Part shown: piece by piece, positions 1-64,000 of the stretch
Layout of the letters: every line of letters starts with the position of its first letter
Position numbering within the stretch: position 1 is the stretch's first letter
Assembly (NCBI RefSeq): GCF_003258315.1
Contig: NZ_CP030032.1
Location: forward strand, 100,001 to 164,000
From: Bradymonas sediminis
GTDB taxonomy: Bacteria; Myxococcota_A; Bradymonadia; Bradymonadales; Bradymonadaceae
Reading direction: 5' to 3'
DNA length: 64,000 nucleotides
Made by a program: the position numbers and the translations under genes
The notes under the pieces: generated by a model
Seen by the model: only the letters and a program-made list of their open reading frames with translations
Database searches by the model: none
Told to the model about the DNA's origin: nothing

Positions 1-1
1 C

Positions 2-724
2 GCCATCTATTTTGAGCATTGTCGGCGGATCCTTGAGGAGATCGACGAGGCAGAGCGCGCCGTTACAAGCCTTCAGGCCTCGCCGGTCGGGTTGTTGCGC
101 GTCAGCGCACCGGTGTCCTTTGGCATGATGTACCTCAATGAGGTCGTCCTGGACTTCATCGAAAAGTGGCCGGAACTCGAGATCGACATTCACTACGCGG
201 ATACGCGCGTCGATCTAATCGGCGAAGGGTTTGACGTAGCGGTGCGCATTGATGCGCTCGACGATTCGGGGCTCATCGCTCGACGCCTCGCCCCGATCAA
301 GCTCGGTCTGGTCGCAAGCCCGGAGTACCTGGAGCGATTCGGGCGCCCCGGACACCCCCGCGAGCTCGATGGGCACTCCTGCCTGCTCTATAAATACCAG
401 GCAACGGGGACAAATTGGCGCCTCCACGGGCCTGACGGCGAAACCGTCGTGCGCGTCGAAGGTCGGGTGATGGCCAATAACGGCCGCGCCCTGGTCGACG
501 CGGCCCGTCGCGGCCTGGGCATCGCGCTTGCCCCTGACTTCATCGCCTTCGATGCTCTGGATAGCGGCGAACTTGAGTTCATCCTCAAACCCTGGTCGCC
601 AGGCAACCTTGTCCTGTCGGCGGTGTATCCGCATCGGCGCTATCTCTCCCAGAAAGTCCGTCTTTTTATCGACTTTTTAGCTGAACGCTACCGAGAGTCC
701 CCGCCCTGGGCGTGTATGGAGTAG
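2..724 (+). CDS. LysR-type transcriptional regulator, C-terminal part (5' truncated by window edge)
   Basis: The reading frame is open from base 2 to the TAG at 722-724. It carries the linker helix and the effector (substrate-binding) domain of a LysR-type regulator: the family hallmark GLLRVSAPVSFG is followed by the two alpha/beta lobes, with DVAVRIDAL and GLGIALAPDFIA at the usual places. The N-terminal winged helix-turn-helix lies outside the window, so the DNA-binding half cannot be judged. A TTG at 92 is not the start, because homology continues upstream of it. By family precedent it would sense a small molecule and control a nearby gene; the target is not visible. It is separate from the repair operon that begins at 850. 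Confidence 0.9.
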   Translation, partial: AIYFEHCRRILEEIDEAERAVTSLQASPVGLLRVSAPVSFGMMYLNEVVLDFIEKWPELEIDIHYADTRVDLIGEGFDVAVRIDALDDSGLIARRLAPIKLGLVASPEYLERFGRPGHPRELDGHSCLLYKYQATGTNWRLHGPDGETVVRVEGRVMANNGRALVDAARRGLGIALAPDFIAFDALDSGELEFILKPWSPGNLVLSAVYPHRRYLSQKVRLFIDFLAERYRESPPWACME

Positions 725-849
725 CCCAAGCGCAGCCTTCTCGCCCGGCGTTTTCAGGCCTAATATATTGGCGATTCTTTAGGTCGTATTTTTGTATTAT
801 GATGCCCGTGAATTCGAAGTTAGAGATTTATAATAAAATGGAGTGATAG

Positions 850-2556
850 ATGGCCATCATGATTCCCGACGTTCCGCCTTCGAAAAAGGGCTCCGTCCAT
901 TCAGAAAACGAGTTTTGGACCGAGCTTAAATTGCAGCTATCCGACGCTTTCTATGTCTATCATGGCCTTCCCTATCTGACGGCCGAGGCGCGCCAGGGAG
1001 AGGTCGATTTTCTGGTGCTCCACCGCGAGTACGGGCTCTTGAATGTCGAATGTAAAGGCGGCGGCGTTAAACGCGAAGACAATGGCCGGTGGTATCGCAA
1101 GGACGAGTACGGGCGCCCAAAGCGGCTCAATCGAAGCCCGATGGAGCAGGCGGCGGACCAGTTGCGCGCGATCGTAAAAGGTCTGTGTGACCCCTTGCGG
1201 CGAAACCTCGAAGAACATTTTCGCGATTTTCCCGTCCTCTACGGCTGGGCGTTGGCGTTTCCGCTGAGCCAGCGTGACGACCTTAATCTTCCGCTCGATC
1301 TCCAACCCGAGATCGTCATTGATTCGAACGATATCGCCCTCGATCTTGAGGCGAAGGTTGTCGAGGCGTTCAGGTTCCACGCCCGCAAACTTGGCGGGAA
1401 GCCTCCTGTGCTCTCGCCGGAGCAATTCGAGATCTTCCGATCGGTGGTTTCGCCGGAGGTCGCCCTCGAAGAGACTACGGCCGGGCGAATTGCGTTGGAT
1501 AAACGGGCGATGCGCCGCTTGTCGAAGGAGCAGGCGCGTGGCGTCGAGAATGTTCTGGAGAACCGCCGGCTGCGTGTGCGCGGCGGCGCGGGCACCGGCA
1601 AGACCGTCATGGCGTTGCACGCGGCGAAGAAGTTGGCCGAGCAGGGGAAGCGCGTGTTGATCACCTGCTTTAATATTAAATTGGCGGACTTCATCGCCAG
1701 CACCACTCAGGGGTGGTCCCAGCTAAAGGGCACGGTCGACGTACATCATTTTCATCAACTCTGCGCCCAGGCCGGCGACGATATCCAGGGCGGACTTAAT
1801 TACCCGAAACCCGGCGCGTCGGCCGCTGAGCAAGCTGAGTTCTGGAACGAGACGGCACCGTTTGCGGTATTTCGGGCGGTCGACAGCGATAAATTCTCGA
1901 TGGGTCCCTGGGATGCGATTCTCGTCGACGAGGCGCAGGATTTTCTGCCGATCTGGTGGGAAGTGCTCGAGGGATGTCTGCAGGACGAGACCAGCAGCAT
2001 GGCGATCTTCTACGACGAACGTCAGAATATCTTCGATAAGGATACCGCGATTCCCGAGTGGGGGCTGGTTTACGCGTTGAAGGAGAATTTTCGCAATACC
2101 AAGGAGATACTGCGGGCGATTGAGCCGCTTTGCGAGGAGACATTGGTCTCGCATCCCGAGTGCATCGAGGGGAAGGTCCCGAGCGTCTACCAACAGGGTA
2201 GCCCGTCGAAAACACGCGAGAGGGTCGGGGAATTGCTCGCGAAATTAGTGGATCGGCAGAATATTAAATACCAGCAGATTGCCATCCTTACGCCCCGCAG
2301 CCCGAGGAACTCAAGCCTCGAGGGCGCGCGCGAACTCGGCGGTGTTCCGATTGTTCACGTGGTTGACGAATGGCAAAGCGGGGTGCTTCACTCGAGCATC
2401 AGTGGGTTCAAGGGCCTGGAGGCGGACATCGTCATCCTCGTCGATATCGACCCCAGCGACCCGCGCTGTTCCGTAAACGCCCGCTATGTCGCGGCGTCGC
2501 GGGCCAAACATCGCCTGCATGTCTTCGAAAAGGGCAATTGGTTGACCCCACACTGA
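850..2556 (+). CDS. NERD domain-containing UvrD-like (SF1) DNA helicase
   Basis: 568 residues. The first ~140 residues look like a NERD nuclease-related domain (GEVDFLVLHREYGLLNVECKGG, the D...E.K pattern of restriction-endonuclease-like folds). An SF1 helicase core follows: Walker A GGAGTGKT (K251), Walker B/DEAQ box ILVDEAQDF (357-365), and the C-terminal motifs SGFKGLEADIVIL and RYVAASRAKHRLHV. The start ATG has a GGAG 6 bp upstream. It precedes recC, recB and recD on the same strand (118 bp gap to recC), so a role in double-strand-end processing or in defence against foreign DNA is inferred from context only. The domain combination is known in bacteria; its substrate is not. Confidence 0.88.
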   Translation: MAIMIPDVPPSKKGSVHSENEFWTELKLQLSDAFYVYHGLPYLTAEARQGEVDFLVLHREYGLLNVECKGGGVKREDNGRWYRKDEYGRPKRLNRSPMEQAADQLRAIVKGLCDPLRRNLEEHFRDFPVLYGWALAFPLSQRDDLNLPLDLQPEIVIDSNDIALDLEAKVVEAFRFHARKLGGKPPVLSPEQFEIFRSVVSPEVALEETTAGRIALDKRAMRRLSKEQARGVENVLENRRLRVRGGAGTGKTVMALHAAKKLAEQGKRVLITCFNIKLADFIASTTQGWSQLKGTVDVHHFHQLCAQAGDDIQGGLNYPKPGASAAEQAEFWNETAPFAVFRAVDSDKFSMGPWDAILVDEAQDFLPIWWEVLEGCLQDETSSMAIFYDERQNIFDKDTAIPEWGLVYALKENFRNTKEILRAIEPLCEETLVSHPECIEGKVPSVYQQGSPSKTRERVGELLAKLVDRQNIKYQQIAILTPRSPRNSSLEGARELGGVPIVHVVDEWQSGVLHSSISGFKGLEADIVILVDIDPSDPRCSVNARYVAASRAKHRLHVFEKGNWLTPH

Positions 2557-2674
2557 TCGGTTTACGAGTCAGCAGATGCGCCTCGGCGGCCGCTACGATT
2601 GCCCCCGCTGAAGGCGTGTGCCAATATTTCGGGAATCGTTTGGCGAGTTTTTAATCTTTTTAGGGCGTCATTTT

Positions 2675-5600
2675 ATGTTGCAGGTCTGGTATTCGAATTC
2701 CCTTGATAGACTCGTCGACGGTCTGGTCGAAGTTGAAGCCACGGAGCGAAAGAATCTCGGGCTAAACCCGATTGAGCGCTCCCCTGTGGTCGTCCCCGGC
2801 GCGAATATGGGGACGTATCTGAAATACGCGGTGGCGACTCGCGCGGGGATCGCCGGGCGCATCGAGCCCTGGCATATCGGTGACTTTTTCGACGCCCTTT
2901 TGCCCGATGACAGTAGCTTTCAGACCTTAAACGCGTCAAAAATTCAGGTGTTACTCCTCGATATCTTCGAGGATGAGGCGTTGCTCGGGGCACCCGAATT
3001 AAAGGAGCCTCGCGATTATCTTGCGATGAGCAACGCGGAGCGGAGCTCCGACTCGGATACGCGCGCCCTTCGCCGCTTCCAACTCAGCGGGCATATCGCG
3101 CAGCTCTTCGAGGAATATCACCTCAATCGCCCTAAAATGTTGCTCGAGTGGCTGGAGGCGGAGCCTGGGGACGCGGCCCCTGAGGGCGCGTCGCTCACCG
3201 AGTTCGAACGCACCGAGCGCTGGCAGCGCGCCCTCTGGCTCCTCCTCTTTGGCGAAGGTGGGCGAATCGAGCGCCTCGCCGAAGAAACCGGCGTGCGCTA
3301 TCTGCGCCCGGACCAGATCTTTGACCGGGTCCCGCCCGGCCGTTTGCGTCTTCCGCCGGTGATCCAATTCTTCGCCCTCGACCGCGTGGGCGGCGTCTAC
3401 GAGAAGTTATTGGGTCAACTCGGTGAGCTCACGCGCGTGCATATCTGGGCGCTGAACCCGTGCATCGAGTTTTGGGAGGATGTGCTCACCGATTTCGACG
3501 AGGAGTCGCACCTCTTGTCGAGCGCTCGCTCGGCGCCGAGCACGCCCGGCCAAGCCGACTTGCTCGCCCCGATGATCGACGAGACCTTCTGGGAGCCTGA
3601 GCGCTTTCCGCTGCCGCTTCGGCTCTGGGGGCGCGCCGGGCGCGACCAGATGCGCATGTATAACCGCCTCTGCGGCTATGATCCGCGCATGGAATTTGTG
3701 GACGCCGAAGACGAGCAACCAACCGTCCTCAAACAATTGCAGCGCGATGTTCTTAAGCTGCAATATGAGCGCAGTGAGCCGATGGCGCGCTTCGCTGCGT
3801 CGGACGCTGTGGACGAGAGCATCACCGTCTTCGCATGCTCCGGGGTGCAGCGCGAAGTCGAGACCATCGCCAACGAGATTTGGCGATTGATGCGCGCCGA
3901 TCCCACGCTTCAATTCAATGAGATCGCGCTGATCCTCGGGCGCGAGCAATCTGCGGCGTATCAGACCCAGGTGGAGGCGGTTTTCCAGCAGGTCCACGGC
4001 ATTCCCTATAATATCATTGATATCGACTCGACCGGGGCGGGGCGCGTTTTCGAGGCCCTCGACCTCCTCTTTGAGTTGCCCTTTGGTGACCTTCGGCGGC
4101 GAGACCTTTTGCGGCTGTTGACGCACCCTAATGTGATCGCGAAGTTCTCCGATATCGATCCGGACGTCTGGCTGCGTTGGTGCGATGACCTGCATATCGT
4201 CCACGGCGCCGACCATCATGACCACGAAGAAAGCTATATTGAGCAGGACCTTTATAATTGGGATCAGGGTCTAAAGCGCCTGGTGCTGGGTGGGTTTATG
4301 ACCGGCGCGCCGAGCGGAGACGAGCGCATTTATGGGGGCGCAGGCTTTGAGTATTTGCCGCATGAGATCGCCCATGGTGACGCCGAGAGCGCGGCGATCT
4401 TTGTGCGCACGGCGCGCGCGCTGATTCGCGATTCGCGCCGATTTAAGGTCGAGAAGCGGACCTTGCGCGCCTGGTTTGACGAGCTTGCCAGCCTCATTCA
4501 GCGCTACCTTGGCGCCGAGACCGACGCCGATGACGCCGACCTGAGGTTGTGTTTGGCGACGCTGAGCGAGCTTGCGGACATGCCGCCGCCCGAGGACGCG
4601 CCGCGCAAAGTGTCCTATCGCATCGCGCGTGAATTTGTGCGCCGCGAGATGGGCAAGATGAGCGGGAATCGGGGGCAATACCTCATTGACGGCGTGAGCG
4701 TGTCGGCCTTTATGCCGGCGCGCCCGATGCCCTTTCGCGTGATCTTTTGCGCGGGCATGGGCGAGGCGACGTTTCCGTCCTCGGAGCCGGTGGACCCGCT
4801 CGACCTGCGGCGCGAGAAGTGGGTGGAGGGCGACGCGAGCCGGCGAGACCTCGATAAATACGCGTTCTTTCAGGCGCTGATGGCGGCCAGGGAGCGAATC
4901 TATCTCTCCTATATTGCCCGCGATAGCCGCACGGGAGAGGGCCTCGAGCCGTCGTCGGTGGTGCAGGATTTGATGCGCATGGTGGCCCAGCAATATATGG
5001 GGCAGGAGCGCGCCGACGCCCGCGTTTTGGCCCAGCCGCTTCGGCGCTATCATCCGGGTTATTTCCCCCAACTTAGGGACGATGACGCGAGCGAGCCGCT
5101 CGACTTAGGGCCCAACTTCCACCCCGAGGCCCGCCTCGAGGCCAGCGCGCTCGCCCTGCGCGACAGCCTCGTTGAGCACCTGGAGCATTACCCGAATCGG
5201 GCCGCATCCGCCGGGATGCTCAACGCGGGCTTTGAGTTTCCGGAGGTCGCGCACCTCCTCGACGTCGTTGATACGCCGACCCGCGAGTTGCTCAATCGGG
5301 TGCTCGGCACCTATCGCCTGAGCGGGGCGAAGGGCCCATCCCGAGACCTTCGGGAAGTGTCGATATCGCTGACTCAATTGCGCCAATTTTTGGAGAGTCC
5401 ATTGCAGACTTCGGCGCGCTGGTCGCTGGGGATGCGCGGGGACGAGGACGAGGATCTTCTCGCGGTCGACGACGAGATTTTTGAGGCATCCTATGTCGAG
5501 TCGCTGATGTTGATGCGCGATGTATTTGAGCGCACGCTGACCGATCCGCGGGGCGGGCGCGACGCCTCCCAGCTCGAGGCCGCCTATGATTCGCGCGCGC

Positions 5601-6382
5601 GATTTTTAGAATTGCAGGGCGTTTTGCCGACCGGAGTTTTCTTTCGCGAGGCGCGCAATCGCCACCTCGACGCCCTCGCCATCTGGCAGGCGAATCTGGG
5701 GCATTTTCGGATTCCTACGGACACGCCCCTGGAGCTCAGGAGTTTTGGGCGCGCGCGAAAACGCGTGCAGGGCGGTCAGAGTCTGGACTCGATTCGCTTC
5801 GACGTGGAGTTGCCGGAGCCCGCGACCGGCGACGTGCAGCGGGTGCGCGTGGAGGTCAGCGGTGTGAGCGAATTGCTCGCAAAGGACGCGACCATGGCCG
5901 TGACGCCCGTGCTGAGGACGTCGGCCAAGGAGAAGGATTTTTTGCGCGGATTCTTAAGCCAGGTCGCGCTGGCCGCGGCCGGTGAGGGCGACGAGAATGC
6001 GCCGTTTGAGGCGATTGTGCTGCCTGGCAAGGCGATCGAAAAGCCGAAGTCTCAGCAAAAATTTCGCATGCAATTCGCGCCAATCTCACAGCCCGACGCC
6101 ATCGCCTATTTGAAGGCGCTGAGCGTCGACTTCCTCAGCGGTGTTCACGCCAACACGATGCCCATCGAGGCCGTGTTCGACTATTTTAAGCCGGATAACG
6201 AAGTGTCTTTTGCTGATTTGGTCGAGAAACAATTCGCCAATACTTGGTCCTCGTGCAGCGAGGAGTATGGGCCGGTTCGACAGCCGTCGAGATTCCCCGC
6301 GCCGCCAAACGCCGAGGCGATCTTGGCGCGCCGGTTCGAGCCGTTCTTCTCGCGGGTTTTGGCCGAAAAGGAGGACGCGTAA
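2675..6382 (+). CDS. recC: RecBCD enzyme subunit RecC (exodeoxyribonuclease V gamma chain)
   Basis: About 1235 residues, close to the usual ~1120-1200 of RecC. The N-terminus (MLQVWYSNSLDRLVDGL, then VVPGANMGTYLKYAVATRAGIAGRI) matches the RecC opening, in which a degenerate helicase begins with a conserved 'vP...m..wl' segment. In E. coli RecC recognises Chi and splits the duplex; it is a catalytically dead SF1 helicase/nuclease fold. The frame is open back to 2618, but ATG 2675 is preferred: it starts at the conserved N-terminus and has AGGG about 9 bp upstream. The stop TAA overlaps the recB ATG by one base (TAATG), implying translational coupling. Confidence 0.93.
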   Translation: MLQVWYSNSLDRLVDGLVEVEATERKNLGLNPIERSPVVVPGANMGTYLKYAVATRAGIAGRIEPWHIGDFFDALLPDDSSFQTLNASKIQVLLLDIFEDEALLGAPELKEPRDYLAMSNAERSSDSDTRALRRFQLSGHIAQLFEEYHLNRPKMLLEWLEAEPGDAAPEGASLTEFERTERWQRALWLLLFGEGGRIERLAEETGVRYLRPDQIFDRVPPGRLRLPPVIQFFALDRVGGVYEKLLGQLGELTRVHIWALNPCIEFWEDVLTDFDEESHLLSSARSAPSTPGQADLLAPMIDETFWEPERFPLPLRLWGRAGRDQMRMYNRLCGYDPRMEFVDAEDEQPTVLKQLQRDVLKLQYERSEPMARFAASDAVDESITVFACSGVQREVETIANEIWRLMRADPTLQFNEIALILGREQSAAYQTQVEAVFQQVHGIPYNIIDIDSTGAGRVFEALDLLFELPFGDLRRRDLLRLLTHPNVIAKFSDIDPDVWLRWCDDLHIVHGADHHDHEESYIEQDLYNWDQGLKRLVLGGFMTGAPSGDERIYGGAGFEYLPHEIAHGDAESAAIFVRTARALIRDSRRFKVEKRTLRAWFDELASLIQRYLGAETDADDADLRLCLATLSELADMPPPEDAPRKVSYRIAREFVRREMGKMSGNRGQYLIDGVSVSAFMPARPMPFRVIFCAGMGEATFPSSEPVDPLDLRREKWVEGDASRRDLDKYAFFQALMAARERIYLSYIARDSRTGEGLEPSSVVQDLMRMVAQQYMGQERADARVLAQPLRRYHPGYFPQLRDDDASEPLDLGPNFHPEARLEASALALRDSLVEHLEHYPNRAASAGMLNAGFEFPEVAHLLDVVDTPTRELLNRVLGTYRLSGAKGPSRDLREVSISLTQLRQFLESPLQTSARWSLGMRGDEDEDLLAVDDEIFEASYVESLMLMRDVFERTLTDPRGGRDASQLEAAYDSRARFLELQGVLPTGVFFREARNRHLDALAIWQANLGHFRIPTDTPLELRSFGRARKRVQGGQSLDSIRFDVELPEPATGDVQRVRVEVSGVSELLAKDATMAVTPVLRTSAKEKDFLRGFLSQVALAAAGEGDENAPFEAIVLPGKAIEKPKSQQKFRMQFAPISQPDAIAYLKALSVDFLSGVHANTMPIEAVFDYFKPDNEVSFADLVEKQFANTWSSCSEEYGPVRQPSRFPAPPNAEAILARRFEPFFSRVLAEKEDA

Positions 6383-9300
6383 TGACTCAAACCTCGCCAA
6401 CTTACCGCATCAAAAAGCCCGCGCTACTGGAGCAAATTCGCCACGATAATCACGCGATTATCGAGGCCTCCGCGGGCACCGGCAAGACCTATACCATCGA
6501 GCACCTGGTGGTGGATCTGCTGCTCAAAAATCCGCAGCTGCGCATCCCCCAGATCCTCATCGTGACCTTCACCGAGCGCGCGACCTTTGAGCTGGGGGCG
6601 CGCATTCGGCAATTGCTCCAGGCGGTCGTCGACGCGGATGAGAAGCTGCTGGCCGGGCCCGAAGAGCCGGCCTGGGAGATCGGGCTGAACGAGCGTCGCA
6701 CCCTCGAGAAGGCGCTCTCTTCTTTTGACCTGGCCGCGATTCACACCATCCACGGCTTTTGTCACCGCGTGCTGACCGAGAACGCGTTTCAAAACCATCG
6801 CCCCTTCGAGCAGGAGCACACCGGTTTTGACCAGCTCTTCGAGCGGGTTTTTAAGGATGCCCTGCGTCGAGAGTTCGCGTATCGCCCGGAGTTTCGCGGG
6901 TATTTGGCGGCCTGGATGGAGCAAAATAATAACGGGATCGCGTCCTTGCAGAAGTTGCTCGCGACCTGTGTGCGGGCGCGCGGTGAGATTCGACCGGAGT
7001 TCGACGAGGCCGGGCTGCGCCAGGCCGTCGATGCGTTTGAGGCGTTTGAGCGCGATGAGATCGTGGCGAAGCTCAAGGCCGAGCTCAAGGAGGAGAAGGT
7101 GCACGGCGGCACCGTCAACGCCGTGGTTAAGCGCATCGATGTCTTGCTCGCCGGGCTGGAGCGCTACCGCGAGAGCGGCGACCTCGTCGACGTGATGGGG
7201 CCCTGTGGCGCCAAGGGGCAGCTCGATTATATGCAGGAAAAGCTCGCGCTCTTTGAGTTTGGCGGCGAGGTGGGGCAATGCGTGCGCGAGGTCTATGAGA
7301 CGCTGACGTCGCTTGAGGCCGCCATCGCGACGCAATTCACGCCCGTTTTGCAGCGGATGTTGCGCGAATTTAAGGACGAGAGCGGTCAATTTGTCTTCGA
7401 CGATATGCTCAGCCTGGTGTGGGAGAGCCTGGAGAGCGCGCGCGGCGATTCGCTGGTGCAGTCGCTCCGGCAGCGCTACCAATACGCGCTTATCGACGAG
7501 TTTCAGGACACCGATGAGCTTCAGTGGCAGATTTTCAAGCGCATTTTTCACGAGAGCAACGGCGCGAATATCTTCTATCTGATCGGCGACCCCAAGCAGG
7601 CGATCTATAGCTTCCGCGGGGCCGACGTCTATACCTATTTGCATGCCCACAAGGTCGTGAAAGACGGCGGCGGCGACCTGCTCCAGCTCGATAAAAATTA
7701 CCGCTCCTCCGCCAATGTCATCGACGCCTATAATCACGTCTTCGACCAATCCTCGGAGCGACCGTTTTTTAGCGGCGATATCACCTATGATTCGCCGGTG
7801 GGGTGCGGCCTCAAAGAGCGCGAGGTCTGCGATGCGGATGGCCTGCCCGCGACCGCGATAAAGCTCGTGCAGATGGTCGACGAAGACCTGAAGGTCGACC
7901 GCCTGCGCGAGGGCATCGCCGCGCATTTCGCAGCCGAGATTCGCGAGATTCTATTCGGCGATAAGATGCTCTTTTGCCGCGACAGCCCCGACGATGCGGC
8001 GACGCCGGTTGGGGCCAGGGATATTTTCGTCCTCACACGCAGCAAAAAGGAGGGGCGAATCATCGCGGAGTTCTTGCGCCACGAGGGCGTTCCCTACGCG
8101 TTTTTCAAGCAAGACGGCCTCTTTCAGACCGCCGAAGCCCTTCATATTTATGACCTTTTAGGGGGCGTCGCCAACCCGCGCGACCGCTCCGCCAGACTCA
8201 AAGCCTGGCTGACGCCGTTCTTCGGGCTGACCCTCGAAGAGCTCGAAGAGACCGACTCATTCACCGAGAATGACCGTCCTCTGGGGGACCTTCTGCATTG
8301 GAATGAGCTCGCCGAGGCGCGCCAATTTCAATTGTTATTCAGCTCGATTTTGAGCCGCACGGGACGTTTGCGCGCCGAGATCTTCTCGGGCGTAAGCGAG
8401 CGGGAGCTCACCAATTATTTGCATCTTTTCGAGATCTTGCTCGACGAGGCGACCCGCGATCGTTGTCCGCTCGACGACCTTATCGTGCGCCTGCAATCGT
8501 ATATTCTCGGCGAGGGTGAACCCGAGGGTGAGGACGGAAATGTGCAGCGTCTGGAGACCGACCGCGACGCCGTGCAGATCATGACCATGCACAAGAGTAA
8601 GGGGCTTGAGGCGGAGATTGTCTTTGTATTTGGCGGGTTTACGGCGCGCGCCGCCCACTCTGTTTATAGCTTTCATGGAGATGATGGCGAGCCGATACTC
8701 TATCTGGGGACGCCTCCGGAGGAGATGCGGGAGCAGTGGGCGAGGGAGCAGGCCGAAGAAGATCAGCGCCTGCTTTATGTGGCGCTCACGCGCGCGAAAT
8801 CACAGATCTATTTGCCTTATGTCGGCTTTGAGAATGAGGCTCCGAAGAAGAAAAAGACCGCGAAGAAGGGTGACGAAGAAGCGGCCAAACCCCGCGATTA
8901 TACCGTGGGAGGCGCCTATGCGCCGATTCTTACCCGCCTGGACGCGGTCGTCGCCGAGCTGAGCGCGGGCGACGCAGAGGTCGGACGATTATTTTCGCTC
9001 GAGAAGATCGAATATGCCCGAACGCTGCGGGTCACGGACGCGGCAGCCCGGCAGCGCGCGCTCGCCGATTGGCAGCCCCCGGCCGAGCTCCCCATGCCGC
9101 TCAATGATGATGCGGAGTTTCGGCCACTGCGTGGGCGTCGCCCGATCGTGACTTCGTATAGCCGCATCAAGAATACGGTCGGGAGGCTGGGGCCGCATCA
9201 GGGTGAGGTCCCGGCGATTCGGGTCGAGCGGGCTGGCAAGAGTAGCTTCCTCGAAGATGACTTAGTGGCGGATGGTGGCGAGGAGGCCGTCGCGATTTTG

Positions 9301-9993
9301 GCGCCCGACGAGCTTCCGGGCGGAAAGCGCGCGGGTGTGTTTTTGCACGAGTTGCTCGAGCAGGCCGATCTGGCGCGGGCCCGCGAGTGCGCGAAGCTGT
9401 CCGAGTGGATGGAGGACGCGGATGTCGACGCGACATTCCGCCGCACGATGCGAACGTACGGTGTCGAGGAGGAGTATCTTGGCTTTTGTAAGAAGTTGGT
9501 CTGGCGCGCGATCAAGACGCCGCTTCGGCTAGACGCGGGGCAAGAGGGCGCCGAGTCCGCGATTCCCTGCGTCGCCCAGAGCGATAAGGTGCTGCGCGAG
9601 CTCGAGTTTGTTTATCCCATCCCGGAGCGCCCGAGCGAGCAAGCGGTGGAGCGCGGCTTTATCAAGGGATTTGTCGACCTGATTTTTGAGAACGACTCAA
9701 AGATCTATTTCGCTGATTGGAAGAGCGATATTCTTACGGATTATGGCCCGCAATCGCTGAACCAACGCGTCGCCGAGAGCTACGGCATTCAGGCGACGAT
9801 CTATATTTTGGCGATGGTGAAATTCCTCGAGATCACCGATCAGAAAGCCTACGATGAGCGCTTTGGCGGGTATTTTTATCTCTTCGTCCGCGGAATGGGC
9901 GCGTCCGAAAACCCGGCGGCCGGCGTCTATTATCGCCGTCCAACCTGGGAAGATATCCTGCAGGACGAAGAGATACTCGCCGCGAATATCTAA
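6382..9993 (+). CDS. recB: RecBCD enzyme subunit RecB (helicase-nuclease)
   Basis: 1203 residues, the normal RecB length. The 3'-5' SF1A helicase motifs are all present: Walker A EASAGTGKTYTI (K35), LIDEFQDTDELQWQIF near 370, LIGDPKQAIYSFRGAD, TMHKSKGLEAEIVFVFGG near 734, and RLLYVALTRAK. The C-terminal RecB-family nuclease has GFVDLIF and YFADWKSD near 1097-1116 (catalytic D and DxK), followed by YLFVRGM. The start is the ATG sharing one base with the recC stop; the longer open frame to 6244 lies inside recC and lacks homology. It forms the main motor and only nuclease of RecBCD and acts in recombinational repair and degradation of linear DNA. Confidence 0.96.
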   Translation: MTQTSPTYRIKKPALLEQIRHDNHAIIEASAGTGKTYTIEHLVVDLLLKNPQLRIPQILIVTFTERATFELGARIRQLLQAVVDADEKLLAGPEEPAWEIGLNERRTLEKALSSFDLAAIHTIHGFCHRVLTENAFQNHRPFEQEHTGFDQLFERVFKDALRREFAYRPEFRGYLAAWMEQNNNGIASLQKLLATCVRARGEIRPEFDEAGLRQAVDAFEAFERDEIVAKLKAELKEEKVHGGTVNAVVKRIDVLLAGLERYRESGDLVDVMGPCGAKGQLDYMQEKLALFEFGGEVGQCVREVYETLTSLEAAIATQFTPVLQRMLREFKDESGQFVFDDMLSLVWESLESARGDSLVQSLRQRYQYALIDEFQDTDELQWQIFKRIFHESNGANIFYLIGDPKQAIYSFRGADVYTYLHAHKVVKDGGGDLLQLDKNYRSSANVIDAYNHVFDQSSERPFFSGDITYDSPVGCGLKEREVCDADGLPATAIKLVQMVDEDLKVDRLREGIAAHFAAEIREILFGDKMLFCRDSPDDAATPVGARDIFVLTRSKKEGRIIAEFLRHEGVPYAFFKQDGLFQTAEALHIYDLLGGVANPRDRSARLKAWLTPFFGLTLEELEETDSFTENDRPLGDLLHWNELAEARQFQLLFSSILSRTGRLRAEIFSGVSERELTNYLHLFEILLDEATRDRCPLDDLIVRLQSYILGEGEPEGEDGNVQRLETDRDAVQIMTMHKSKGLEAEIVFVFGGFTARAAHSVYSFHGDDGEPILYLGTPPEEMREQWAREQAEEDQRLLYVALTRAKSQIYLPYVGFENEAPKKKKTAKKGDEEAAKPRDYTVGGAYAPILTRLDAVVAELSAGDAEVGRLFSLEKIEYARTLRVTDAAARQRALADWQPPAELPMPLNDDAEFRPLRGRRPIVTSYSRIKNTVGRLGPHQGEVPAIRVERAGKSSFLEDDLVADGGEEAVAILAPDELPGGKRAGVFLHELLEQADLARARECAKLSEWMEDADVDATFRRTMRTYGVEEEYLGFCKKLVWRAIKTPLRLDAGQEGAESAIPCVAQSDKVLRELEFVYPIPERPSEQAVERGFIKGFVDLIFENDSKIYFADWKSDILTDYGPQSLNQRVAESYGIQATIYILAMVKFLEITDQKAYDERFGGYFYLFVRGMGASENPAAGVYYRRPTWEDILQDEEILAANI

Positions 9994-10003
9994 GGCTGAG
10001 CAG

Positions 10004-10063
10004 ATGCCGATGAATGAGCGTCTGGACGAATTGAAGTGCACCGATACCCAAGAAACGCGATGA
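10004..10063 (+). CDS. Possible 19-codon coupling ORF ahead of recD
   Basis: A short frame begins at ATG 10004 just after the recB stop (9993), with a purine-rich AAGGCTGAG upstream. It ends in a TGA (10061-10063) that overlaps the recD ATG (10060-10062) as ATGA. The encoded peptide (MPMNERLDELKCTDTQETR) is unremarkable. The recD ATG has only a weak ribosome-binding site of its own, so ribosomes ending this frame could restart on recD. This may be chance; nothing but the overlap and spacing supports it. Confidence 0.25.
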   Translation: MPMNERLDELKCTDTQETR

Positions 10064-12270
10064 CCCAACAAGACCTATTTTCGATGCTGATGCCATCTTC
10101 GACCCAAGAGGATGCGACGATCGCGCCTGCCTTCGACCCGGCGAGCGCCGTGTTGCCGGATGGGTTTTATGACTTGCTGGTTCAAAGCGTCGCGGCCCAT
10201 GACTTGTCGTCGGCGATGGTCTCGTATGCCCGAGAGTTGGTGGGGTTGCAGGAGGGGTTGAGCGCGTTTGAGCAGGGGGCGTTGACGCTTCTGGTGCTCG
10301 CGACTTTGGTCGAGCAGCGCCGGGGTTCGACGCGACTTCCGATTCATTCGCTCCGTGGGGCCGGGGCGCAGCCGCCGGCTGATTTGCAGGCCGATGGTGG
10401 TCGCGTGGATGAGTCGCGATTGGTCGAAATTATCCATGCCCTGGTGGCTCCGGAAGATGGCGAAGACACCGAGCCCGGCGCGCCGGTTTCGGATTATCTA
10501 AAATGTTTGGCTGGGCTTCTCGAGAGCGAGGCCTGCGCAGATCTGGTGGGTGGTCCGGGTGATTACCGTCCGCTGATTGTCGATGGCCCCTATCTCTACC
10601 AGCAGCGGATGTTATTCTTTGAGGATCGCCTGCTGATTGCCCTTCGCCAGCGGCTTGGACTTGCTGATTTTGCTGTTGCGCCCGAGACCGTTCGCGGGGC
10701 GTTGGCGGCGACCCTTGGGGCCATGCCCAGCGCGGGAGAAGGGCGCGGGTCGATGCAGCTTAATCGGGAGCAAAAATACGCGCTTTTGAGCGCAGTTTAT
10801 CGGCCATTTACGGTGATCTCGGGCGGCCCAGGAACCGGGAAGACCTCGATCGTTGTGTCGGTATTGCGCTTGCTCGCCCGACTGGGTGTGGCGCCCGATG
10901 AGGTCGCGCTGGCGGCGCCCACCGGCAAGGCAGCGCATCGGCTGGGCGATGCGATTCAATCGCATTTGCAGGCGCTGCCGGCTAATGAAGACGGCGTTGA
11001 TGAACAGCTCTTAAATGAGCTGGACGGCGCGCGCACCTTGCACCGGCTGCTGGGATATTCGCCGGCGCGAAATGACTATTATTATCACGAGAATAACCGC
11101 TTGCCCCATCGGGTCGTCATCGTCGATGAGGCGTCGATGATCGATTTGTTTTTGATGGAGCGTTTGCTCAGCGCGGTGGAGCCTGGTGCGCGATTGATTT
11201 TGCTGGGCGATGCGGACCAATTGCCGTCGGTGGACGCCGGCGCGGTCTTTCGGGATCTTGTGCCGTCGCGCGTGCAGATGCGCAGCGATTGGCTGGCGTT
11301 GCTTGATGAAGAAGTCGTCGGCGCGCCAGCGGGTTCCGGAGTGTTGGCGAGCCACGCGGTTCGCCTTGAGACGAGTTATCGGATGGACCCGAAGAGCCCG
11401 GCGGGCGGCGAGATTCTGCGGGCCGCAAAGGCGCTCAACCGTGGCGACTATGCCGAACTTTTTGAGGGCGATGCGGCCGGTGTGAAGGTGCGCGAGGGCT
11501 TCGCTGCGATCGAGAGCGCCGGGGTTGAGATATGTGAGCCCGGCGAGGGGACGCGCGGGCTCGACGCCCAACTTATCAATGGTTTCGTGGAGTGGTGGTA
11601 CGGCCAGCGCGTGGCGAATCTGGAGGGCTTTCGTGAGCTGATATTCAGCGCTTTTGAGTTTGACGGGGAGAAGTTTAGCCCGCAGGCTCAGGGCGATTTA
11701 GACAGGCTATTCGGGCACTTTTCCGGGTTTCAGGCGCTGAGCATCACGCGGGTTTTCGGCACCGGCTCGGAGGCGCTTAACGCCGCATTGCACGCGCGTC
11801 ATATGAGCTTTCTGGGCTTCCGGGCGGGCACGCTCGCATCTGGAAGGTTGGCGGTGGGTGAGCCCATTATCATGCTGCGCAATGATTATGAGCGCGGGCT
11901 ATTCAACGGTGACCAGGGGCTTGTGCTCGACGTGCTGATTCACGACGAGAACGGCCGTTACATCAAGTCGATGGCGGTGTTTTTGCGCGACGGCGAGTAT
12001 ATGCCCTTCGACCTGGCTGCGCTGGGCGCTGATCTGGAGCATGCGTACGCCCTGACGATTCATAAGGCGCAGGGCTCCGAATATAATAGCGTCGGCATCG
12101 TCTTGCCGCACGAATCGCTGCCGCTGTTGAGCCGCGAAATTCTGTATACGGGCATGACGCGAAGCCGCCGCTCCGTGCTGCTCGTGGGTGCCCGCGAGCA
12201 GGTCGAAGCGGCGGCGAAAAACTCGGTGCGGCGTTTCTCGGGCGTTGCCGACAAATTGGCAATGCGCTGA
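10060..12270 (+). CDS. recD: RecBCD enzyme subunit RecD (5'-3' helicase)
   Basis: 736 residues; E. coli RecD is 608, and the extra length is mainly inserted segments. Walker A GGPGTGKTS lies near residues 255-263. It is followed by APTGKAAHRL, the DEAS box IVDEASMIDLFLMERLL, LLGDADQLPSVDAGAVF, and the C-terminal ALTIHKAQGSEYNSVGIVLP and LLSREILYTGMTRSR motifs of the RecD/TraA SF1B helicases. A GTG at 10036 would add eight residues; ATG 10060 is preferred because conserved sequence begins after it. It completes the C-B-D gene order, with RecD as the fast 5'-3' motor that also regulates the nuclease. It ends 6 bp from the convergent hibernation-factor gene. Confidence 0.94.
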   Translation: MTQQDLFSMLMPSSTQEDATIAPAFDPASAVLPDGFYDLLVQSVAAHDLSSAMVSYARELVGLQEGLSAFEQGALTLLVLATLVEQRRGSTRLPIHSLRGAGAQPPADLQADGGRVDESRLVEIIHALVAPEDGEDTEPGAPVSDYLKCLAGLLESEACADLVGGPGDYRPLIVDGPYLYQQRMLFFEDRLLIALRQRLGLADFAVAPETVRGALAATLGAMPSAGEGRGSMQLNREQKYALLSAVYRPFTVISGGPGTGKTSIVVSVLRLLARLGVAPDEVALAAPTGKAAHRLGDAIQSHLQALPANEDGVDEQLLNELDGARTLHRLLGYSPARNDYYYHENNRLPHRVVIVDEASMIDLFLMERLLSAVEPGARLILLGDADQLPSVDAGAVFRDLVPSRVQMRSDWLALLDEEVVGAPAGSGVLASHAVRLETSYRMDPKSPAGGEILRAAKALNRGDYAELFEGDAAGVKVREGFAAIESAGVEICEPGEGTRGLDAQLINGFVEWWYGQRVANLEGFRELIFSAFEFDGEKFSPQAQGDLDRLFGHFSGFQALSITRVFGTGSEALNAALHARHMSFLGFRAGTLASGRLAVGEPIIMLRNDYERGLFNGDQGLVLDVLIHDENGRYIKSMAVFLRDGEYMPFDLAALGADLEHAYALTIHKAQGSEYNSVGIVLPHESLPLLSREILYTGMTRSRRSVLLVGAREQVEAAAKNSVRRFSGVADKLAMR

Positions 12271-12276
12271 GTCGCG

Positions 12277-12831
12277 CTAAATCGTGCGAACCCGCGTTGC
12301 CTGCGGGCCATCGAGGCCGCTGCCTTCATCGAATTGGACGCCGGCGCCGATATTTAATTTGTCGAATCCCTGGTTGATGACCGCGTTCTGGTGAAAGTAA
12401 ATCTCGCGGCCGCCCGGGTCTTCGAGAAATCCGTAGCCACGCTCGGGGAAGAGGCGGGTGACGACCGCCACCGGCTCCTCGGTGGGCGTGGGCGTTTTGC
12501 GCGCCTCGCGCAAGCGCGCGCTATAGTCCTTAAGCCGGCGTTCGGCGGTGTCGAAGGCGTCGCGAATCGCCACGTAGGCGTCGCGGTGGCCCCGCTCGTT
12601 GGGGCGAGGATTGGCCGAAACCGCGATCTCCTGACCCGGCACGGTCAGGGCGATGCGCACCGAATAGTCTTGGATATTATGGGGGCTTTTATTTGAGATT
12701 TCGATAAAAACGCGGCACGCGATGATGCCCTGAAAAAAGCGCTCCAGTCGCGCGACCCGCGCATAGACACGCTCCTTGAGGGGCTCAGAAGGAGTGAGGT
12801 TCGTGAAGGATAGCTCCAGCGGTGTTTTCAT
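12277..12831 (-). CDS. HPF/RaiA-type ribosome-associated domain fused to a cold-shock domain
   Basis: 184 residues. Residues ~1-110 have the ribosome hibernation factor (HPF/RaiA/S30AE) layout: LELSFTNLTPSEPLKERVYARVARLERFF, a central CRVFIEI strand, and DAYVAIRDAFDTAERRLKDY. Residues ~119-184 form a cold-shock domain with RNP1-like GYGFLED and RNP2-like IYFHQNAV. The first domain in related proteins sits in the 30S decoding centre during stationary phase; the second binds single-stranded RNA. The combined protein is therefore likely a stress-time ribosome or RNA-binding factor (inference). It is convergent with recD with almost no spacer. The domain assignment is firm; the function of the fusion is not. 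Confidence 0.85.
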   Translation of the reverse strand: MKTPLELSFTNLTPSEPLKERVYARVARLERFFQGIIACRVFIEISNKSPHNIQDYSVRIALTVPGQEIAVSANPRPNERGHRDAYVAIRDAFDTAERRLKDYSARLREARKTPTPTEEPVAVVTRLFPERGYGFLEDPGGREIYFHQNAVINQGFDKLNIGAGVQFDEGSGLDGPQATRVRTI

Positions 12832-12941
12832 AGAGATGGCCTACTGGTTTCGGAAGAACGAATGCGTATGCACTCACTCGGACGCCCATCACCGATAGAC
12901 GCCCGCACTTGCTCGAATTCTAAGCACGCGGGCGGGTGAAA

Positions 12942-14225
12942 TCACGGCTTATAGGAGATTCGGTAGACGGCTCCGCGCAGATCATCGGAGACCAGAAGGG
13001 AGCCGTCGGCCATCACTTCGACGTCGACCGGGCGGCCCCAGGCGGTCTCATCTTGCAGCCAACCGGTGGCGAAGGGCTCGTAGCTCTGGGCGTTGCCGTC
13101 GGCATCCAAGCGCACCAGGGTGACGCGGTAGCCGACCTTTTCGCTGCGATTCCATGACCCGTGCTCGGCGATAAAGAGCTGCTTTTTATAGGTCGCAGGA
13201 AACATCTCGCCGGTATAAAACTCGATCCCGAGCGCGGCGGTGTGCGCCTCTAAATCCTGAACCGGCGCGACATAGGTCGCGCAATCCACGCCGCGGCCAA
13301 ACTCCGGGTCCCGAACGTCTTTTCCGTGACAATAGGGATAGCCAAAATTCATGCCAGCTTTGGGCGCATGATTAAGCTCATCGGGCGGAATCGTATCGCC
13401 GAGCATATCGCGGCCATTATCGCTGAACCACAACTCCTTGGTCTCCGGGTGCCAATCAAATCCCACCGTATTTCGAACGCCACGCGCGAATACCTCGAGC
13501 TCGCTGCCGTCCGCATTCATGCGCTGGATATTGGCGTATTTATCCGGGTCGGGCTTGCAAATATTGCAGGGCGCGCCGACGGGAATATAGAGCTTTCCGT
13601 CCGGGCCAAATTTGATGAATTTCCAGCCGTGGTGTTTTTTGCTGGGAAACGCGTCGCTGATGAGCTCGGGCTCGGGCGGGTCCTCCAGGTGATTTTCGAT
13701 TTCGGGGTAGCGCCAGATCTTATCGATCTCAGCCACATAGAGATCGCCGTCTTTGAATGCGACGCCGTTGGGGTTATTCAACCCCTCGGCGAGCACGTGG
13801 ACTTTGTCCGCGCGCTTGTCATTGTTTGTGTCGACCAGGGCATAGACCTTTCCCGCGCCGCGACTGCCTACAAAGAGGGTGCCGTCGGGGGTGATTTGCA
13901 GGGAGCGCGCGCCGGGGACATCCGCGGAGTACATCCGAATTTGAAAGCCCTCGGGCAGCTGAATCTGTGCGAGTTGGGGGTCTGTGGGGCGGTCACTCCC
14001 GCGGGGCGCGGGCGCCTGCTCGGCGTCGCCGTCGGTACCTGTGGAGGGGCCCGATCCGTTTGCCTCGCCGGAGTCGTCGGTCTGCGCCGACGCCTCGCCG
14101 GTGGGCTTTGGCGCCGATTTGGAGCTAGATTTACACGCCGCGAGCCCGAGCGTGGCGCCCAATATGAGCGGCGCATAGCGGTAGCGGATTCGGTTGGAGA
14201 TATTCATCTTCGATAGTGATTTCAT
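12942..14225 (-). CDS. PQQ-dependent sugar (sorbosone-type) dehydrogenase, lipoprotein
   Basis: 427 residues. The N-terminus has a signal peptide ending in the lipobox LAAC, so the protein is probably anchored in an envelope membrane. A Ser/Gly/Asp-rich linker follows. The body is a six-bladed beta-propeller of the glucose/sorbosone dehydrogenase family: SLQITPDGTLFVGSRGAGKVY, NPNGVAFKDGDLYVAEIDKIWRY, NTVGFDWHPETKELWFSDNGRD, and a final GRPVDVEVMADGSLLVSDD. Relatives use PQQ and calcium to oxidise soluble sugars; the actual substrate cannot be read from sequence. The ATG at 14225 is listed; an internal ATG at 14207 gives a more compact signal peptide and may be the real start. Confidence 0.85.
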   Translation of the reverse strand: MKSLSKMNISNRIRYRYAPLILGATLGLAACKSSSKSAPKPTGEASAQTDDSGEANGSGPSTGTDGDAEQAPAPRGSDRPTDPQLAQIQLPEGFQIRMYSADVPGARSLQITPDGTLFVGSRGAGKVYALVDTNNDKRADKVHVLAEGLNNPNGVAFKDGDLYVAEIDKIWRYPEIENHLEDPPEPELISDAFPSKKHHGWKFIKFGPDGKLYIPVGAPCNICKPDPDKYANIQRMNADGSELEVFARGVRNTVGFDWHPETKELWFSDNGRDMLGDTIPPDELNHAPKAGMNFGYPYCHGKDVRDPEFGRGVDCATYVAPVQDLEAHTAALGIEFYTGEMFPATYKKQLFIAEHGSWNRSEKVGYRVTLVRLDADGNAQSYEPFATGWLQDETAWGRPVDVEVMADGSLLVSDDLRGAVYRISYKP

Positions 14226-14566
14226 AAAAACAGCTTCGAGAGGGCTTAGGGAATCGCAATAATTGCCAGTCAGGTTAATTTGAGCGCGCTTTGGCCAGTG
14301 GCCAGTAATTTCACAATAAAATCTTGGAAGTCATTTGGGGGTGCTTAGGATAGAGCGAACCCAACCTTGTGCAATATTTAAGGTCATTTCGAGCGGTTTA
14401 GCCGGTCGTGTTGAACTCATTAGGAGCCTCTGCTAGACCATCGCAGAGCATGCAATAGCCGTAAAAACCTAAGCGTTGATTCGATTGAAAAGTCTGAGCA
14501 AAGCCGTAATTCGGTCAACCGACGTGTTCGCGAAACCAATAATAAAGCAGCGATTGAGAACTATTT
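14226..14566. other. Intergenic region between sugar dehydrogenase and glpX
   Basis: About 340 bp between divergent genes, AT-richer than its surroundings. It must contain promoters for both directions. I see no convincing -35/-10 pair, tRNA, riboswitch or coding frame. A short tandem GGCCAGTGGCCAGT occurs near 14293. Nothing else stands out. Confidence 0.5.
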
Positions 14567-14578
14567 ATGGAGCTGAAT

Positions 14579-15628
14579 ATGATGCAGCGTAATCTCGCGT
14601 TAGAGTTAGTACGGGTCACCGAAGCGGCCGCTATTGCCTCCGCCCGCACCATGGGCCAGGGAAATAGCCACAACAGCGATCATCAGGCCGTCAGCGCGAT
14701 GCGCGCGGCGTTTGACTCGTTGGAGATCAACGGAACGGTCGTCATCGGTGAGGGAGAGCGCGATGAGGCTCCGATGCTGTTCATCGGCGAGCAAGTCGGG
14801 CGCCAGCACGCAGAAGATCCGGGGATGGATATCGCGTTGGACCCGCTCGAAGGCACCGACCTCTGCGCGCAGGGGCGCCCCGGCGCGATCTCGGTCGTGG
14901 CGATGGGGCCCAAGGGCAATATGCTCAACGCGCCCGATATCTATATGAATAAAATCGCGGTAGGCCCTGCCGGCCGTGGCATCATCGACATCGATAAGAC
15001 GCCCACCGAAAACCTGCATGCCCTCGCCAAGGCGAAGGGCGTGCAGGTGCATGAGTTGACCGCGATTATTTTGGACCGCTCGCGCCATGACGAGTTGATC
15101 GAAGAGATTCGCAAGGCGGGCGCGCGTATTAAATTGATCCCCGACGGTGACGTCCACGCGGCGATCGCGACCTGCGACCCGGAGACCGGCCTCGACATTC
15201 TCTTCGGTGTGGGCGGGGCGCCCGAGGGTGTCCTGGCTGCGGCCGCGTTGCAATGCGTCGGTGGAGATATCCAGGGGCGTTTGATCTTCCGCAACGACCA
15301 GGAGATGGCGCGCGCGCAGCGAGTCATGGGCGAAGACGCCGATATTCACAGAAAGCTCAAGATCGACGACCTCGCCCACGGAGAACTCGTCTTCGCGGCG
15401 ACCGGAATCACGACCGGTGAGATGCTTCGCGGGGTGCGTTTCTGGGCGGACGGGTGTGAGACCCACTCGGTCGTGATGCGCTCGGCCTCCGGCACGGTGC
15501 GGACCGTCGAGGCGCGCCATGATTTCACGCGCAAGCCTCATTATACCCATGAGGGCCTTCACGAGAGCATGGCCGAGAAAGAGAAGAATATTACCCTGGG
15601 TACGTCGGCTTTTGCTGCTGATAAATAA
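14579..15628 (+). CDS. glpX: Class II fructose-1,6-bisphosphatase (GlpX family), altered active-site motif
   Basis: About 350 residues; the frame matches GlpX end to end: NLALELVRVTEAAAIASA, VVIGEGERDEAPMLFIGE, DIALDPLEGTDLCAQG, PDGDVHAAI, GVGGAPEGVL and FAATGITTGEML. It hydrolyses fructose-1,6-bisphosphate in gluconeogenesis, using metal-binding acidic residues that are present. Odd: the family motif GRGDK..AD near residue 29 reads GQGNSHNSD, so the conserved Asp-Lys is Asn-Ser while the following Asp remains. A GGAG 6 bp before ATG 14579 supports this start; ATG 14582 fits the E. coli N-terminus equally well, and 14567 is the longest option. Malate dehydrogenase follows at 15775, consistent with a central-carbon pair. 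Confidence 0.92.
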   Translation: MMQRNLALELVRVTEAAAIASARTMGQGNSHNSDHQAVSAMRAAFDSLEINGTVVIGEGERDEAPMLFIGEQVGRQHAEDPGMDIALDPLEGTDLCAQGRPGAISVVAMGPKGNMLNAPDIYMNKIAVGPAGRGIIDIDKTPTENLHALAKAKGVQVHELTAIILDRSRHDELIEEIRKAGARIKLIPDGDVHAAIATCDPETGLDILFGVGGAPEGVLAAAALQCVGGDIQGRLIFRNDQEMARAQRVMGEDADIHRKLKIDDLAHGELVFAATGITTGEMLRGVRFWADGCETHSVVMRSASGTVRTVEARHDFTRKPHYTHEGLHESMAEKEKNITLGTSAFAADK

Positions 15629-15667
15629 TTTAGAATTCCATTGTTTCGACGGCCTCCGGCTTGCTTA

Positions 15668-15690
15668 AGCCGTCGATAAAATCGACGGCT
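15668..15690. terminator. Hairpin between glpX and mdh
   Basis: A perfect 10-bp stem (AGCCGTCGAT / ATCGACGGCT) around an AAA loop. The upstream CGACGGCC at 15648-15655 could compete for the same 3' strand. No T-run follows, so it may be an intergenic processing or attenuation hairpin rather than a full terminator. Confidence 0.4.
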
Positions 15691-15774
15691 GCACTTGCCA
15701 ATTTGGCCCCTGCATTGGTATGTCGTTCGCGTTGTTTTGCGCATTTACCTCATTATTATATTTAAGGAACTACT

Positions 15775-16761
15775 ATGACCACGCCCATTCGCGTTGCAGT
15801 CACCGGCCCCGCCGGTTCGATCGGTTACTCGCTTCTTTTCCGAATTGCTTCCGGCAGCATGCTCGGCCCGGATACGCCGATTATCCTGCAACTCGTCGAG
15901 ATTCCGCGGGCGATGCAAGCTCTGGAAGGCGTGGCCATGGAGTTGGACGACGGGGCGTTTGATCTGCTCGCGGGTATCGAGCTCTACGACAACCCCAACG
16001 ACGGTTTCAAAGACGCTAATATCTGCATGCTCGTCGGCGGAATGCCGCGCGGCAAAGGCATGGTTCGCGCCGACCTCGTTGAAGCCAACGGTCCGATCTT
16101 CACCGGTCAGGGCAAAGCGATCAACGACCACGCCGCCGATGACGTGCGCGTTATGGTCGTCGGAAACCCCTGCAATACCAACGCGTTGATCGCGATGCAT
16201 AGCGCGCCGGATGTTCCGAACGAGCGCTTCACCGCGATGACCCGCCTGGACCAGAATCGCGGCAAGGCGCTGCTCGCCAAAAAGGCCGGCGTGAGCGTCT
16301 CGGATATCTCGAACCTCGCGATTTTCGGCAACCACTCCAACACCATGTACCCGCACTTCTTCGACACCAAGATCAACGGTAAGTTGGTCCCCGACGTCAT
16401 CTCGGACCACAAATGGCTCGAAGAGGACTTCATCTCGACCGTTCAGGGGCGTGGCAAAGCCATCATCGAAGCCCGCGGTGCATCCTCGGCTGCAAGCGCG
16501 GCGAGCGCAGCGGTTGACCACGTGCGCAGCTGGTTCACCGAGACGCCCAAAGACGACTTTGTCTCGATGGCCGTTCCGTCCACCGGCGCCTACGGCATCG
16601 AAGAGGGACTCATCTTCTCGTACCCGGTTCGCTGCGACGGCAAAGGGAGCTACGAGATCGTCGAGAATCTCGAGCTCAACGACTTCGCTATCGAGAAGCT
16701 CAAGGTGACCGAAGCTCAGCTCAAAGAAGAGCGCGAGATCGTGAAGCACCTGTTGAAATAA
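15775..16761 (+). CDS. mdh: Malate dehydrogenase (NAD-dependent, cytosolic-type)
   Basis: 328 residues, the usual length of the group with the [24 protein letters not shown]-terminal Rossmann motif. Substrate and catalytic elements are visible: [20 protein letters not shown] (substrate Arg), [20 protein letters not shown] (family LDHNR; the conserved Asp and Arg remain while His is Gln), and the catalytic His in [11 protein letters not shown]. It interconverts malate and oxaloacetate in the TCA cycle in the cytoplasm. The ATG has AAGGAA about 8 bp upstream. It is followed by a strong hairpin at 16774. Confidence 0.95.
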
Positions 16762-16773
16762 GATTGTACCCAA

Positions 16774-16814
16774 GCCGAAGCAACGATGGGCCGCGCGCCC
16801 ATCTTTGCTTCGGC
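16774..16814 (+). terminator. Long hairpin after mdh
   Basis: Two 18-nt arms (16774-16791 and 16797-16814) pair with a single mismatch around a 5-nt CGCGC loop. It lies 13 bp after the mdh stop. No T-run follows, but stem strength suggests termination or 3'-end stabilisation. Its 3' arm covers the TTG at 16805, which argues against that TTG as the start of the next gene. Confidence 0.65.
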
Positions 16815-16831
16815 CGAAGCCGGACTCATTT

Positions 16832-18682
16832 GTGGAATTATCTCTGAGTATTGTGGCGCTTGCCTTCGGACCGCTTCTCTTTCCGGTGGTTAAGCGCCAC
16901 CCGCAGTTCTTGTGTGGGATGGATGGCTTCGTATTCGTGTCGATTCTGGGCTTGAGTCTTTTTCACCTCATGCCCGCCGCCATCGAACACGCTGGGTGGT
17001 GGACTCTGCTCGCCGCGGTTGCCGGAATTCTTGGCCCGTTTATCTTCGGCCGAAACCTGCATCACCTCGGCCAGCGCAAGGTCCATAATATCTTCATCCT
17101 CATCGCGGTCGCGGGCCTTGGCTTGCACGCGATGATCGACGGGGCCGCGATCTTCCACGGCACCCAAGGCGGCCACCTCGAGCATGTTGGGCATTCGCAT
17201 GGTATGGCCGAGGACGTGCGCTTTGGGGGCATGGTGGCGGCGGTGCTCATCCACCGCGTGCCGATGTCCCTGCTGATCTGGTGGTCGCTGCAACCGCGGA
17301 TGGGAAATATCATCGCGTCCGCCGCGCTGGGCATCTTGGGCATCGCCACCGTCGCCGGGTATTGGGTCGGCGGTGAGGTCATGATTACGCCCGTCATCAT
17401 GGGCTATCTTATCGCCTTCGTCGCCGGCAGCCTGATGCATGTGGTCGGCCACGACACCGCCAGCGAGTTAATCCCGCGCCACTGCCAGGACCGCTGGCAC
17501 GCAACCTATTCGGCGATGGGTGGGGCGCTCGCAGCGGTCGGGTTGCTCTATTTTGGGCATCTCCATGATTTCGATAATGCCTGGGCTCGGTTCTCCAGCA
17601 TCTTTATCGCCGCGGCGCCGGCCCTCCTGGTCGGTTTTACGCTCGGCGGCTTGATGGAGACGAGCTTTGGCAGCACGGTGCTCAATCGCTTCCGGGGCAA
17701 GACAAGCTTTGGCAGCGCGTTTCGCGGCGTCTTCTTTGGCACACCGATTCCGATTTGCTCTTGCGGTGTCGAGACGGTCTACGAAGACCTCTGCCGGCGC
17801 GGAATTCCGATCGCCGCAGCGGTTGCGTTCCTCGTGGCCGCGCCGTCGATTACGCTCGATTCGTTGGCCCTATCGATAAAGCTTTTGGGGGTTGAGTTAA
17901 CGGTCGCAAGACTGCTCTTCACGGTCCTCGTGGCGCTCGTGGTCGCGATGCTCGTGGTCTTCTGGGGCGCAAAAAACGAGGCGCCCGAGCAGCCCACCGA
18001 GGCGTCCGAGGTGATGGATAAACTCAGCCTCGGCGCGCACGCCCGAGAGTCGTTGGCCAAAGGTTGGGTTGAGCAGATTGACCACGTCGCGCCCTGGATT
18101 GTCGTTGGTTTTGCCGCGGTCGCGCTGAGCTGGCCCCTGGTGCAGAACGGTCTTTTCGACGCGCTTCCCGCTGCCCTCGAAGTGGTCGTGTTAACCCTCT
18201 TGGCCACACCGTTTTACCTCAACGCCTCCGGTCTCACCGCGATGGCCGCGGCGATGCTCGCCGGCGGCGTCTCACTTGGCGCGGTCCTGGCGATGCTGGT
18301 GGCGAGTCCGTCGCTGAATATCGCAGCGCTGGTGCTGCTCAAGAAGTTACACGGCGCCCGCACCATGTGGCTCGTCCTGGGCGGCGGCCTTGCCACGATT
18401 ATGGTCTTTGGATTCCTCTTCAACCTGGCTCAGCCCGACAGCCTCAACCCGGTCGCGCTGTCACTGCCGACCGAGGTCTTCCTCGGCGAGCATTCAGCCC
18501 TCGAATACACCGCCGCCGCGATCCTCACCGCGCTCTTTTTGCTCTCCTATCTGCGCATGGGACCCCGCGGGATGCTTCTGCAATTGATGCCGGTCGGCCA
18601 TCATCATATGCACGACCACGGTCATGATGAGGAAGACCACGAGCATGATCACGCCGATGACGACCACTGTCATCATCATTGA
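16832..18682 (+). CDS. Fused ZIP-like / SO_0444-ArsP-type permease metal transporter with His-rich tail
   Basis: About 616 residues of mostly membrane segments. The N-terminal ~210 residues look like a ZIP metal transporter: FHLMPAAIEH, HAMIDGAAIFHG (HxxxD) and LIHRVPMSLLIWW (HxxP), with a His-rich loop HLEHVGHSHG between. Residues ~230-560 resemble the UPF0718/ArsP/SO_0444 permeases, with the hallmark TPIPICSCGVETVYEDLCRRG and AAPSITLDSL. The C-terminus is a cytosolic or periplasmic His/Asp-rich metal-binding tail (MHDHGHDEEDHEHD and more). Zn or Cu movement is likely, direction unknown. The start is uncertain: GTG 16832 is chosen because TTG 16805 is inside the upstream hairpin; GTG 16853 is also possible. 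Confidence 0.8.
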   Translation: MELSLSIVALAFGPLLFPVVKRHPQFLCGMDGFVFVSILGLSLFHLMPAAIEHAGWWTLLAAVAGILGPFIFGRNLHHLGQRKVHNIFILIAVAGLGLHAMIDGAAIFHGTQGGHLEHVGHSHGMAEDVRFGGMVAAVLIHRVPMSLLIWWSLQPRMGNIIASAALGILGIATVAGYWVGGEVMITPVIMGYLIAFVAGSLMHVVGHDTASELIPRHCQDRWHATYSAMGGALAAVGLLYFGHLHDFDNAWARFSSIFIAAAPALLVGFTLGGLMETSFGSTVLNRFRGKTSFGSAFRGVFFGTPIPICSCGVETVYEDLCRRGIPIAAAVAFLVAAPSITLDSLALSIKLLGVELTVARLLFTVLVALVVAMLVVFWGAKNEAPEQPTEASEVMDKLSLGAHARESLAKGWVEQIDHVAPWIVVGFAAVALSWPLVQNGLFDALPAALEVVVLTLLATPFYLNASGLTAMAAAMLAGGVSLGAVLAMLVASPSLNIAALVLLKKLHGARTMWLVLGGGLATIMVFGFLFNLAQPDSLNPVALSLPTEVFLGEHSALEYTAAAILTALFLLSYLRMGPRGMLLQLMPVGHHHMHDHGHDEEDHEHDHADDDHCHHH

Positions 18683-18707
18683 TGGGCCGCAGCACTGATG
18701 CACCGCA

Positions 18708-18737
18708 CAGCGCGGGCGCCGCCAGGCGCCCGCGCTG
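18708..18737. terminator. Bidirectional terminator between the transporter gene and uvrA
   Basis: A perfect 13-bp GC-rich stem (CAGCGCGGGCGCC / GGCGCCCGCGCTG) around GCCA, followed on the + strand by TTTCGTTT. It lies between two convergent genes and can serve both. Confidence 0.8.
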
Positions 18738-18743
18738 TTTCGT

Positions 18744-21647
18744 TTATCCCAACTCCTCCCTCAAAAACTTACCAGTATAACTCCCCTCAACCTTCGCGAC
18801 CTCTTCGGGCGTGCCCTGGGCGATCAATTGACCGCCGCCGATGCCGCCCTCCGGGCCGATGTCGATGAGGTAATCCGCGCTCTTAATGATGTCGGTGTTG
18901 TGCTCGATGATGACCACCGTGTTGCCGGCGTCGACGAGCTTATCGACGACTTTGAGCAGGCGGCTGATGTCGTGGAAGTGCAGCCCGGTCGACGGCTCGT
19001 CCAGGATATAGAGCGTCTCGCCGGTGGCGATTTTTGCCAGCTCGCGCGACAACTTCACCCGCTGGGCCTCGCCGCCCGACAGGGTTGGGGAGGGCTGGCC
19101 GAGCTGGATATAGTCGAGGCCGACGTCGAGCAGGGTTTGCAGGATGCGCGAGATCTTCGGGTGTTTGTCGAAGAGCTCGGCGGCCTCGGCGATGGTCATA
19201 TTGAGCACGTCATTGATGCTATGACCGCGGTATTTGATGCGCAGCGTGGTCGGGTCAAACCTGCCGCCGTGACACGCCGGGCAGGGGACGTAGACGTCGG
19301 ATAAGAAGCTCATCTCGACGACCTGCACGCCCTGACCTTTGCACTCCGCGCAGCGCCCTTCCTTCACGTTAAAGCTGAAGCGCCCCTTGTCGAAGCCGTA
19401 CATGCGGGCTTCGGGCAGGTTCGTGAACATATCGCGGATATGGTCGAATGCCTTGGTATAGGTCGCCGGGTTGCTGCGCGGGGTGCGCCCGATCGGGGAT
19501 TGGTCGATGCGAATAACTTTGTCGAAATGGTGAAGTCCTTCGATCTCATCGTGCTCGCCGACCGTGCGGTGCTTGAAGAATACCTTGCGGGCGACCGCCG
19601 GGTAGAGCGTCTCGTTGACCAGCGAGCTTTTGCCCGCGCCGGATACGCCCGTCACACAGATAAAGGTGCCGATGGGAAAGTCGACGTCGATGCTCTTGAG
19701 GTTGTGGTGGCGCGCGCCGCGGATCGACACGCAGGGGCCGTCGGTGGGGCGGCGCGTCTCGGGAACCGCGATCTCCTTTCGCCCGGCCAGATAGTCGGCG
19801 GTCAGCGAGTTCTCGCTCTTTTTGAACTCTTCGAGCGAGCCGTAGGCGACGATTTCGCCGCCGTCTCGGCCGGCGCCGGGGCCGAAATCAACCAGCAAAT
19901 CCGCGTGCTCCATGGTGTCGCGATCATGCTCGACGACCAGCACGGAGTTGCCCTGGTCGCGCAGGCTCTCGAGGGTCTCGAGAAGTCGGCGATGGTCCCG
20001 CGGGTGCAGCCCGATCGACGGCTCATCCAGGACGTACAAGACCCCCGACAGCTCACTGCCAAGCTGGCTGGCGAGCCGAATGCGCTGGGCCTCGCCGCCC
20101 GACAGGGTCGCAGTGCCACGTCCCAGCGACAGATAACTCAACCCCACGTTGAGCAAGAATCCAAAGCGCTCACGGATCTCTTCGAGCAGCTCGGTGCCGA
20201 TGATCGCCTCGCGCCCCTCGAGTTCGATGCCCTCGAAAAAGGCGAGCGCCTGCTCGATGTCCAGGGCGTTGACCTCGCTTAAGGGTTTGCCCTTAAAGAA
20301 GACCGCGCGGCTCTCCGGGCGAAGGCGCGACCCCTCGCAGCCTGGGCACGGGGCGGGTTGGCGAAACTCGTCGAAGAAGTCGCGCGTCGCCTTTTTCTTG
20401 GCTTTTTTGCGCGCCTTATTCACAAACGACACGATGCCCGGGAACCCCTTATAGCCCTTCTTTTTGGCCTCTTTCGGGCCCTCAAAGATGGTCTTTTGAG
20501 CCGTCTTCGACAGCTTATGCCAGGGAAGATCGAGGTCGATATCGTGGGCCTTGGCCGTCGTTTTAAGCTGCGGCCAGATCTTCTCGACCTCTTCGGCGTA
20601 GCCAAATCGCTCGCCACGCTCGGTGTCGGGGTCCGGGCCGATGGCCTCGATGACCCCGCCGCGCAGCGACTTTTTGGGGTCGATAATCAGCGCCGCCGTC
20701 TCGACCTGCATCGTGATGCCGCTGCCGGAGCAATCCGGGCACATGCCCAGCGGGGTGTTAAACGAGAAGCTCTGATGAGTGAGCTCGTCGTAGGCGATAT
20801 TGCACGCCGCGCAGGCGCGTTGCGTGCTATAGAGCTGCTCGTTGGCCGGGGCGTCGGGCGCGTCTTTATCCGGCGGGATCGCGACGATGCACTGGCCCTC
20901 GGCGGTCGACAGGGCGAGCTCAACGGAGTCGGTGATGCGCTGAATTTTGTCGGGCTTGGCGATGAGTCGGTCGACGACCACCTCGATATGATGGCGCGTG
21001 TGCAGCGCGACCTTCTCGACCTCTTCGAGCAGGCGAATCTCGCCGTCGATGCGCACTCGGGTGAACCCGTCGTGGCGCAGGTCGTCGAAGAGCTCCCGGT
21101 ACTCACCTTTGCGGTTTCGCACCAGCGGCGCGAGCACCATAAAGCGGGTGCCCTCCGGCAGCGACAGCACCTGCTCGACGATCGCATCGCGCGACATCGC
21201 GCTCACGGGCGTGCCACATTTATGGCAATGCTGCTGGCCCAGGCGCGCGTAGAGCACGCGCAGGTGGTCGTGCAATTCGGTGACCGTGCCGACGGTACTG
21301 CGCGGGTTATTCGACGAGGTCTTTTGCTCGATCGAAATCGTCGGGCTCAACCCCGAGATCATGTCGTATTCGGGCTTATCCATCTGCCCGAGGAATTGGC
21401 GCGCGTAGGTCGACAGGCTCTCGACATAGCGCCGGCGGCCCTCGGCATAAATGGTGTCAAATGCCAGGCTCGACTTGCCTGAGCCGCTCGGGCCGGTGAA
21501 GACCACGAGTTTGCGCTTGGGAATCGTCAGGTCGACATTTTGCAGGTTATGCGCGCGCGCACCCTCCACGATGATCGACTTTTGGCTGGCGCGGCGCGCG
21601 CTCTTTTTAGAGGGCGTCGCAGATTTCACGGTCGGTTCGGCAGTCAT
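18744..21647 (-). CDS. uvrA: Excinuclease ABC subunit A (UvrA)
   Basis: 967 residues, slightly longer than E. coli UvrA (940). Both ABC ATPase halves are present: Walker A FTGPSGSGKSSLAFDTIYAEG at the N-terminus and CVTGVSGAGKSSLVNETLYP in the second half. The signatures YLSLGRGTATLSGGEAQRIRLA and YIQLGQPSPTLSGGEAQRVKLS, and both Walker B VLDEPSIGLHPRD / ILDEPSTGLHFHD, follow. Two four-Cys zinc modules are visible (CAAC...CPDC and CAEC...CPAC), together with the insertion-domain CHKCGTPVS. UvrA is the damage-sensing dimer of nucleotide excision repair and loads UvrB. It stands alone, with no uvrB nearby. The start lacks a good Shine-Dalgarno sequence, but the N-terminus fits. Confidence 0.97.
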   Translation of the reverse strand: MTAEPTVKSATPSKKSARRASQKSIIVEGARAHNLQNVDLTIPKRKLVVFTGPSGSGKSSLAFDTIYAEGRRRYVESLSTYARQFLGQMDKPEYDMISGLSPTISIEQKTSSNNPRSTVGTVTELHDHLRVLYARLGQQHCHKCGTPVSAMSRDAIVEQVLSLPEGTRFMVLAPLVRNRKGEYRELFDDLRHDGFTRVRIDGEIRLLEEVEKVALHTRHHIEVVVDRLIAKPDKIQRITDSVELALSTAEGQCIVAIPPDKDAPDAPANEQLYSTQRACAACNIAYDELTHQSFSFNTPLGMCPDCSGSGITMQVETAALIIDPKKSLRGGVIEAIGPDPDTERGERFGYAEEVEKIWPQLKTTAKAHDIDLDLPWHKLSKTAQKTIFEGPKEAKKKGYKGFPGIVSFVNKARKKAKKKATRDFFDEFRQPAPCPGCEGSRLRPESRAVFFKGKPLSEVNALDIEQALAFFEGIELEGREAIIGTELLEEIRERFGFLLNVGLSYLSLGRGTATLSGGEAQRIRLASQLGSELSGVLYVLDEPSIGLHPRDHRRLLETLESLRDQGNSVLVVEHDRDTMEHADLLVDFGPGAGRDGGEIVAYGSLEEFKKSENSLTADYLAGRKEIAVPETRRPTDGPCVSIRGARHHNLKSIDVDFPIGTFICVTGVSGAGKSSLVNETLYPAVARKVFFKHRTVGEHDEIEGLHHFDKVIRIDQSPIGRTPRSNPATYTKAFDHIRDMFTNLPEARMYGFDKGRFSFNVKEGRCAECKGQGVQVVEMSFLSDVYVPCPACHGGRFDPTTLRIKYRGHSINDVLNMTIAEAAELFDKHPKISRILQTLLDVGLDYIQLGQPSPTLSGGEAQRVKLSRELAKIATGETLYILDEPSTGLHFHDISRLLKVVDKLVDAGNTVVIIEHNTDIIKSADYLIDIGPEGGIGGGQLIAQGTPEEVAKVEGSYTGKFLREELG

Positions 21648-21898
21648 AGGATGGCATACGGCTTAGGGATGGATGCTCGGCGGACAATACAAACGCAGCA
21701 CTTTCTCGCCCAACATGAACGGCTATGGCAAGGCGCGTATTTCATCGGCGCGCGATCTTCGAATAGGCTGGCAGGATCGCGCGGCGCGCCGATGTAGGTG
21801 GAAAGTCGCCGGGCGACAGGATTCGGCGCGAATCGCAGGACTTTCGCCGAGATTGGCGCAAATCGGGCACCTCGGGGCGAGTAAATGAAGTGAACATC
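21648..21898. other. Intergenic region upstream of uvrA
   Basis: About 250 bp between the uvrA start and the tRNA promoter. Several short direct and inverted GGCGCG/CGCGCC motifs occur around 21750-21800. I found no convincing SOS (LexA) box, coding frame or RNA gene here. Confidence 0.4.
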
Positions 21899-21927
21899 TT
21901 GACAACCGGGAATGGCTTGCTTATAAG
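21899..21927 (+). promoter_or_regulatory. Sigma70-type promoter of tRNA-Thr
   Basis: TTGACA at 21899-21904, a 17-bp spacer, and TATAAG at 21922-21927: a near-consensus housekeeping promoter about 53 bp before the tRNA. A GC-rich discriminator (GCCGG) directly follows the -10, as is common for stringently controlled stable-RNA promoters. Confidence 0.8.
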
Positions 21928-21979
21928 CCGGTTCCCGATTCGTCGGTTTTCCGTATCTCGGATAATCTTCGCCTCGATC

Positions 21980-22053
21980 GCCAACATAGCTCAGCTAGGT
22001 AGAGCAGCTCATTCGTAATGAGCAGGTCACCGGTTCGAATCCGGTTGTTGGCT
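21980..22053 (+). tRNA. tRNA-Thr (anticodon CGT)
   Basis: A full cloverleaf of 74 nt. Acceptor GCCAACA pairs with TGTTGGC, the D arm is GCTCAGCTAGGTAGAGC, the anticodon stem GCTCA/TGAGC has loop TTCGTAA (anticodon CGT at 22014-22016), and the T arm is ACCGG-TTCGAAT-CCGGT. The discriminator base is T, and CCA is not encoded. It decodes ACG threonine codons. Confidence 0.96.
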
Positions 22054-22387
22054 TATCTCTCAAAAATAAAATGTTCGTGAATCAGTGCGTCTTTGTGCGC
22101 GCTTTTTTGCGTTTATATACCGCCGGCGCGCCGCCGTCTGCGGTGGCGGCAGGTGATATGGCGGGGCTGGGTGCGCGCGAAGACCGGCCCGGTGCGCATC
22201 GGGATTCGGGTGACCGGTATAGATGCCGCGGGTCACCAGGCTTGATGCGGAGTCGGGTTTGCTCGGGGTCGACGTTGCGAATTTTGGTGTTTGGAGAGTG
22301 GCGATAGATTTTATAGACTTTTTGTCGACGGATGCCTCGAATGAGGTGCGTAAAGACTTTCTATCACCGCGAAAATACGGAGCGCAT
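22054..22387. other. Region between tRNA-Thr and the next gene
   Basis: About 330 bp. A weak GC hairpin (GCCGCC 22130-22135 with GGCGGC 22145-22150) could end the tRNA transcript. An open frame extends upstream of the next gene to 22223, but that part has no good ribosome-binding site and reads like non-coding sequence. Confidence 0.4.
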
Positions 22388-22882
22388 ATGGCCGAAAAAT
22401 ACGACGAACTTCCCCAATGCGGCATCATCTCTAAATACGCCTTTGAGGACCCGGACGCCTGGCGCGCCGCGATGCAACGCCGGCGCGAGCAACTCTTAGA
22501 CGCGATGCTTCGCATCCTCGCCGATGACTTCAACGATGTCTTTGAGGTCGGCGCGCGGCTCAATCGCCTCTTTGCCCCCTTTAACGTCTACGGCGCCCAC
22601 GGCGATGTTCAGAACCACCTGGTGGTGCTGCCGAGCTTCGACGGGCAGAGCAATCAGCAGGGGATCCTGAACTTTCAACTGCAGAATCGGATCTTGGATT
22701 TTAGAAACCCCATCGACTATCGCAGCCTCAAGCGCGTCGATGATGTCTGGTGGTTCGCGGACGAGGCGCTGCCGCCGAGCTACGACGTCGCCGAGCTGCA
22801 TAAGGAGGCGGCCGCGGATTGCCTGGGGATCGTGTGGTGGGGCAATCAATCCGAGATTGAGCATACCCCGGTGGGGCGTTGA
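22388..22882 (+). CDS. Hypothetical protein (164 aa)
   Basis: The start is ATG 22388, with GGAG at 22379-22382 (spacing ~6). The frame is open upstream to 22223, but only the part from 22388 looks protein-like. The protein is soluble, with no signal peptide or membrane segment, acidic and rich in aromatic residues (MAEKYDELPQCGIISKYAF at the start; DDVWWFADEALPP and CLGIVWWGNQSE near the end). A helical segment RAAMQRRREQLLDAMLRILADDF lies near residues 27-48. I do not recognise a family. It converges with the binding-protein-like gene at 22904. Confidence 0.7.
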   Translation: MAEKYDELPQCGIISKYAFEDPDAWRAAMQRRREQLLDAMLRILADDFNDVFEVGARLNRLFAPFNVYGAHGDVQNHLVVLPSFDGQSNQQGILNFQLQNRILDFRNPIDYRSLKRVDDVWWFADEALPPSYDVAELHKEAAADCLGIVWWGNQSEIEHTPVGR

Positions 22883-22903
22883 GGCGTCGGTTGGCACGCT
22901 AAC

Positions 22904-23755
22904 TTAAAACGCCAGGATATCCCGGGCCGCCAGCGCCTCCTCGATCAACCCCAATTGCATCAGTTTTTCCTGAACATCGCCCAGCTCGTCATGCGTCAGG
23001 GGCTCGCTCGCCCATTGGGTGAGCGAGAGCCAGGCTTTGACGTCGGCGGGTTTTTGCCCGAATCGCTCGGCGATAAGCGCTTCGGTCTGCGGCGCATCTT
23101 TGAAGGTGGCGGTCGCGGCGTTGATGACCTTTAGGACCGAGCGGACGTCGGGTTCGTGCGCGTCGAGGACATCGTTTCGCGCGGCGATCACAAAGCTTGG
23201 CCAGGGCGTGGGGCACTCGCCGATGCGCCGAAAGATGCCCTGGTCGACGTAGGGCTTGGTCATGAACTTCTCCCACATAAAATAGTCGCCACGCCCTTCG
23301 GGCAGCCCCTTAAGCGCCCCGTTTAGGTCGTCGATCACCTCAAATTTCAGGTCTTCTGTGAGGTTCCACCCGTGACTTTCGGCGTTCACAAAGGCCATCA
23401 GGTGCGAGCCCGAGCCGTACCGGCTGATCGCGGCGTGGGTGCCTTTTAGGTCCGCGATGGATTGGTAGTCGGAGCCGGCCGCGACATGGATGCCCCATAA
23501 AAGTGGTGACTTTACATAGACTTGCGCGATCTTCGCGGGGTTCCCCTGGACGATGTCGCGCACGATGCCCTCGGTGAGGATGACCGCCAGGTCGATCTCT
23601 TTGGCGCGCAGCGCGCGGTTCAGGTCGCCGGTGCCTTTGGGGAAGTCCCGCCAGACCAACTCAACCCCCTCGGCCTCGAATTTCTTCTCGCCGATGGCGA
23701 TCTGCCAGGGGAGGTTAAAATGCTCGGGGACGCCGCCAATGATGAGTTTTTTCAT
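22904..23755 (-). CDS. Type 2 periplasmic-binding-fold protein (NMT1/SsuA-like) without signal peptide
   Basis: 283 residues starting MKKLIIGGVPEHFNLPWQIAI, with the body of a type 2 periplasmic-binding protein: FEAEGVELVWRDFPKGTGDLNRALRAKEIDLAVILTEG, then GSDYQSIADLKGTHAAISRYGSGSHLMA. This resembles the NMT1/THI5-like and Ca3427-like branch that binds small nitrogen or sulfur ligands. Unlike transport components it begins directly at the first beta strand, with no Sec signal or lipobox, and no ABC permease or ATPase genes are nearby. A cytoplasmic binding or enzymatic role is therefore likelier than uptake (inference). The open frame extends to 23812, but homology begins at 23755. Confidence 0.75.
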   Translation of the reverse strand: MKKLIIGGVPEHFNLPWQIAIGEKKFEAEGVELVWRDFPKGTGDLNRALRAKEIDLAVILTEGIVRDIVQGNPAKIAQVYVKSPLLWGIHVAAGSDYQSIADLKGTHAAISRYGSGSHLMAFVNAESHGWNLTEDLKFEVIDDLNGALKGLPEGRGDYFMWEKFMTKPYVDQGIFRRIGECPTPWPSFVIAARNDVLDAHEPDVRSVLKVINAATATFKDAPQTEALIAERFGQKPADVKAWLSLTQWASEPLTHDELGDVQEKLMQLGLIEEALAARDILAF

Positions 23756-23888
23756 GATTAAGTTATAGCGCAGGTTGCGATTAGGTTTGCGGCCTCGCGG
23801 GGCGAGGTGCACGCGTGGGGTCTTCTAATTGTTTGGGTGCGCGCCGTCTATACGTGTTTGTGATGTTCTCGTTTGTTGAAGGCTTGAC

Positions 23889-24016
23889 CCCCCCCGAAGG
23901 CTACGTCCGCCGCTGAAGGCTACGTTCGCCGCCGAGTGTACGACCTCCGCCCAAGGTGTGATCTCCGCCCAAGGTGTGATCTCCGCCCAAGCCATAACCC
24001 CCGCCGAAGGCTACGT
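23889..24016. repeat. Degenerate 18-bp tandem repeats at the left edge of the REP island
   Basis: About seven consecutive units of ~18 bp, for example CTCCGCCCAAGGTGTGAT (twice exactly), CTCCGCCCAAGCCATAAC and CCCCGCCGAAGGCTACGT. The last unit merges with the left end of the first 258-bp element. The same units recur at 24315-24420 and 25216-25270. Confidence 0.8.
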
Positions 24017-24258
24017 CCGCCAACGCTGGCGCGATTGGCGCCCTACGCCCACGGCTACTAGTTCGGTTACGCCCCTGCGGGGCTTGGTGCGCGGGGACCA
24101 TGCATGTTTGTGGAACTTCGTTGCGCGGTGGTGTTGGGCAATGTGTTCAAAAACGCGACATCGTTTGAAATGCCCAAGACGCACACCTCGCAAGCCCTGA
24201 AAGGGCGTAACCGAATCGGTAGCCGCGGTCGGAGCGTAGTTTGCGTAGGCTGCGGCGG
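24001..24258 (+). repeat. 258-bp REP-doublet (REPIN-like) unit, copy A
   Basis: Bounded by imperfect 15-bp inverted ends (CCGCCGAAGGCTACG and CGTAGGCTGCGGCGG). Inside are two inverted REP-like arms: GGTTACGCCCCTGCGGGGC on the left (24065-24083) and GCCCTGAAAGGGCGTAACC on the right (24194-24212), each holding a small hairpin next to TTAC/GTAA. The centre has nested inverted repeats (TTGGGCA/TGCCCAA and TTCAAA/TTTGAA). A 56-bp flank after copy A is identical after copy C. Open frames across it are repeat artefacts. Confidence 0.85.
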
Positions 24259-24314
24259 GGTGGCGAATAGCCGGGAGCGTGGTGACTATACGACCGCCGC
24301 CCAAGCCATAACCC

Positions 24315-24406
24315 CCGCCGAAGGCTACGTCCGCCGCTGAAGGCTACGTTCGCCGCCGAGTGTACGACCTCCGCCCAAGGTGTGATCTCCGCCCAAGCCA
24401 TAACCC
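24315..24406. repeat. 18-bp repeats between copies A and B
   Basis: The same degenerate CCGCC-GAAGG/CCCAAGG units as at 23889, roughly five copies, joining REP copies A and B. They contain no gene. Confidence 0.7.
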
Positions 24407-24664
24407 CCGCCGAAGGCTACGTCCGCCAACGCTGGCGCGATTGGCGCCCTACGCCCACGGCTACTAGTTCGGTTACGCCCCTGCGGGGCTTGGTGCGCGG
24501 GGACCATGCATGTTTGTGGAACTTCGTTGCGCGGTGGTTGTGGGCAATGTGTTCAAAAACGCGACATCGTTTGGAATATCCAAGACGCACATCTCGCAAG
24601 CCCTGAAAGGGCGTAACCGAATCGGTAGCCGCGGTCGGAGCGCCGTTTGCGTAGGCTGCGGCGG
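24407..24664 (+). repeat. 258-bp REP-doublet unit, copy B
   Basis: The same 258-bp unit as copy A, with several substitutions (GTGGTTGTGGG for GTGGTGTTGGG, GGAATATCC for GAAATGCCC, CACATCTCG for CACACCTCG). Ends and both REP arms are intact. It lies just downstream of the transposase gene. Confidence 0.85.
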
Positions 24665-25255
24665 GCGTCTTATTCGAGGGGTTGTGTTGGGCGATCGCCG
24701 TCTTAGCCTAACCGCTCGAATGGAGCCCATAGATCATCTTTTTTATGGTGGTTCTTTTGGTTTAACACGTAGTGAATAATGCCATCCATATCGTTGGGGT
24801 TTAGCGTGAACGCGCCGAAGCCCGCTTGCCAGGCGAAGGTGTCGAGGTGCGCAAAATTGCGCTTTAGTGCCTTGGTTGTCTCGGTTTTTACGCGCCCCAC
24901 AAAAGTGCTCACGGCGAGGGTTGGAGGTATTGCGGCGATGATATGAATGTGGTCTTCGATTCCGCCGATATGCGATATTTTTGCGTTGAGGGCTTCTGCC
25001 TCTCTGCGAAGAACCCTGTAGGCAACATTTTCAACGTCGGGAGTTAGGAGTGGTTCACGATATTTGGTCGCCGTAACGATATGATAGCGCAGTCGGGTAT
25101 AGGACATTATCCGCCTTAATGTTTAAAGATGTCTGAGATTGTAGGAGGTCTACATAGTAGACGGTTGAGTGGCTTTTTCATATTGAGATTTCGGTCTATT
25201 GGGGGGGGGGGCTTGGCAGCCGCCGAAGGCACGACCCCCGCCGAAGGCACAACCC
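24665..25255 (-). mobile_element. IS200/RAYT-type element segment between REP copies B and C
   Basis: The unique segment between REP copies B and C holds one Y1 transposase gene. Candidate subterminal hairpins are GTCTAC-ATA-GTAGAC (25148-25162, upstream of the gene) and the palindrome GGCGATCGCC (24690-24699, downstream), the arrangement expected of IS200/IS605 ends. An 11-G run occurs at 25201-25211. The exact element boundaries are not defined by sequence alone. Confidence 0.5.
24703..25107 (-). CDS. tnpA: IS200/IS605-family Y1 (REP-associated-type) transposase
   Basis: 134 residues, the full length of a single-domain Y1 HUH transposase. The HUH motif is DHIHI in GGIEDHIHIIAAIPP, and the catalytic Tyr with downstream Gln is in HYVLNQKNHHKK near residue 117. 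The N-terminus YTRLRYHIVTATKYREPLL is typical of the IS200 and REP-associated (RAYT) group. Such enzymes cut and join single-stranded DNA at hairpins. Here the gene is framed by four palindromic REP doublets with TTAC next to a hairpin, so it probably mobilised or still recognises them (inference). The gene looks intact, with no frameshift. Confidence 0.88.
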   Translation of the reverse strand: MSYTRLRYHIVTATKYREPLLTPDVENVAYRVLRREAEALNAKISHIGGIEDHIHIIAAIPPTLAVSTFVGRVKTETTKALKRNFAHLDTFAWQAGFGAFTLNPNDMDGIIHYVLNQKNHHKKDDLWAPFERLG

Positions 25256-25270
25256 CCGCCGAAGGCTACG
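25216..25270. repeat. 18-bp repeats leading into copy C
   Basis: Three near-perfect ~18-bp units (CCGCCGAAGGCACGACCC, CCGCCGAAGGCACAACCC, CCGCCGAAGGCTACGTCC); the last is the left end of REP copy C. Confidence 0.75.
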
Positions 25271-25513
25271 TCCGCCAACGCTGGCGCGATTGGCGCCCTA
25301 CGCCCACGGCTACTAGTTCGGTTACGCCCCTGCGGGGCTTGGTGCGCGGGGACCATGCATGTTTGTGGAACTTCGTTGCGCGGTGGTGTTGGGCAATGTG
25401 TTCAAAAACGCGACATCGTTTGAAATGCCCAAGACGCACACCTCGCAAGCCCTGAAAGGGCGTAACCGAATCGGTAGCCGCGGTCGGAGCGTAGTTTGCG
25501 TAGGCTGCGGCGG
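25256..25513 (+). repeat. 258-bp REP-doublet unit, copy C
   Basis: Reads identically to copy A over all 258 bp as far as I can compare, and the 56-bp flank that follows (25514-25569) is also the same. This points to a recent segmental duplication of unit plus flank. Confidence 0.85.
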
Positions 25514-25569
25514 GGTGGCGAATAGCCGGGAGCGTGGTGACTATACGACCGCCGCCCAAGCCATAACCC

Positions 25570-25827
25570 CCGCCGAAGGCTACGTCCGCCAACGCTGGCG
25601 CGATTGGCGCCCTACGCCCACGGCTACTAGTTCGGTTACGCCCCTGCGGGGCTTGGTGCGCGGGGACCATGCATGTTTGTGGAACTTCGTTGCGCGGTGG
25701 TGTTGGGCAATGTGTTCAAAAACGCGACATCGTTTGAAATGCCCAAGACGCACACCTCGCAAGCCCTGAAAGGGCGTAACCGAATCGGTAGCCGCGGTCG
25801 GATCGCCGTTTGCGTAGGCTGCGGCGG
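25570..25827 (+). repeat. 258-bp REP-doublet unit, copy D
   Basis: The fourth unit, identical to A and C except near the right end (GGATCGCCG in place of GGAGCGTAG). It begins exactly 56 bp after copy C ends, so C and D form a tandem pair. The remaining sequence to mutS (25828-26017) holds no gene. Confidence 0.85.
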
Positions 25828-26017
25828 GCGGCGGGCTCGCGCGGCGTTTCGATCGTCGCTAACCGGACGCCCACCGCGCCGCGCATCCCAAAGACTTGAT
25901 TGACGCCAAGGCGTCGGCGATGACACATTAAGCGGCGCATCTTTGCCCCTGCGCTTGCGCGGGCTATTTCGCGTCCTCGACGCGTGCCTGACCTGACCCC
26001 AAACCCCCTTGAGATGT

Positions 26018-28813
26018 ATGAAGCTCACACCGATGTTGCGCCAATATCTGGAAGTAAAAGAGCGTTTTCCCGGCTCGATTCTTTTCTTCCGCCTGGGCGA
26101 TTTCTACGAGATGTTTTTTGAGGACGCGAAGACCAGCGCGCGGGAGTTGGGGCTGACGCTGACGGCGCGTGGGAAGAATAAAAACGCGGTGCCGATGGCG
26201 GGGGTGCCGCATCACGCGGCGGCCGGGTATATCGACCGGCTGGTCGACAAGGGATTCTCGGTGGCGATCTGTGAGCAGGTCGAAGATGTGGCGGACGCCA
26301 AGGGGATCGTGAAGCGCGACGTGACGCGGGTGGTGACGCCCGGGGTGTTGCTCGACAGCGACTCGCTCGATGAGAAGGCGCCCAATTATGTCGCGGCCAT
26401 CGCGGTCGGTTCGGCCAGCGAGGCGGCCCGGGCAGGCCAGGAGCTCACCTATGGGCTGGCCTATTTGGATGTGTCGACCGGTGATTTTCAGGTCACGGAG
26501 TTGCGCGGTCGCGCCGAGCTTTTGAGCGAGCTGAACCGCGTGGAGCCGCGCGAATTGTTGATCCCGCAGGCCGAAGAGGGCGACGCTGTTTTTGCCGAGA
26601 GTAACGCCCAGGACGATGACGGCCGGCCGCGAATCAGCGGGCATTTTGAGGCCATGCGCGCCCAGCTGGAGGGCGTGTTTTTAAGGCCGCGCTCGCCGAA
26701 ATGCTACGCCTCAAAACACCTGCTGGAGCGCGTCGCCGCCGGGCCGCGCCTGGCCGACGACCTGGCGAGCGACGCGTATTTTTTGAAGAGCGCGGCGGTC
26801 GAAAAGATCTTCGCGCGCGTCCATGACTTCAACTTCGAGGGCGGCGAGGCGGTGGCCAAGGCGGCCTGCGCGGTGCTCGATTATCTGGTCGAGACGCGCC
26901 GCGGTGTGCCGGCCAATATTCAGGCGGTCGAGCCGTATCGGGCGCGCTCCTTCCTGGTGATCGACGAGTCCACCAAGGCGAATCTTGAGCTGACCAAGAC
27001 GCTGATGGGCGCGCGCCGAAGCGGCAGCCTGCTGGGGGTCATCGACAAGACCACCACCGCCATGGGCGCGCGCAGGCTTCGCCAATGGCTCAACTATCCG
27101 CTGGTCGACGCCACGCGCATCCGCAATCGCCACGACGCGGTCGAGGAGATGCTGCGCTTCCCGGCGCTTCGCGAGGATATCCGCAACGCCCTGGGCGAGG
27201 TCTACGATATCGAGCGGCTGTGCGCCAAGATCTCGTCGGGCAGCGCGAACGCGCGTGACCTGCGCAGTCTTCTAAAGACCTTGAGCATCATCCCCGAGGT
27301 CAAGGAAGTGCTGGCCGATTGCGAGTCGGAGTTCCTGGTCTCCCTGGACGAAAGCCTCGACCCCTGCCCGGAGCTGCGCGACCTGATCGAGCGCGCGATC
27401 GTCGATGACCCGCCGATCGAGTTGACCGAGGGGCGGCTGTTTAGGGCCGGATTCCACGCCGAACTCGACGAGCTGATCGACCTGTCGGAGCACGGCAAGG
27501 ACTGGCTGCTCAATTACGCGGCCGAGCAGAAACAAGCGACCGATATCAGCAGCCTGAAGATCAAATATAATAAGGTCTTTGGCTACTTTTTGGAGGTCAC
27601 CAAGTCGAACCTGGACCTGGTCCCCGAGCACTATATTCGCAAGCAAACGCTGGCGAACGCGGAGCGCTATTATACCCCGGAGCTCAAGGAGATGGAGGAG
27701 AAGATCCTGAGCGCCGATGACAAGCGTAAGACGCTGGAATACCAGCTCTTTCAGGAGCTCCGCCAGACCGTCGGCCTGGAGGTCGGCGCGCTGCTTCGCA
27801 CGGCGAGCGAATTGGCCAATCTCGACGTGATCGCGGGGCTCTCGGAGTTGGCCGCGCGCCTGGAATACACGCGCCCGACCATCTGCGATGAGCCGGTCAT
27901 CGAGATCGACGAGGGCCGCCACCCGGTGGTCGAGAGCACGCTCAAAGACGAGCGTTTCGTGCCCAACTCGGTGCGCATGTCGCCGGAGCGCCGCCTGCTC
28001 ATCATCACCGGGCCGAATATGGCCGGTAAGTCGACGGTCATCCGCCAGGTCGCGCTGATTAGCCTGCTCGCCCAGATGGGCTCCTTTGTGCCGGCGAAGA
28101 GCGCCCGGCTCGGGCTGGTCGATAAAATATTTAGCCGCGTGGGCGCCAGCGATAACCTGGCCCGCGGCCAGTCGACCTTTATGGTCGAGATGACCGAGGC
28201 CGCGCATATCCTCAATAACGCGACCGACAAGAGTCTGGTCATTCTCGATGAGATTGGCCGCGGCACCTCGACCTTCGACGGGCTGTCGATCGCCTGGGCG
28301 GTGGCCGAGTATCTGCACGATAAACTTCAATCAAAGACGATGTTCGCCACGCATTATCACGAGCTGACCGAGCTGGTGCGCACCCTGGACGGGGCGCATA
28401 ACCTGTCGATCGCGGTCAAGGAGTGGAACGACGATATTATCTTTTTGCGCAAACTCGTCGACGGCGAGGCCAACCGCTCCTACGGCATCCAGGTCGGCAA
28501 GCTCGCCGGGCTGCCCGAGCCGGTGGTCGCGCGCGCCAAGCAGGTGCTCGAGAACCTCGAGGGCGGCCAATTCGACGAGCGCGGCGTGCCGCGCGCCGGG
28601 CGTCAGCCGGGCAAACCCGCGCCGGTGACCGCGCGAAATAACCCCAATCAGCTCGGCCTCTTCCAAGCTCCCCCGGCGCTCGACCCCGCCCAACAGGCGG
28701 CCCTGGAGCGCATTCAGGGATTAAATCCCAATACAATGACGCCGCTTGAAGCGCTTAATATTTTAGGTGAATTGGTGGGCCTTGTGGGCTCGTCCGACGA
28801 CCTCAACAACTGA
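26018..28813 (+). CDS. mutS: DNA mismatch repair protein MutS
   Basis: About 931 residues (E. coli 853). The mismatch-reading Phe-x-Glu is in GDFYEMFFEDA near residue 30, followed by the connector and lever domains. The C-terminal ABC-type ATPase has Walker A TGPNMAGKSTVIRQVALI near 665, LVILDEIGRGTSTFDG, and FATHYHELTEL. MutS finds base mismatches after replication and calls in MutL; mutL is not in the window. The ATG at 26018 is preferred over the in-frame TTG at 26009. It is followed after 85 bp by a lipoprotein gene on the same strand. Confidence 0.97.
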   Translation: MKLTPMLRQYLEVKERFPGSILFFRLGDFYEMFFEDAKTSARELGLTLTARGKNKNAVPMAGVPHHAAAGYIDRLVDKGFSVAICEQVEDVADAKGIVKRDVTRVVTPGVLLDSDSLDEKAPNYVAAIAVGSASEAARAGQELTYGLAYLDVSTGDFQVTELRGRAELLSELNRVEPRELLIPQAEEGDAVFAESNAQDDDGRPRISGHFEAMRAQLEGVFLRPRSPKCYASKHLLERVAAGPRLADDLASDAYFLKSAAVEKIFARVHDFNFEGGEAVAKAACAVLDYLVETRRGVPANIQAVEPYRARSFLVIDESTKANLELTKTLMGARRSGSLLGVIDKTTTAMGARRLRQWLNYPLVDATRIRNRHDAVEEMLRFPALREDIRNALGEVYDIERLCAKISSGSANARDLRSLLKTLSIIPEVKEVLADCESEFLVSLDESLDPCPELRDLIERAIVDDPPIELTEGRLFRAGFHAELDELIDLSEHGKDWLLNYAAEQKQATDISSLKIKYNKVFGYFLEVTKSNLDLVPEHYIRKQTLANAERYYTPELKEMEEKILSADDKRKTLEYQLFQELRQTVGLEVGALLRTASELANLDVIAGLSELAARLEYTRPTICDEPVIEIDEGRHPVVESTLKDERFVPNSVRMSPERRLLIITGPNMAGKSTVIRQVALISLLAQMGSFVPAKSARLGLVDKIFSRVGASDNLARGQSTFMVEMTEAAHILNNATDKSLVILDEIGRGTSTFDGLSIAWAVAEYLHDKLQSKTMFATHYHELTELVRTLDGAHNLSIAVKEWNDDIIFLRKLVDGEANRSYGIQVGKLAGLPEPVVARAKQVLENLEGGQFDERGVPRAGRQPGKPAPVTARNNPNQLGLFQAPPALDPAQQAALERIQGLNPNTMTPLEALNILGELVGLVGSSDDLNN

Positions 28814-28898
28814 TGGACACCCGATCATGCGGACCCGAATTGCGTTAGTATCGCCCCATAAATATTCAACTTCTCGAGGGCGTCTGGGGAGCTTGAAG

Positions 28899-30764
28899 AT
28901 GCTCGTGCTGACCTGCCTGTTGAGCATGGCTGCGTTTAGCGTTGGCTGCTCAAGCTCGAAGTCCCACGAGCTCGACCCCTTCGGCCTGGCCGATGAGCCC
29001 GATCCCAACGACCTGCTCGACGAGGAGATCAAGCCGCGGCGCGGGACGCCTGCGCGCGCGCGTCGCAGCGCCGCGGTCGACCAGCCGTTGCTCGTCTTGC
29101 CGCTGCCGAAGGCCGAGACCAGCAAGACGATCGACGGGGACTTTAGCGATTGGAATACCCGCAAAGTGCGCACCTTTGGCAGCTCCAAGCATATCGTCAC
29201 CGGCGAGGAGTTCTGGGGCGGGGCGAAGGACGCGAGTTTTAGCGTGGGGGTGGAGGCCGACGAGGGGTATGTCTATTTCTCGGTCGCGGTGCGCGACGAC
29301 GTGGTTATCGACGCGGAGTCCCAGGATATCATGTCGGACGGCGTCATCATCTGGTTGCAGGACCCGAAGCTTGAGTCGGTCATCGCCTCGCTGCCCGACG
29401 GGATGGCCAAAAGACACGATATCGGCTCGGAGAGCGCGATTTTATTCACGCCGGACGGGCAATTCTGGCGCTTCGATCGCCCGGATGGGGCGCTGCACCG
29501 CGCCGGCATCACCGCGGCGACCAAGAAGACCAAGGACGGCTATAACGTGGAGGTGGCGTTGACGCTGGGCGTCATCGGGCAGGTGGCCACGCTGCCGACC
29601 GAGGCGGTGGCGTTTCGCGTTGAGCTATTGGACGGCGATGAGGCCGGGCGCCGCGGTGAGCAGACGCGCCTGAGCATGTTACCGGACCCGCTGGGCCCGC
29701 GCTTTGCCCGCTACGAGGTGGGCGGCTGGCTGCCGTTCTCGCAGGCTAAGGGCCAGCCGCCGCGCCCAGGCGCGCTGGGGCGCTGGGTGCTCAACGGCGA
29801 CACCTGGTATTATGATAGCTTCGAGGTCGTGCCCAACAGTTGGCTCCTGCTCCAAGACACCAGTGAGTTCGAGGAGACGCTGGCCAAGACCGATGTCTTC
29901 GACGAAATTTGCCCGCTGGCCACCAGTGAGCGCGAGCTGGTCGAGGCGTATCAATCCACCCGCGGGACGCAGCGCGCCGGGCTGCTTTTGTGCGGGCCGC
30001 GCGCGCCGGGCAATCGTTGCCCGAGCGACGCCCAGAGCGAGCTCTATTGGCTAAATCTGGAGCGCCAGGGCGAGGACTGGAGCCTGGCAAAGCACGCGAA
30101 GGTCACGCCCGAGCCGCTGCAACAATGCGCCAAGACGCCGCGAAAGGGGGGCGATTTCTACTCGGAATTCTCGCTTCTCCCGCTGGAGATGCTCGGCCCG
30201 ACGGTGTGGGGCATCGGCTGGCATAAGGGGTATTCGGACCGCAAGGAGCGATCGCTTGAGCGGGGGGTATGGTTCGCCAATCCCGACCTCCCCACGCCCT
30301 ATATGGGGACCGCGATCGCTGAGAAGACTCGCGCTCGTACGCGCGAGCGCACGCTCTCAAAGAGCCATGTCTATCTGGCGTTGGTCGACGACGTGGCCGG
30401 CCTCGATATCTGTGAGGTGGAGCGTATTCAGGAGCAGCAATGCAGCGGGCTGGACCGGCGCTGCGCCACCACTGAGTTCGGGGAGTCGGTGCAGGTGCAC
30501 GTGAAGTTATGGTCCCCGCATAAGCAGCGCTTCGAGACCTATCTGCAGACCAAACATCGCGGCTGCAGCGCGGCGACCTTCGACTTCAACGAGCGTCGCG
30601 GTTTTATGCTCCTCGTCGAGCCGGGGCGCCTGGGCGCGCTCGCCTCGCCGGCGAATCCGGGGTCGAAGCGTCGCAGGCAAGAGGTTGTGGCGCCGGTCGA
30701 GGTCCCGGCGGCCGCCGAGCCCGAAGCCGCACCTGCACCCGCCAAGGGGGTCGACCTCTTCTGA
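28899..30764 (+). CDS. Lipoprotein with CBM9/DOMON-like N-terminal domain
   Basis: About 621 residues. ATG 28899 has GGGGA 8 bp upstream and starts a compact signal peptide with lipobox FSVGC; upstream in-frame starts at 28767 and 28827 would give implausibly long leaders. After an acidic/Arg-rich linker, residues ~75-250 resemble the carbohydrate-binding module 9-like sandwich often found in deltaproteobacterial envelope proteins (KTIDGDFSDWNTRKV, VYFSVAVRDDVVI, DGVIIWLQD, DGYNVEVALTL). The C-terminal half has many Cys (CGPRAPGNRCPSD, CEVERIQEQQCSGLDRRC), likely disulfide-bonded, and ends in an Ala/Pro/Glu-rich tail. Ligand unknown. It is probably anchored in the outer membrane. Confidence 0.75.
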   Translation: MLVLTCLLSMAAFSVGCSSSKSHELDPFGLADEPDPNDLLDEEIKPRRGTPARARRSAAVDQPLLVLPLPKAETSKTIDGDFSDWNTRKVRTFGSSKHIVTGEEFWGGAKDASFSVGVEADEGYVYFSVAVRDDVVIDAESQDIMSDGVIIWLQDPKLESVIASLPDGMAKRHDIGSESAILFTPDGQFWRFDRPDGALHRAGITAATKKTKDGYNVEVALTLGVIGQVATLPTEAVAFRVELLDGDEAGRRGEQTRLSMLPDPLGPRFARYEVGGWLPFSQAKGQPPRPGALGRWVLNGDTWYYDSFEVVPNSWLLLQDTSEFEETLAKTDVFDEICPLATSERELVEAYQSTRGTQRAGLLLCGPRAPGNRCPSDAQSELYWLNLERQGEDWSLAKHAKVTPEPLQQCAKTPRKGGDFYSEFSLLPLEMLGPTVWGIGWHKGYSDRKERSLERGVWFANPDLPTPYMGTAIAEKTRARTRERTLSKSHVYLALVDDVAGLDICEVERIQEQQCSGLDRRCATTEFGESVQVHVKLWSPHKQRFETYLQTKHRGCSAATFDFNERRGFMLLVEPGRLGALASPANPGSKRRRQEVVAPVEVPAAAEPEAAPAPAKGVDLF

Positions 30765-30790
30765 TTGGCGAGTGAGACGGGCTGATGGCC

Positions 30791-30837
30791 CACATAAAAA
30801 AGCGCCCGGCCGAGTTGGCCGGGCGCTTTTTTATGTG
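30791..30837. terminator. Bidirectional terminator
   Basis: A perfect 21-bp inverted repeat with a GC core (AGCGCCCGGCC) flanked by A-run and T-run on either side of a GAGTT loop. It serves the lipoprotein gene on + and the carbonic anhydrase gene on -. Confidence 0.95.
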
Positions 30838-30856
30838 CTGAAGTTTGGTCGAATCA

Positions 30857-31375
30857 TTAAGATGATGCGTGGCGCTGGGCCAGCGCGACATAGTGGTCGG
30901 CGGACTTGCGGAAGCCCGCGACCTCTTCGTCGCTGAGCGGGCGCACGGTGCGCGCCGGGCTTCCCAGGATCAGGCTGCGCGGCTCGAAGGTCTTTCCGGG
31001 GGTGACCACAGCGCCCGCGGCCACCAGGCAATTGTCGGGGATCACGGCGCCATCCAGGATGATGCTCCCCATGCCGATCAGGCAGTTATCGCCGATGGTG
31101 CAGGCGTGAACCAGCGCTTTGTGCCCGATGGTGACGCCTTCCCCGATAATCGTGGGGAATTTGCCGCTCTCGATATGAATGACGGTGCCGTCCTGGATAT
31201 TGGTGCGCGCGCCGACGCTGATATGCTCGAGGTCGCCGCGCAGCACGGCGTTATACCAGACGCTGGCGTCGTCCCCGAGCGCCACGTTGCCGATGACGCG
31301 CGCGCCCGGGGCGATATACACCCGGGCGCCCAGCGAGGGCCGCGCGCCCTCAAATGGTAGAAGTTGGTCGCTCAC
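30857..31375 (-). CDS. Gamma-carbonic anhydrase-like hexapeptide-repeat protein (YrdA/CaiE type)
   Basis: 172 residues of left-handed beta-helix (repeats such as VYIAPGARVIGNVALGDDASVWYNAVLRGD). The three zinc-ligand His expected of gamma-class carbonic anhydrases are present (VIHIES and IGHKALVHAC), followed by MGSIILDGAVI and a C-terminal helix. Relatives include active carbonic anhydrases and acyl-related proteins of unknown activity. It starts with GTG overlapping the TGA of the upstream kinase-like gene (GTGA), so the two are co-translated. Confidence 0.87.
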   Translation of the reverse strand: MSDQLLPFEGARPSLGARVYIAPGARVIGNVALGDDASVWYNAVLRGDLEHISVGARTNIQDGTVIHIESGKFPTIIGEGVTIGHKALVHACTIGDNCLIGMGSIILDGAVIPDNCLVAAGAVVTPGKTFEPRSLILGSPARTVRPLSDEEVAGFRKSADHYVALAQRHASS

Positions 31376-33171
31376 GCGTCCTCTTCTTCGAACATATCGC
31401 CGTATTTATCGAGCTTTCCGAGCACATCATCGGCGGCGACGTCTTCGTCGACCTCGGAGTCAGCGTCGAATGCGCTGTCTTCGACGTCGCTGTCCTCGTC
31501 GGCGACGCTGTCTTCGTATTCGCCCTCGAAGTCGTCGGCGAAGTCAGCCTCGACCGGCGCAGCCGGGGCCTGCGCGACGAAGGTGGCGGCCCCGCCGGCG
31601 GGCGCCGAGGAGGCCAGCTCGATGCCGCCGAGCTCGCCGAACTCGATGGGGTCGCGCATGAAGAGGATGCCCGAGCGGTTGTCGAGCAGGTTCATGACGT
31701 CTTCGGCCTGATAGAGCTCCTGGAGGATCTCCTGGACGTTGAGGAAGCGGTCGGCCGGGTCATCCACCGACATCTTGTCGAAGATATCATCCAGGCTGCG
31801 CGGGATATCCGGGTAGAAGCTCGACGGCATCGGCGAGCGCCGCCCGGGGACTTTGCCCGTGAGCATCTCGTAGAGCATGATCCCGAGCGAGTAGATATCG
31901 CTCTGCTCGGTGGCCGAGTTCGGGTTCTGGAATTGCTCCGGGCTCATATAGGCGACGGTGCCCACGCCGACATAGACATGCGCGGTGTTGGCGTCTTCGC
32001 GCTCGACCACATTGGCCATGCCGAAGTCGCTGATCATGGCGTTGCCGGCGGCGTCCAGCACGACGTTCTCGGGCTTGAGGTTGCCGTGGACGATGCCGTT
32101 GTCGTGGGCGGTGCTCAGGGCGCTCAAGATCTGCATAAAATATTTGAGCGCGACGCTAAGCGTGGGGCGATCCGGCATCTCGATGAGGCGGCGCAGGTTT
32201 CCGCGCGGGGCGTATTGCGTGACCACATAGGGGAATTCGGCGTCGGTCTCAATGTCGAGCACCTGCACGATATTCGGGTGCACCAGGCTCGCCTGGCGCT
32301 GCACGACCTCGGTGAAGCTCGCGATGATATCGTCGCGCTTGACGCCGGCGAAGACGTTAAAGACCTGGTCGACGACCTTGAGCGCGACGTCGCGCTTGAG
32401 CTTGACCTGGTTGGCACGGAACACGGTGCCGACGCCGCCGACGCCCAATTCCTCGGTGCGCTGATAGAGTTCGGCTCCGTTGGCGGAGGCTGGCGTTGCT
32501 TGGTTCTGCCCTGGATTGTTCATTGCGTCTCTTTGTGCGGTCGGTCGCTCGTGATTGGAATTAACATCGCCGGCGGGGTCCAAATCGGTCGCTGGCGGTG
32601 CGCTGGCGGGCCCGGGCCCATCGAAAACTCGGTCGGACATCAGGTCGAGAGCTGCCTCATCGGTCAGCGGCTCGTCGGCCGCAGCGTCGCTCGGCGAGTC
32701 TTCGAAGTTATATGAATCACTGCTGATTGCGTCGTCGAAGGGGGCGCTGATCTCCTCGGCGTCGGAGCCGTCGCTTAAGCGCATATCATCGAAGCCGGAG
32801 GCCATCTCATCGATGAGCCCGTCGCCGAGCATGCCGTCGAGCGCCATCGCGTCATCGTCGGCCGCGCTGGGCTCCACGATCTGGTCGGCGAACGCCTGGG
32901 CGACCTGGGCGCTCCAGCTGTCCGTATTCTGCAGAGCGTCGCGCCCGGCGTCGGTCAGTGCGAGCTCATCGGCGATGCGGTTATAGGTCAGGAAATTCTG
33001 ATCCTCGAGGAATCGAATATACGTAAGAATATGCAGGTGGAGCTCGGAGAGCCCGCGCTGAATCGCGTCATAATGCGCGACTTTTCCATCATCTTCTTCG
33101 ATACGAACGTCGTCGAGGATATCGGTAAGGTCTTGGAGGATATCCTCAAGCGATGGGCCCTGGTCTGGCAT
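31372..33171 (-). CDS. Ser/Thr kinase-fold protein with Asn in place of the catalytic Asp
   Basis: 599 residues. Residues 1-100 form a helical, winged-helix-like domain (FLTYNRIADELALTDAGRDAL); an acidic linker follows to ~230. The kinase fold spans ~235-500: Gly loop ELGVGGVGTVF, ATP Lys in DVALKVV (K265), SDFGMANV (D382), GTVAYMSPEQF, SDIYSLGIMLYEMLTGKVP. The catalytic loop reads HGNLKPEN (362-369), so the HRD Asp is Asn364 (codon AAC). That predicts weak or absent phosphotransfer, though ATP may still bind. The tail is strongly acidic (ends DKYGDMFEEEDA) with no membrane segment. Start ATG with AGGAG 8 bp upstream. It is coupled to the carbonic anhydrase-like gene. Confidence 0.88.
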   Translation of the reverse strand: MPDQGPSLEDILQDLTDILDDVRIEEDDGKVAHYDAIQRGLSELHLHILTYIRFLEDQNFLTYNRIADELALTDAGRDALQNTDSWSAQVAQAFADQIVEPSAADDDAMALDGMLGDGLIDEMASGFDDMRLSDGSDAEEISAPFDDAISSDSYNFEDSPSDAAADEPLTDEAALDLMSDRVFDGPGPASAPPATDLDPAGDVNSNHERPTAQRDAMNNPGQNQATPASANGAELYQRTEELGVGGVGTVFRANQVKLKRDVALKVVDQVFNVFAGVKRDDIIASFTEVVQRQASLVHPNIVQVLDIETDAEFPYVVTQYAPRGNLRRLIEMPDRPTLSVALKYFMQILSALSTAHDNGIVHGNLKPENVVLDAAGNAMISDFGMANVVEREDANTAHVYVGVGTVAYMSPEQFQNPNSATEQSDIYSLGIMLYEMLTGKVPGRRSPMPSSFYPDIPRSLDDIFDKMSVDDPADRFLNVQEILQELYQAEDVMNLLDNRSGILFMRDPIEFGELGGIELASSAPAGGAATFVAQAPAAPVEADFADDFEGEYEDSVADEDSDVEDSAFDADSEVDEDVAADDVLGKLDKYGDMFEEEDA

Positions 33172-33295
33172 GCTGATGGCTCCTGCGTCTCAGTGACTGA
33201 GGTGGTGAATACACTGAAATCGACCATATACCATCGCTGGGGAATGGGGCAATGCGCATCGGGGGGAAAATAGACGACGGGCGGCGAGGCACGAA

Positions 33296-33333
33296 AAAGC
33301 CCCCGCGGCGCGTCGGGCGCCGGGGGGGGGCTT
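33296..33333 (-). terminator. Terminator of the N-formylglutamate amidohydrolase gene
   Basis: Read on the - strand: a stem of AGCCCCC...GGCGC with GCGCC...GGGGGCT around CCGAC, followed by TTTTT. It includes a run of nine C (G on +). It lies just past the gene's stop at 33356. Confidence 0.75.
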
Positions 33334-33355
33334 GAGAGGCGGGGGCGGTATGGGC

Positions 33356-34195
33356 TTATTTCACGTCCATATCGGCCAGCTTGCCCAGCAGCGACGAGCA
33401 GGCTTTGCGCAGCCGCTCGATGCCGGGCATATCGATCGCGAAGGTGCGCTCGTTCATATAGAGGTCGCGGTTGATCTCGATCTGGATGGCGTGGATGTCG
33501 TTTTTGGGACGCCCGTAGTTGCGCGTGATCCAGCCGCCCTTATAGGGCTCGTTGGTCTTGACCGAGAAGGACAGGTCGCGGAAATGCTCCTCGACCGTCC
33601 AGGTCAGCGTCACGTCGCAGGATTGGCCGTCGGCGTTGCCCGGCACGATATCGGCGCGGCGGGTGCCCGGGTCGGTGTGGCCGCTGCGGCCCTTGGAGGG
33701 CATCGAGTGGCCGTCGACCAGGATGCAATAGCCGAATTGCTTGCGGATCCGGGCGATCTCTTCGCTGAGCGCCTGGTGATAGGGGTGGTAGAAGGTGTTG
33801 AGGCGGCGCTCGAAGGCGGCCTTCGACATCGGCGCGGCCATCACCTCTTGCCCGCTGGTGGTGGTGCGCCAGACGACCCCGCGGTCCCGATAATAGCCGG
33901 GCTCGTGGATGCGCACGCCGCCGCGAACGGTCTCGGGGGAGACATCGTCGGGGGCGCGGTTGAGGTCGACGACGTAGCGCGAGACCTGCGAGGCGATCAG
34001 CGTAGCGCCCAGGCTCGGCGCGTCCTGCCAGATCTGATCGACGTAGAGGTCGAGGTCGCGCTTTAAAATGCGACGACCCACGACCATCTCTTTGCGCACG
34101 TCATCGGGGATCCACTCGCCGGCATGCGGCACGTCGACGATGACCGGGAGAAGTTGCTCTTCTGGGCGTTCTATTCGGAAATAAGGCTCAGACAT
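33356..34195 (-). CDS. N-formylglutamate amidohydrolase family protein
   Basis: 279 residues. It matches the FGase (HutG-type) family: PVIVDVPHAGEWIPDDVR at the N-terminus (zinc-binding region), RYVVDLNRAPDD, ILVDGHSMPSKGRSGHTDPG in the centre, and GWITRNYGRPKNDIHAIQIEINRDLYMNE near the end. Members hydrolyse N-formyl-L-glutamate to formate and glutamate in histidine breakdown or handle related N-acyl acidic substrates; no other hut genes are nearby, so the substrate is open. Start ATG has an AGGAAAGAG purine stretch upstream. Confidence 0.88.
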   Translation of the reverse strand: MSEPYFRIERPEEQLLPVIVDVPHAGEWIPDDVRKEMVVGRRILKRDLDLYVDQIWQDAPSLGATLIASQVSRYVVDLNRAPDDVSPETVRGGVRIHEPGYYRDRGVVWRTTTSGQEVMAAPMSKAAFERRLNTFYHPYHQALSEEIARIRKQFGYCILVDGHSMPSKGRSGHTDPGTRRADIVPGNADGQSCDVTLTWTVEEHFRDLSFSVKTNEPYKGGWITRNYGRPKNDIHAIQIEINRDLYMNERTFAIDMPGIERLRKACSSLLGKLADMDVK

Positions 34196-34323
34196 AACGC
34201 TAAACTCTTTCCTCGCAAAGCAGAGGCAGTGGAAGCTGCAGATAACCCTTGCATAGCATATATGATCGGCAGTGAATACAGATTATTCGCGTTTTTGTAG
34301 TCGAAACACAAGGGGCAACTTCG

Positions 34324-35520
34324 TCAGCGCTGGGCGGCGCGGATTTCTTCCTGGACATAGGGATCTTGCTCGGCCCCGGCGGCCTCGCAAAGTATCTGAG
34401 CCGCCGCGTCGCCGCCCACCTGACCGAGCGCCCAGGCAATATGACCGCGCACGAGCGGCTCAGGCTCGTCTTTGAGCAATCTTTCGCCCAGCAGTTCGAC
34501 GATGGATTCGTCGCCGCTTTGGGCGAATGTATTGCCGATGACCACCGCGGCGTTGCGCCGAAGACCGCGTAATTTGGCGCGTTTGATGGCCGATTTGCTA
34601 AAATGCTCGACATAATCGGGCAGGTCGAAACACAGCAGTCTCTGCAGGGTCAGGCTGCGGTAGATCTCGCGGGTCTGAAAGCTCGCGTCCTCGGAGGGCT
34701 CGGCTTTGGAGTTCCAGGGGCAGACCACCTGGCAGATATCGCAGCCGAAAATATGGTCGCCGATTAAGGGGCGAAGCGCCCGCGGGATCGGGCCGCGCAG
34801 CTCGATGGTCAGATACGAGATGCAGCGGCGCGCGTCGATCACCGCCGGGCTGATGATCGCGTTGGTGGGGCAGGCGTCGATGCATTTGGAGCAGGTGCCG
34901 CAGCGGTCCGGGACCATCGGGTGGGTGGCCTCCAGGTCCAGGTCGACCAGGACCTCGGCGATAAACGAGAAGGAGCCGATCTCCGGGTTGATGAGCATCG
35001 CGTTCTTCCCCACCCACCCGAGCCCCGCCAGCGCGGCCAGGTCGCGCTCGAGGATCGGGGCGGTGTCGGTGGCCGGGCGGGTGCCGCAGTCGGCGCCGGT
35101 CTCGGCGTGGATAAACGCGGCGAGCTCGCGCATGCGCTCCCAGAGGGTGTCGTGGTAATCGTCGCCGTGGGCGTAGCGCGCGATGCGCAGGCCGCCGGCT
35201 AAAAGATCGGCCTCGCGATAATAATTCTTGAGCAGCACCACCACGCTGCGCGTGCCTTCCTCCATCTTGGTCGGGTCGACGCGAAGCTCATGGTGGCGGT
35301 CGAGGTAATTCATCGCCCCGTGGCGCCCCTCTTTGAGCCACTCCAGATATTGCTCGGCGTGCTTGAGGCGCCCGGCGGGGACGATGGCCGCGCGGTCAAA
35401 GCCCAGCTCGATCGCGCGCGCCATGATCTTGTCGCTGAGCGTCGGCTCGCCTTCGGGTTTGTTCGCGTCAGGTTGTTCGCCGCTCGATTGTTCGGCGCCA
35501 GAAACTTCGCTTGAAGACAT
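34324..35520 (-). CDS. queG: Epoxyqueuosine reductase (QueG)
   Basis: 398 residues from ATG 35520; an open frame runs to 35673 but lacks homology there. The N-terminal part carries the QueG fold (SVVVLLKNYYREADLL, IARYAHGDDYHDTL, ERDLAALAGLGWVGKNAMLI). Two 4Fe-4S motifs follow: CGTCSKCIDACP and CDICQVVCPWN. A C-terminal HEAT-repeat region (residues ~300-398) completes the protein. QueG performs the last step of queuosine synthesis on tRNA, removing the epoxide oxygen with cobalamin. No other que genes are seen here. It is divergent from the MoxR gene. Confidence 0.93.
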   Translation of the reverse strand: MSSSEVSGAEQSSGEQPDANKPEGEPTLSDKIMARAIELGFDRAAIVPAGRLKHAEQYLEWLKEGRHGAMNYLDRHHELRVDPTKMEEGTRSVVVLLKNYYREADLLAGGLRIARYAHGDDYHDTLWERMRELAAFIHAETGADCGTRPATDTAPILERDLAALAGLGWVGKNAMLINPEIGSFSFIAEVLVDLDLEATHPMVPDRCGTCSKCIDACPTNAIISPAVIDARRCISYLTIELRGPIPRALRPLIGDHIFGCDICQVVCPWNSKAEPSEDASFQTREIYRSLTLQRLLCFDLPDYVEHFSKSAIKRAKLRGLRRNAAVVIGNTFAQSGDESIVELLGERLLKDEPEPLVRGHIAWALGQVGGDAAAQILCEAAGAEQDPYVQEEIRAAQR

Positions 35521-35626
35521 CGCAACTCGTGATAGATGGTAGCAGCGTCGGGCGGAATAAAAGCAGCGCCTCGACGTTTGATTTCCGACTTTAGATTGTC
35601 CCTTCTTTTGCCCAAACCGACGACTT

Positions 35627-36447
<821 letters not shown>

Positions 36448-36448
<1 letters not shown>

Positions 36449-37656
36449 TGTTTATCTCGTTCTTCTATTATCTGCGCGCCCGCGGCCTGCCGGTGAGCAC
36501 CACCGAGTTTCTGACGCTGCTCCAGGCGCTGGAGGCCGGGTTGGCGCGCGAGAGCCTGAGCCATTTTTATCAGGTGGCGCGCAGCATTCTGGTCAAGCGC
36601 CCCGAGCATTACGATATCTACGACCAGGCGTTCGCGGAGTTCTTTAAGGACGCCGAGGTCAACCCGGCGCTGCTCGATGTCTTCCAAGATTCGTTCTTTG
36701 ACGGGCTGCACGACGAGATCCTCAAATGGCTCGAAGACCCCAAGGCGCCGCCGCAGCTCAGCCCCGAGGAGCTGGCAAAGCTCAAAGAATTGGGCCTCGA
36801 TGAGCTGCGCGAAGAATTCGAGAAACGCCTGCGCGAGCAGGACGAGCGCCACGATGGCGGCAGCCATTGGATCGGCACGGGCGGGCGAAGTCCCTTCGGC
36901 CACAGCGGCGCGCCGACCCCCGGCGTGCGCGTGGGTGGCACCGGGCGAAATCGCTCGGCCGTCCAGGTTGCGAGTGAGCGGCGGTTTCGCAACCTGCGAA
37001 AGGACCTCACCCTCGACGTGCGCGACATCGGCATGGCGCTGCGGCGGCTGCGCCAGCTTACCCGCGACAGCAGCCGCCAGATCCTCGACCTCGACGGGAC
37101 CATCGACCAGACGGCCAAAAACGCCGGCGACATCGAGCTGGTGTTTCGGGCGCCGCGCGAAAACAACGTCAAATTGCTGCTGTTGTGCGACGTCGGCGGC
37201 TCGATGGACCCCTACAGCCGGCTGACCTCGCGGCTCTTTTCGGCGGCCCACCAGGCCAGTCATTTTAAGAGCTTTAAGAGCTATTATTTCCATAATTGCT
37301 TCTACGAGACGCTCTTTAACGATATGGAGCGCCGCGACGGGGAGCCGACCGAGCAGGTCTTTCGGAACCTGGACTCCTCCTGGCGATGCATCGTGGTGGG
37401 CGACGCGGCGATGGCCCCCAGCGAGCTGACCCAGCGGGGCGGCTCGGTCGATTATTGGCATTATAATGAGCGCCCCGGCTTCGATTATTTGCAGCTTCTG
37501 CGCGAGACCATCCCGCGCACCGTCTGGCTCAACCCGGACCGCCCGGAGTGGTGGGGCAGTTGGACCACCCAGGCCATCGGCAAGCTCTTTGCGATGTATC
37601 CGTTCACGATGCAGGGGCTCGAAGACGGCATCGACGAGCTGCGCCGGCGAGCGTAG
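36448..37656 (+). CDS. CoxE/COG3825-like VWA-domain protein, MoxR partner
   Basis: 402 residues. Start FISFFYYLRARGLPVSTTEFLTLLQAL is typical of VWA proteins paired with MoxR ATPases. A charged middle region (residues ~90-170) is followed by a VWA domain whose metal-ion site reads CDVGGSMDPYS (D248-S252), i.e. DxGxS rather than DxSxS; this may be the norm of this subfamily. HNCFYETLF and GDAAMAPSEL follow. ATG 36448 shares a base with the moxR stop; the in-frame TTG at 36445 is less likely. The pair probably forms one complex. Confidence 0.88.
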
Positions 37657-37673
37657 CGGGCGTTGGGTGCCGA

Positions 37674-37727
37674 GCCGAATAAGAAACGGGCTGCCAATTT
37701 GATTTGGCAGCCCGTTTCTTATTCGGC
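37674..37727. terminator. Bidirectional terminator
   Basis: A perfect 24-bp inverted repeat (arms 37674-37697 and 37704-37727) around TTTGAT, with a GC-rich core and T/A-rich outer parts. It sits between the VWA gene and the convergent repeat lipoprotein gene. Confidence 0.95.
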
Positions 37728-37756
37728 GCTCGTTGACCACTCTTAAGATGGCCTGC

Positions 37757-38917
37757 TTAGAAGTCGGGCCGCTCAACATAGGTCCCGTTGAAGTCTACCC
37801 GGGTGATATGGGAGTTCGGCAGGCCATCGGGGAAAATAAACGTCGCATCGCGAACGATGCCGCTAAACGAGTTGCCGAAAGATGTGATTTGAACGGTGCC
37901 GGTCTTCGCGGTGCCTTCGATATTTAGATCGATGTCCGAGCCCGGCTCGTCCGGGAGATCGCAGATGAGCTGCACGCATTTATTGCGGCAAATGGGGTCG
38001 GCGTACCATTTCTCGCCCTCTTCGGGGAAGTCTTGGATGAACGTCTTATAGAGCCAGCCATTGGGCCCGATATGGTAGGTTCCGACGTCCGCTCCCGTCC
38101 GCAGCCAGTATTCCTCGACATAGAGACCCAGGGCGACCCGTTCATTCTGCGGGAGCATGCCGGCGAAGAAGGTGACCTCGCGGGTCCATCCCTGCCCATC
38201 GATCTCGAAATAAAACCCATCAAGGTTGAAAGTTCCGTACTCCGATTGGAAGACGCACTCATCGCCGCCGCCGGAGCCGTTGTTGGTGCCAGTGCCGTTG
38301 TTGGTGCCAGTGCCGTTGTTGGTGCCAGTGCCGTTGTTGGTGCCGGTGCCGTTGTTGGAGCCAGTGCCGTTGTTGGAGCCAGTGCCGTTGTTGGTGCCAG
38401 TGCCGTTGTTGGAGCCAGTGCCGTTGTTGGAGCCAGTGCCGTTATTGGAGCCGGTGCCGTTGTTGGTGCCGGTGCCGTTATTGGTGCCGGTGCCGTTATT
38501 GGTGCCGGTGCTGTTATTGGTGCCGGTGCCGTTATTGGTACCAGAGCCGTTATTGGTGCCAGAGCCGTTATTGGTACCAGAGCCGTTGTTGGTGCCGGAG
38601 CCGTTATTGGTGCCGGAGCCGTTATTGGTGCCGGAGCCGTTATTGGTGCCGGTGCCGTTATTGGTGCCAGTGCCGTTGTTGGTGCCAGTGCCGTTATTGG
38701 TGCCAGTGCCGTTATTGGTGCCAGAGCCGTTATTGGTGCCAGAGCCGTTATTGGTACCAGAGCCGTTATTGGTACCAGAGCCGTTGTTCTCGCCCTGGTT
38801 TGCGCTGGGCCCGACATTTGTCGTGACTCTTGCCGCGTCGCCACATCCACTCAAAAGACCACCAAGCATCAGGGCTGTGGCCGCGGCTACGAGTTTCGAA
38901 CGCTTAAATGGATTCAT
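37757..38917 (-). CDS. Lipoprotein with long Asn-Asn-Gly-(Ser/Thr)-Gly-(Thr/Ser) repeat linker
   Basis: 386 residues. Signal peptide MNPFKRSKLVAAATALMLGG with lipobox LLSGC (Cys25). Residues ~42-218 are about 29 copies of a six-residue NNG[ST]G[TS] repeat. The C-terminal ~165 residues form a compact domain starting ECVFQSEYGTFNLDGFYFEIDG, with a CRNKCVQLICD cluster likely disulfide-bonded; I do not recognise the family. The linker probably extends this domain from the membrane. The underlying 18-bp DNA repeat keeps other frames open too, but only this frame has a signal peptide and a structured end. Confidence 0.85.
   Translation of the reverse strand: MNPFKRSKLVAAATALMLGGLLSGCGDAARVTTNVGPSANQGENNGSGTNNGSGTNNGSGTNNGSGTNNGTGTNNGTGTNNGTGTNNGTGTNNGSGTNNGSGTNNGSGTNNGSGTNNGSGTNNGSGTNNGTGTNNSTGTNNGTGTNNGTGTNNGTGSNNGTGSNNGTGSNNGTGTNNGTGSNNGTGSNNGTGTNNGTGTNNGTGTNNGTGTNNGSGGGDECVFQSEYGTFNLDGFYFEIDGQGWTREVTFFAGMLPQNERVALGLYVEEYWLRTGADVGTYHIGPNGWLYKTFIQDFPEEGEKWYADPICRNKCVQLICDLPDEPGSDIDLNIEGTAKTGTVQITSFGNSFSGIVRDATFIFPDGLPNSHITRVDFNGTYVERPDF
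38277..38797. repeat. 18-bp tandem repeat array (~29 units) in the lipoprotein gene
   Basis: On the + strand each unit reads close to GTTGTTGGTGCCAGTGCC, with variation at wobble positions (GTTATT, GGTACC, GGAGCC). Divisible by three, so copy-number change keeps the frame. Blocks of identical variants suggest repeated slippage or unequal exchange. Confidence 0.92.
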
Positions 38918-39538
38918 GGGATTTCGTTCCAGTTGGGTCTATCAGTGTCTAGGTGGTCACGCTCGATATAAGCTTTGTCGAATCGCATCATTTGCTTGGA
39001 TGGCAAGCCTACCGAGGGTGGCGTTAAATCACAAATAGGATTGCCTAATTTCGTGTAATTTTTAGGATCGCAGGGGCGTCGAGGATGACTGGACTGTCGC
39101 GAAGGACGGGGCGCAGGTTCGATTTTTTTAGTGTCTTGAGGTGATTGACAAAATGTCACAAGCCTCGGCTAAAACGCGGGCGGTTTGACAAAATGTCATA
39201 ATATTATAACACACGGGGTTTCTGGGTCCCCTGAGGTCGCCTCTAGCCGGTGTCGTTTCGTGGTATGGAACTTGCACTATTGTATGGTGCGCGCTGAGGT
39301 GTCGGGTCTAGCGCACCCTCTGGGGCTTCTTCGTTCGCTGCCATGGAATGAAGTCGAGATATCTGATGTTTGCCGCATTGCTTCGTTGGGTATTCCAAAC
39401 TAGGAAGGTGGGCCCGGATTTCGACGGGCGATTTGAATCGCCGCAGGCGGCTCAACGCTCGATAAAAGCTCGACGCTCGACAAAAGAATGATATTAAGCC
39501 CCGGAGAATTTGATTCGGGCACGCCAAGATAAGGTTCT
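38918..39538. other. Long intergenic region upstream of the type II secretion operon
   Basis: About 620 bp, AT-richer than flanking genes, between the repeat lipoprotein gene (-) and gspC (+). It holds two identical TTGACAAAATGTCA sites (listed separately). I see no credible coding frame in it. A GATAAAAGCTCGACGCTCGACAAAAG direct-repeat patch (CTCGAC repeated) occurs around 39460-39485, close to gspC. Confidence 0.5.
39145..39198. promoter_or_regulatory. Paired palindromic sites TGACA-AAA-TGTCA
   Basis: TTGACAAAATGTCA occurs at 39145-39158 and again at 39185-39198. Each contains a 5-bp inverted repeat with 3-bp spacer, and the two are 40 bp apart (about four helical turns), a layout typical of cooperative operator sites. 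The TTGACA could also be a -35, but no -10 sits at 16-18 bp. Confidence 0.45.
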
Positions 39539-40549
39539 ATGGAGAATTTCCTTCGAAAATATGGGTGGGCGCTGATGCTCGGGGTGATTGGTGTGGGGGC
39601 GCTGCTTCTGGCGCTCACGGCCAATAATATCCTGGCAAGCCAGCTCGCCCCGTTCACGGTTCCTGAGCTGCCCGAGATGCAGCAGGTTGCCCCGCGGCCC
39701 GCGCGCGCCTCGCAGTCCAAGGATTGGGACCGCACGATCGCGAAGCTCTGCTTGTTTGGGTGCGAAGATAACGCGCCCGTCGAGGAGTGCCCGGGCGGCT
39801 GCCCCGATGGCCAAGAATGCCAGGCGGGTCAGTGTCTTCCCGTTCAGGACCAGGCCGTCGATTCGGGGCTGCCGACCCTGAGCGACCTCAATATGCAATT
39901 GATGGGCGCGATGGTCGCCAGTAATCCCGAGTTTTCCATGGCGCTGCTTCGCGATGAGTCATCCGACGCGACCATGATTATGAGCACCGGTGATTTTATT
40001 CAGGGCACCATCGAGATCATCGAGATTCGCCGAGACCGCATCCTCTTATCGCGGGGCGGGCGTACCGAATATATGCTGATGAACCAGACGCTGGGGGGCG
40101 CGCCCACCAGCGCCACGCGGACCTCGGGGGTCACGCGCCCTCGGGCAGCCGCCAAGGCGCTCGCGCCTACACTGGGCAAGGCGCCGCGGGTCAACAGCGC
40201 GACCCAGGGCGCGGTCAAAAAGGTCAGCGATAACCAGTACGAGCTTAAGCGTGGTGCGCTCGACAAGCAGCTCAACGACCCCAAGGCGCTCGCCGAGCAG
40301 GGGCGCATCGCCCCGAACTTCAAAGACGGCAAGCGCGACGGCCTGAAGTTGGTCGGGCTGAGCCCCAATAGCGTGTACTCGCAATTGGGCATCCAGAGCG
40401 GCGACGTGCTGCAGTCGGTCAACGGTAAGAAGATCGACACGACCAGTCAGGCCATGGACCTCTTCGAGCAATTTAAATCCAGCGGTGAAGTGACCGTTGA
40501 GATTGAGCGGCGCGGCCAAAAAAAGCGCATGCAATATAAAATACATTGA
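39539..40549 (+). CDS. gspC: Type II secretion system protein GspC, with Cys-rich insert
   Basis: 336 residues. A short cytoplasmic start is followed by one membrane helix (residues ~9-31), a periplasmic homology region (LNMQLMGAMVASNPEFSMALLRDESS, the HR domain that contacts the secretin) and a C-terminal PDZ domain (residues ~260-335; LVGLSPNSVYSQLGIQSGDVLQSVNGKKI). Odd: between the helix and HR domain lies a segment with six Cys (71, 75, 84, 88, 94, 99) not found in standard GspC. ATG preceded by AAGG. First gene of the operon; it couples the inner-membrane platform to GspD. Confidence 0.88.
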   Translation: MENFLRKYGWALMLGVIGVGALLLALTANNILASQLAPFTVPELPEMQQVAPRPARASQSKDWDRTIAKLCLFGCEDNAPVEECPGGCPDGQECQAGQCLPVQDQAVDSGLPTLSDLNMQLMGAMVASNPEFSMALLRDESSDATMIMSTGDFIQGTIEIIEIRRDRILLSRGGRTEYMLMNQTLGGAPTSATRTSGVTRPRAAAKALAPTLGKAPRVNSATQGAVKKVSDNQYELKRGALDKQLNDPKALAEQGRIAPNFKDGKRDGLKLVGLSPNSVYSQLGIQSGDVLQSVNGKKIDTTSQAMDLFEQFKSSGEVTVEIERRGQKKRMQYKIH

Positions 40550-40598
40550 GTTTTTTCGATATTCACCTTCAGTTCCGCCTTTTATTGAGACGTAGTTG

Positions 40599-43148
40599 AT
40601 GATTCCGACGCAACGACAACTCCAGATTTCTTCCCCTCGCCGACGCGCGCCTCTGTTCTTGCCGCGGCGCATCACGCCCCATTTTTGCGCGGCATTATTG
40701 ATGGGTGCGACCCTCTTTGCCGGGGCTTTGGTTCCCAGCGAGGCGGCCGCCCAGGAAAATAAGCCCGGCGTGATTGAGCGGGACGCTCCGGCGACAAACG
40801 AGGCGGAGAAGGAGGCCCCGGCGGCGGCGCCCAAGCCTGCGCGCTCCAGCGGCGAGACGGTTATCACGCCCGATAACGTCAGCCCGGACGAGCGCTTCAA
40901 TTTGCCGGCGAATTTCGACACGAATTATCGCCCCAAGCGCACGCCGCGAAATACTCGCGTGACCCTCGACTTTCGCCAGGCGCAGCTCGCCGAGGTGGTG
41001 AAATTCTTCGCGGCCGCGATGAATAAGAACTTCATCATCGCGGATAATCTGCAGGCGAATAAGACCATCACGATCATCTCGCCGGAGGAGGTCTCGCTGG
41101 CGGAGGCGTATCGCGCGTTCGTCGCGGCGCTCGAGATGAACGGGTTGACCCTGGTGCCCTTTGGGCAATTCACCAAGATCATCGACTCCAAGAAGGCCAT
41201 CTCCGAGCCCAGCCCCACCTATGGGGAGGGCGAGCGGCTGCCGAACCTGCAGCGCATGGTCACGGCGATCGTGCCGGTCGAGAATAGCTCGCCCGAAGAG
41301 ATGCAGGGGATCATCAGCAAATTCGTCAGCAGCTCGGCGACGATCATCCCCTACGGCTCAAGCCTGATCATCACCGAGAACGCCTCGAACCTCACGCGCA
41401 TCCGTGACCTGATCAAGCGCCTGGACCTCGACGAGGCCCAGGAGCAGGTTCATGTCTATGAGGTCCAATATGCCGAGGCCGCCGATATTCAGGCGAAGCT
41501 GACCGAGATTTTCGGCGCCGGCGATAAGAATCAAACCGCCGCCCAGCGCAAAGCCGCGGCCGCCAAAAAAGGCGACTCCGGCAGCGACCTGAACGTCCAG
41601 ATCTCGCAGATCATCGCCGACGAGCGCACCAATAAGCTGATCATCCTGGCGAACCCGCGCGACTTCGGCCAGATCAAGTCGATGATCGAGCTGCTCGACG
41701 TGCCGACCGCCGTGGGCGGCCAGGTGCACGTGAAATTCCTGGAATATGCCGCCGCCGAAGAGATCGCGTCGGCGCTGTCGGGGCTTAGCTCCGGCAGCAA
41801 CCGGCAGCAAACCACGCGTCGTGGCCGCGCCCCGGCACCCGCGCCGACCAACCAGGTCGCCGCGCTGCTCGACGGCGAAGTCCAGATCACCGCCTACACG
41901 CCCAATAACGCGCTGATCGTCACCGCCGCGCCCAAGGATTTCGTCGCGCTTGAGAGCGTGATCGACCGCCTCGACCGCCCGCGCAAGCAGGTCTATGTCG
42001 AAGCCGTCATCCTCGAGATCGCCATGGACACCAACTCGAAGTTGGGCATGGGCTTTAGCGCGGTGAGCGGCAAGGATTATGACGGCATTATCCCCGACTC
42101 CGCCCAGGAGTCCGGGCTGATCGATAATACCCAGGGCGGCATTATCGGGCAGAGCAACTTCAAGGGTCTGGCCTCGCTCTTCGGCGGGGCGCTCGGCGGC
42201 ACCATCGGGCTTATCGGGCCGATCGCCACGATCCCAGGCACCGAGATTTCGCTGCCCGCGTTCGCGCTGACGCTCATGGCGACCCAGACCGACAGCGCGG
42301 TGAACCTGCTGTCGGCGCCGGCTGTGATGACGATGGATAACGAGGAAGCCGAGATCGTGGTCGCCGACCGCGTCCCCTTCGTCACCGGCATCGCCAGTGG
42401 GTTGAGCGGACTGAGCGGGTTGGCCGGGCTCGCGGGCGGAAGCTCCGGCGCGGCCGGACTCGGCGCCCTGGGCGGACTCGGCGGGCTTATCTCGCCGGTG
42501 CAATACGAGGACGTCGGTATCACGCTGCGCATCTTGCCGCAGATCAACGAGAGCTCGTATGTGCGCCTCGAGATCGACCAGGAGGTCAGTGACCTTAAGG
42601 GCGCCTCGACCGAGAGCAACCCGACCCCTACGCGCACCAAGCGCAGCATCAAGACGGTCGTGTTGGTCGAGGACCAGGCCACCGTCGTGTTGGGCGGCCT
42701 GATGAAAGAGAGCGAGACCAAGACCGTCACGAAAGTGCCGTTTTTGGGCGACATACCGCTGCTCGGGTTCCTCTTCCGCGACACCGGCACGCGCAAGGTC
42801 AAACAGAACCTCGTGCTGATGCTCACGCCGTATATTATCGAGAGTAAATCCGACATTCAGAAGATTTACGACCGCAAGATGGAAGAGCGAAAAGAGCTGT
42901 CCAAGCTGCTCAAGATCGACAGCAAGGATTATATCCGCAACGTCAACTTCCAGAAGAAGACCGGGCTTGTGGACCGCATGCGCAGCACGCTTCGCGAGGC
43001 GCAGCTCAACGCCGCGGCCCGCGAGGCCGCCGCTGCCGCCTTTGAGAACCAGGGGCCGCGCTATCAGATCCTGGGCAGCCAGGGCAAAGCGGGCCAGCCG
43101 AAATCAAACGCGAACGACGACTCCCAGGGCAACCCGGAGCAACCGTAA
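40599..43148 (+). CDS. gspD: Type II secretion system secretin GspD
   Basis: 849 residues. Cleavable signal peptide ending near SEAAAQ. N0 and N1-N3 ring domains follow (VTLDFRQAQLAEVVKFFAAAMNKNFIIADNL; TAIVPVENSSPEEMQGIISKF; VHVYEVQYAEAADIQAKLTEIF; VHVKFLEYAAAEEIASALSGL), then the secretin core (RPRKQVYVEAVILEIAMDTNSKLG, NLLSAPAVMTMDNEEAEIVVADRVPFVTG, VVLGGLMKESETKTVTKVPFLGDIPLLGFLFR). A Gly/Leu-rich stretch between them (residues ~600-630) is the likely gate. Start ATG 40599; the TTG at 40596 is less likely. It forms the outer-membrane pore. Confidence 0.95.
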   Translation: MIPTQRQLQISSPRRRAPLFLPRRITPHFCAALLMGATLFAGALVPSEAAAQENKPGVIERDAPATNEAEKEAPAAAPKPARSSGETVITPDNVSPDERFNLPANFDTNYRPKRTPRNTRVTLDFRQAQLAEVVKFFAAAMNKNFIIADNLQANKTITIISPEEVSLAEAYRAFVAALEMNGLTLVPFGQFTKIIDSKKAISEPSPTYGEGERLPNLQRMVTAIVPVENSSPEEMQGIISKFVSSSATIIPYGSSLIITENASNLTRIRDLIKRLDLDEAQEQVHVYEVQYAEAADIQAKLTEIFGAGDKNQTAAQRKAAAAKKGDSGSDLNVQISQIIADERTNKLIILANPRDFGQIKSMIELLDVPTAVGGQVHVKFLEYAAAEEIASALSGLSSGSNRQQTTRRGRAPAPAPTNQVAALLDGEVQITAYTPNNALIVTAAPKDFVALESVIDRLDRPRKQVYVEAVILEIAMDTNSKLGMGFSAVSGKDYDGIIPDSAQESGLIDNTQGGIIGQSNFKGLASLFGGALGGTIGLIGPIATIPGTEISLPAFALTLMATQTDSAVNLLSAPAVMTMDNEEAEIVVADRVPFVTGIASGLSGLSGLAGLAGGSSGAAGLGALGGLGGLISPVQYEDVGITLRILPQINESSYVRLEIDQEVSDLKGASTESNPTPTRTKRSIKTVVLVEDQATVVLGGLMKESETKTVTKVPFLGDIPLLGFLFRDTGTRKVKQNLVLMLTPYIIESKSDIQKIYDRKMEERKELSKLLKIDSKDYIRNVNFQKKTGLVDRMRSTLREAQLNAAAREAAAAAFENQGPRYQILGSQGKAGQPKSNANDDSQGNPEQP

Positions 43149-43149
43149 T

Positions 43150-44889
<1,740 letters not shown>

Positions 44890-44962
44890 TTAGGCGGCGA
44901 GTGCCGCTTTATCGCACGTATCTAGACAGAGTTCTTGTCCCCCGAAGGATGGCTTAATACCG

Positions 44963-46189
44963 ATGCCCGTGTACGAATACAAAGGCCTGGACGCCGCTGG
45001 AAAGAGCGTCAAAGGTATCCACAACGCTGACACCAAGGGAGCGTTGCGCCAGCATCTGCAGGGTAAGGGCATCTATGTCACCGACGTTTGGGAGGGCAAG
45101 GCCGGCGCCGGCGAGAAGCGCGACGGCGACGTCGACTTCAAGAAGATGTTCGAGCGGGTGGGGATTCGGGATATCTCCATCCTCACCCGCCAACTCGCCA
45201 CGCTCACCCGCGCGGGCATCCCGCTGGTCGAGTCCCTCAACGCCCTGAGTGACCAGGCCGACAAAGAGGAGCTTAAGCGCGTCTTGAGCGAAGTGCGCCA
45301 GAAGGTCAACGAGGGGTCGAGCCTGGCCAAAGCGCTGGCCGACCACCCGAAATATTTTAATAATCTCTACGTCAATATGGTGCGCGCCGGCGAAAGCTCG
45401 GGCAACCTGGACGTGGTCTTGGAGCGTCTGACCGAGTTCCTGGAAGCCCAGCTCGAATTGCGCGGCAAGATCATCGGCGCCATGGTCTACCCGATCATCA
45501 TGTCGGTGGTCGGCGTGGCGATTATGAGCCTGCTCTTTATCTTCGTGATCCCCAAGATCACCCGGATCTTCGAGGACCAGGGCGCCGCGCTTCCCTGGAT
45601 CACCCAGCGCCTGCTGGACGTGAGTTATCTCTTCTCGAATTTCTGGTTCATCATCTTCCCGCTGATGGGCGCCGCGGTCTACGGCTTCATGCATTGGAAG
45701 GGCACCAAGGATGGCCGGGAAAAGTGGGACCGCTTTGTGCTGAAGGTGCCGATCTTTGGGCCCCTGGTGCGCATGATCGCTATCGCGCGTTTTGCCCGCA
45801 CGCTGGGCACGCTGCTGAGCAGTGGCGTGCCGCTTTTGACCGCGCTCGATATCGTCAAAAACATCCTGGGCAACACCCGGCTGATTGAAGTTATCGAGGA
45901 CGCGCGCGTCAATATTCGAGAGGGCGAGTCCATCGCCCAGCCGCTGAAGCGCTCGGGCGAATTCCCGCCGCTGGTGACCCATATGATCGCGGTCGGCGAG
46001 CGCAGCGGCCAGCTCGAGGAGATGCTCGACAACGTGGCCATCGCCTATAATCAGCAGGTCGATATGCGCGTGCAGGCGCTCACGACCATCCTGGAGCCCC
46101 TGATGATCGTGCTGATGGGCGGCGGCGTTGCGTCCATCGTCTTCGCCGTCATGCTCCCGATTTTGCAGCTCAACCAGAATATCGGATAA
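44963..46189 (+). CDS. gspF: Type II secretion system inner-membrane platform protein GspF
   Basis: 408 residues, standard length. Two related GspF domains: ISILTRQLATLTRAGIPLVESL...MVRAGESSGNLDVVLERL and IARFARTLGTLLSSGVPLLTALDIV...MIAVGERSGQLEEMLDNV. Three membrane helices lie near 165-195, 215-240 and 375-400. It anchors the assembly platform that receives force from GspE. An AGGA lies about 12 bp before the ATG. Confidence 0.95.
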   Translation: MPVYEYKGLDAAGKSVKGIHNADTKGALRQHLQGKGIYVTDVWEGKAGAGEKRDGDVDFKKMFERVGIRDISILTRQLATLTRAGIPLVESLNALSDQADKEELKRVLSEVRQKVNEGSSLAKALADHPKYFNNLYVNMVRAGESSGNLDVVLERLTEFLEAQLELRGKIIGAMVYPIIMSVVGVAIMSLLFIFVIPKITRIFEDQGAALPWITQRLLDVSYLFSNFWFIIFPLMGAAVYGFMHWKGTKDGREKWDRFVLKVPIFGPLVRMIAIARFARTLGTLLSSGVPLLTALDIVKNILGNTRLIEVIEDARVNIREGESIAQPLKRSGEFPPLVTHMIAVGERSGQLEEMLDNVAIAYNQQVDMRVQALTTILEPLMIVLMGGGVASIVFAVMLPILQLNQNIG

Positions 46190-46267
46190 CCGACAATGTC
46201 CGCGCAGACGCACCCTGAAAATCGCACTCAAACTTTCAATCGTTCACCCATAAATGGAGCCAATCCT

Positions 46268-46732
46268 ATGACGCATATGACCCCGCAGAACACCGAGACT
46301 CAGGACCTGAACACCCTCGAAGGCCGCCTGGCCGCGCGCCCGCGCATGGCCGACGTGATCCGCAATACGAAGGGCATGACCCTCGTCGAGATCATGATCG
46401 TCGTCACGATTATGGCGTCGATCATGGGCGTGGTTGGCTTCTTCGTCTTCGGCGCGCTGGACGAGGCCAACAAGAAGGAGGCCATCATTCAGATCGGTAA
46501 CTACGAGCAATTGGTCAACACCTACTACCTGACCACCGACCCGCACTCCCTGCCCGATAGCCTGGAGGACCTGGCGACCAAAAAACGCCTGGCCGAGAGC
46601 ATCAAGCCGGACCCGTGGGGGACGCCGTATATCTACAAAAAGCTGGGCGGGCGTGAGTTCGAGATCATCAGCGCCGGGCCGGACCTGACCGAAGGCACCG
46701 AAGACGATATCAGCAGCAAGGCCAAAGAATAA
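46268..46732 (+). CDS. gspG: Type II secretion major pseudopilin GspG
   Basis: 154 residues from ATG 46268, chosen because GGAG lies 8 bp upstream; an in-frame ATG at 46196 has no ribosome-binding site. The 36-residue leader is unusually long and ends NTKG, followed by the class III prepilin stretch MTLVEIMIVVTIMASIMGVVGFFVF with Met instead of Phe at +1 and Glu at +5. The C-terminus PDPWGTPYIYKK and EFEIISAGPDLTEGTEDDI carries the calcium-site region of GspG. It polymerises into the pseudopilus. Confidence 0.92.
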   Translation: MTHMTPQNTETQDLNTLEGRLAARPRMADVIRNTKGMTLVEIMIVVTIMASIMGVVGFFVFGALDEANKKEAIIQIGNYEQLVNTYYLTTDPHSLPDSLEDLATKKRLAESIKPDPWGTPYIYKKLGGREFEIISAGPDLTEGTEDDISSKAKE

Positions 46733-46783
46733 AAGAATAATCGCTGCGCTCGCCGTCCCCCGAGTACTTAGGGAGTATTATAA

Positions 46784-47473
46784 GTGACATCGTTGCCCCA
46801 AAATCGAGCGCCGGCCGCCACATCTCGAGGGTTTACCCTCGTCGAGATGCTGGTGGTCCTGGCGATCGCTGCGGGCATGATGGGGGCGGCGATCTACGGG
46901 CTCAATATGGTGACGGCCGCGGATCTTCGCGATGAGGCGATGCGCCTGACCTCGGTGATGCAATATACCTGGTCGCGCGCGGCGGTTGAGCAGGTCAATT
47001 ATCGACTGGTCCTGGACCTCGACGAGAATACCTATTGGACCGAGGTCAGCGACGCGGCGGTGGTCAAGGAGTTGTCGGACGCCGGTGAGCTGCGCCGGGA
47101 GCGCCAGCAGCGCGCGGAGAGCCGCGGGGAAGAAGATAGCGAGGCGATGGGTTTTGACACCGACCCCTTCGGCATCACCCGCCCCACGAACTTTGCCCGG
47201 GCCGAGAGCGCGGCGATCGACGCCAAGAATTTCCACGACGGCATCGAGATTTACCAGGTGCTGACCACGCGTCAGAACCAGCCGATCACCGACGGTCAGG
47301 TGGCGGTGAGTTTCTTCCCCGACGGATTTCAGGAGCCCGTGATCATCGTGCTTAAAGATGAGCACGGCGCGTTTTATTCGGTTATCAACGAGCCCTTAAC
47401 CGGGCGCATCAAGATCTATAGCCGCCTCATCGAGGACCGAGAACGGCTCGACCAGGGAGAGAGCGATGACTAA
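46784..47473 (+). CDS. gspH: Type II secretion minor pseudopilin GspH
   Basis: 229 residues, GTG start with GGGAG at 46771-46775. Leader MTSLPQNRAPAATSRG is followed by FTLVEMLVVLAIAAGMMGAAIYGL (prepilin motif with Glu at +5). The globular part has strands YRLVLDLDENTYWTEV and VAVSFFPDGFQEPVIIVL typical of GspH/FimT. It overlaps gspI by 8 bp. Confidence 0.85.
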   Translation: MTSLPQNRAPAATSRGFTLVEMLVVLAIAAGMMGAAIYGLNMVTAADLRDEAMRLTSVMQYTWSRAAVEQVNYRLVLDLDENTYWTEVSDAAVVKELSDAGELRRERQQRAESRGEEDSEAMGFDTDPFGITRPTNFARAESAAIDAKNFHDGIEIYQVLTTRQNQPITDGQVAVSFFPDGFQEPVIIVLKDEHGAFYSVINEPLTGRIKIYSRLIEDRERLDQGESDD

Positions 47474-48119
47474 ATACGCGCCCCGATCGGGCTCCAAACC
47501 GTCGGCGCGTCGCGCAGACGCCGGCTTTACCCTGCTTGAGGTGCTCATCGCGCTGGCGATCTTGGCCAGCGTGATGACGGTGCTCATGGGCACCATGGCC
47601 AATAGCGGCCAGCAGGCCATCTACGCGAATACGCTGACCCGGGTCAGTGAGCTTGCGCGCACGAAGATGATCGACCTGGAATACGAGATCATCGAAGAGG
47701 GGATGTCCGACGATATCGAGGAATACAGCGGCGACTTCCGCGAAGAGGGCTATCCCAATATTACCTGGGAGGCGCGCGTGGACCCGGTCGAGATCCCCGA
47801 AGAGGTCAAAGATGAGCTGCTCGGGCAGGTCAACTCGCAGCTCTTCGGTGGCGAGGAAGCCCAGGGCGCGCTCAAGGGCAACGCGGCGTTCAGCAGCAAA
47901 TTGCCCATGCTGGTGTCGCTGGTGCCGATGATGATCAACCATATCGGCCGAAAAACCCGACGCGTGCGCCTGAAGGTGCACTATGAGTTCGCCAATGAGG
48001 AGCAGACCCTCAACCTGAGCCAATATATCGTCGACCAGGACTCGGCCGCCTTCGACCTCTTCGGCACCGGCGAGGACGCCGGTCCTGCGGCCGATCTGGA
48101 TATGGGGGGCGGGCGATGA
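47466..48119 (+). CDS. gspI: Type II secretion minor pseudopilin GspI
   Basis: 217 residues. Leader of 20 residues ending DAG, then FTLLEVLIALAILASVMTVLMGTMANSGQQAIYAN, the signature of GspI. C-terminal part longer than E. coli GspI (~125 aa), with an acidic linker and an Asp/Gly-rich tail. Starts within the end of gspH and overlaps gspJ by four bases (ATGA). Confidence 0.85.
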   Translation: MTKYAPRSGSKPSARRADAGFTLLEVLIALAILASVMTVLMGTMANSGQQAIYANTLTRVSELARTKMIDLEYEIIEEGMSDDIEEYSGDFREEGYPNITWEARVDPVEIPEEVKDELLGQVNSQLFGGEEAQGALKGNAAFSSKLPMLVSLVPMMINHIGRKTRRVRLKVHYEFANEEQTLNLSQYIVDQDSAAFDLFGTGEDAGPAADLDMGGGR

Positions 48120-48934
48120 GCCTCTTTGCGCCGACCCAATATACGTGCGGGAAGATGCTGCGCGGCGCGCGCACCTGGCAGGCGGGTTTTACGCTGATCG
48201 AGGTGCTCCTCGCCGTGTCGATCATGGCGGCGATCACCGGCGTGATGTGGGTGAGCATCGGCGCGATGTTTGAGACTCGCGACTATATGGACAAGCGGTT
48301 TGAGCGCTATCAGATCATGCGCGTGGGGATGAACCGCATCTCGCGCGAGATCGCGACCGCCTATGTGGCGGGGCCGGCAAACGGCGGCGAGCCGCTGCCG
48401 GGCAAAGAGGGCGACGCGCTGCGCGAGCAGATCGAGTCGGGCGCGAATCGCCAGCTCAGCGAGCCGGTTCAGTTTGGCATGATCGGGCGAGAAAACTCCT
48501 TAAACTTCACGTCTTTAGCCCATATACGCACCCTGGCCGGGGAGCCGGCCAGTGAGCACGCCGAGATCGGGTATTTCGTGGAGCGCCGCCGCGACGACCA
48601 GGGCGATTGGTACGACGCCCTGATGCGCCGCGAGGGCACCACGGTCGACGACGACATCACCAAGGGCGGCCAGATCTATATGATGATCCCGAACGTCAAA
48701 AAGGTTGAGTTTGAGTATTGGGACACCGGGCCAGTGAAGGTTGGCACGATGGAAGAGATGGTCAAAGAAGGCCGTTGGATTCGCACCTGGGACACGACCC
48801 GCGAGGAGTTCTCGGGCCGGTTGCCCCCGCGCGTGCGCATCAAGATTACGCTGCCGTCGACGGACCCGCGCGGGCCGGATGAGCACTTCACCCTGCAGAC
48901 TGAGATCGCGATCACGGAGGTGCTCGAGCTGTGA
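48116..48934 (+). CDS. gspJ: Type II secretion minor pseudopilin GspJ
   Basis: 272 residues. 24-residue leader ending QAG, then FTLIEVLLAVSIMAAITGVMWVSIGAMFETRDYMDKRFERYQIMRVGMNRISREI, diagnostic of GspJ. The globular part ends LPPRVRIKITLPSTD...FTLQTEIAI. With GspI and GspK it forms the pseudopilus tip. Overlaps gspI (ATGA) and gspK (GTGA). Confidence 0.87.
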   Translation: MSLFAPTQYTCGKMLRGARTWQAGFTLIEVLLAVSIMAAITGVMWVSIGAMFETRDYMDKRFERYQIMRVGMNRISREIATAYVAGPANGGEPLPGKEGDALREQIESGANRQLSEPVQFGMIGRENSLNFTSLAHIRTLAGEPASEHAEIGYFVERRRDDQGDWYDALMRREGTTVDDDITKGGQIYMMIPNVKKVEFEYWDTGPVKVGTMEEMVKEGRWIRTWDTTREEFSGRLPPRVRIKITLPSTDPRGPDEHFTLQTEIAITEVLEL

Positions 48935-50562
48935 TGAAACGCGACCGAAAAACAAACGCGCTGGCCCACGCGACGCGCCGCGTCATCGACGCCGTGGACC
49001 GCCCGGCCGGCGGCCTATTTCGGCGCACCCCCGGGGCCGCGTCGCGCCCGCGCGGCATCGCGTTGATGCTCACGCTCATCACCGTGACGGTGCTGTCGGC
49101 CGCCGTGGTCGAGTTCGCGTATTCCACGCGGGTCAACCTGAACCTGTCGGTCAACAGCGCGGATAAATTGCGCAGTTATTATCTGGCGCGCTCGGCGGTG
49201 AATTTGAGCCAATTGCTCGTGTCCTTCCAATTCGCGCTGCAGAGCGAGTCGACCGAGGCGGGCCGCGGGCAGGACTCCGACGAGATGGCCCAGCTGATCA
49301 GCCGGGCGGTGCGCCGAAGCAACTTCCAGCTCTACCAATACGTGCCCCTGCTGATGCAGACGTTTAGCTCGGGCAAATTGCAGAGCCCGGTCGGCGGGGT
49401 CAACCTGACCGAGTGGGGCGTGGAGGGCTTTGGGGAGTTCGCCGGTGACTTTACCGTAGAGGTCATCCCCGAAGAGGGGAAGGTCAACTTAAACCAATTC
49501 GCGGTCGAAGAGGTCAACGAGAAGGACCTGCAGCAGCTCTGCTCGATGGTCGTCGACCCGGCGTTTGACCCGATCTTTGAGCAGAAGGATAAGAACGGCG
49601 AGACCCTGAGCCGGGCGCTGGTCTTGTCGCGCATCATCGACTTTATTGACCTGAACACCACCGCGATTGAGCTGACCTCGGACTGCACCATTCGCGGCCA
49701 GGGCGGCGACGAGATGCGCCCCTACGAGAGCGGCGACGACCAGCCGAAGCCGCGAAACGCGAAGTTGACGCATATCGCCGAGCTCTATCAGGTGCCGGGC
49801 GTCACCGAAGCGTTTATGCGCACGTTCGCCGAGCAATTTACGGTCTATCCGGTCGGCCGGCCGAACCTGAACGTGGCGACCCTGCCGATCTTCTATTCGG
49901 TCCTGTGCCGCAACGTCACCATTCCGCCGGGCATGAGCCAGAGCGGCAACGTCTCGGCCTATAGTCTGTGCACGCAGAGCCCGCAGGTGCAGCTCGAGGT
50001 CCTGTATATGGCGATGGCGTTGGACGGAATTCGCGAGTTCTTCTCAGACCCGATGTCGGTCTTGATGGCCTATGTCGGCGGCACCGAGAGTTCGCTTTTG
50101 CCCTCGGCGAGCAAGGGGCAGACCGTGGCGTTTTTGAGCGTGAGCCAGTTGCCGCTGTTTATCAACGACTTAAAGCAGGACCCGGCGTTGATGGCCCAAT
50201 TCCTGACCTACTCGCCGTCCTACCAGCAAATGGTCTCTGAGAACCCACAGATGTTGATTGACCCGATTAACCCGCAATTTCCGCAATGGACCATCGAATA
50301 CGACCGCACCGGTTTGATGCGCTCGGTCTCCTCGCAGACGCCGACCATCTATCGTATGAAGGCGGTCGGTAACTACGGTTCGAGCCGCACGAATATCGAA
50401 ACCGTGGTCGATTTTGGCAAAACGATCCGTCGTTTGCCCGACGAGAAATTGCTCACCGAAGATATCGACGACGACGAACAGGTCAAAGATCTCAAAGAGG
50501 CGCTGCGCGAGTTGCGCGAGACAATCCCGAAGGGACGCGTCTTATATTGGAGCGAAAAATAA
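48931..50562 (+). CDS. gspK: Type II secretion minor pseudopilin GspK
   Basis: 543 residues, longer than E. coli-type GspK (~330). After a 42-residue basic leader ending RPRG comes IALMLTLITVTVLSAAVVEFAYSTRVNLNLSVNSADKLRSYYLARSAVNLSQ; Glu at +5 is absent, as expected for GspK. DFTVEVIPEEGKVNLNQF and SRIIDFIDLN mark the GspK core; a large alpha domain follows. GTG 48931 (GGAGG 10 bp upstream) and ATG 48934 are both possible starts. It caps the pseudopilus. Confidence 0.88.
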   Translation: MMKRDRKTNALAHATRRVIDAVDRPAGGLFRRTPGAASRPRGIALMLTLITVTVLSAAVVEFAYSTRVNLNLSVNSADKLRSYYLARSAVNLSQLLVSFQFALQSESTEAGRGQDSDEMAQLISRAVRRSNFQLYQYVPLLMQTFSSGKLQSPVGGVNLTEWGVEGFGEFAGDFTVEVIPEEGKVNLNQFAVEEVNEKDLQQLCSMVVDPAFDPIFEQKDKNGETLSRALVLSRIIDFIDLNTTAIELTSDCTIRGQGGDEMRPYESGDDQPKPRNAKLTHIAELYQVPGVTEAFMRTFAEQFTVYPVGRPNLNVATLPIFYSVLCRNVTIPPGMSQSGNVSAYSLCTQSPQVQLEVLYMAMALDGIREFFSDPMSVLMAYVGGTESSLLPSASKGQTVAFLSVSQLPLFINDLKQDPALMAQFLTYSPSYQQMVSENPQMLIDPINPQFPQWTIEYDRTGLMRSVSSQTPTIYRMKAVGNYGSSRTNIETVVDFGKTIRRLPDEKLLTEDIDDDEQVKDLKEALRELRETIPKGRVLYWSEK

Positions 50563-52352
50563 TGAGTACGACTATCATCGGCCTGGATTTTGGCACCCAC
50601 TCGCTCAAGCTTATCCGCTTGTCGATGGGGCGAGAGCCGCGGGTTATTGGCTACGATATGGAGCCGATTCCGCGTGTCGTGACGCCCGAAGAAGCAGGCC
50701 CGGGCGACGCGCAGGATTTCGACGACGCACCCACGAGCGTGGTCAGCAAAGACGACGTGGAGGGCGCGCCGGGTGAGGCGGGCGAAGATGCTGCCGGCGA
50801 CGACGGCGCGTCGGCCAATGGGGCCGCCAGGCCCGAAGCTGCAGACGACGCCAAGCCCTGGGGGCTGGCGCTTGAGCGGCTGATCGAGCGCGGCGCGATC
50901 GACGACGACGCGTTGATCGTGACCTTCTTGCCCGAAAACCAGGCCATGTCGATCCGCCAGGAGCTTCCCTTCGAGGAGCGCGCCAAGGTCGAGAATATCC
51001 TGCCGCATATGCTCAACGACCGCCTGCCGGTCGCCACCGAGAAGGTTATCTTCGACTTCCAGATCTTCCCGAAAAAGAAGCTGAGCACGGAGAGTTTTTC
51101 GGATACGGGAGTGGCCGATGAGGTCGCCGCCGAGGCGCTCGTGGGGTTTGCTCGGCGTGAGCAGATCGGCGAGTTCCTGGGCGAGCTTAGGTCCTATCAT
51201 ATCAATCCGGCGACCCTGGGCGTGCCCGAGTTGCTGATGTCCTACGCGCTGCAGCGCTGCGCGCCGAGCACCGACGCCACCTATGCCGTGATCGACATCG
51301 GGCATCGCTACACCCGCGTGCTCGTGCTCGAAAAATACGACCCGGTCGTCGCGCGCTCGATTCAATTTGGTGGCGAGCAGCTGACCGATGCGATCGCCGC
51401 GCGCTTTAAGTCGAGCTACGAGCAGGCCGAGCACCTCAAGGAGATCCGCGGGGTCATCCTGGGCGCCGCCGGGGCTTCGAGCGACGCGCGCAATGAGGCG
51501 AGCGTCGCCCTGAGCGAGTGTTTGAGCGACGCCACGCGCCCGCTGATTCGCGATATCCGGCGCACCTTCCAATCGCTGTATAACCGCACGCAAACGAAGA
51601 TCGACGCGGTCTATATCTGCGGCGGAACCAGCCTGCTAAGCGGCTTGCCCGAGTATTTGGAGCAAGAGTTCGGCGTGCCGGTGTCGCATCTTCCGACGGA
51701 CAATATTTCCGGATTCAGCGAAACCGTCGACACCCTGCCGGCCCAACTAAAGCTCACGCTGGCCACGTCGGCGGCGCTCCAGCAGATCGACGGGCGCGAC
51801 GAAGATCGCTCGATCAACCTGCGCCGCCAGGAATTCGCGTACCGCGGCAAGTCCAGTTACCTGCGCTCGCAGATCTTCAAATATGCGGGGGCTGCGGCGG
51901 TGCTCTTCTTGTTGCTGATGGGCATGTTGTGGGCCCAGAAGATCCAATTGGAAGCCCAGCGCGATGCCATGCGCAACGCCCTGACCGAGCAGACCACCAA
52001 GCTCTTTGGCGAGCCGATTTATAGCAACTCCGTGATCCAGGCGCGCCTGAGCGGTGAGGAGACCTCCGGGAAGGGATTCGTCCCGCGCGCCAGCGCCTAC
52101 GAGTTGTATTTTAAACTCGCCTCGAATATCCCCGCAGACCTCAACGTCACCTTCGACCGCGTTGAGACCGACGTGGACCGCAATATCGCCCAGCTTTACG
52201 GCGAAACCACGAGCCCTCAATCCGTGGAGCAGTTGATCGATAATCTGCGCGCCGTTGATTGCGTCCAGAGCGTTCGCCAGGAAGGCGAGCTTAAGATCAA
52301 AAGCGACACCGAAGTTGATTTTCACCTGCACGTTTCAAGCGAGTGCTCCTGA
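50562..52352 (+). CDS. gspL: Type II secretion protein GspL with complete PilM-like actin fold
   Basis: 596 residues from the ATG sharing a base with the gspK stop (TAATG), GGAG 9 bp upstream. Residues ~1-400 form an actin-like ASKHA domain as in PilM (TIIGLDFGTHSLKLIRL; AVIDIGHRYTRVLVLEKYD; GVPELLMSYALQRC; YICGGTSLLSGLPEYLEQEF), with an acidic insert near residues 45-105. One membrane helix (AGAAAVLFLLLMGMLWAQ) and a periplasmic ferredoxin-like domain follow. It joins GspE to the platform. The cytoplasmic part looks closer to PilM than to enterobacterial GspL. Confidence 0.88.
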   Translation: MSTTIIGLDFGTHSLKLIRLSMGREPRVIGYDMEPIPRVVTPEEAGPGDAQDFDDAPTSVVSKDDVEGAPGEAGEDAAGDDGASANGAARPEAADDAKPWGLALERLIERGAIDDDALIVTFLPENQAMSIRQELPFEERAKVENILPHMLNDRLPVATEKVIFDFQIFPKKKLSTESFSDTGVADEVAAEALVGFARREQIGEFLGELRSYHINPATLGVPELLMSYALQRCAPSTDATYAVIDIGHRYTRVLVLEKYDPVVARSIQFGGEQLTDAIAARFKSSYEQAEHLKEIRGVILGAAGASSDARNEASVALSECLSDATRPLIRDIRRTFQSLYNRTQTKIDAVYICGGTSLLSGLPEYLEQEFGVPVSHLPTDNISGFSETVDTLPAQLKLTLATSAALQQIDGRDEDRSINLRRQEFAYRGKSSYLRSQIFKYAGAAAVLFLLLMGMLWAQKIQLEAQRDAMRNALTEQTTKLFGEPIYSNSVIQARLSGEETSGKGFVPRASAYELYFKLASNIPADLNVTFDRVETDVDRNIAQLYGETTSPQSVEQLIDNLRAVDCVQSVRQEGELKIKSDTEVDFHLHVSSECS

Positions 52353-52945
52353 TGGCTAAAGAAACACTAAGCGATAAATTCGACGCCCTGAGCGCGCGCG
52401 AGAAGAAGATGCTCGCGGCGATGGCGATCATTATGCCAATCCTGGTGATGGTGGTTATCAGCGGGCTCTTTAGCCGCTCCCTGGGCAGCATTGAGGACCA
52501 GACCCGCGAGTATCAAAAGTCGCTGGATCTGTTGGCGGTCGCCGGGCCAGTTTACCTCAAAAAGCAGGCGCCGACCGACAAGAATACGCTCGCGTCGTTA
52601 TTCACCGAAGAAGTGCTGACCGACAACCCGGTGAAGCTCACCGGTTTTATGGCGGCGCGCGCCACCGAGGCCGGCGTCAGCCCGAATAGCTACGACACCG
52701 AGGAGATCCCGCTGGGCGGCAGCTCGTCGGACAAATCACAGCCCATGCTCTTTGAGAATAAGGTTCGGGTCGATATCCGCGCGACTCAAATCAATGATCT
52801 AATGAAGTTTCTGGAAGTCATCGAAAGAAGTGGAGAACCCGTGGTCATCAAACGCATCGACCTGCGCGGAAATTCGCGCGTCCCCGGCGAAGTCCGCGCG
52901 CGCGTCGAAGTCTCCACGTTCGTTAAAAAGAAGAAGGAGGGCTGA
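52352..52945 (+). CDS. gspM: Type II secretion protein GspM
   Basis: 197 residues, starting at the ATG that overlaps the gspL stop (TGATG). Short cytoplasmic start, membrane helix (MLAAMAIIMPILVMVVISGLF), coiled-coil-like segment, then a ferredoxin-like periplasmic domain (VRVDIRATQINDLMKFLEVIERSGEPVVIKRIDLRG). This PilO/GspM-type layout and its place after gspL identify it. Sequence identity to model GspM proteins is probably low. Confidence 0.8.
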   Translation: MAKETLSDKFDALSAREKKMLAAMAIIMPILVMVVISGLFSRSLGSIEDQTREYQKSLDLLAVAGPVYLKKQAPTDKNTLASLFTEEVLTDNPVKLTGFMAARATEAGVSPNSYDTEEIPLGGSSSDKSQPMLFENKVRVDIRATQINDLMKFLEVIERSGEPVVIKRIDLRGNSRVPGEVRARVEVSTFVKKKKEG

Positions 52946-52948
52946 TTT

Positions 52949-54034
52949 ATGGAGCGCTCCATCGTCCGCATCCCGGTTTATATCGCGTTTGGCTTCGCCG
53001 TGTTTCTGGTCGCTCTGGTCCTGACTTTTCCGGACCAGCGCCTCAAAGAGATCGCGACGGTCCAAATCGAGAAGCAGCTCGACGGCAAATACGACGTCGC
53101 CATTCAGGACCTCGACCTCTGGTGGCTCAGCGGCGTTCAGTTAAAGAACGTCCGAATCTCTGAGCGCATCACCGACACCTCGGTGGTCGAGACCACCCCG
53201 GAGGGCCCCAAAGACGCAAAGACAGCCGCGCCGGGCGGTGCGCCGGAGAAACCGCCTTTCGTCATCAATATCCCGCGCGTTGCGGCCGGCTTCTCGCCGC
53301 TGCTCAGCGTCGTCAACTTCGCGCCGACCGTCGATTTTTTGGTCGACCTGGGCGGCGGGGATATCAAGGGGAATTTCGTCCAATCGAGCAAAGCCCGCGC
53401 CCTTAATATCGACATCAATCAGATCGATCTGGCGAAGACGCCGATTCTCGAGCAATACCTCGGCGTGCCGTTTCGCGGTGACCTGGGCGGCGAGATCGAG
53501 CTTGAGCTGCATCCGCGCCAGCCGCAGGTTATTGGCGGTGATATTCGCCTCAAAGGGCGCACGCTCACCGTGGATAAGACCGAATTGCATACCGATAAAC
53601 TCGGCCCCATGGCCTTTATCGACGTGCCGGAGACTGATTTTGGCAAGCTCGACGCACATATGACCATCACGCAGGAGGACGATAAGTCGACCTCCAAAAT
53701 GGTGTTTGATGAGTTCCGTTTCTACGACGGCAAAGATGTGCGCGGCGAGATTTGGGGGCACCTGAACCTCGGTCGCTCATCGGCCCAGAGCGTGGCCAAG
53801 CTCGAGATGCGCTTTCAATTCGACAATAATTATATCCGCTCCAACGACCTCTCCAGCGTGCTCAATATGCAGTGGTTCCGGGACGGAAAGAACCAGGATT
53901 GGTTCGGCTTCCTCCTGTGGGGCCGCCTGAACTCGCCGCGCTTTAAGGGCGCGCCGGCCGCCGCCGCCGGGCCCACCGCCAGCGCCGAGGCTGACGATAA
54001 GCCGGCCGATGACGCGCCTGCGGCCAAAAAGTAG
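52949..54034 (+). CDS. gspN: Type II secretion protein GspN
   Basis: 361 residues, beginning 3 bp after gspM. One membrane helix (residues ~8-28), then a beta-rich periplasmic region typical of the delta-proteobacterial GspN family (VRIPVYIAFGFAVFLVALVLTFPDQRLKEIA; DLDLWWLSGVQLKNVRI; GGDIKGNFVQSS). Ends in an Ala/Pro/Asp-rich tail. Its precise role is unsettled; it closes the operon, followed by a terminator. Confidence 0.85.
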   Translation: MERSIVRIPVYIAFGFAVFLVALVLTFPDQRLKEIATVQIEKQLDGKYDVAIQDLDLWWLSGVQLKNVRISERITDTSVVETTPEGPKDAKTAAPGGAPEKPPFVINIPRVAAGFSPLLSVVNFAPTVDFLVDLGGGDIKGNFVQSSKARALNIDINQIDLAKTPILEQYLGVPFRGDLGGEIELELHPRQPQVIGGDIRLKGRTLTVDKTELHTDKLGPMAFIDVPETDFGKLDAHMTITQEDDKSTSKMVFDEFRFYDGKDVRGEIWGHLNLGRSSAQSVAKLEMRFQFDNNYIRSNDLSSVLNMQWFRDGKNQDWFGFLLWGRLNSPRFKGAPAAAAGPTASAEADDKPADDAPAAKK

Positions 54035-54040
54035 AGATGC

Positions 54041-54077
54041 AAAAAGAAAGCCCCGGAAATTCCGGGGCTTTCTTTTT
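54041..54077. terminator. Terminator of the gsp operon
   Basis: Symmetric hairpin with core GAAAGCCCCGG / CCGGGGCTTTC and flanking A-run and T-run (AAAAAG / CTTTTT). Works in both directions and separates the gsp operon from the convergent glyoxalase gene. Confidence 0.93.
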
Positions 54078-54112
54078 GGGCGAGAATCACTCGCTATCGT
54101 TAGGCGATCGGC

Positions 54113-54535
54113 TTACCAGGTGCCCTGGTTTTCCATCGACGCCCAGGGCTCCTGGGCGGGCAGGGCGTCACCGCGCTGCAGCAGCTCCACCGAAATCTCG
54201 TCGGGGGATTTTACGAACGCCATGCGCCCGTCGCGCGGCGGGCGGTTGATCGTGACGCCGCCGTCCTGCAGGCGCTTGCATGTCGCGTAGATGTCGTCGA
54301 CCTCGAAGGCGAGGTGGCCAAAATTCCGGGCGTTCGAGTAGTCCTCCGTGGAATCCCAGTTATAGGTCAGCTCGATATGCTCTTCGGCGTCGCCCGGGGC
54401 TTTAAGGAAGATGAGCGTAAACTTCCCGGCGCTGCTTTCGCGCCGGCGCACCTCTTCGAGACCGAGCAGCTCGCAGTAGAAATGAAGCGACGCATCGATA
54501 TCGCGAATGCGCACCATACTATGCAAAAATTTCAT
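54113..54535 (-). CDS. gloA: Lactoylglutathione lyase (glyoxalase I, VOC family)
   Basis: 140 residues. Two VOC halves with the expected metal ligands: FLHSMVRIRDIDASLHFY (His), EHIELTYNW (Glu), GHLAFEVDDIYATC (His) and SPDEISVELLQ (Glu). NFGHLAFEV and YNWDSTEDYSNARN are characteristic of GloA. It detoxifies methylglyoxal as its glutathione adduct. Downstream of the thiolase gene but separated by a hairpin. Confidence 0.92.
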   Translation of the reverse strand: MKFLHSMVRIRDIDASLHFYCELLGLEEVRRRESSAGKFTLIFLKAPGDAEEHIELTYNWDSTEDYSNARNFGHLAFEVDDIYATCKRLQDGGVTINRPPRDGRMAFVKSPDEISVELLQRGDALPAQEPWASMENQGTW

Positions 54536-54578
54536 GTCCTTCCCTTAATTAAAGTCGGCAGTGTCGTGGCGAGGTGGC

Positions 54579-54625
54579 CGCGAAGACGCCGCCTGTGAGT
54601 CTTGCTCACTGAGGCGGCGTTCGCG
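54579..54625. terminator. Hairpin between thiolase and glyoxalase genes
   Basis: Nested stem (CGCGA.ACGCCGCC...GGCGGCGTTCGCG, inner GTGAG/CTCAC). No T-run on the - strand, so efficiency is uncertain; may partly insulate gloA from fad transcription. Confidence 0.5.
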
Positions 54626-54644
54626 GGCGATGAGGCGGTCAAAC

Positions 54645-55976
54645 TCAGCGCTCGAGGATCATCGTGAGCCCGAGGCCACCGGCGGCGCACAGCGTCAGCA
54701 GGCCGGTATTTACGTCTTCACGCTGCATCTGCGAGGCCAATTGCATGACCATGCGCGCGCCGGTTGCCCCGAAGGGGTGACCGATCGGAATCGAGCCGCC
54801 GTTGATGTTGAAGGTGTCCATATCGACCTCGCCGATGGCTTTGTCGAGGCCGGCTTCTTTGCAGAGCTTCTCGGAGCCCCAGACCTTGATGTTGGCCAAT
54901 ACCTGGGCGGCGAATGCCTCGTGCATCTCGACCAGGTCGATGTCTTTGAGCGTAAGCCCCGCGCGCTCGAGCGCGATGGGCGTGGCCAGGGTCGGGCCCA
55001 TGAGCATCGGCATCTTGAACAGGTCGACGCCGGTGCTGGCGTGGGCGCGGATATAGGCGATGGGCTCCAGGCCGAGCTCGCGGGCGCGGCTCTCGCGCAT
55101 CAGCAGCACGGCGGAGGCGCCGTCGGTGAGCGGCGAGGCATTGGCCGCGGTGATGGTGCCATGCTTGCGGTCGAAGACGGGGCGAAGCTTGGCCATCTTT
55201 TCGACGGTGGTGTTGCCACGCACCATATTATCGCGGCTGATGACGTTCTCGAGTTTCTCGCCGGTGTGCACCGTGATGACCTCGGAGAAGTGACCGGCCT
55301 CGTAGGCGGCGGCGGTGCGGTGGTGCGTGAGCTCGGTATATTCGTCCTGAGCCCGGCGGCTGATGCCGTATTTTTTGGCCATAACCTCGGCCGAGTCGCC
55401 CATGCGGATCTCGGTGGTCGGCTCGGTGATGGCCGGGACATCGGGCAAAAAGTCGCGAGCGCCGACGCCGTCGAAGGCGCGCAGGATGCCGGCCGGCGAG
55501 CCGGCTTTGGACGCCTGGTTGAGCGCGTGGGTGAGCGGCAGGCTCACGCGGGCCTGAGCGGCGCTCATGGACTCGACGCCGCCGGCGATGACGATATCGG
55601 CCGCCCCGCTGAGGATGTCGCCGCAGGCGTTGACGGTCGCCTGCGCGCTGGAGGCGCAGTACATCTGGACCGTGTAGGCGGCGATATGATTGGGCAGCGG
55701 GGAGCGCAAGACGATCTCGCGCGCCACGTTCGGACCGTTCATCGGCGCCGACACGCAGCCCATGATGACCTCGTCGATGAGGGCCGGGTCGATCTCGCTG
55801 CGGTTGACCAACTCGGTGACCGCGGCGCGTCCCAGGTCGGCCTCGTTGAGGTGCTTATAGTCGGTCCAGGCTTTGGCGAACGGGGTGCGCGCGCCGGCGA
55901 CGATCGCGATACGGTCGTCACCGCCGAGCGGGGATTGAGTGGCTTTCTTCGATTTACTGACAGATTTTGAAACCAT
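54645..55976 (-). CDS. fadI: Acetyl-CoA C-acyltransferase (FadI-type 3-ketoacyl-CoA thiolase)
   Basis: 443 residues. Thiolase fold with active-site Cys in VQMYCASSAQATVNA, His in EMHEAFAAQVLANI, and the C-terminal GGSIPIGHPFGATGARM and LCAAGGLGLTMILE with the second Cys. Length and inserts fit the FadI branch that works with FadJ. It cleaves 3-ketoacyl-CoA in the last beta-oxidation step. It follows the fadJ-like gene on the same strand after 78 bp with its own TTGAGG ribosome-binding site: a two-gene beta-oxidation operon. Confidence 0.92.
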   Translation of the reverse strand: MVSKSVSKSKKATQSPLGGDDRIAIVAGARTPFAKAWTDYKHLNEADLGRAAVTELVNRSEIDPALIDEVIMGCVSAPMNGPNVAREIVLRSPLPNHIAAYTVQMYCASSAQATVNACGDILSGAADIVIAGGVESMSAAQARVSLPLTHALNQASKAGSPAGILRAFDGVGARDFLPDVPAITEPTTEIRMGDSAEVMAKKYGISRRAQDEYTELTHHRTAAAYEAGHFSEVITVHTGEKLENVISRDNMVRGNTTVEKMAKLRPVFDRKHGTITAANASPLTDGASAVLLMRESRARELGLEPIAYIRAHASTGVDLFKMPMLMGPTLATPIALERAGLTLKDIDLVEMHEAFAAQVLANIKVWGSEKLCKEAGLDKAIGEVDMDTFNINGGSIPIGHPFGATGARMVMQLASQMQREDVNTGLLTLCAAGGLGLTMILER

Positions 55977-56054
55977 TATATTTGCCTCAATGAGTCGCCA
56001 AATGCGCGCTGCACTGGCGGGTCAATTATATTTTGGGCGACGGGCGCGTTGAAA

Positions 56055-58223
56055 TCAGGCGTAAAAGGACGCGTTCTTCTCGGCCTTGTCGACGATGATC
56101 TGGGCCGGCTTGAGACGCGAGCCGAATTCCTCGGCCAATTTCGTCATATCTGCGGCGACCCGGGCCAACCCGACGGAGTCGGCGTGGCGCAGGATGCCGC
56201 CGCGGAAGGGAGGGAAGCCCAGCCCGAAGATCACGCCGATATCGATGTCGCGCGGATGCTCGACGATGCCCTCTTGCAGGCAGTAGGCGCACTCGTTGAG
56301 CATCGCCAGCCAGCAGCGCTGTTGGATGACGGAGGCGTCGATGTCCTGGCGCTCTCGCCCGCCTGGCAGCAGGTCGTAGACGGTTTCGTCGACCGCATCG
56401 GCCTCGCCGGAGGCGTAGCGATAGAAACCTTTTTTGTTCTTTCGTCCCTTGCGCCCGTCGGCGGCGACCGCCTTGAGGGCAGTCGGCGAGCTCCAGCGCT
56501 TCGAGAACGCGTCCTGGAGCGTGCCTGCAGCCTTGAGCGCGACGTCGAGGCCGACCTCGTCGACCAACTTCATCGGGCCCACCGGGAAGCCCCAGTCGGT
56601 CATGGCCTTGTCGATGGCCTCGATGGACGCGCCTTCCTGCAGAATCCAGCCGGCTTCGTTGATATAGGCGCCGATGACGCGGCTGGTGAAGAAGCCCGGG
56701 CCGTCGTTGACCACGATGCAGGTCTTGCCCATCTTGCGCCCGACTTCCAGCGCCGTGGCGACCGCCTTGCTGGAGGTCTTGGGGTGGCGGATGATCTCGA
56801 GCAGCGGCATCTTGTGCACGGGGCTAAAGAAGTGCATGCCGAGCAGGTTTTCGGGGCGTTTAGAGGCCTTGGCGAGCTCGGTGATGGGGAGCGTGGAGGT
56901 GTTGCTCGCCACGATGGCGTTGTCGCCCAGGCGCTCCTCGAGGTCCTTGATGATGCTCTTCTTGAGGTCGAGGTCTTCAAAGACCGCTTCGATGACCATC
57001 TGGGTCTGGGCGAAGCCGGTATATTCAGTGGTGCCGCTGATATGGCCGAACATGACGTCGCCCATGGGCTCGCTGATCTTTTTGCGGCGCACCAATTTGT
57101 CGATGAGGTCTTTACAATACTGAAGGCCGCGGCCGATGCTCTCGTCACTGACGTCCTTAATGCGCACCGCGTAGCCCTGGTAGGCGGCAACCTGGGCGAT
57201 GCCTGCGCCCATCAATCCGGCGCCCACGACGCCGATCTTGTCGACCGGGTAAGCCTTGGTATTCCACGGGATGGGGCTGGTCTTGTCGACCTCTTGCTTC
57301 ATGAAGAAGAGGTTGATGAGGTTTCTGGCAACGTCGGTCTTGACCAGCTCGTCGAAGGCGCGTGATTCGGCCTCGATGCCGGCTTCAAAGCCGCCTCGAT
57401 AGCCGGCCTCGATGGCGTCAATCGCGCGGAAGGGCGCCGGATAATGCGAGCCGGCTTTCTTGCGCGTGAGCTCGCGGGCCTGGTTGAAGATGAGCTTTCG
57501 GGCGGGGGTCTTCGCCGCCAGGTTCACCATCTCGGCCGGGTTGGAGAAATACTCCGAGATCGAGCTTTTGTGGCGCTCCTGCCAGTCACCGGCGGCGTAG
57601 AGCTTGCGCGCGGTTTCGGCGGCCACCTGAAGCAGGATTCCAGGGTGGACGACGTCGTCGACCAGGCCAAGGCGCTTGGCCTTTTGGGCGTCGACCTGCT
57701 TGCTGCCAAGGATCATGTCCAGGCCGGTCTGCAGGCCGACCAATTGCGGCAGGCGCTGGGTGCCGCCGAGCCCGGGGATCACGCCGAGCTGGACTTCGGG
57801 GAGCCCCAATTTGCTGCGCTTATTGTTGGTCACGATGCGCGCGTGGCACGCCATGGCCAGCTCAAGCCCGCCGCCCAGGCAGGTGCCGTCGATGGCCGCG
57901 ACCACCGGGACCTTGAGCGACTCGAGGCGAGCGGCCAGGGCGTGGCCGCGCTTGAGCATCGGCAGGATATCCTGCGGGTTATTCGCGAGTTCCTGGAGCT
58001 CATTGATATCAAATCCCACCACGAAATGGCCGGCCTTGCCGCTGTAGATCACCACGCCCTCGATGGGCGGCGTGTCCTGGAGCTCGTCGAGGATCTCCTC
58101 AAACCGTCCGGTCATCGGGGTGGAGAGGGTGTTGACGCTTTTGTCGGCGACATCGATGCAAATATAGGCAATGCCCTCTTCAATTCGGAGCGAGGCATAT
58201 TCGGGTTGGGTATCTTGGGACAT
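56055..58223 (-). CDS. fadJ: Multifunctional enoyl-CoA hydratase / 3-hydroxyacyl-CoA dehydrogenase (FadJ-like)
   Basis: 722 residues. N-terminal crotonase domain with oxyanion motif DGTCLGGGLELAMACHARI and acid residues in LGLPEVQLGVIPGLGGTQRL; then a Rossmann dehydrogenase domain GVVGAGLMGAGIAQVAAYQGYAV with catalytic His in LGMHFFSPVHKMPLLEII and VNDGPGFFTSRV; two C-terminal helical domains end ...GLGFPPFRGGILRHAD. Catalyses hydration and dehydrogenation of enoyl-CoA. GAGGAA 6 bp before ATG. Forms the trifunctional-type complex with the thiolase downstream. Confidence 0.94.
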   Translation of the reverse strand: MSQDTQPEYASLRIEEGIAYICIDVADKSVNTLSTPMTGRFEEILDELQDTPPIEGVVIYSGKAGHFVVGFDINELQELANNPQDILPMLKRGHALAARLESLKVPVVAAIDGTCLGGGLELAMACHARIVTNNKRSKLGLPEVQLGVIPGLGGTQRLPQLVGLQTGLDMILGSKQVDAQKAKRLGLVDDVVHPGILLQVAAETARKLYAAGDWQERHKSSISEYFSNPAEMVNLAAKTPARKLIFNQARELTRKKAGSHYPAPFRAIDAIEAGYRGGFEAGIEAESRAFDELVKTDVARNLINLFFMKQEVDKTSPIPWNTKAYPVDKIGVVGAGLMGAGIAQVAAYQGYAVRIKDVSDESIGRGLQYCKDLIDKLVRRKKISEPMGDVMFGHISGTTEYTGFAQTQMVIEAVFEDLDLKKSIIKDLEERLGDNAIVASNTSTLPITELAKASKRPENLLGMHFFSPVHKMPLLEIIRHPKTSSKAVATALEVGRKMGKTCIVVNDGPGFFTSRVIGAYINEAGWILQEGASIEAIDKAMTDWGFPVGPMKLVDEVGLDVALKAAGTLQDAFSKRWSSPTALKAVAADGRKGRKNKKGFYRYASGEADAVDETVYDLLPGGRERQDIDASVIQQRCWLAMLNECAYCLQEGIVEHPRDIDIGVIFGLGFPPFRGGILRHADSVGLARVAADMTKLAEEFGSRLKPAQIIVDKAEKNASFYA

Positions 58224-58450
58224 TCTGATTCCTCATATAGTTTATTTTTAGCCCATCGGCTGCATTCAAACACTTGTGACGCGGTGCGTCAAATCGCGCA
58301 AGACAGTCCTCCGCATTCGCCAAATGCGGAAAGCCGCGCCATCCGTCATGCGGGGCGCGGTTCAAGTTAAACGCATTGGTGAGAAATCAAGGGGGGCGCC
58401 CAAAATACTTGCGATTTGCTCCGCAGGTCGTCCGGGGTGGCGTCCGTCTC

Positions 58451-59110
58451 TTAGAGGAGATGGCCCGATTTATCGCGTTTGGTGTCCAGATAATCTTTGT
58501 TATGCGGGTTGGGCAGGATGATCAGCGGCTGGCGCTCGGTGACCGTGATGCCGTTGGCGCGCAGGCCCTCGGCCTTGCGCGGGTTATTGGTGATCAGTGA
58601 GATATTGTCGACGCCGAGCAGGCGCAGCATCTCGGCGGCCACGGTATAGTCGCGCAGGTCGTCGTCGAACCCCAGGTGCAGGTTGGCCTCGACGGTGTCC
58701 ATGCCCTGGTCCTGCAGGCTATAGGCCTTGATCTTGTTGGCCAGGCCAATGCCGCGGCCTTCCTGGCGCATATAGAGGATCACGCCGGCAGGCGAGTTTC
58801 CCAACTCTTTTTGCGCGTGCTCGAGTTGCTCGCCGCAATCGCATTTCAGGCTGCCGAATACATCGCCGGTGACGCATTCGCTGTGGATGCGGGTCGGCAC
58901 GATCGCCTGGGCGGCGAGGTCGCCGCGCACCAGCGCGACATGCTCCTTGAAATCAAGGTTGTTGATGAAGGCGACGATGCGGAAATCCCCATGTTTTGTA
59001 GGCAGGGCGGCTTCGGCGAATTTCTCGACGAGCAGGCCGTCGGCCGCTTCGAGTCTCGCGCGCGTGCTGGGGGTTAATGCAAGCGGGGGCGCCGTAAGGT
59101 GGCTGGGCAT
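58451..59110 (-). CDS. ribA: GTP cyclohydrolase II
   Basis: 219 residues from ATG 59110 (GGAG 8 bp upstream); an open frame reaches 59275 but the added part has no homology. Zinc Cys in HSECVTGDVFGSLKCDCGEQL, substrate site MRQEGRGIGLANKIKAYSLQDQGMDTVEAN, and end LITNNPRKAEGLRANGI. Opens the imidazole ring of GTP in the first step of riboflavin synthesis. Stand-alone RibA without a fused RibB. I found no FMN riboswitch upstream. Confidence 0.94.
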   Translation of the reverse strand: MPSHLTAPPLALTPSTRARLEAADGLLVEKFAEAALPTKHGDFRIVAFINNLDFKEHVALVRGDLAAQAIVPTRIHSECVTGDVFGSLKCDCGEQLEHAQKELGNSPAGVILYMRQEGRGIGLANKIKAYSLQDQGMDTVEANLHLGFDDDLRDYTVAAEMLRLLGVDNISLITNNPRKAEGLRANGITVTERQPLIILPNPHNKDYLDTKRDKSGHLL

Positions 59111-59390
59111 CGTAATACTCCACGGTAGGTCAAAATGCTGGGCGGGGTGTTTGCACCCGCGGTCGCTCTGGGCTTTGTGCCCGGTCAGGGGGCGCACCGA
59201 TGACGAAGGTGTCTGCAATCCCTCATTCCGCTGCCCGGTTATCAAGTATCTGCGCAATAGACAAGATGCGCCCACGTCTGCGTGCTCATTTTAGCGTTAG
59301 CGCGGCGCTCGGAGGTCTGAACAAATAGAGGCGGCCCAGAATTTCAGCAGTCTTCGGCGCGGGCGGCTATTCTATAGGGGCAGCGCGAAA

Positions 59391-59424
59391 CAAAATGCCA
59401 GCATAAAAATATGCTGGCATTTTG
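59391..59424. terminator. Bidirectional terminator between ribA promoter region and fic-like gene
   Basis: Perfect 15-bp stem CAAAATGCCAGCATA / TATGCTGGCATTTTG around AAAA; the - strand reads GCATTTTG then TTTCGC. It ends the fic-like transcript. Confidence 0.85.
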
Positions 59425-59463
59425 CTTCGCTTTATCGCGCGGCTGGCTTAGGCGCAGCGCGTG

Positions 59464-60228
59464 TCACATCGCGATGCGATGAGATTGGTGGCGTGCGCGA
59501 TCGTGGGCCTCGAATTCGCGGCGGAACGCCCGCGCGGCCTCGATGGTGCCCTTCATTGCTTCGACCAGGACCGGGACCATATCGCTGGGGTGGCCGTTGA
59601 GCGCCGCGAAATAGTGGTGGCGGTCGGAGGCGTGGATGATGGCTGGCGGGTAGAAGTTCTTGGTCAGGATATAGTTCATCATCAAGCGCCCGACCACGCC
59701 CGTGCGCCCGTCGAAGGGAAACACGCGCATGAATTCGTGGTGGGCCAGCGCGGCCGCGCGAATCGGGTGGAGCCCGCGGAATTCGGTCTCCCAGCGCATC
59801 AGGAAGTTCTCGAAGGCCTGCGCGATCTCTTTGCCTGGCACGACGTCCAGGTGGTAGACCCCCGGGCTGGTGTTGCGGGTGCGAAACGCGGCCGCGGCCG
59901 GATCCTCGTCGTCGCAGAGCGAGCGGTGCAGGTTCTTGACCCAGGTGCCCGAGACCTCGACACCGGCGCGGGCGTCGTCGTCCATCTGCTCAATGCGGGC
60001 GAGCATGCGGCGCAGAGATTGGTGGATCACCCGGTCGCAATAGTTGCGGCACGGACGTCCTTCCAGGGCGCGCGTAATATCGGCCTGGGTTAAGACAACC
60101 CCTTCGAGCATATGATCATGGTAGAGCCACGACTGGATGAGCCGGGCGTCGAACTCGCGGCGGATCTCAGCCGGAAGTGCGGTATATTCGGAACGAGCTT
60201 GGTCAATTTCAAGGTATGCGAGCGACAT
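59464..60228 (-). CDS. Fic-fold protein with degenerate active-site motif
   Basis: 254 residues with the Fic family layout: LIQSWLYHDHMLEGVVLT (inhibitory-helix-like region), SPGVYHLDVVPGKEIAQAFENFLMRW, and the core IRAAALAHHEFMRVFPFDGRTGVVGRLMMNYIL (split here only to name it: motif around residues 160-185). The standard motif HPFxDGNGRxxR here reads FPFDGRTGVVGR, so the catalytic His is Phe170 and the GNGR anion hole is lost. AMPylation is therefore doubtful; it may bind a partner or nucleotide. An acceptable LESS likely reading is a distinct Fic subfamily with shifted chemistry. Confidence 0.8.
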   Translation of the reverse strand: MSLAYLEIDQARSEYTALPAEIRREFDARLIQSWLYHDHMLEGVVLTQADITRALEGRPCRNYCDRVIHQSLRRMLARIEQMDDDARAGVEVSGTWVKNLHRSLCDDEDPAAAAFRTRNTSPGVYHLDVVPGKEIAQAFENFLMRWETEFRGLHPIRAAALAHHEFMRVFPFDGRTGVVGRLMMNYILTKNFYPPAIIHASDRHHYFAALNGHPSDMVPVLVEAMKGTIEAARAFRREFEAHDRARHQSHRIAM

Positions 60229-60613
60229 GGTTCAGCCTCCATTGCGAAGTTTGAAGGCCTTTGACGTTCCCCAACGATCCAGCGCGCTCCCAAACTCACA
60301 GCAGTTGCTACCCCTTAGTTGTCACTGTTGAGCACCATAGCTGCTTCTAAATCACGAATCAACAGCAGGGCAAAATTATTCTTGCCCCATCGATTTTCTG
60401 GCCAATTCCCGCAGAACACGTATGCTCTGCGCGAATTGCCAATTGGGTATCCATACGGTTATTTGATTGGGCAGCGGCGGCCTTCAAGGGGCGGCCGACT
60501 CGGGCAAAGCGCTGATATACACGCAGGCGTGTAATCGGGCGGGCTCGGCGGTCACCGACTATCGCGGTGCCGTGTGATGATATTTGAATGACCCAGAATT
60601 TTTTGGAGTAGTT
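60229..60613. other. Divergent intergenic region between fic-like gene and outer-membrane protein gene
   Basis: About 385 bp, must hold both promoters. A hairpin GGGCAA-AATTATTC-TTGCCC occurs at 60368-60387. No coding frame or recognisable RNA; no clear -35/-10 pair. Confidence 0.4.
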
Positions 60614-61141
60614 ATGAAGATGCAAATTAAAGTGATGTTGCTCACCGTTGTGATGCTTGGGGCGTTTCTTTTCTCGGCCCCCGCGCAGGCGCAGGCGGCG
60701 CGTGACGGCGGCAAGTTGGGCGTTGGGCTGGGCGCCGGGACCGTGGTCGCGGGCCTGTCGCTGAAGAAGCAACTCGGCGGCGCGCTCGCCGTGCAGGGTG
60801 TGATCGGGTCGTGGCGCGGCTATGGTCAGCATTGGCATATCAGCGGCGACGCGTTCGGCGTGGCCGGGGATATCCTGCTTGAGCAGGCGCCGCTGGCGTC
60901 TGGCCAGGTGCTGTCGCTTGGGTGGAACTACGGCGCGGGCGCCGGTGTCGGCCTCGGCGGCGGCTCCTCGGTGCTTTTGGGTGTCACCGGCGTGTTGGGC
61001 CTGGAGTTCAACTTCGTGCCGGCGCCCATTGATTTCGTGATCGAGTACCGTCCGGGCCTCTATATTGGCGCCGGCTACGGCGACTCCGACCTGGGGCTTT
61101 CCTTCATCGACTTCACCGGCCACTTGCGCTTCTGGTTCTAA
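60614..61141 (+). CDS. Small outer-membrane beta-barrel-like protein
   Basis: 175 residues; ATG 60614 has GGAG 5 bp upstream. Signal peptide MKMQIKVMLLTVVMLGAFLF ending APAQAQA. The mature part alternates Gly-rich amphipathic strands (LGVGLGAGTVVAGLSLKKQL, VLLGVTGVLGLEFNFVP, FVIEYRPGLYIGAGYG) and ends in an aromatic (FWF), as outer-membrane barrels do for BAM recognition. Function unknown; size suits an eight-stranded barrel. Confidence 0.75.
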   Translation: MKMQIKVMLLTVVMLGAFLFSAPAQAQAARDGGKLGVGLGAGTVVAGLSLKKQLGGALAVQGVIGSWRGYGQHWHISGDAFGVAGDILLEQAPLASGQVLSLGWNYGAGAGVGLGGGSSVLLGVTGVLGLEFNFVPAPIDFVIEYRPGLYIGAGYGDSDLGLSFIDFTGHLRFWF

Positions 61142-61153
61142 GCCAGGCGCGGC

Positions 61154-61345
61154 CTAGCGCTTGTTTCGCCGCCCTTTGAGCAGCGAGATCGTGCGGGCCA
61201 GTCGGTGGCATGCCTCGAAATAGGCGTCCGCCGCCCGCTCGATAAACTCCTCCATGGTGGTATCTCGCGCGTCTTCCGAAGAGGCTGCTTGTTTCTGAGT
61301 CTCTTCGGATTTCTTTGTGCGGGCTCTATCGCAGGTCTCTGCCAT
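61154..61345 (-). CDS. Small hypothetical protein (63 aa)
   Basis: From ATG 61345, with AAAGGAA upstream at good spacing. Sequence: charged N-terminus (MAETCDRARTKKSEETQKQ) and an amphipathic helix TMEEFIERAADAYFEACHRLARTI ending LLKGRRNKR split by acidic and basic faces. No signal peptide or membrane helix. The open frame extends to 61594 but overlaps the promoter of the next gene and lacks a plausible start. No recognised family. Confidence 0.6.
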   Translation of the reverse strand: MAETCDRARTKKSEETQKQAASSEDARDTTMEEFIERAADAYFEACHRLARTISLLKGRRNKR

Positions 61346-61470
61346 CGCGTTTCCTTTCGGATTTATGGGGGGATCATCGAAGAAATGGCTGCATATAATC
61401 GTGGATATATGGTAGCAATATACACCTATGACAGGCTGACATTGCATTACTTTATGAGCATCGGCAACCC

Positions 61471-62259
61471 ATGAGCGAAGAGACGGTTTTATTGAAGCAG
61501 GTCGACCAAGACGGCCTCTGCACGCTGACCCTGAATCGCCCGGCGGCGATGAATTCGTTGAATGGTGCGCTGGTCGAGGCCCTCGATAAAGCATTTTACG
61601 AGCTGCGCCACGATGATTCGGTGCGCGTCGTGATTTTGACGGCGGCCGGCGATCGGGCGTTCTGCGCGGGCGCGGACCTTAAGGAGCGCTCGGGGATGTC
61701 CGAAGCTCAGGTTCGCCAGCGCATCGATGATTATCGGCGCTGCTTCGGCGCGATCGACTCGCTTCCCAAGCCGGTGATCTGCGCGATCAACGGCTTCGCC
61801 TTTGGCGGGGGGCTTGAGATCGCGCTGGCCTGTGATTTTCGGGTGGTCGCGGCCGAGACGAAAGTGGGGCTGACCGAGTGTCGCCTGGGGATTATCCCGG
61901 GCGCCGGCGGCACCCAGCGCCTGGCCCGTCTGGTCGGGGCATCACGGGCGAAATTACTTATCTTCACCGCCGCGCGCCTGAGCGGCGACGAGGCCCTCGA
62001 GATCGGCCTGGTCACCGCGTCGGTGCCGCGGGCCGAATTGATGGACGCGGCGCGCGCGCTCGGGCGAAAGATGCTCGACTCCGCGCCGATCGCGCTGGCC
62101 CAGGCCAAGATCGCCATCGACGCCGGCATGCAGACCGACCTGCACACCGGGCTCGAGATCGAGTCGCGCGCCTACGCGGTCACCCTGCCCACCGAGGACC
62201 GCCTCGAGGGACTTGCCGCGTTCCGTGAAAAACGAAAACCAAATTTTCAGGGCAAATAA
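61471..62259 (+). CDS. Enoyl-CoA hydratase/isomerase (crotonase) family protein
   Basis: 262 residues, typical crotonase length. LTLNRPAAMNSLNGALVEAL and AFCAGADLKERSGMSE start; oxyanion and acid residues in INGFAFGGGLEIALACDFRVV and GLTECRLGIIPGAGGTQRL (both Glu retained). The sequence tone is near methylglutaconyl-CoA or short-chain enoyl-CoA hydratases. Followed after 72 bp by a biotin-dependent carboxylase carboxyltransferase gene, so leucine or odd-chain acyl-CoA breakdown is plausible; the substrate is not proven. Confidence 0.9.
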   Translation: MSEETVLLKQVDQDGLCTLTLNRPAAMNSLNGALVEALDKAFYELRHDDSVRVVILTAAGDRAFCAGADLKERSGMSEAQVRQRIDDYRRCFGAIDSLPKPVICAINGFAFGGGLEIALACDFRVVAAETKVGLTECRLGIIPGAGGTQRLARLVGASRAKLLIFTAARLSGDEALEIGLVTASVPRAELMDAARALGRKMLDSAPIALAQAKIAIDAGMQTDLHTGLEIESRAYAVTLPTEDRLEGLAAFREKRKPNFQGK

Positions 62260-62331
62260 CGCGCCCTATCCGCGCCTATTTCGCCCCTATTCGTAGCCCT
62301 ATCATCCGAATTTTAATCCGTAGGAATCGCC

Positions 62332-63894
62332 ATGACAGAGCAAGCTGAGCGTAGCGCCAACCTCTCCGAGTTGGACCAAGAAGTTGTTGACCGTCGCAAA
62401 GAGATCGAGCGCGGTGGCAAGGAGAAATACCACGAGAAGAACGCCGAGCGCGGCAAACTCTTTGTGCGTGAGCGCCTCGAATTGCTCTTCGATGATGGCC
62501 TCAAGCTGGAGAACGGGCGCTGGGCCAATGTGCTCGCCGGCGATCTTCCGGCCGACGGCGTCGTCACCGGCATCGGCAAGATCAACGGGCGTCGGGTGGC
62601 GGTGATCGCCAACGACTCCACGGTCAAGGCAGGCTCCTGGGGCTGGCGCACCGTCGAGAAGATCATCCGCATGCAGGAGCGCGTCGAGAAGTTGCGCATT
62701 CCGCTGCTCTACCTGATCGACTCGGCCGGCGCGCGCATCACCGACCAGCTTGAGATGTTCCCGGGGCGCCGCGGCGCCGGCAAGATCTTCTATAATCAGG
62801 TGCGCCTGTCGGGCTATGTGCCCCAGCTCTGCCTGCTCTTCGGGCCGTCGGCGGCAGGCGGCGCGTATATCCCGGCTTTTTGCGACGCCGTCGTCATGGT
62901 CAAGGGCAACGCCTCGATGTACCTGGGCTCGCCGCGCATGGCCGAGATGGTCATCGGCGAGAAGGTCACGCTCGAGGAGATGGGCGGGGCGAGTATGCAT
63001 TGCAAGACCAGCGGTTGCGGCGACGTGCTGGTGAAGACCGAGCAGGAGGCGATCGCCTGGGCGCGCGGATATCTCGAGTTCTTCCCCTCCTATTGCCGCG
63101 ATACGCCGCCGCGCCGCGAGCCGGTCGCCCCGAAGCCGCAGAAGGAGACCCTCGATGAGATCATCCCGATCAACCAGAACAAATCCTTCGATGTGAAAAA
63201 GGTCATCCGCCACCTGGTCGACGACTCCGAGTTCGTCGAGATTAAGGAGAAATTCGCCAAGGAATTGGTCACCTGCCTGGCCCATATCGACGGGCAGCCG
63301 GTGGGCATCGTCGCCAGCCAGCCGCGCTATAAGGGCGGCGTGCTCTTCGTTGACTCGGCCGATAAGGCCGCGCGTTTCGTCGACCTGTGCGACGCCTTCG
63401 GGATCCCGTTGATCTTTTTGGCCGACGTGCCCGGGTTCATGATCGGCACGCGCGTGGAACAGCAGGGGATCATTCGCCACGGGGCGAAGATGGTGTCGGC
63501 GGTGAGCCAGGCGACGGTGCCGAAATTCTCGGTGGTACTGCGCAAAGCCTACGGCGCAGGGCTCTACGCCTTCTGCGGCCCGGGCTTTGAGCCCGACGCG
63601 ACGCTCGCGCTCCCCGAGGCGATGATCGCGGTGATGGGGCCCCAGGCGGCGATCAACGCGGTGTATGCGCGCAAGATTCAGGCGCTCCCCGAAGATGAGC
63701 AGCCCGCGTATGTTGAGGAGCTTCGCGCCGAATACGAGAAGGATATCGACATCTATCGGTTGGCCAGCGAGCTCATCGTCGACGAGGTCCTGACCAAAGA
63801 GGAGCTTCGCGACGAGCTTATCGCGCGCCTGGAGATGAGCGCCGGAAAGCATGTCGACCCGATCGACAAAAAACATAGCGTTCGCCCCGTCTAA
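62332..63894 (+). CDS. Acyl-CoA carboxylase beta (carboxyltransferase) subunit
   Basis: 520 residues, the standard PCC/MCC beta length. Two crotonase-like carboxyltransferase halves: KLFVRERLELLFDDG, LLYLIDSAGARITDQLEMFPGRRGAG, LFGPSAAGGAYIPAFCDAVVMV, and LADVPGFMIGTRVEQQGIIRHGAKM, FSVVLRKAYGAGLYAFCGPGF. It transfers carboxyl from biotin to an acyl-CoA (methylcrotonyl-, propionyl- or acetyl-CoA). The biotin carboxylase partner is not in the window; neighbour enoyl-CoA hydratase favours a branched-chain role. Confidence 0.92.
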   Translation: MTEQAERSANLSELDQEVVDRRKEIERGGKEKYHEKNAERGKLFVRERLELLFDDGLKLENGRWANVLAGDLPADGVVTGIGKINGRRVAVIANDSTVKAGSWGWRTVEKIIRMQERVEKLRIPLLYLIDSAGARITDQLEMFPGRRGAGKIFYNQVRLSGYVPQLCLLFGPSAAGGAYIPAFCDAVVMVKGNASMYLGSPRMAEMVIGEKVTLEEMGGASMHCKTSGCGDVLVKTEQEAIAWARGYLEFFPSYCRDTPPRREPVAPKPQKETLDEIIPINQNKSFDVKKVIRHLVDDSEFVEIKEKFAKELVTCLAHIDGQPVGIVASQPRYKGGVLFVDSADKAARFVDLCDAFGIPLIFLADVPGFMIGTRVEQQGIIRHGAKMVSAVSQATVPKFSVVLRKAYGAGLYAFCGPGFEPDATLALPEAMIAVMGPQAAINAVYARKIQALPEDEQPAYVEELRAEYEKDIDIYRLASELIVDEVLTKEELRDELIARLEMSAGKHVDPIDKKHSVRPV

Positions 63895-63903
63895 ATCGTG
63901 CAT

Positions 63904-63930
63904 CGCCGCCGGAGATCCCGGCGGCGTTTT
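63904..63930 (+). terminator. Terminator after the carboxyltransferase gene
   Basis: 9-bp GC stem CGCCGCCGG / CCGGCGGCG around AGATC, followed by TTTT. Confidence 0.85.
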
Positions 63931-63960
63931 CTTCGCCTAACCCGCTCAGGATAAGTTGTA

Positions 63961-64000
63961 ATGGGCCTATTGGACCGCTTAACGTCGCATTTCGCCTCCG
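63961..64000 (+). CDS. Start of a further gene, cut by the window edge
   Basis: ATG at 63961 opens a frame (MGLLDRLTSHFAS...) to the end of the window, with AGGA at ~63949 as a possible ribosome-binding site. Too short to identify. Confidence 0.4.
   Translation, partial: MGLLDRLTSHFAS

Follow-up and report, generated by a model that had tools for sequence, protein, structure and literature searches.

A probable REPIN-like family of GTAG-tagged palindromes around an IS200-type Y1 transposase gene

REPs and REPINs are repeats that occur widely in bacteria and may derive from the ends of IS200-like elements. In the REPIN/RAYT systems of Pseudomonas fluorescens SBW25 (PMC3116915) and Escherichia coli (PMC8266576), the gene of a class 2 enzyme (TnpAREP) stays at home, the hairpins carry a GTAG tag, and inverted doublets are dispersed without the gene, with one family per enzyme. 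A step from IS200 to REPIN was proposed by Bertels and Rainey (2011, PMC3116915). In IS200/IS605 elements such as IS608 and ISDra2, single subterminal hairpins adjoin the gene. TIRtrons contain a Y1 gene (TIRYT) between long inverted or self-complementary repeats that are sometimes dispersed as dimers (Di Nocera et al. 2013, PMC3733652), and class 2, subclass 2.1, accounts for 20 of the 26 described TIRYTs. Both Y1 genes with long inverted repeats and GTAG REPs in Cyanobacteria and Planctomycetes are already known (PMC3733652). The class 1 enzymes of subclass 1.2, for which Cyanobacteria and Bacteroidetes are named, were reported to occur in low copy number, to lack REPs, and in general to lack IS200 ends (Quentin et al. 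2018, PMC6006769).

We analyzed a window of 64 kb, the whole stretch of DNA considered here (G000:C1:100001–164000, from a single-contig genome of 5.05 Mb, hereafter G000). In this window, four nested palindromes of 258 bp with a mutual identity of 97–100% surround an intact Y1 HUH gene in the order [unit, unit]–tnpA–[unit, unit] (Table 1). The locus is bordered by a gene for a substrate-binding protein on one side (22904–23812, minus strand) and by mutS on the other (26009–28813, plus strand). The preliminary description of this DNA had reported four units of exactly 258 bp with imperfect inverted ends, two arm hairpins, and a Y1 HUH gene between the unit pairs, all of which we confirmed.

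Table 1. Coordinates of the units, the enzyme gene, and the annotated parts of unit 3 in the window
Feature	Position	Strand	Evidence
Unit 1, inverted REP-like doublet, nested palindrome	24001..24258	+	100% identity with unit 3
Unit 2	24407..24664	+	97% identity with unit 3
tnpA, Y1 HUH enzyme, 134 aa, subclass 1.2 signature	24703..25107	-	PF01797; NCBIfam; motifs as in PMC6006769
Unit 3	25256..25513	+	DNA fold z=-6.2, computed for 25256-25518
Unit 4	25570..25827	+	99% identity with unit 3
Block A (units 1+2)	23965..24667	+	self-comparison; duplicated across tnpA
Block B (units 3+4), second block copy	25220..25830	+	self-comparison
GTAG tag, left module, unit 3 (CTAC on +)	25310..25313	-	GGCTA in 8/8 aligned copies
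hp1 hairpin, left module, unit 3, GCCCC-TGC-GGGGC	25326..25338	-	eight-copy alignment
hp1 hairpin, right module, unit 3, GCCCT-GAA-AGGGC	25449..25461	+	eight-copy alignment
GTAG tag, right module, unit 3	25474..25477	+	TAGCC in 8/8 aligned copies

We consider this a REPtron- or REPIN-like locus that is probably operated by a Y1 HUH enzyme of IS200 type (class 1, subclass 1.2). It shares with REPIN/RAYT systems all of the features listed above for them, whereas its enzyme is of class 1 (Y---Q--HH, not Y---NP), its units measure about 258–400 bp with two hairpins per module, and about ten copies are present instead of hundreds. IS200/IS605 elements resemble it in enzyme fold and profile and in the hairpins that adjoin the gene; however, a multicopy gene-bearing element is absent here, and the doublets follow the order hp1–spacer–GTAG–hp2. 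The arrangement of a Y1 gene between long repeats is also that of TIRtrons, most of whose described enzymes, unlike the one here, are of class 2.

TnpA matches PF01797 (E = 1.8e-23) and scores 76.8 bits against the NCBIfam IS200/IS605 profile (NF033573), which has a cut-off of 55, but 28.1 bits against the curated RAYT profile REP_Tyr_transpos, which has a cut-off of 80. Of the earlier label "IS200/RAYT-type," the first half thus holds, whereas by the curated profile TnpA is not a RAYT in the strict sense. A structure-profile search retrieved IS608 TnpA and other IS200-type structures (PDB code 2a6m, E = 3e-20), and no chain named TnpAREP was found in the PDB at E ≤ 1. The motifs DHIH, WQ, and Y---Q--HH are the signature of TnpA_Y1 subclass 1.2. 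The tyrosine motif reads YVLNQKNHH, with Y and Q invariant among 16 relatives, and the class 2 motif Y---NP is absent. Motifs, the core of about 112 amino acids, low copy number, and low within-genome identity between copies all agree with the published subclass (PMC6006769). Indeed, the window tnpA is single-copy in G000, where three paralogs share 49–51% identity and no near-identical gene-bearing copies occur at other sites. A longer, weaker-scoring Y1 gene of G000 adjoins long tandem repeats (L024, G000:C1:2523207–2526419).

Within each unit, a REP-like module composed of hairpin hp1, spacer, GTAG, and hairpin hp2 occurs twice as an inverted doublet. From the outside in, the terminal inverted repeat CCGCCGAAGGCTACG is followed by the left-arm hairpin, CTAC, ∼12 nt, and the GC hairpin hp1; after a centre of ∼90–100 nt comes the mirror image of the left arm, which ends in GCGTAGGCTGCGGCGG, the imperfect inverted counterpart of CCGCCGAAGGCTACG. 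As single-stranded DNA, one unit is predicted to fold at −78.5 kcal/mol, compared with −55.3 kcal/mol for dinucleotide shuffles (z = −6.2). In an alignment of eight copies, the arms proved conserved but the centre did not (78–85% and 43–52% identity, respectively, between home and dispersed copies). GGCTA/TAGCC is retained in all eight, and the full GTAG/CTAC in most. The preliminary description had assigned the guide to a TTAC beside the hairpin; this was ruled out, as TTAC is not conserved over the aligned copies, most dispersed ones reading GTCAC, TTCC, or GTCC, and the conserved tag is GTAG. Two-sided compensatory changes occur in 7 of 75 predicted pairs (for example, columns 25/32, 65/215, 68/212, 87/189, and 88/188), in a small and partly non-independent sample with three home copies among the eight. 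They are supportive of retained pairing within the unit and, to that extent, of the REPtron-like reading. An Rfam search returned no credible match, the sole hit being a miRNA model far under its gathering score, and a known structured RNA was rejected as the identity of the unit.

Self-comparison also rules out four independent insertions at the home locus. Units 1+2 (block A) recur as units 3+4 (block B), a duplication of one two-unit block, and the array around tnpA therefore appears to have grown through local duplication, which accounts for the near-identity of the home copies. Minisatellites of 18 bp lie at the unit ends (23896–23991, 24315–24427, and 25220–25266) and also in the flanks of L005–L007. 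At its terminus, the unit carries 18 bp that resemble a single repeat of such an array, and related arrays flank it in opposite orientations, an arrangement like that of foldback elements. Another 18-bp tandem array (GCCGTTATTGGTGCCAGT, 28 copies, 94% matches) is located at 38276–38785.

Elsewhere in G000, the unit is found in five well-preserved copies (at 475581, 1305092, 1305563, 1310696, and 4452396) and one degraded copy (∼2029626), all beyond the window. The well-preserved copies are gene-less, and for several copies of the family the terminal sequence is constant while the flanks differ. Among 95 other genomes no full-length unit was detected, only two short matches of 37–39 bp. This combination of gene-less dispersal in G000 and absence of full-length copies from the other genomes supports the REPtron-like reading, and with it the earlier proposal of a non-autonomous REP-doublet family with its Y1 enzyme at home: the family consists of paired, inverted hairpins with a GTAG tag that are scattered without the gene. 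That it is "live or recently active," as also proposed, is doubtful, the dispersed copies being just 67–74% identical to the home copies. At the mutS locus, where an empty site was sought by comparison, the genes upstream are arranged differently in relatives.

Most paralogs tested have a repeat family of their own that is dispersed without the gene. Of the four paralogous enzymes of G000, those of the window, L034, and L042 have long repeat blocks on both sides, and flank queries from L034 and L042 each retrieved their own dispersed copies; the query from the third paralog (L039) gave local matches and short pieces common to the L034 family, and nothing more. A closed 8.0-Mb relative (G010) has three enzymes and three families. 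In its L030 family, 398-bp relatives with 17-bp inverted ends lie at ∼4648, 6626, and 5966 kb and are 93–97% identical at these distant sites, and therefore point to recent dispersal there. At 4648 kb the element interrupts a hairpin, the loop region GGGTTCACCC of which is duplicated (10 bp), and an intact tandem copy of the interrupted hairpin adjoins the element and provides an empty site for this sister family. At 6626 kb the duplicated 10-bp stretch is GGACAAGCCC; other copies did not show a clean duplication. Both relatives (L184 and L185, G010:C1:4648500–4649300 and 6625700–6626500) lie within loops of GC-rich hairpins. The gene-bearing locus of G010 does not carry the terminal repeats seen on its 398-bp relatives, which is what mobile units and a stationary gene would lead one to expect. 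In another G010 family, one of 63-bp modules (L191–L202), the elements are sharp-ended, with a 5′ end common to ten copies within ∼1 base, and several copies lie directly after likely stop codons. In G010, too, mutS has a subclass-1.2 tnpA within a few kb, but a different one (L223, G010:C1:1379500–1390500), beyond the gene that comes after mutS in both genomes, which may be coincidence. In Planktothrix, the doublet adjoining tnpA gave 59 matches, with both strands of palindromic copies counted, whereas the flank repeat of Algoriphagus had no matches away from the gene. The dispersed families of paralogs in G000, G010, and Planktothrix, together with the close identity and sharp ends of the G010 copies, argue for the REPtron-like reading.

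A search with an eight-member alignment yielded 80 relatives, which are distributed over Cyanobacteria, Bacteroidetes, Verrucomicrobia, Planctomycetes, Acidobacteria, Chloroflexi, Myxococcales, and further groups, a wider range than that named for subclass 1.2 in PMC6006769. The DHuH plus Y---Q--HH signature is present in 77 of them. A repeat shared by the left and right flanks (400-bp flanks, >40 bits) was detected at 67 of 88 subclass-1.2 loci (76%), compared with 2 of 130 control windows that were displaced by 1.7 kb within the same loci; the p value of 1e-34 overstates independence because closely related loci are included (e.g. several from Nostoc), but the contrast persists over many phyla. 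At the remaining 21 loci no flanking repeat was found within 400 bp. The repeats are inverted in 37 of 55 positives outside the family of the window and direct in 9 of 12 inside it, and many have the one anatomy hp1–spacer–(G)TAG–hp2. GTAG beside a perfect-stem hairpin occurs on both flanks in 18/90, against 0/250. This strict search overlooks many loci that are obvious on visual inspection, and k-mer enrichment was therefore added: TAGCC is present in both arms at 40 of 73 loci (11.8 expected), and GTAGCC at 24 of the same set (3.9 expected). Gene and hairpin pattern are just partly concordant, and the pattern was rejected as a marker of presence or absence within the family. Flank repeats, TAGCC, and GTAG hairpins together favor the REPtron-like reading, and subclass-1.2 enzymes, published as lacking such a partner, probably spread palindromic repeats. 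No paper linking the subclass to such repeats was found among the articles searched.

We infer that TnpA mobilizes the units, in a scheme that borrows excision, GTAG-guided cleavage, and rejoining from the biochemistry of TnpAREP and IS608 (PMC8266576). When one strand is exposed, for instance at a replication fork, the doublet would fold, and TnpA would bind its hairpin. GTAG would then direct cleavage by the catalytic tyrosine Tyr-113, and the excised or copied strand would be joined elsewhere. In this way the units would spread, and the tnpA gene would remain at home.

Alternatively, the locus could be an ordinary insertion sequence of the IS200/IS605 kind that is accompanied by MITE derivatives, in which the gene is mobile with its inverted arms and the gene-less doublets arose by internal deletion. 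The IS200-type protein (NCBIfam and PDB profiles) and the arms, inverted and near the gene in most phyla, would fit, as would the arms common to gene-bearing and gene-less copies in P. rubescens and G010. We nevertheless regard this as unlikely, given that a second near-identical gene-bearing copy is absent among paralogs this divergent, that the blocks in the family of the window are mostly direct, and that the G010 gene locus lacks the ends of its dispersed units. The 17-bp terminal inverted repeats and the 10-bp target duplications of two G010 relatives raise another explanation, namely that a different transposase (e.g. DDE) moved the units, with REP-like arms merely carried and tnpA just a neighbor. 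Known Y1 chemistry would not be expected to produce such duplications; they weaken the REPtron-like reading, and some copies were possibly moved by another enzyme. As a general account this is improbable, because the G010 terminal repeat (≤1 mismatch) occurs almost exclusively at the 398-bp units, no gene-bearing element with it was recognized in our search, and the Y1 genes between such repeats in several phyla would be left unexplained.

The palindromes might also be immobile now, serving as transcription terminators, mRNA stabilizers, or structured RNAs and having been multiplied by recombination. The dispersed copies of the window family are indeed old, with conserved arms and diverged centres, and several copies of another G010 family begin just after likely stop codons; the Rfam result and the close identity of sister-family copies at distant sites make this equally improbable. 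Against the REPtron-like reading itself stand the age of these dispersed copies, the loci without a flank repeat, Algoriphagus, and the partial concordance of gene and hairpin pattern.

More tentatively, subclass 1.2 could represent a RAYT-like lineage that arose a second time, independently, within the IS200 class, and its enzymes in several phyla would have abandoned IS mobility and spread their own GTAG-tagged palindromes, so that the IS200-to-REPIN step would be visible in living genomes. A class 1 enzyme paired with GTAG-tagged doublets would fit naturally as an intermediate between IS200-like elements and REPINs, and it would fill the "no REP" blank in the published classification of Y1 enzymes.
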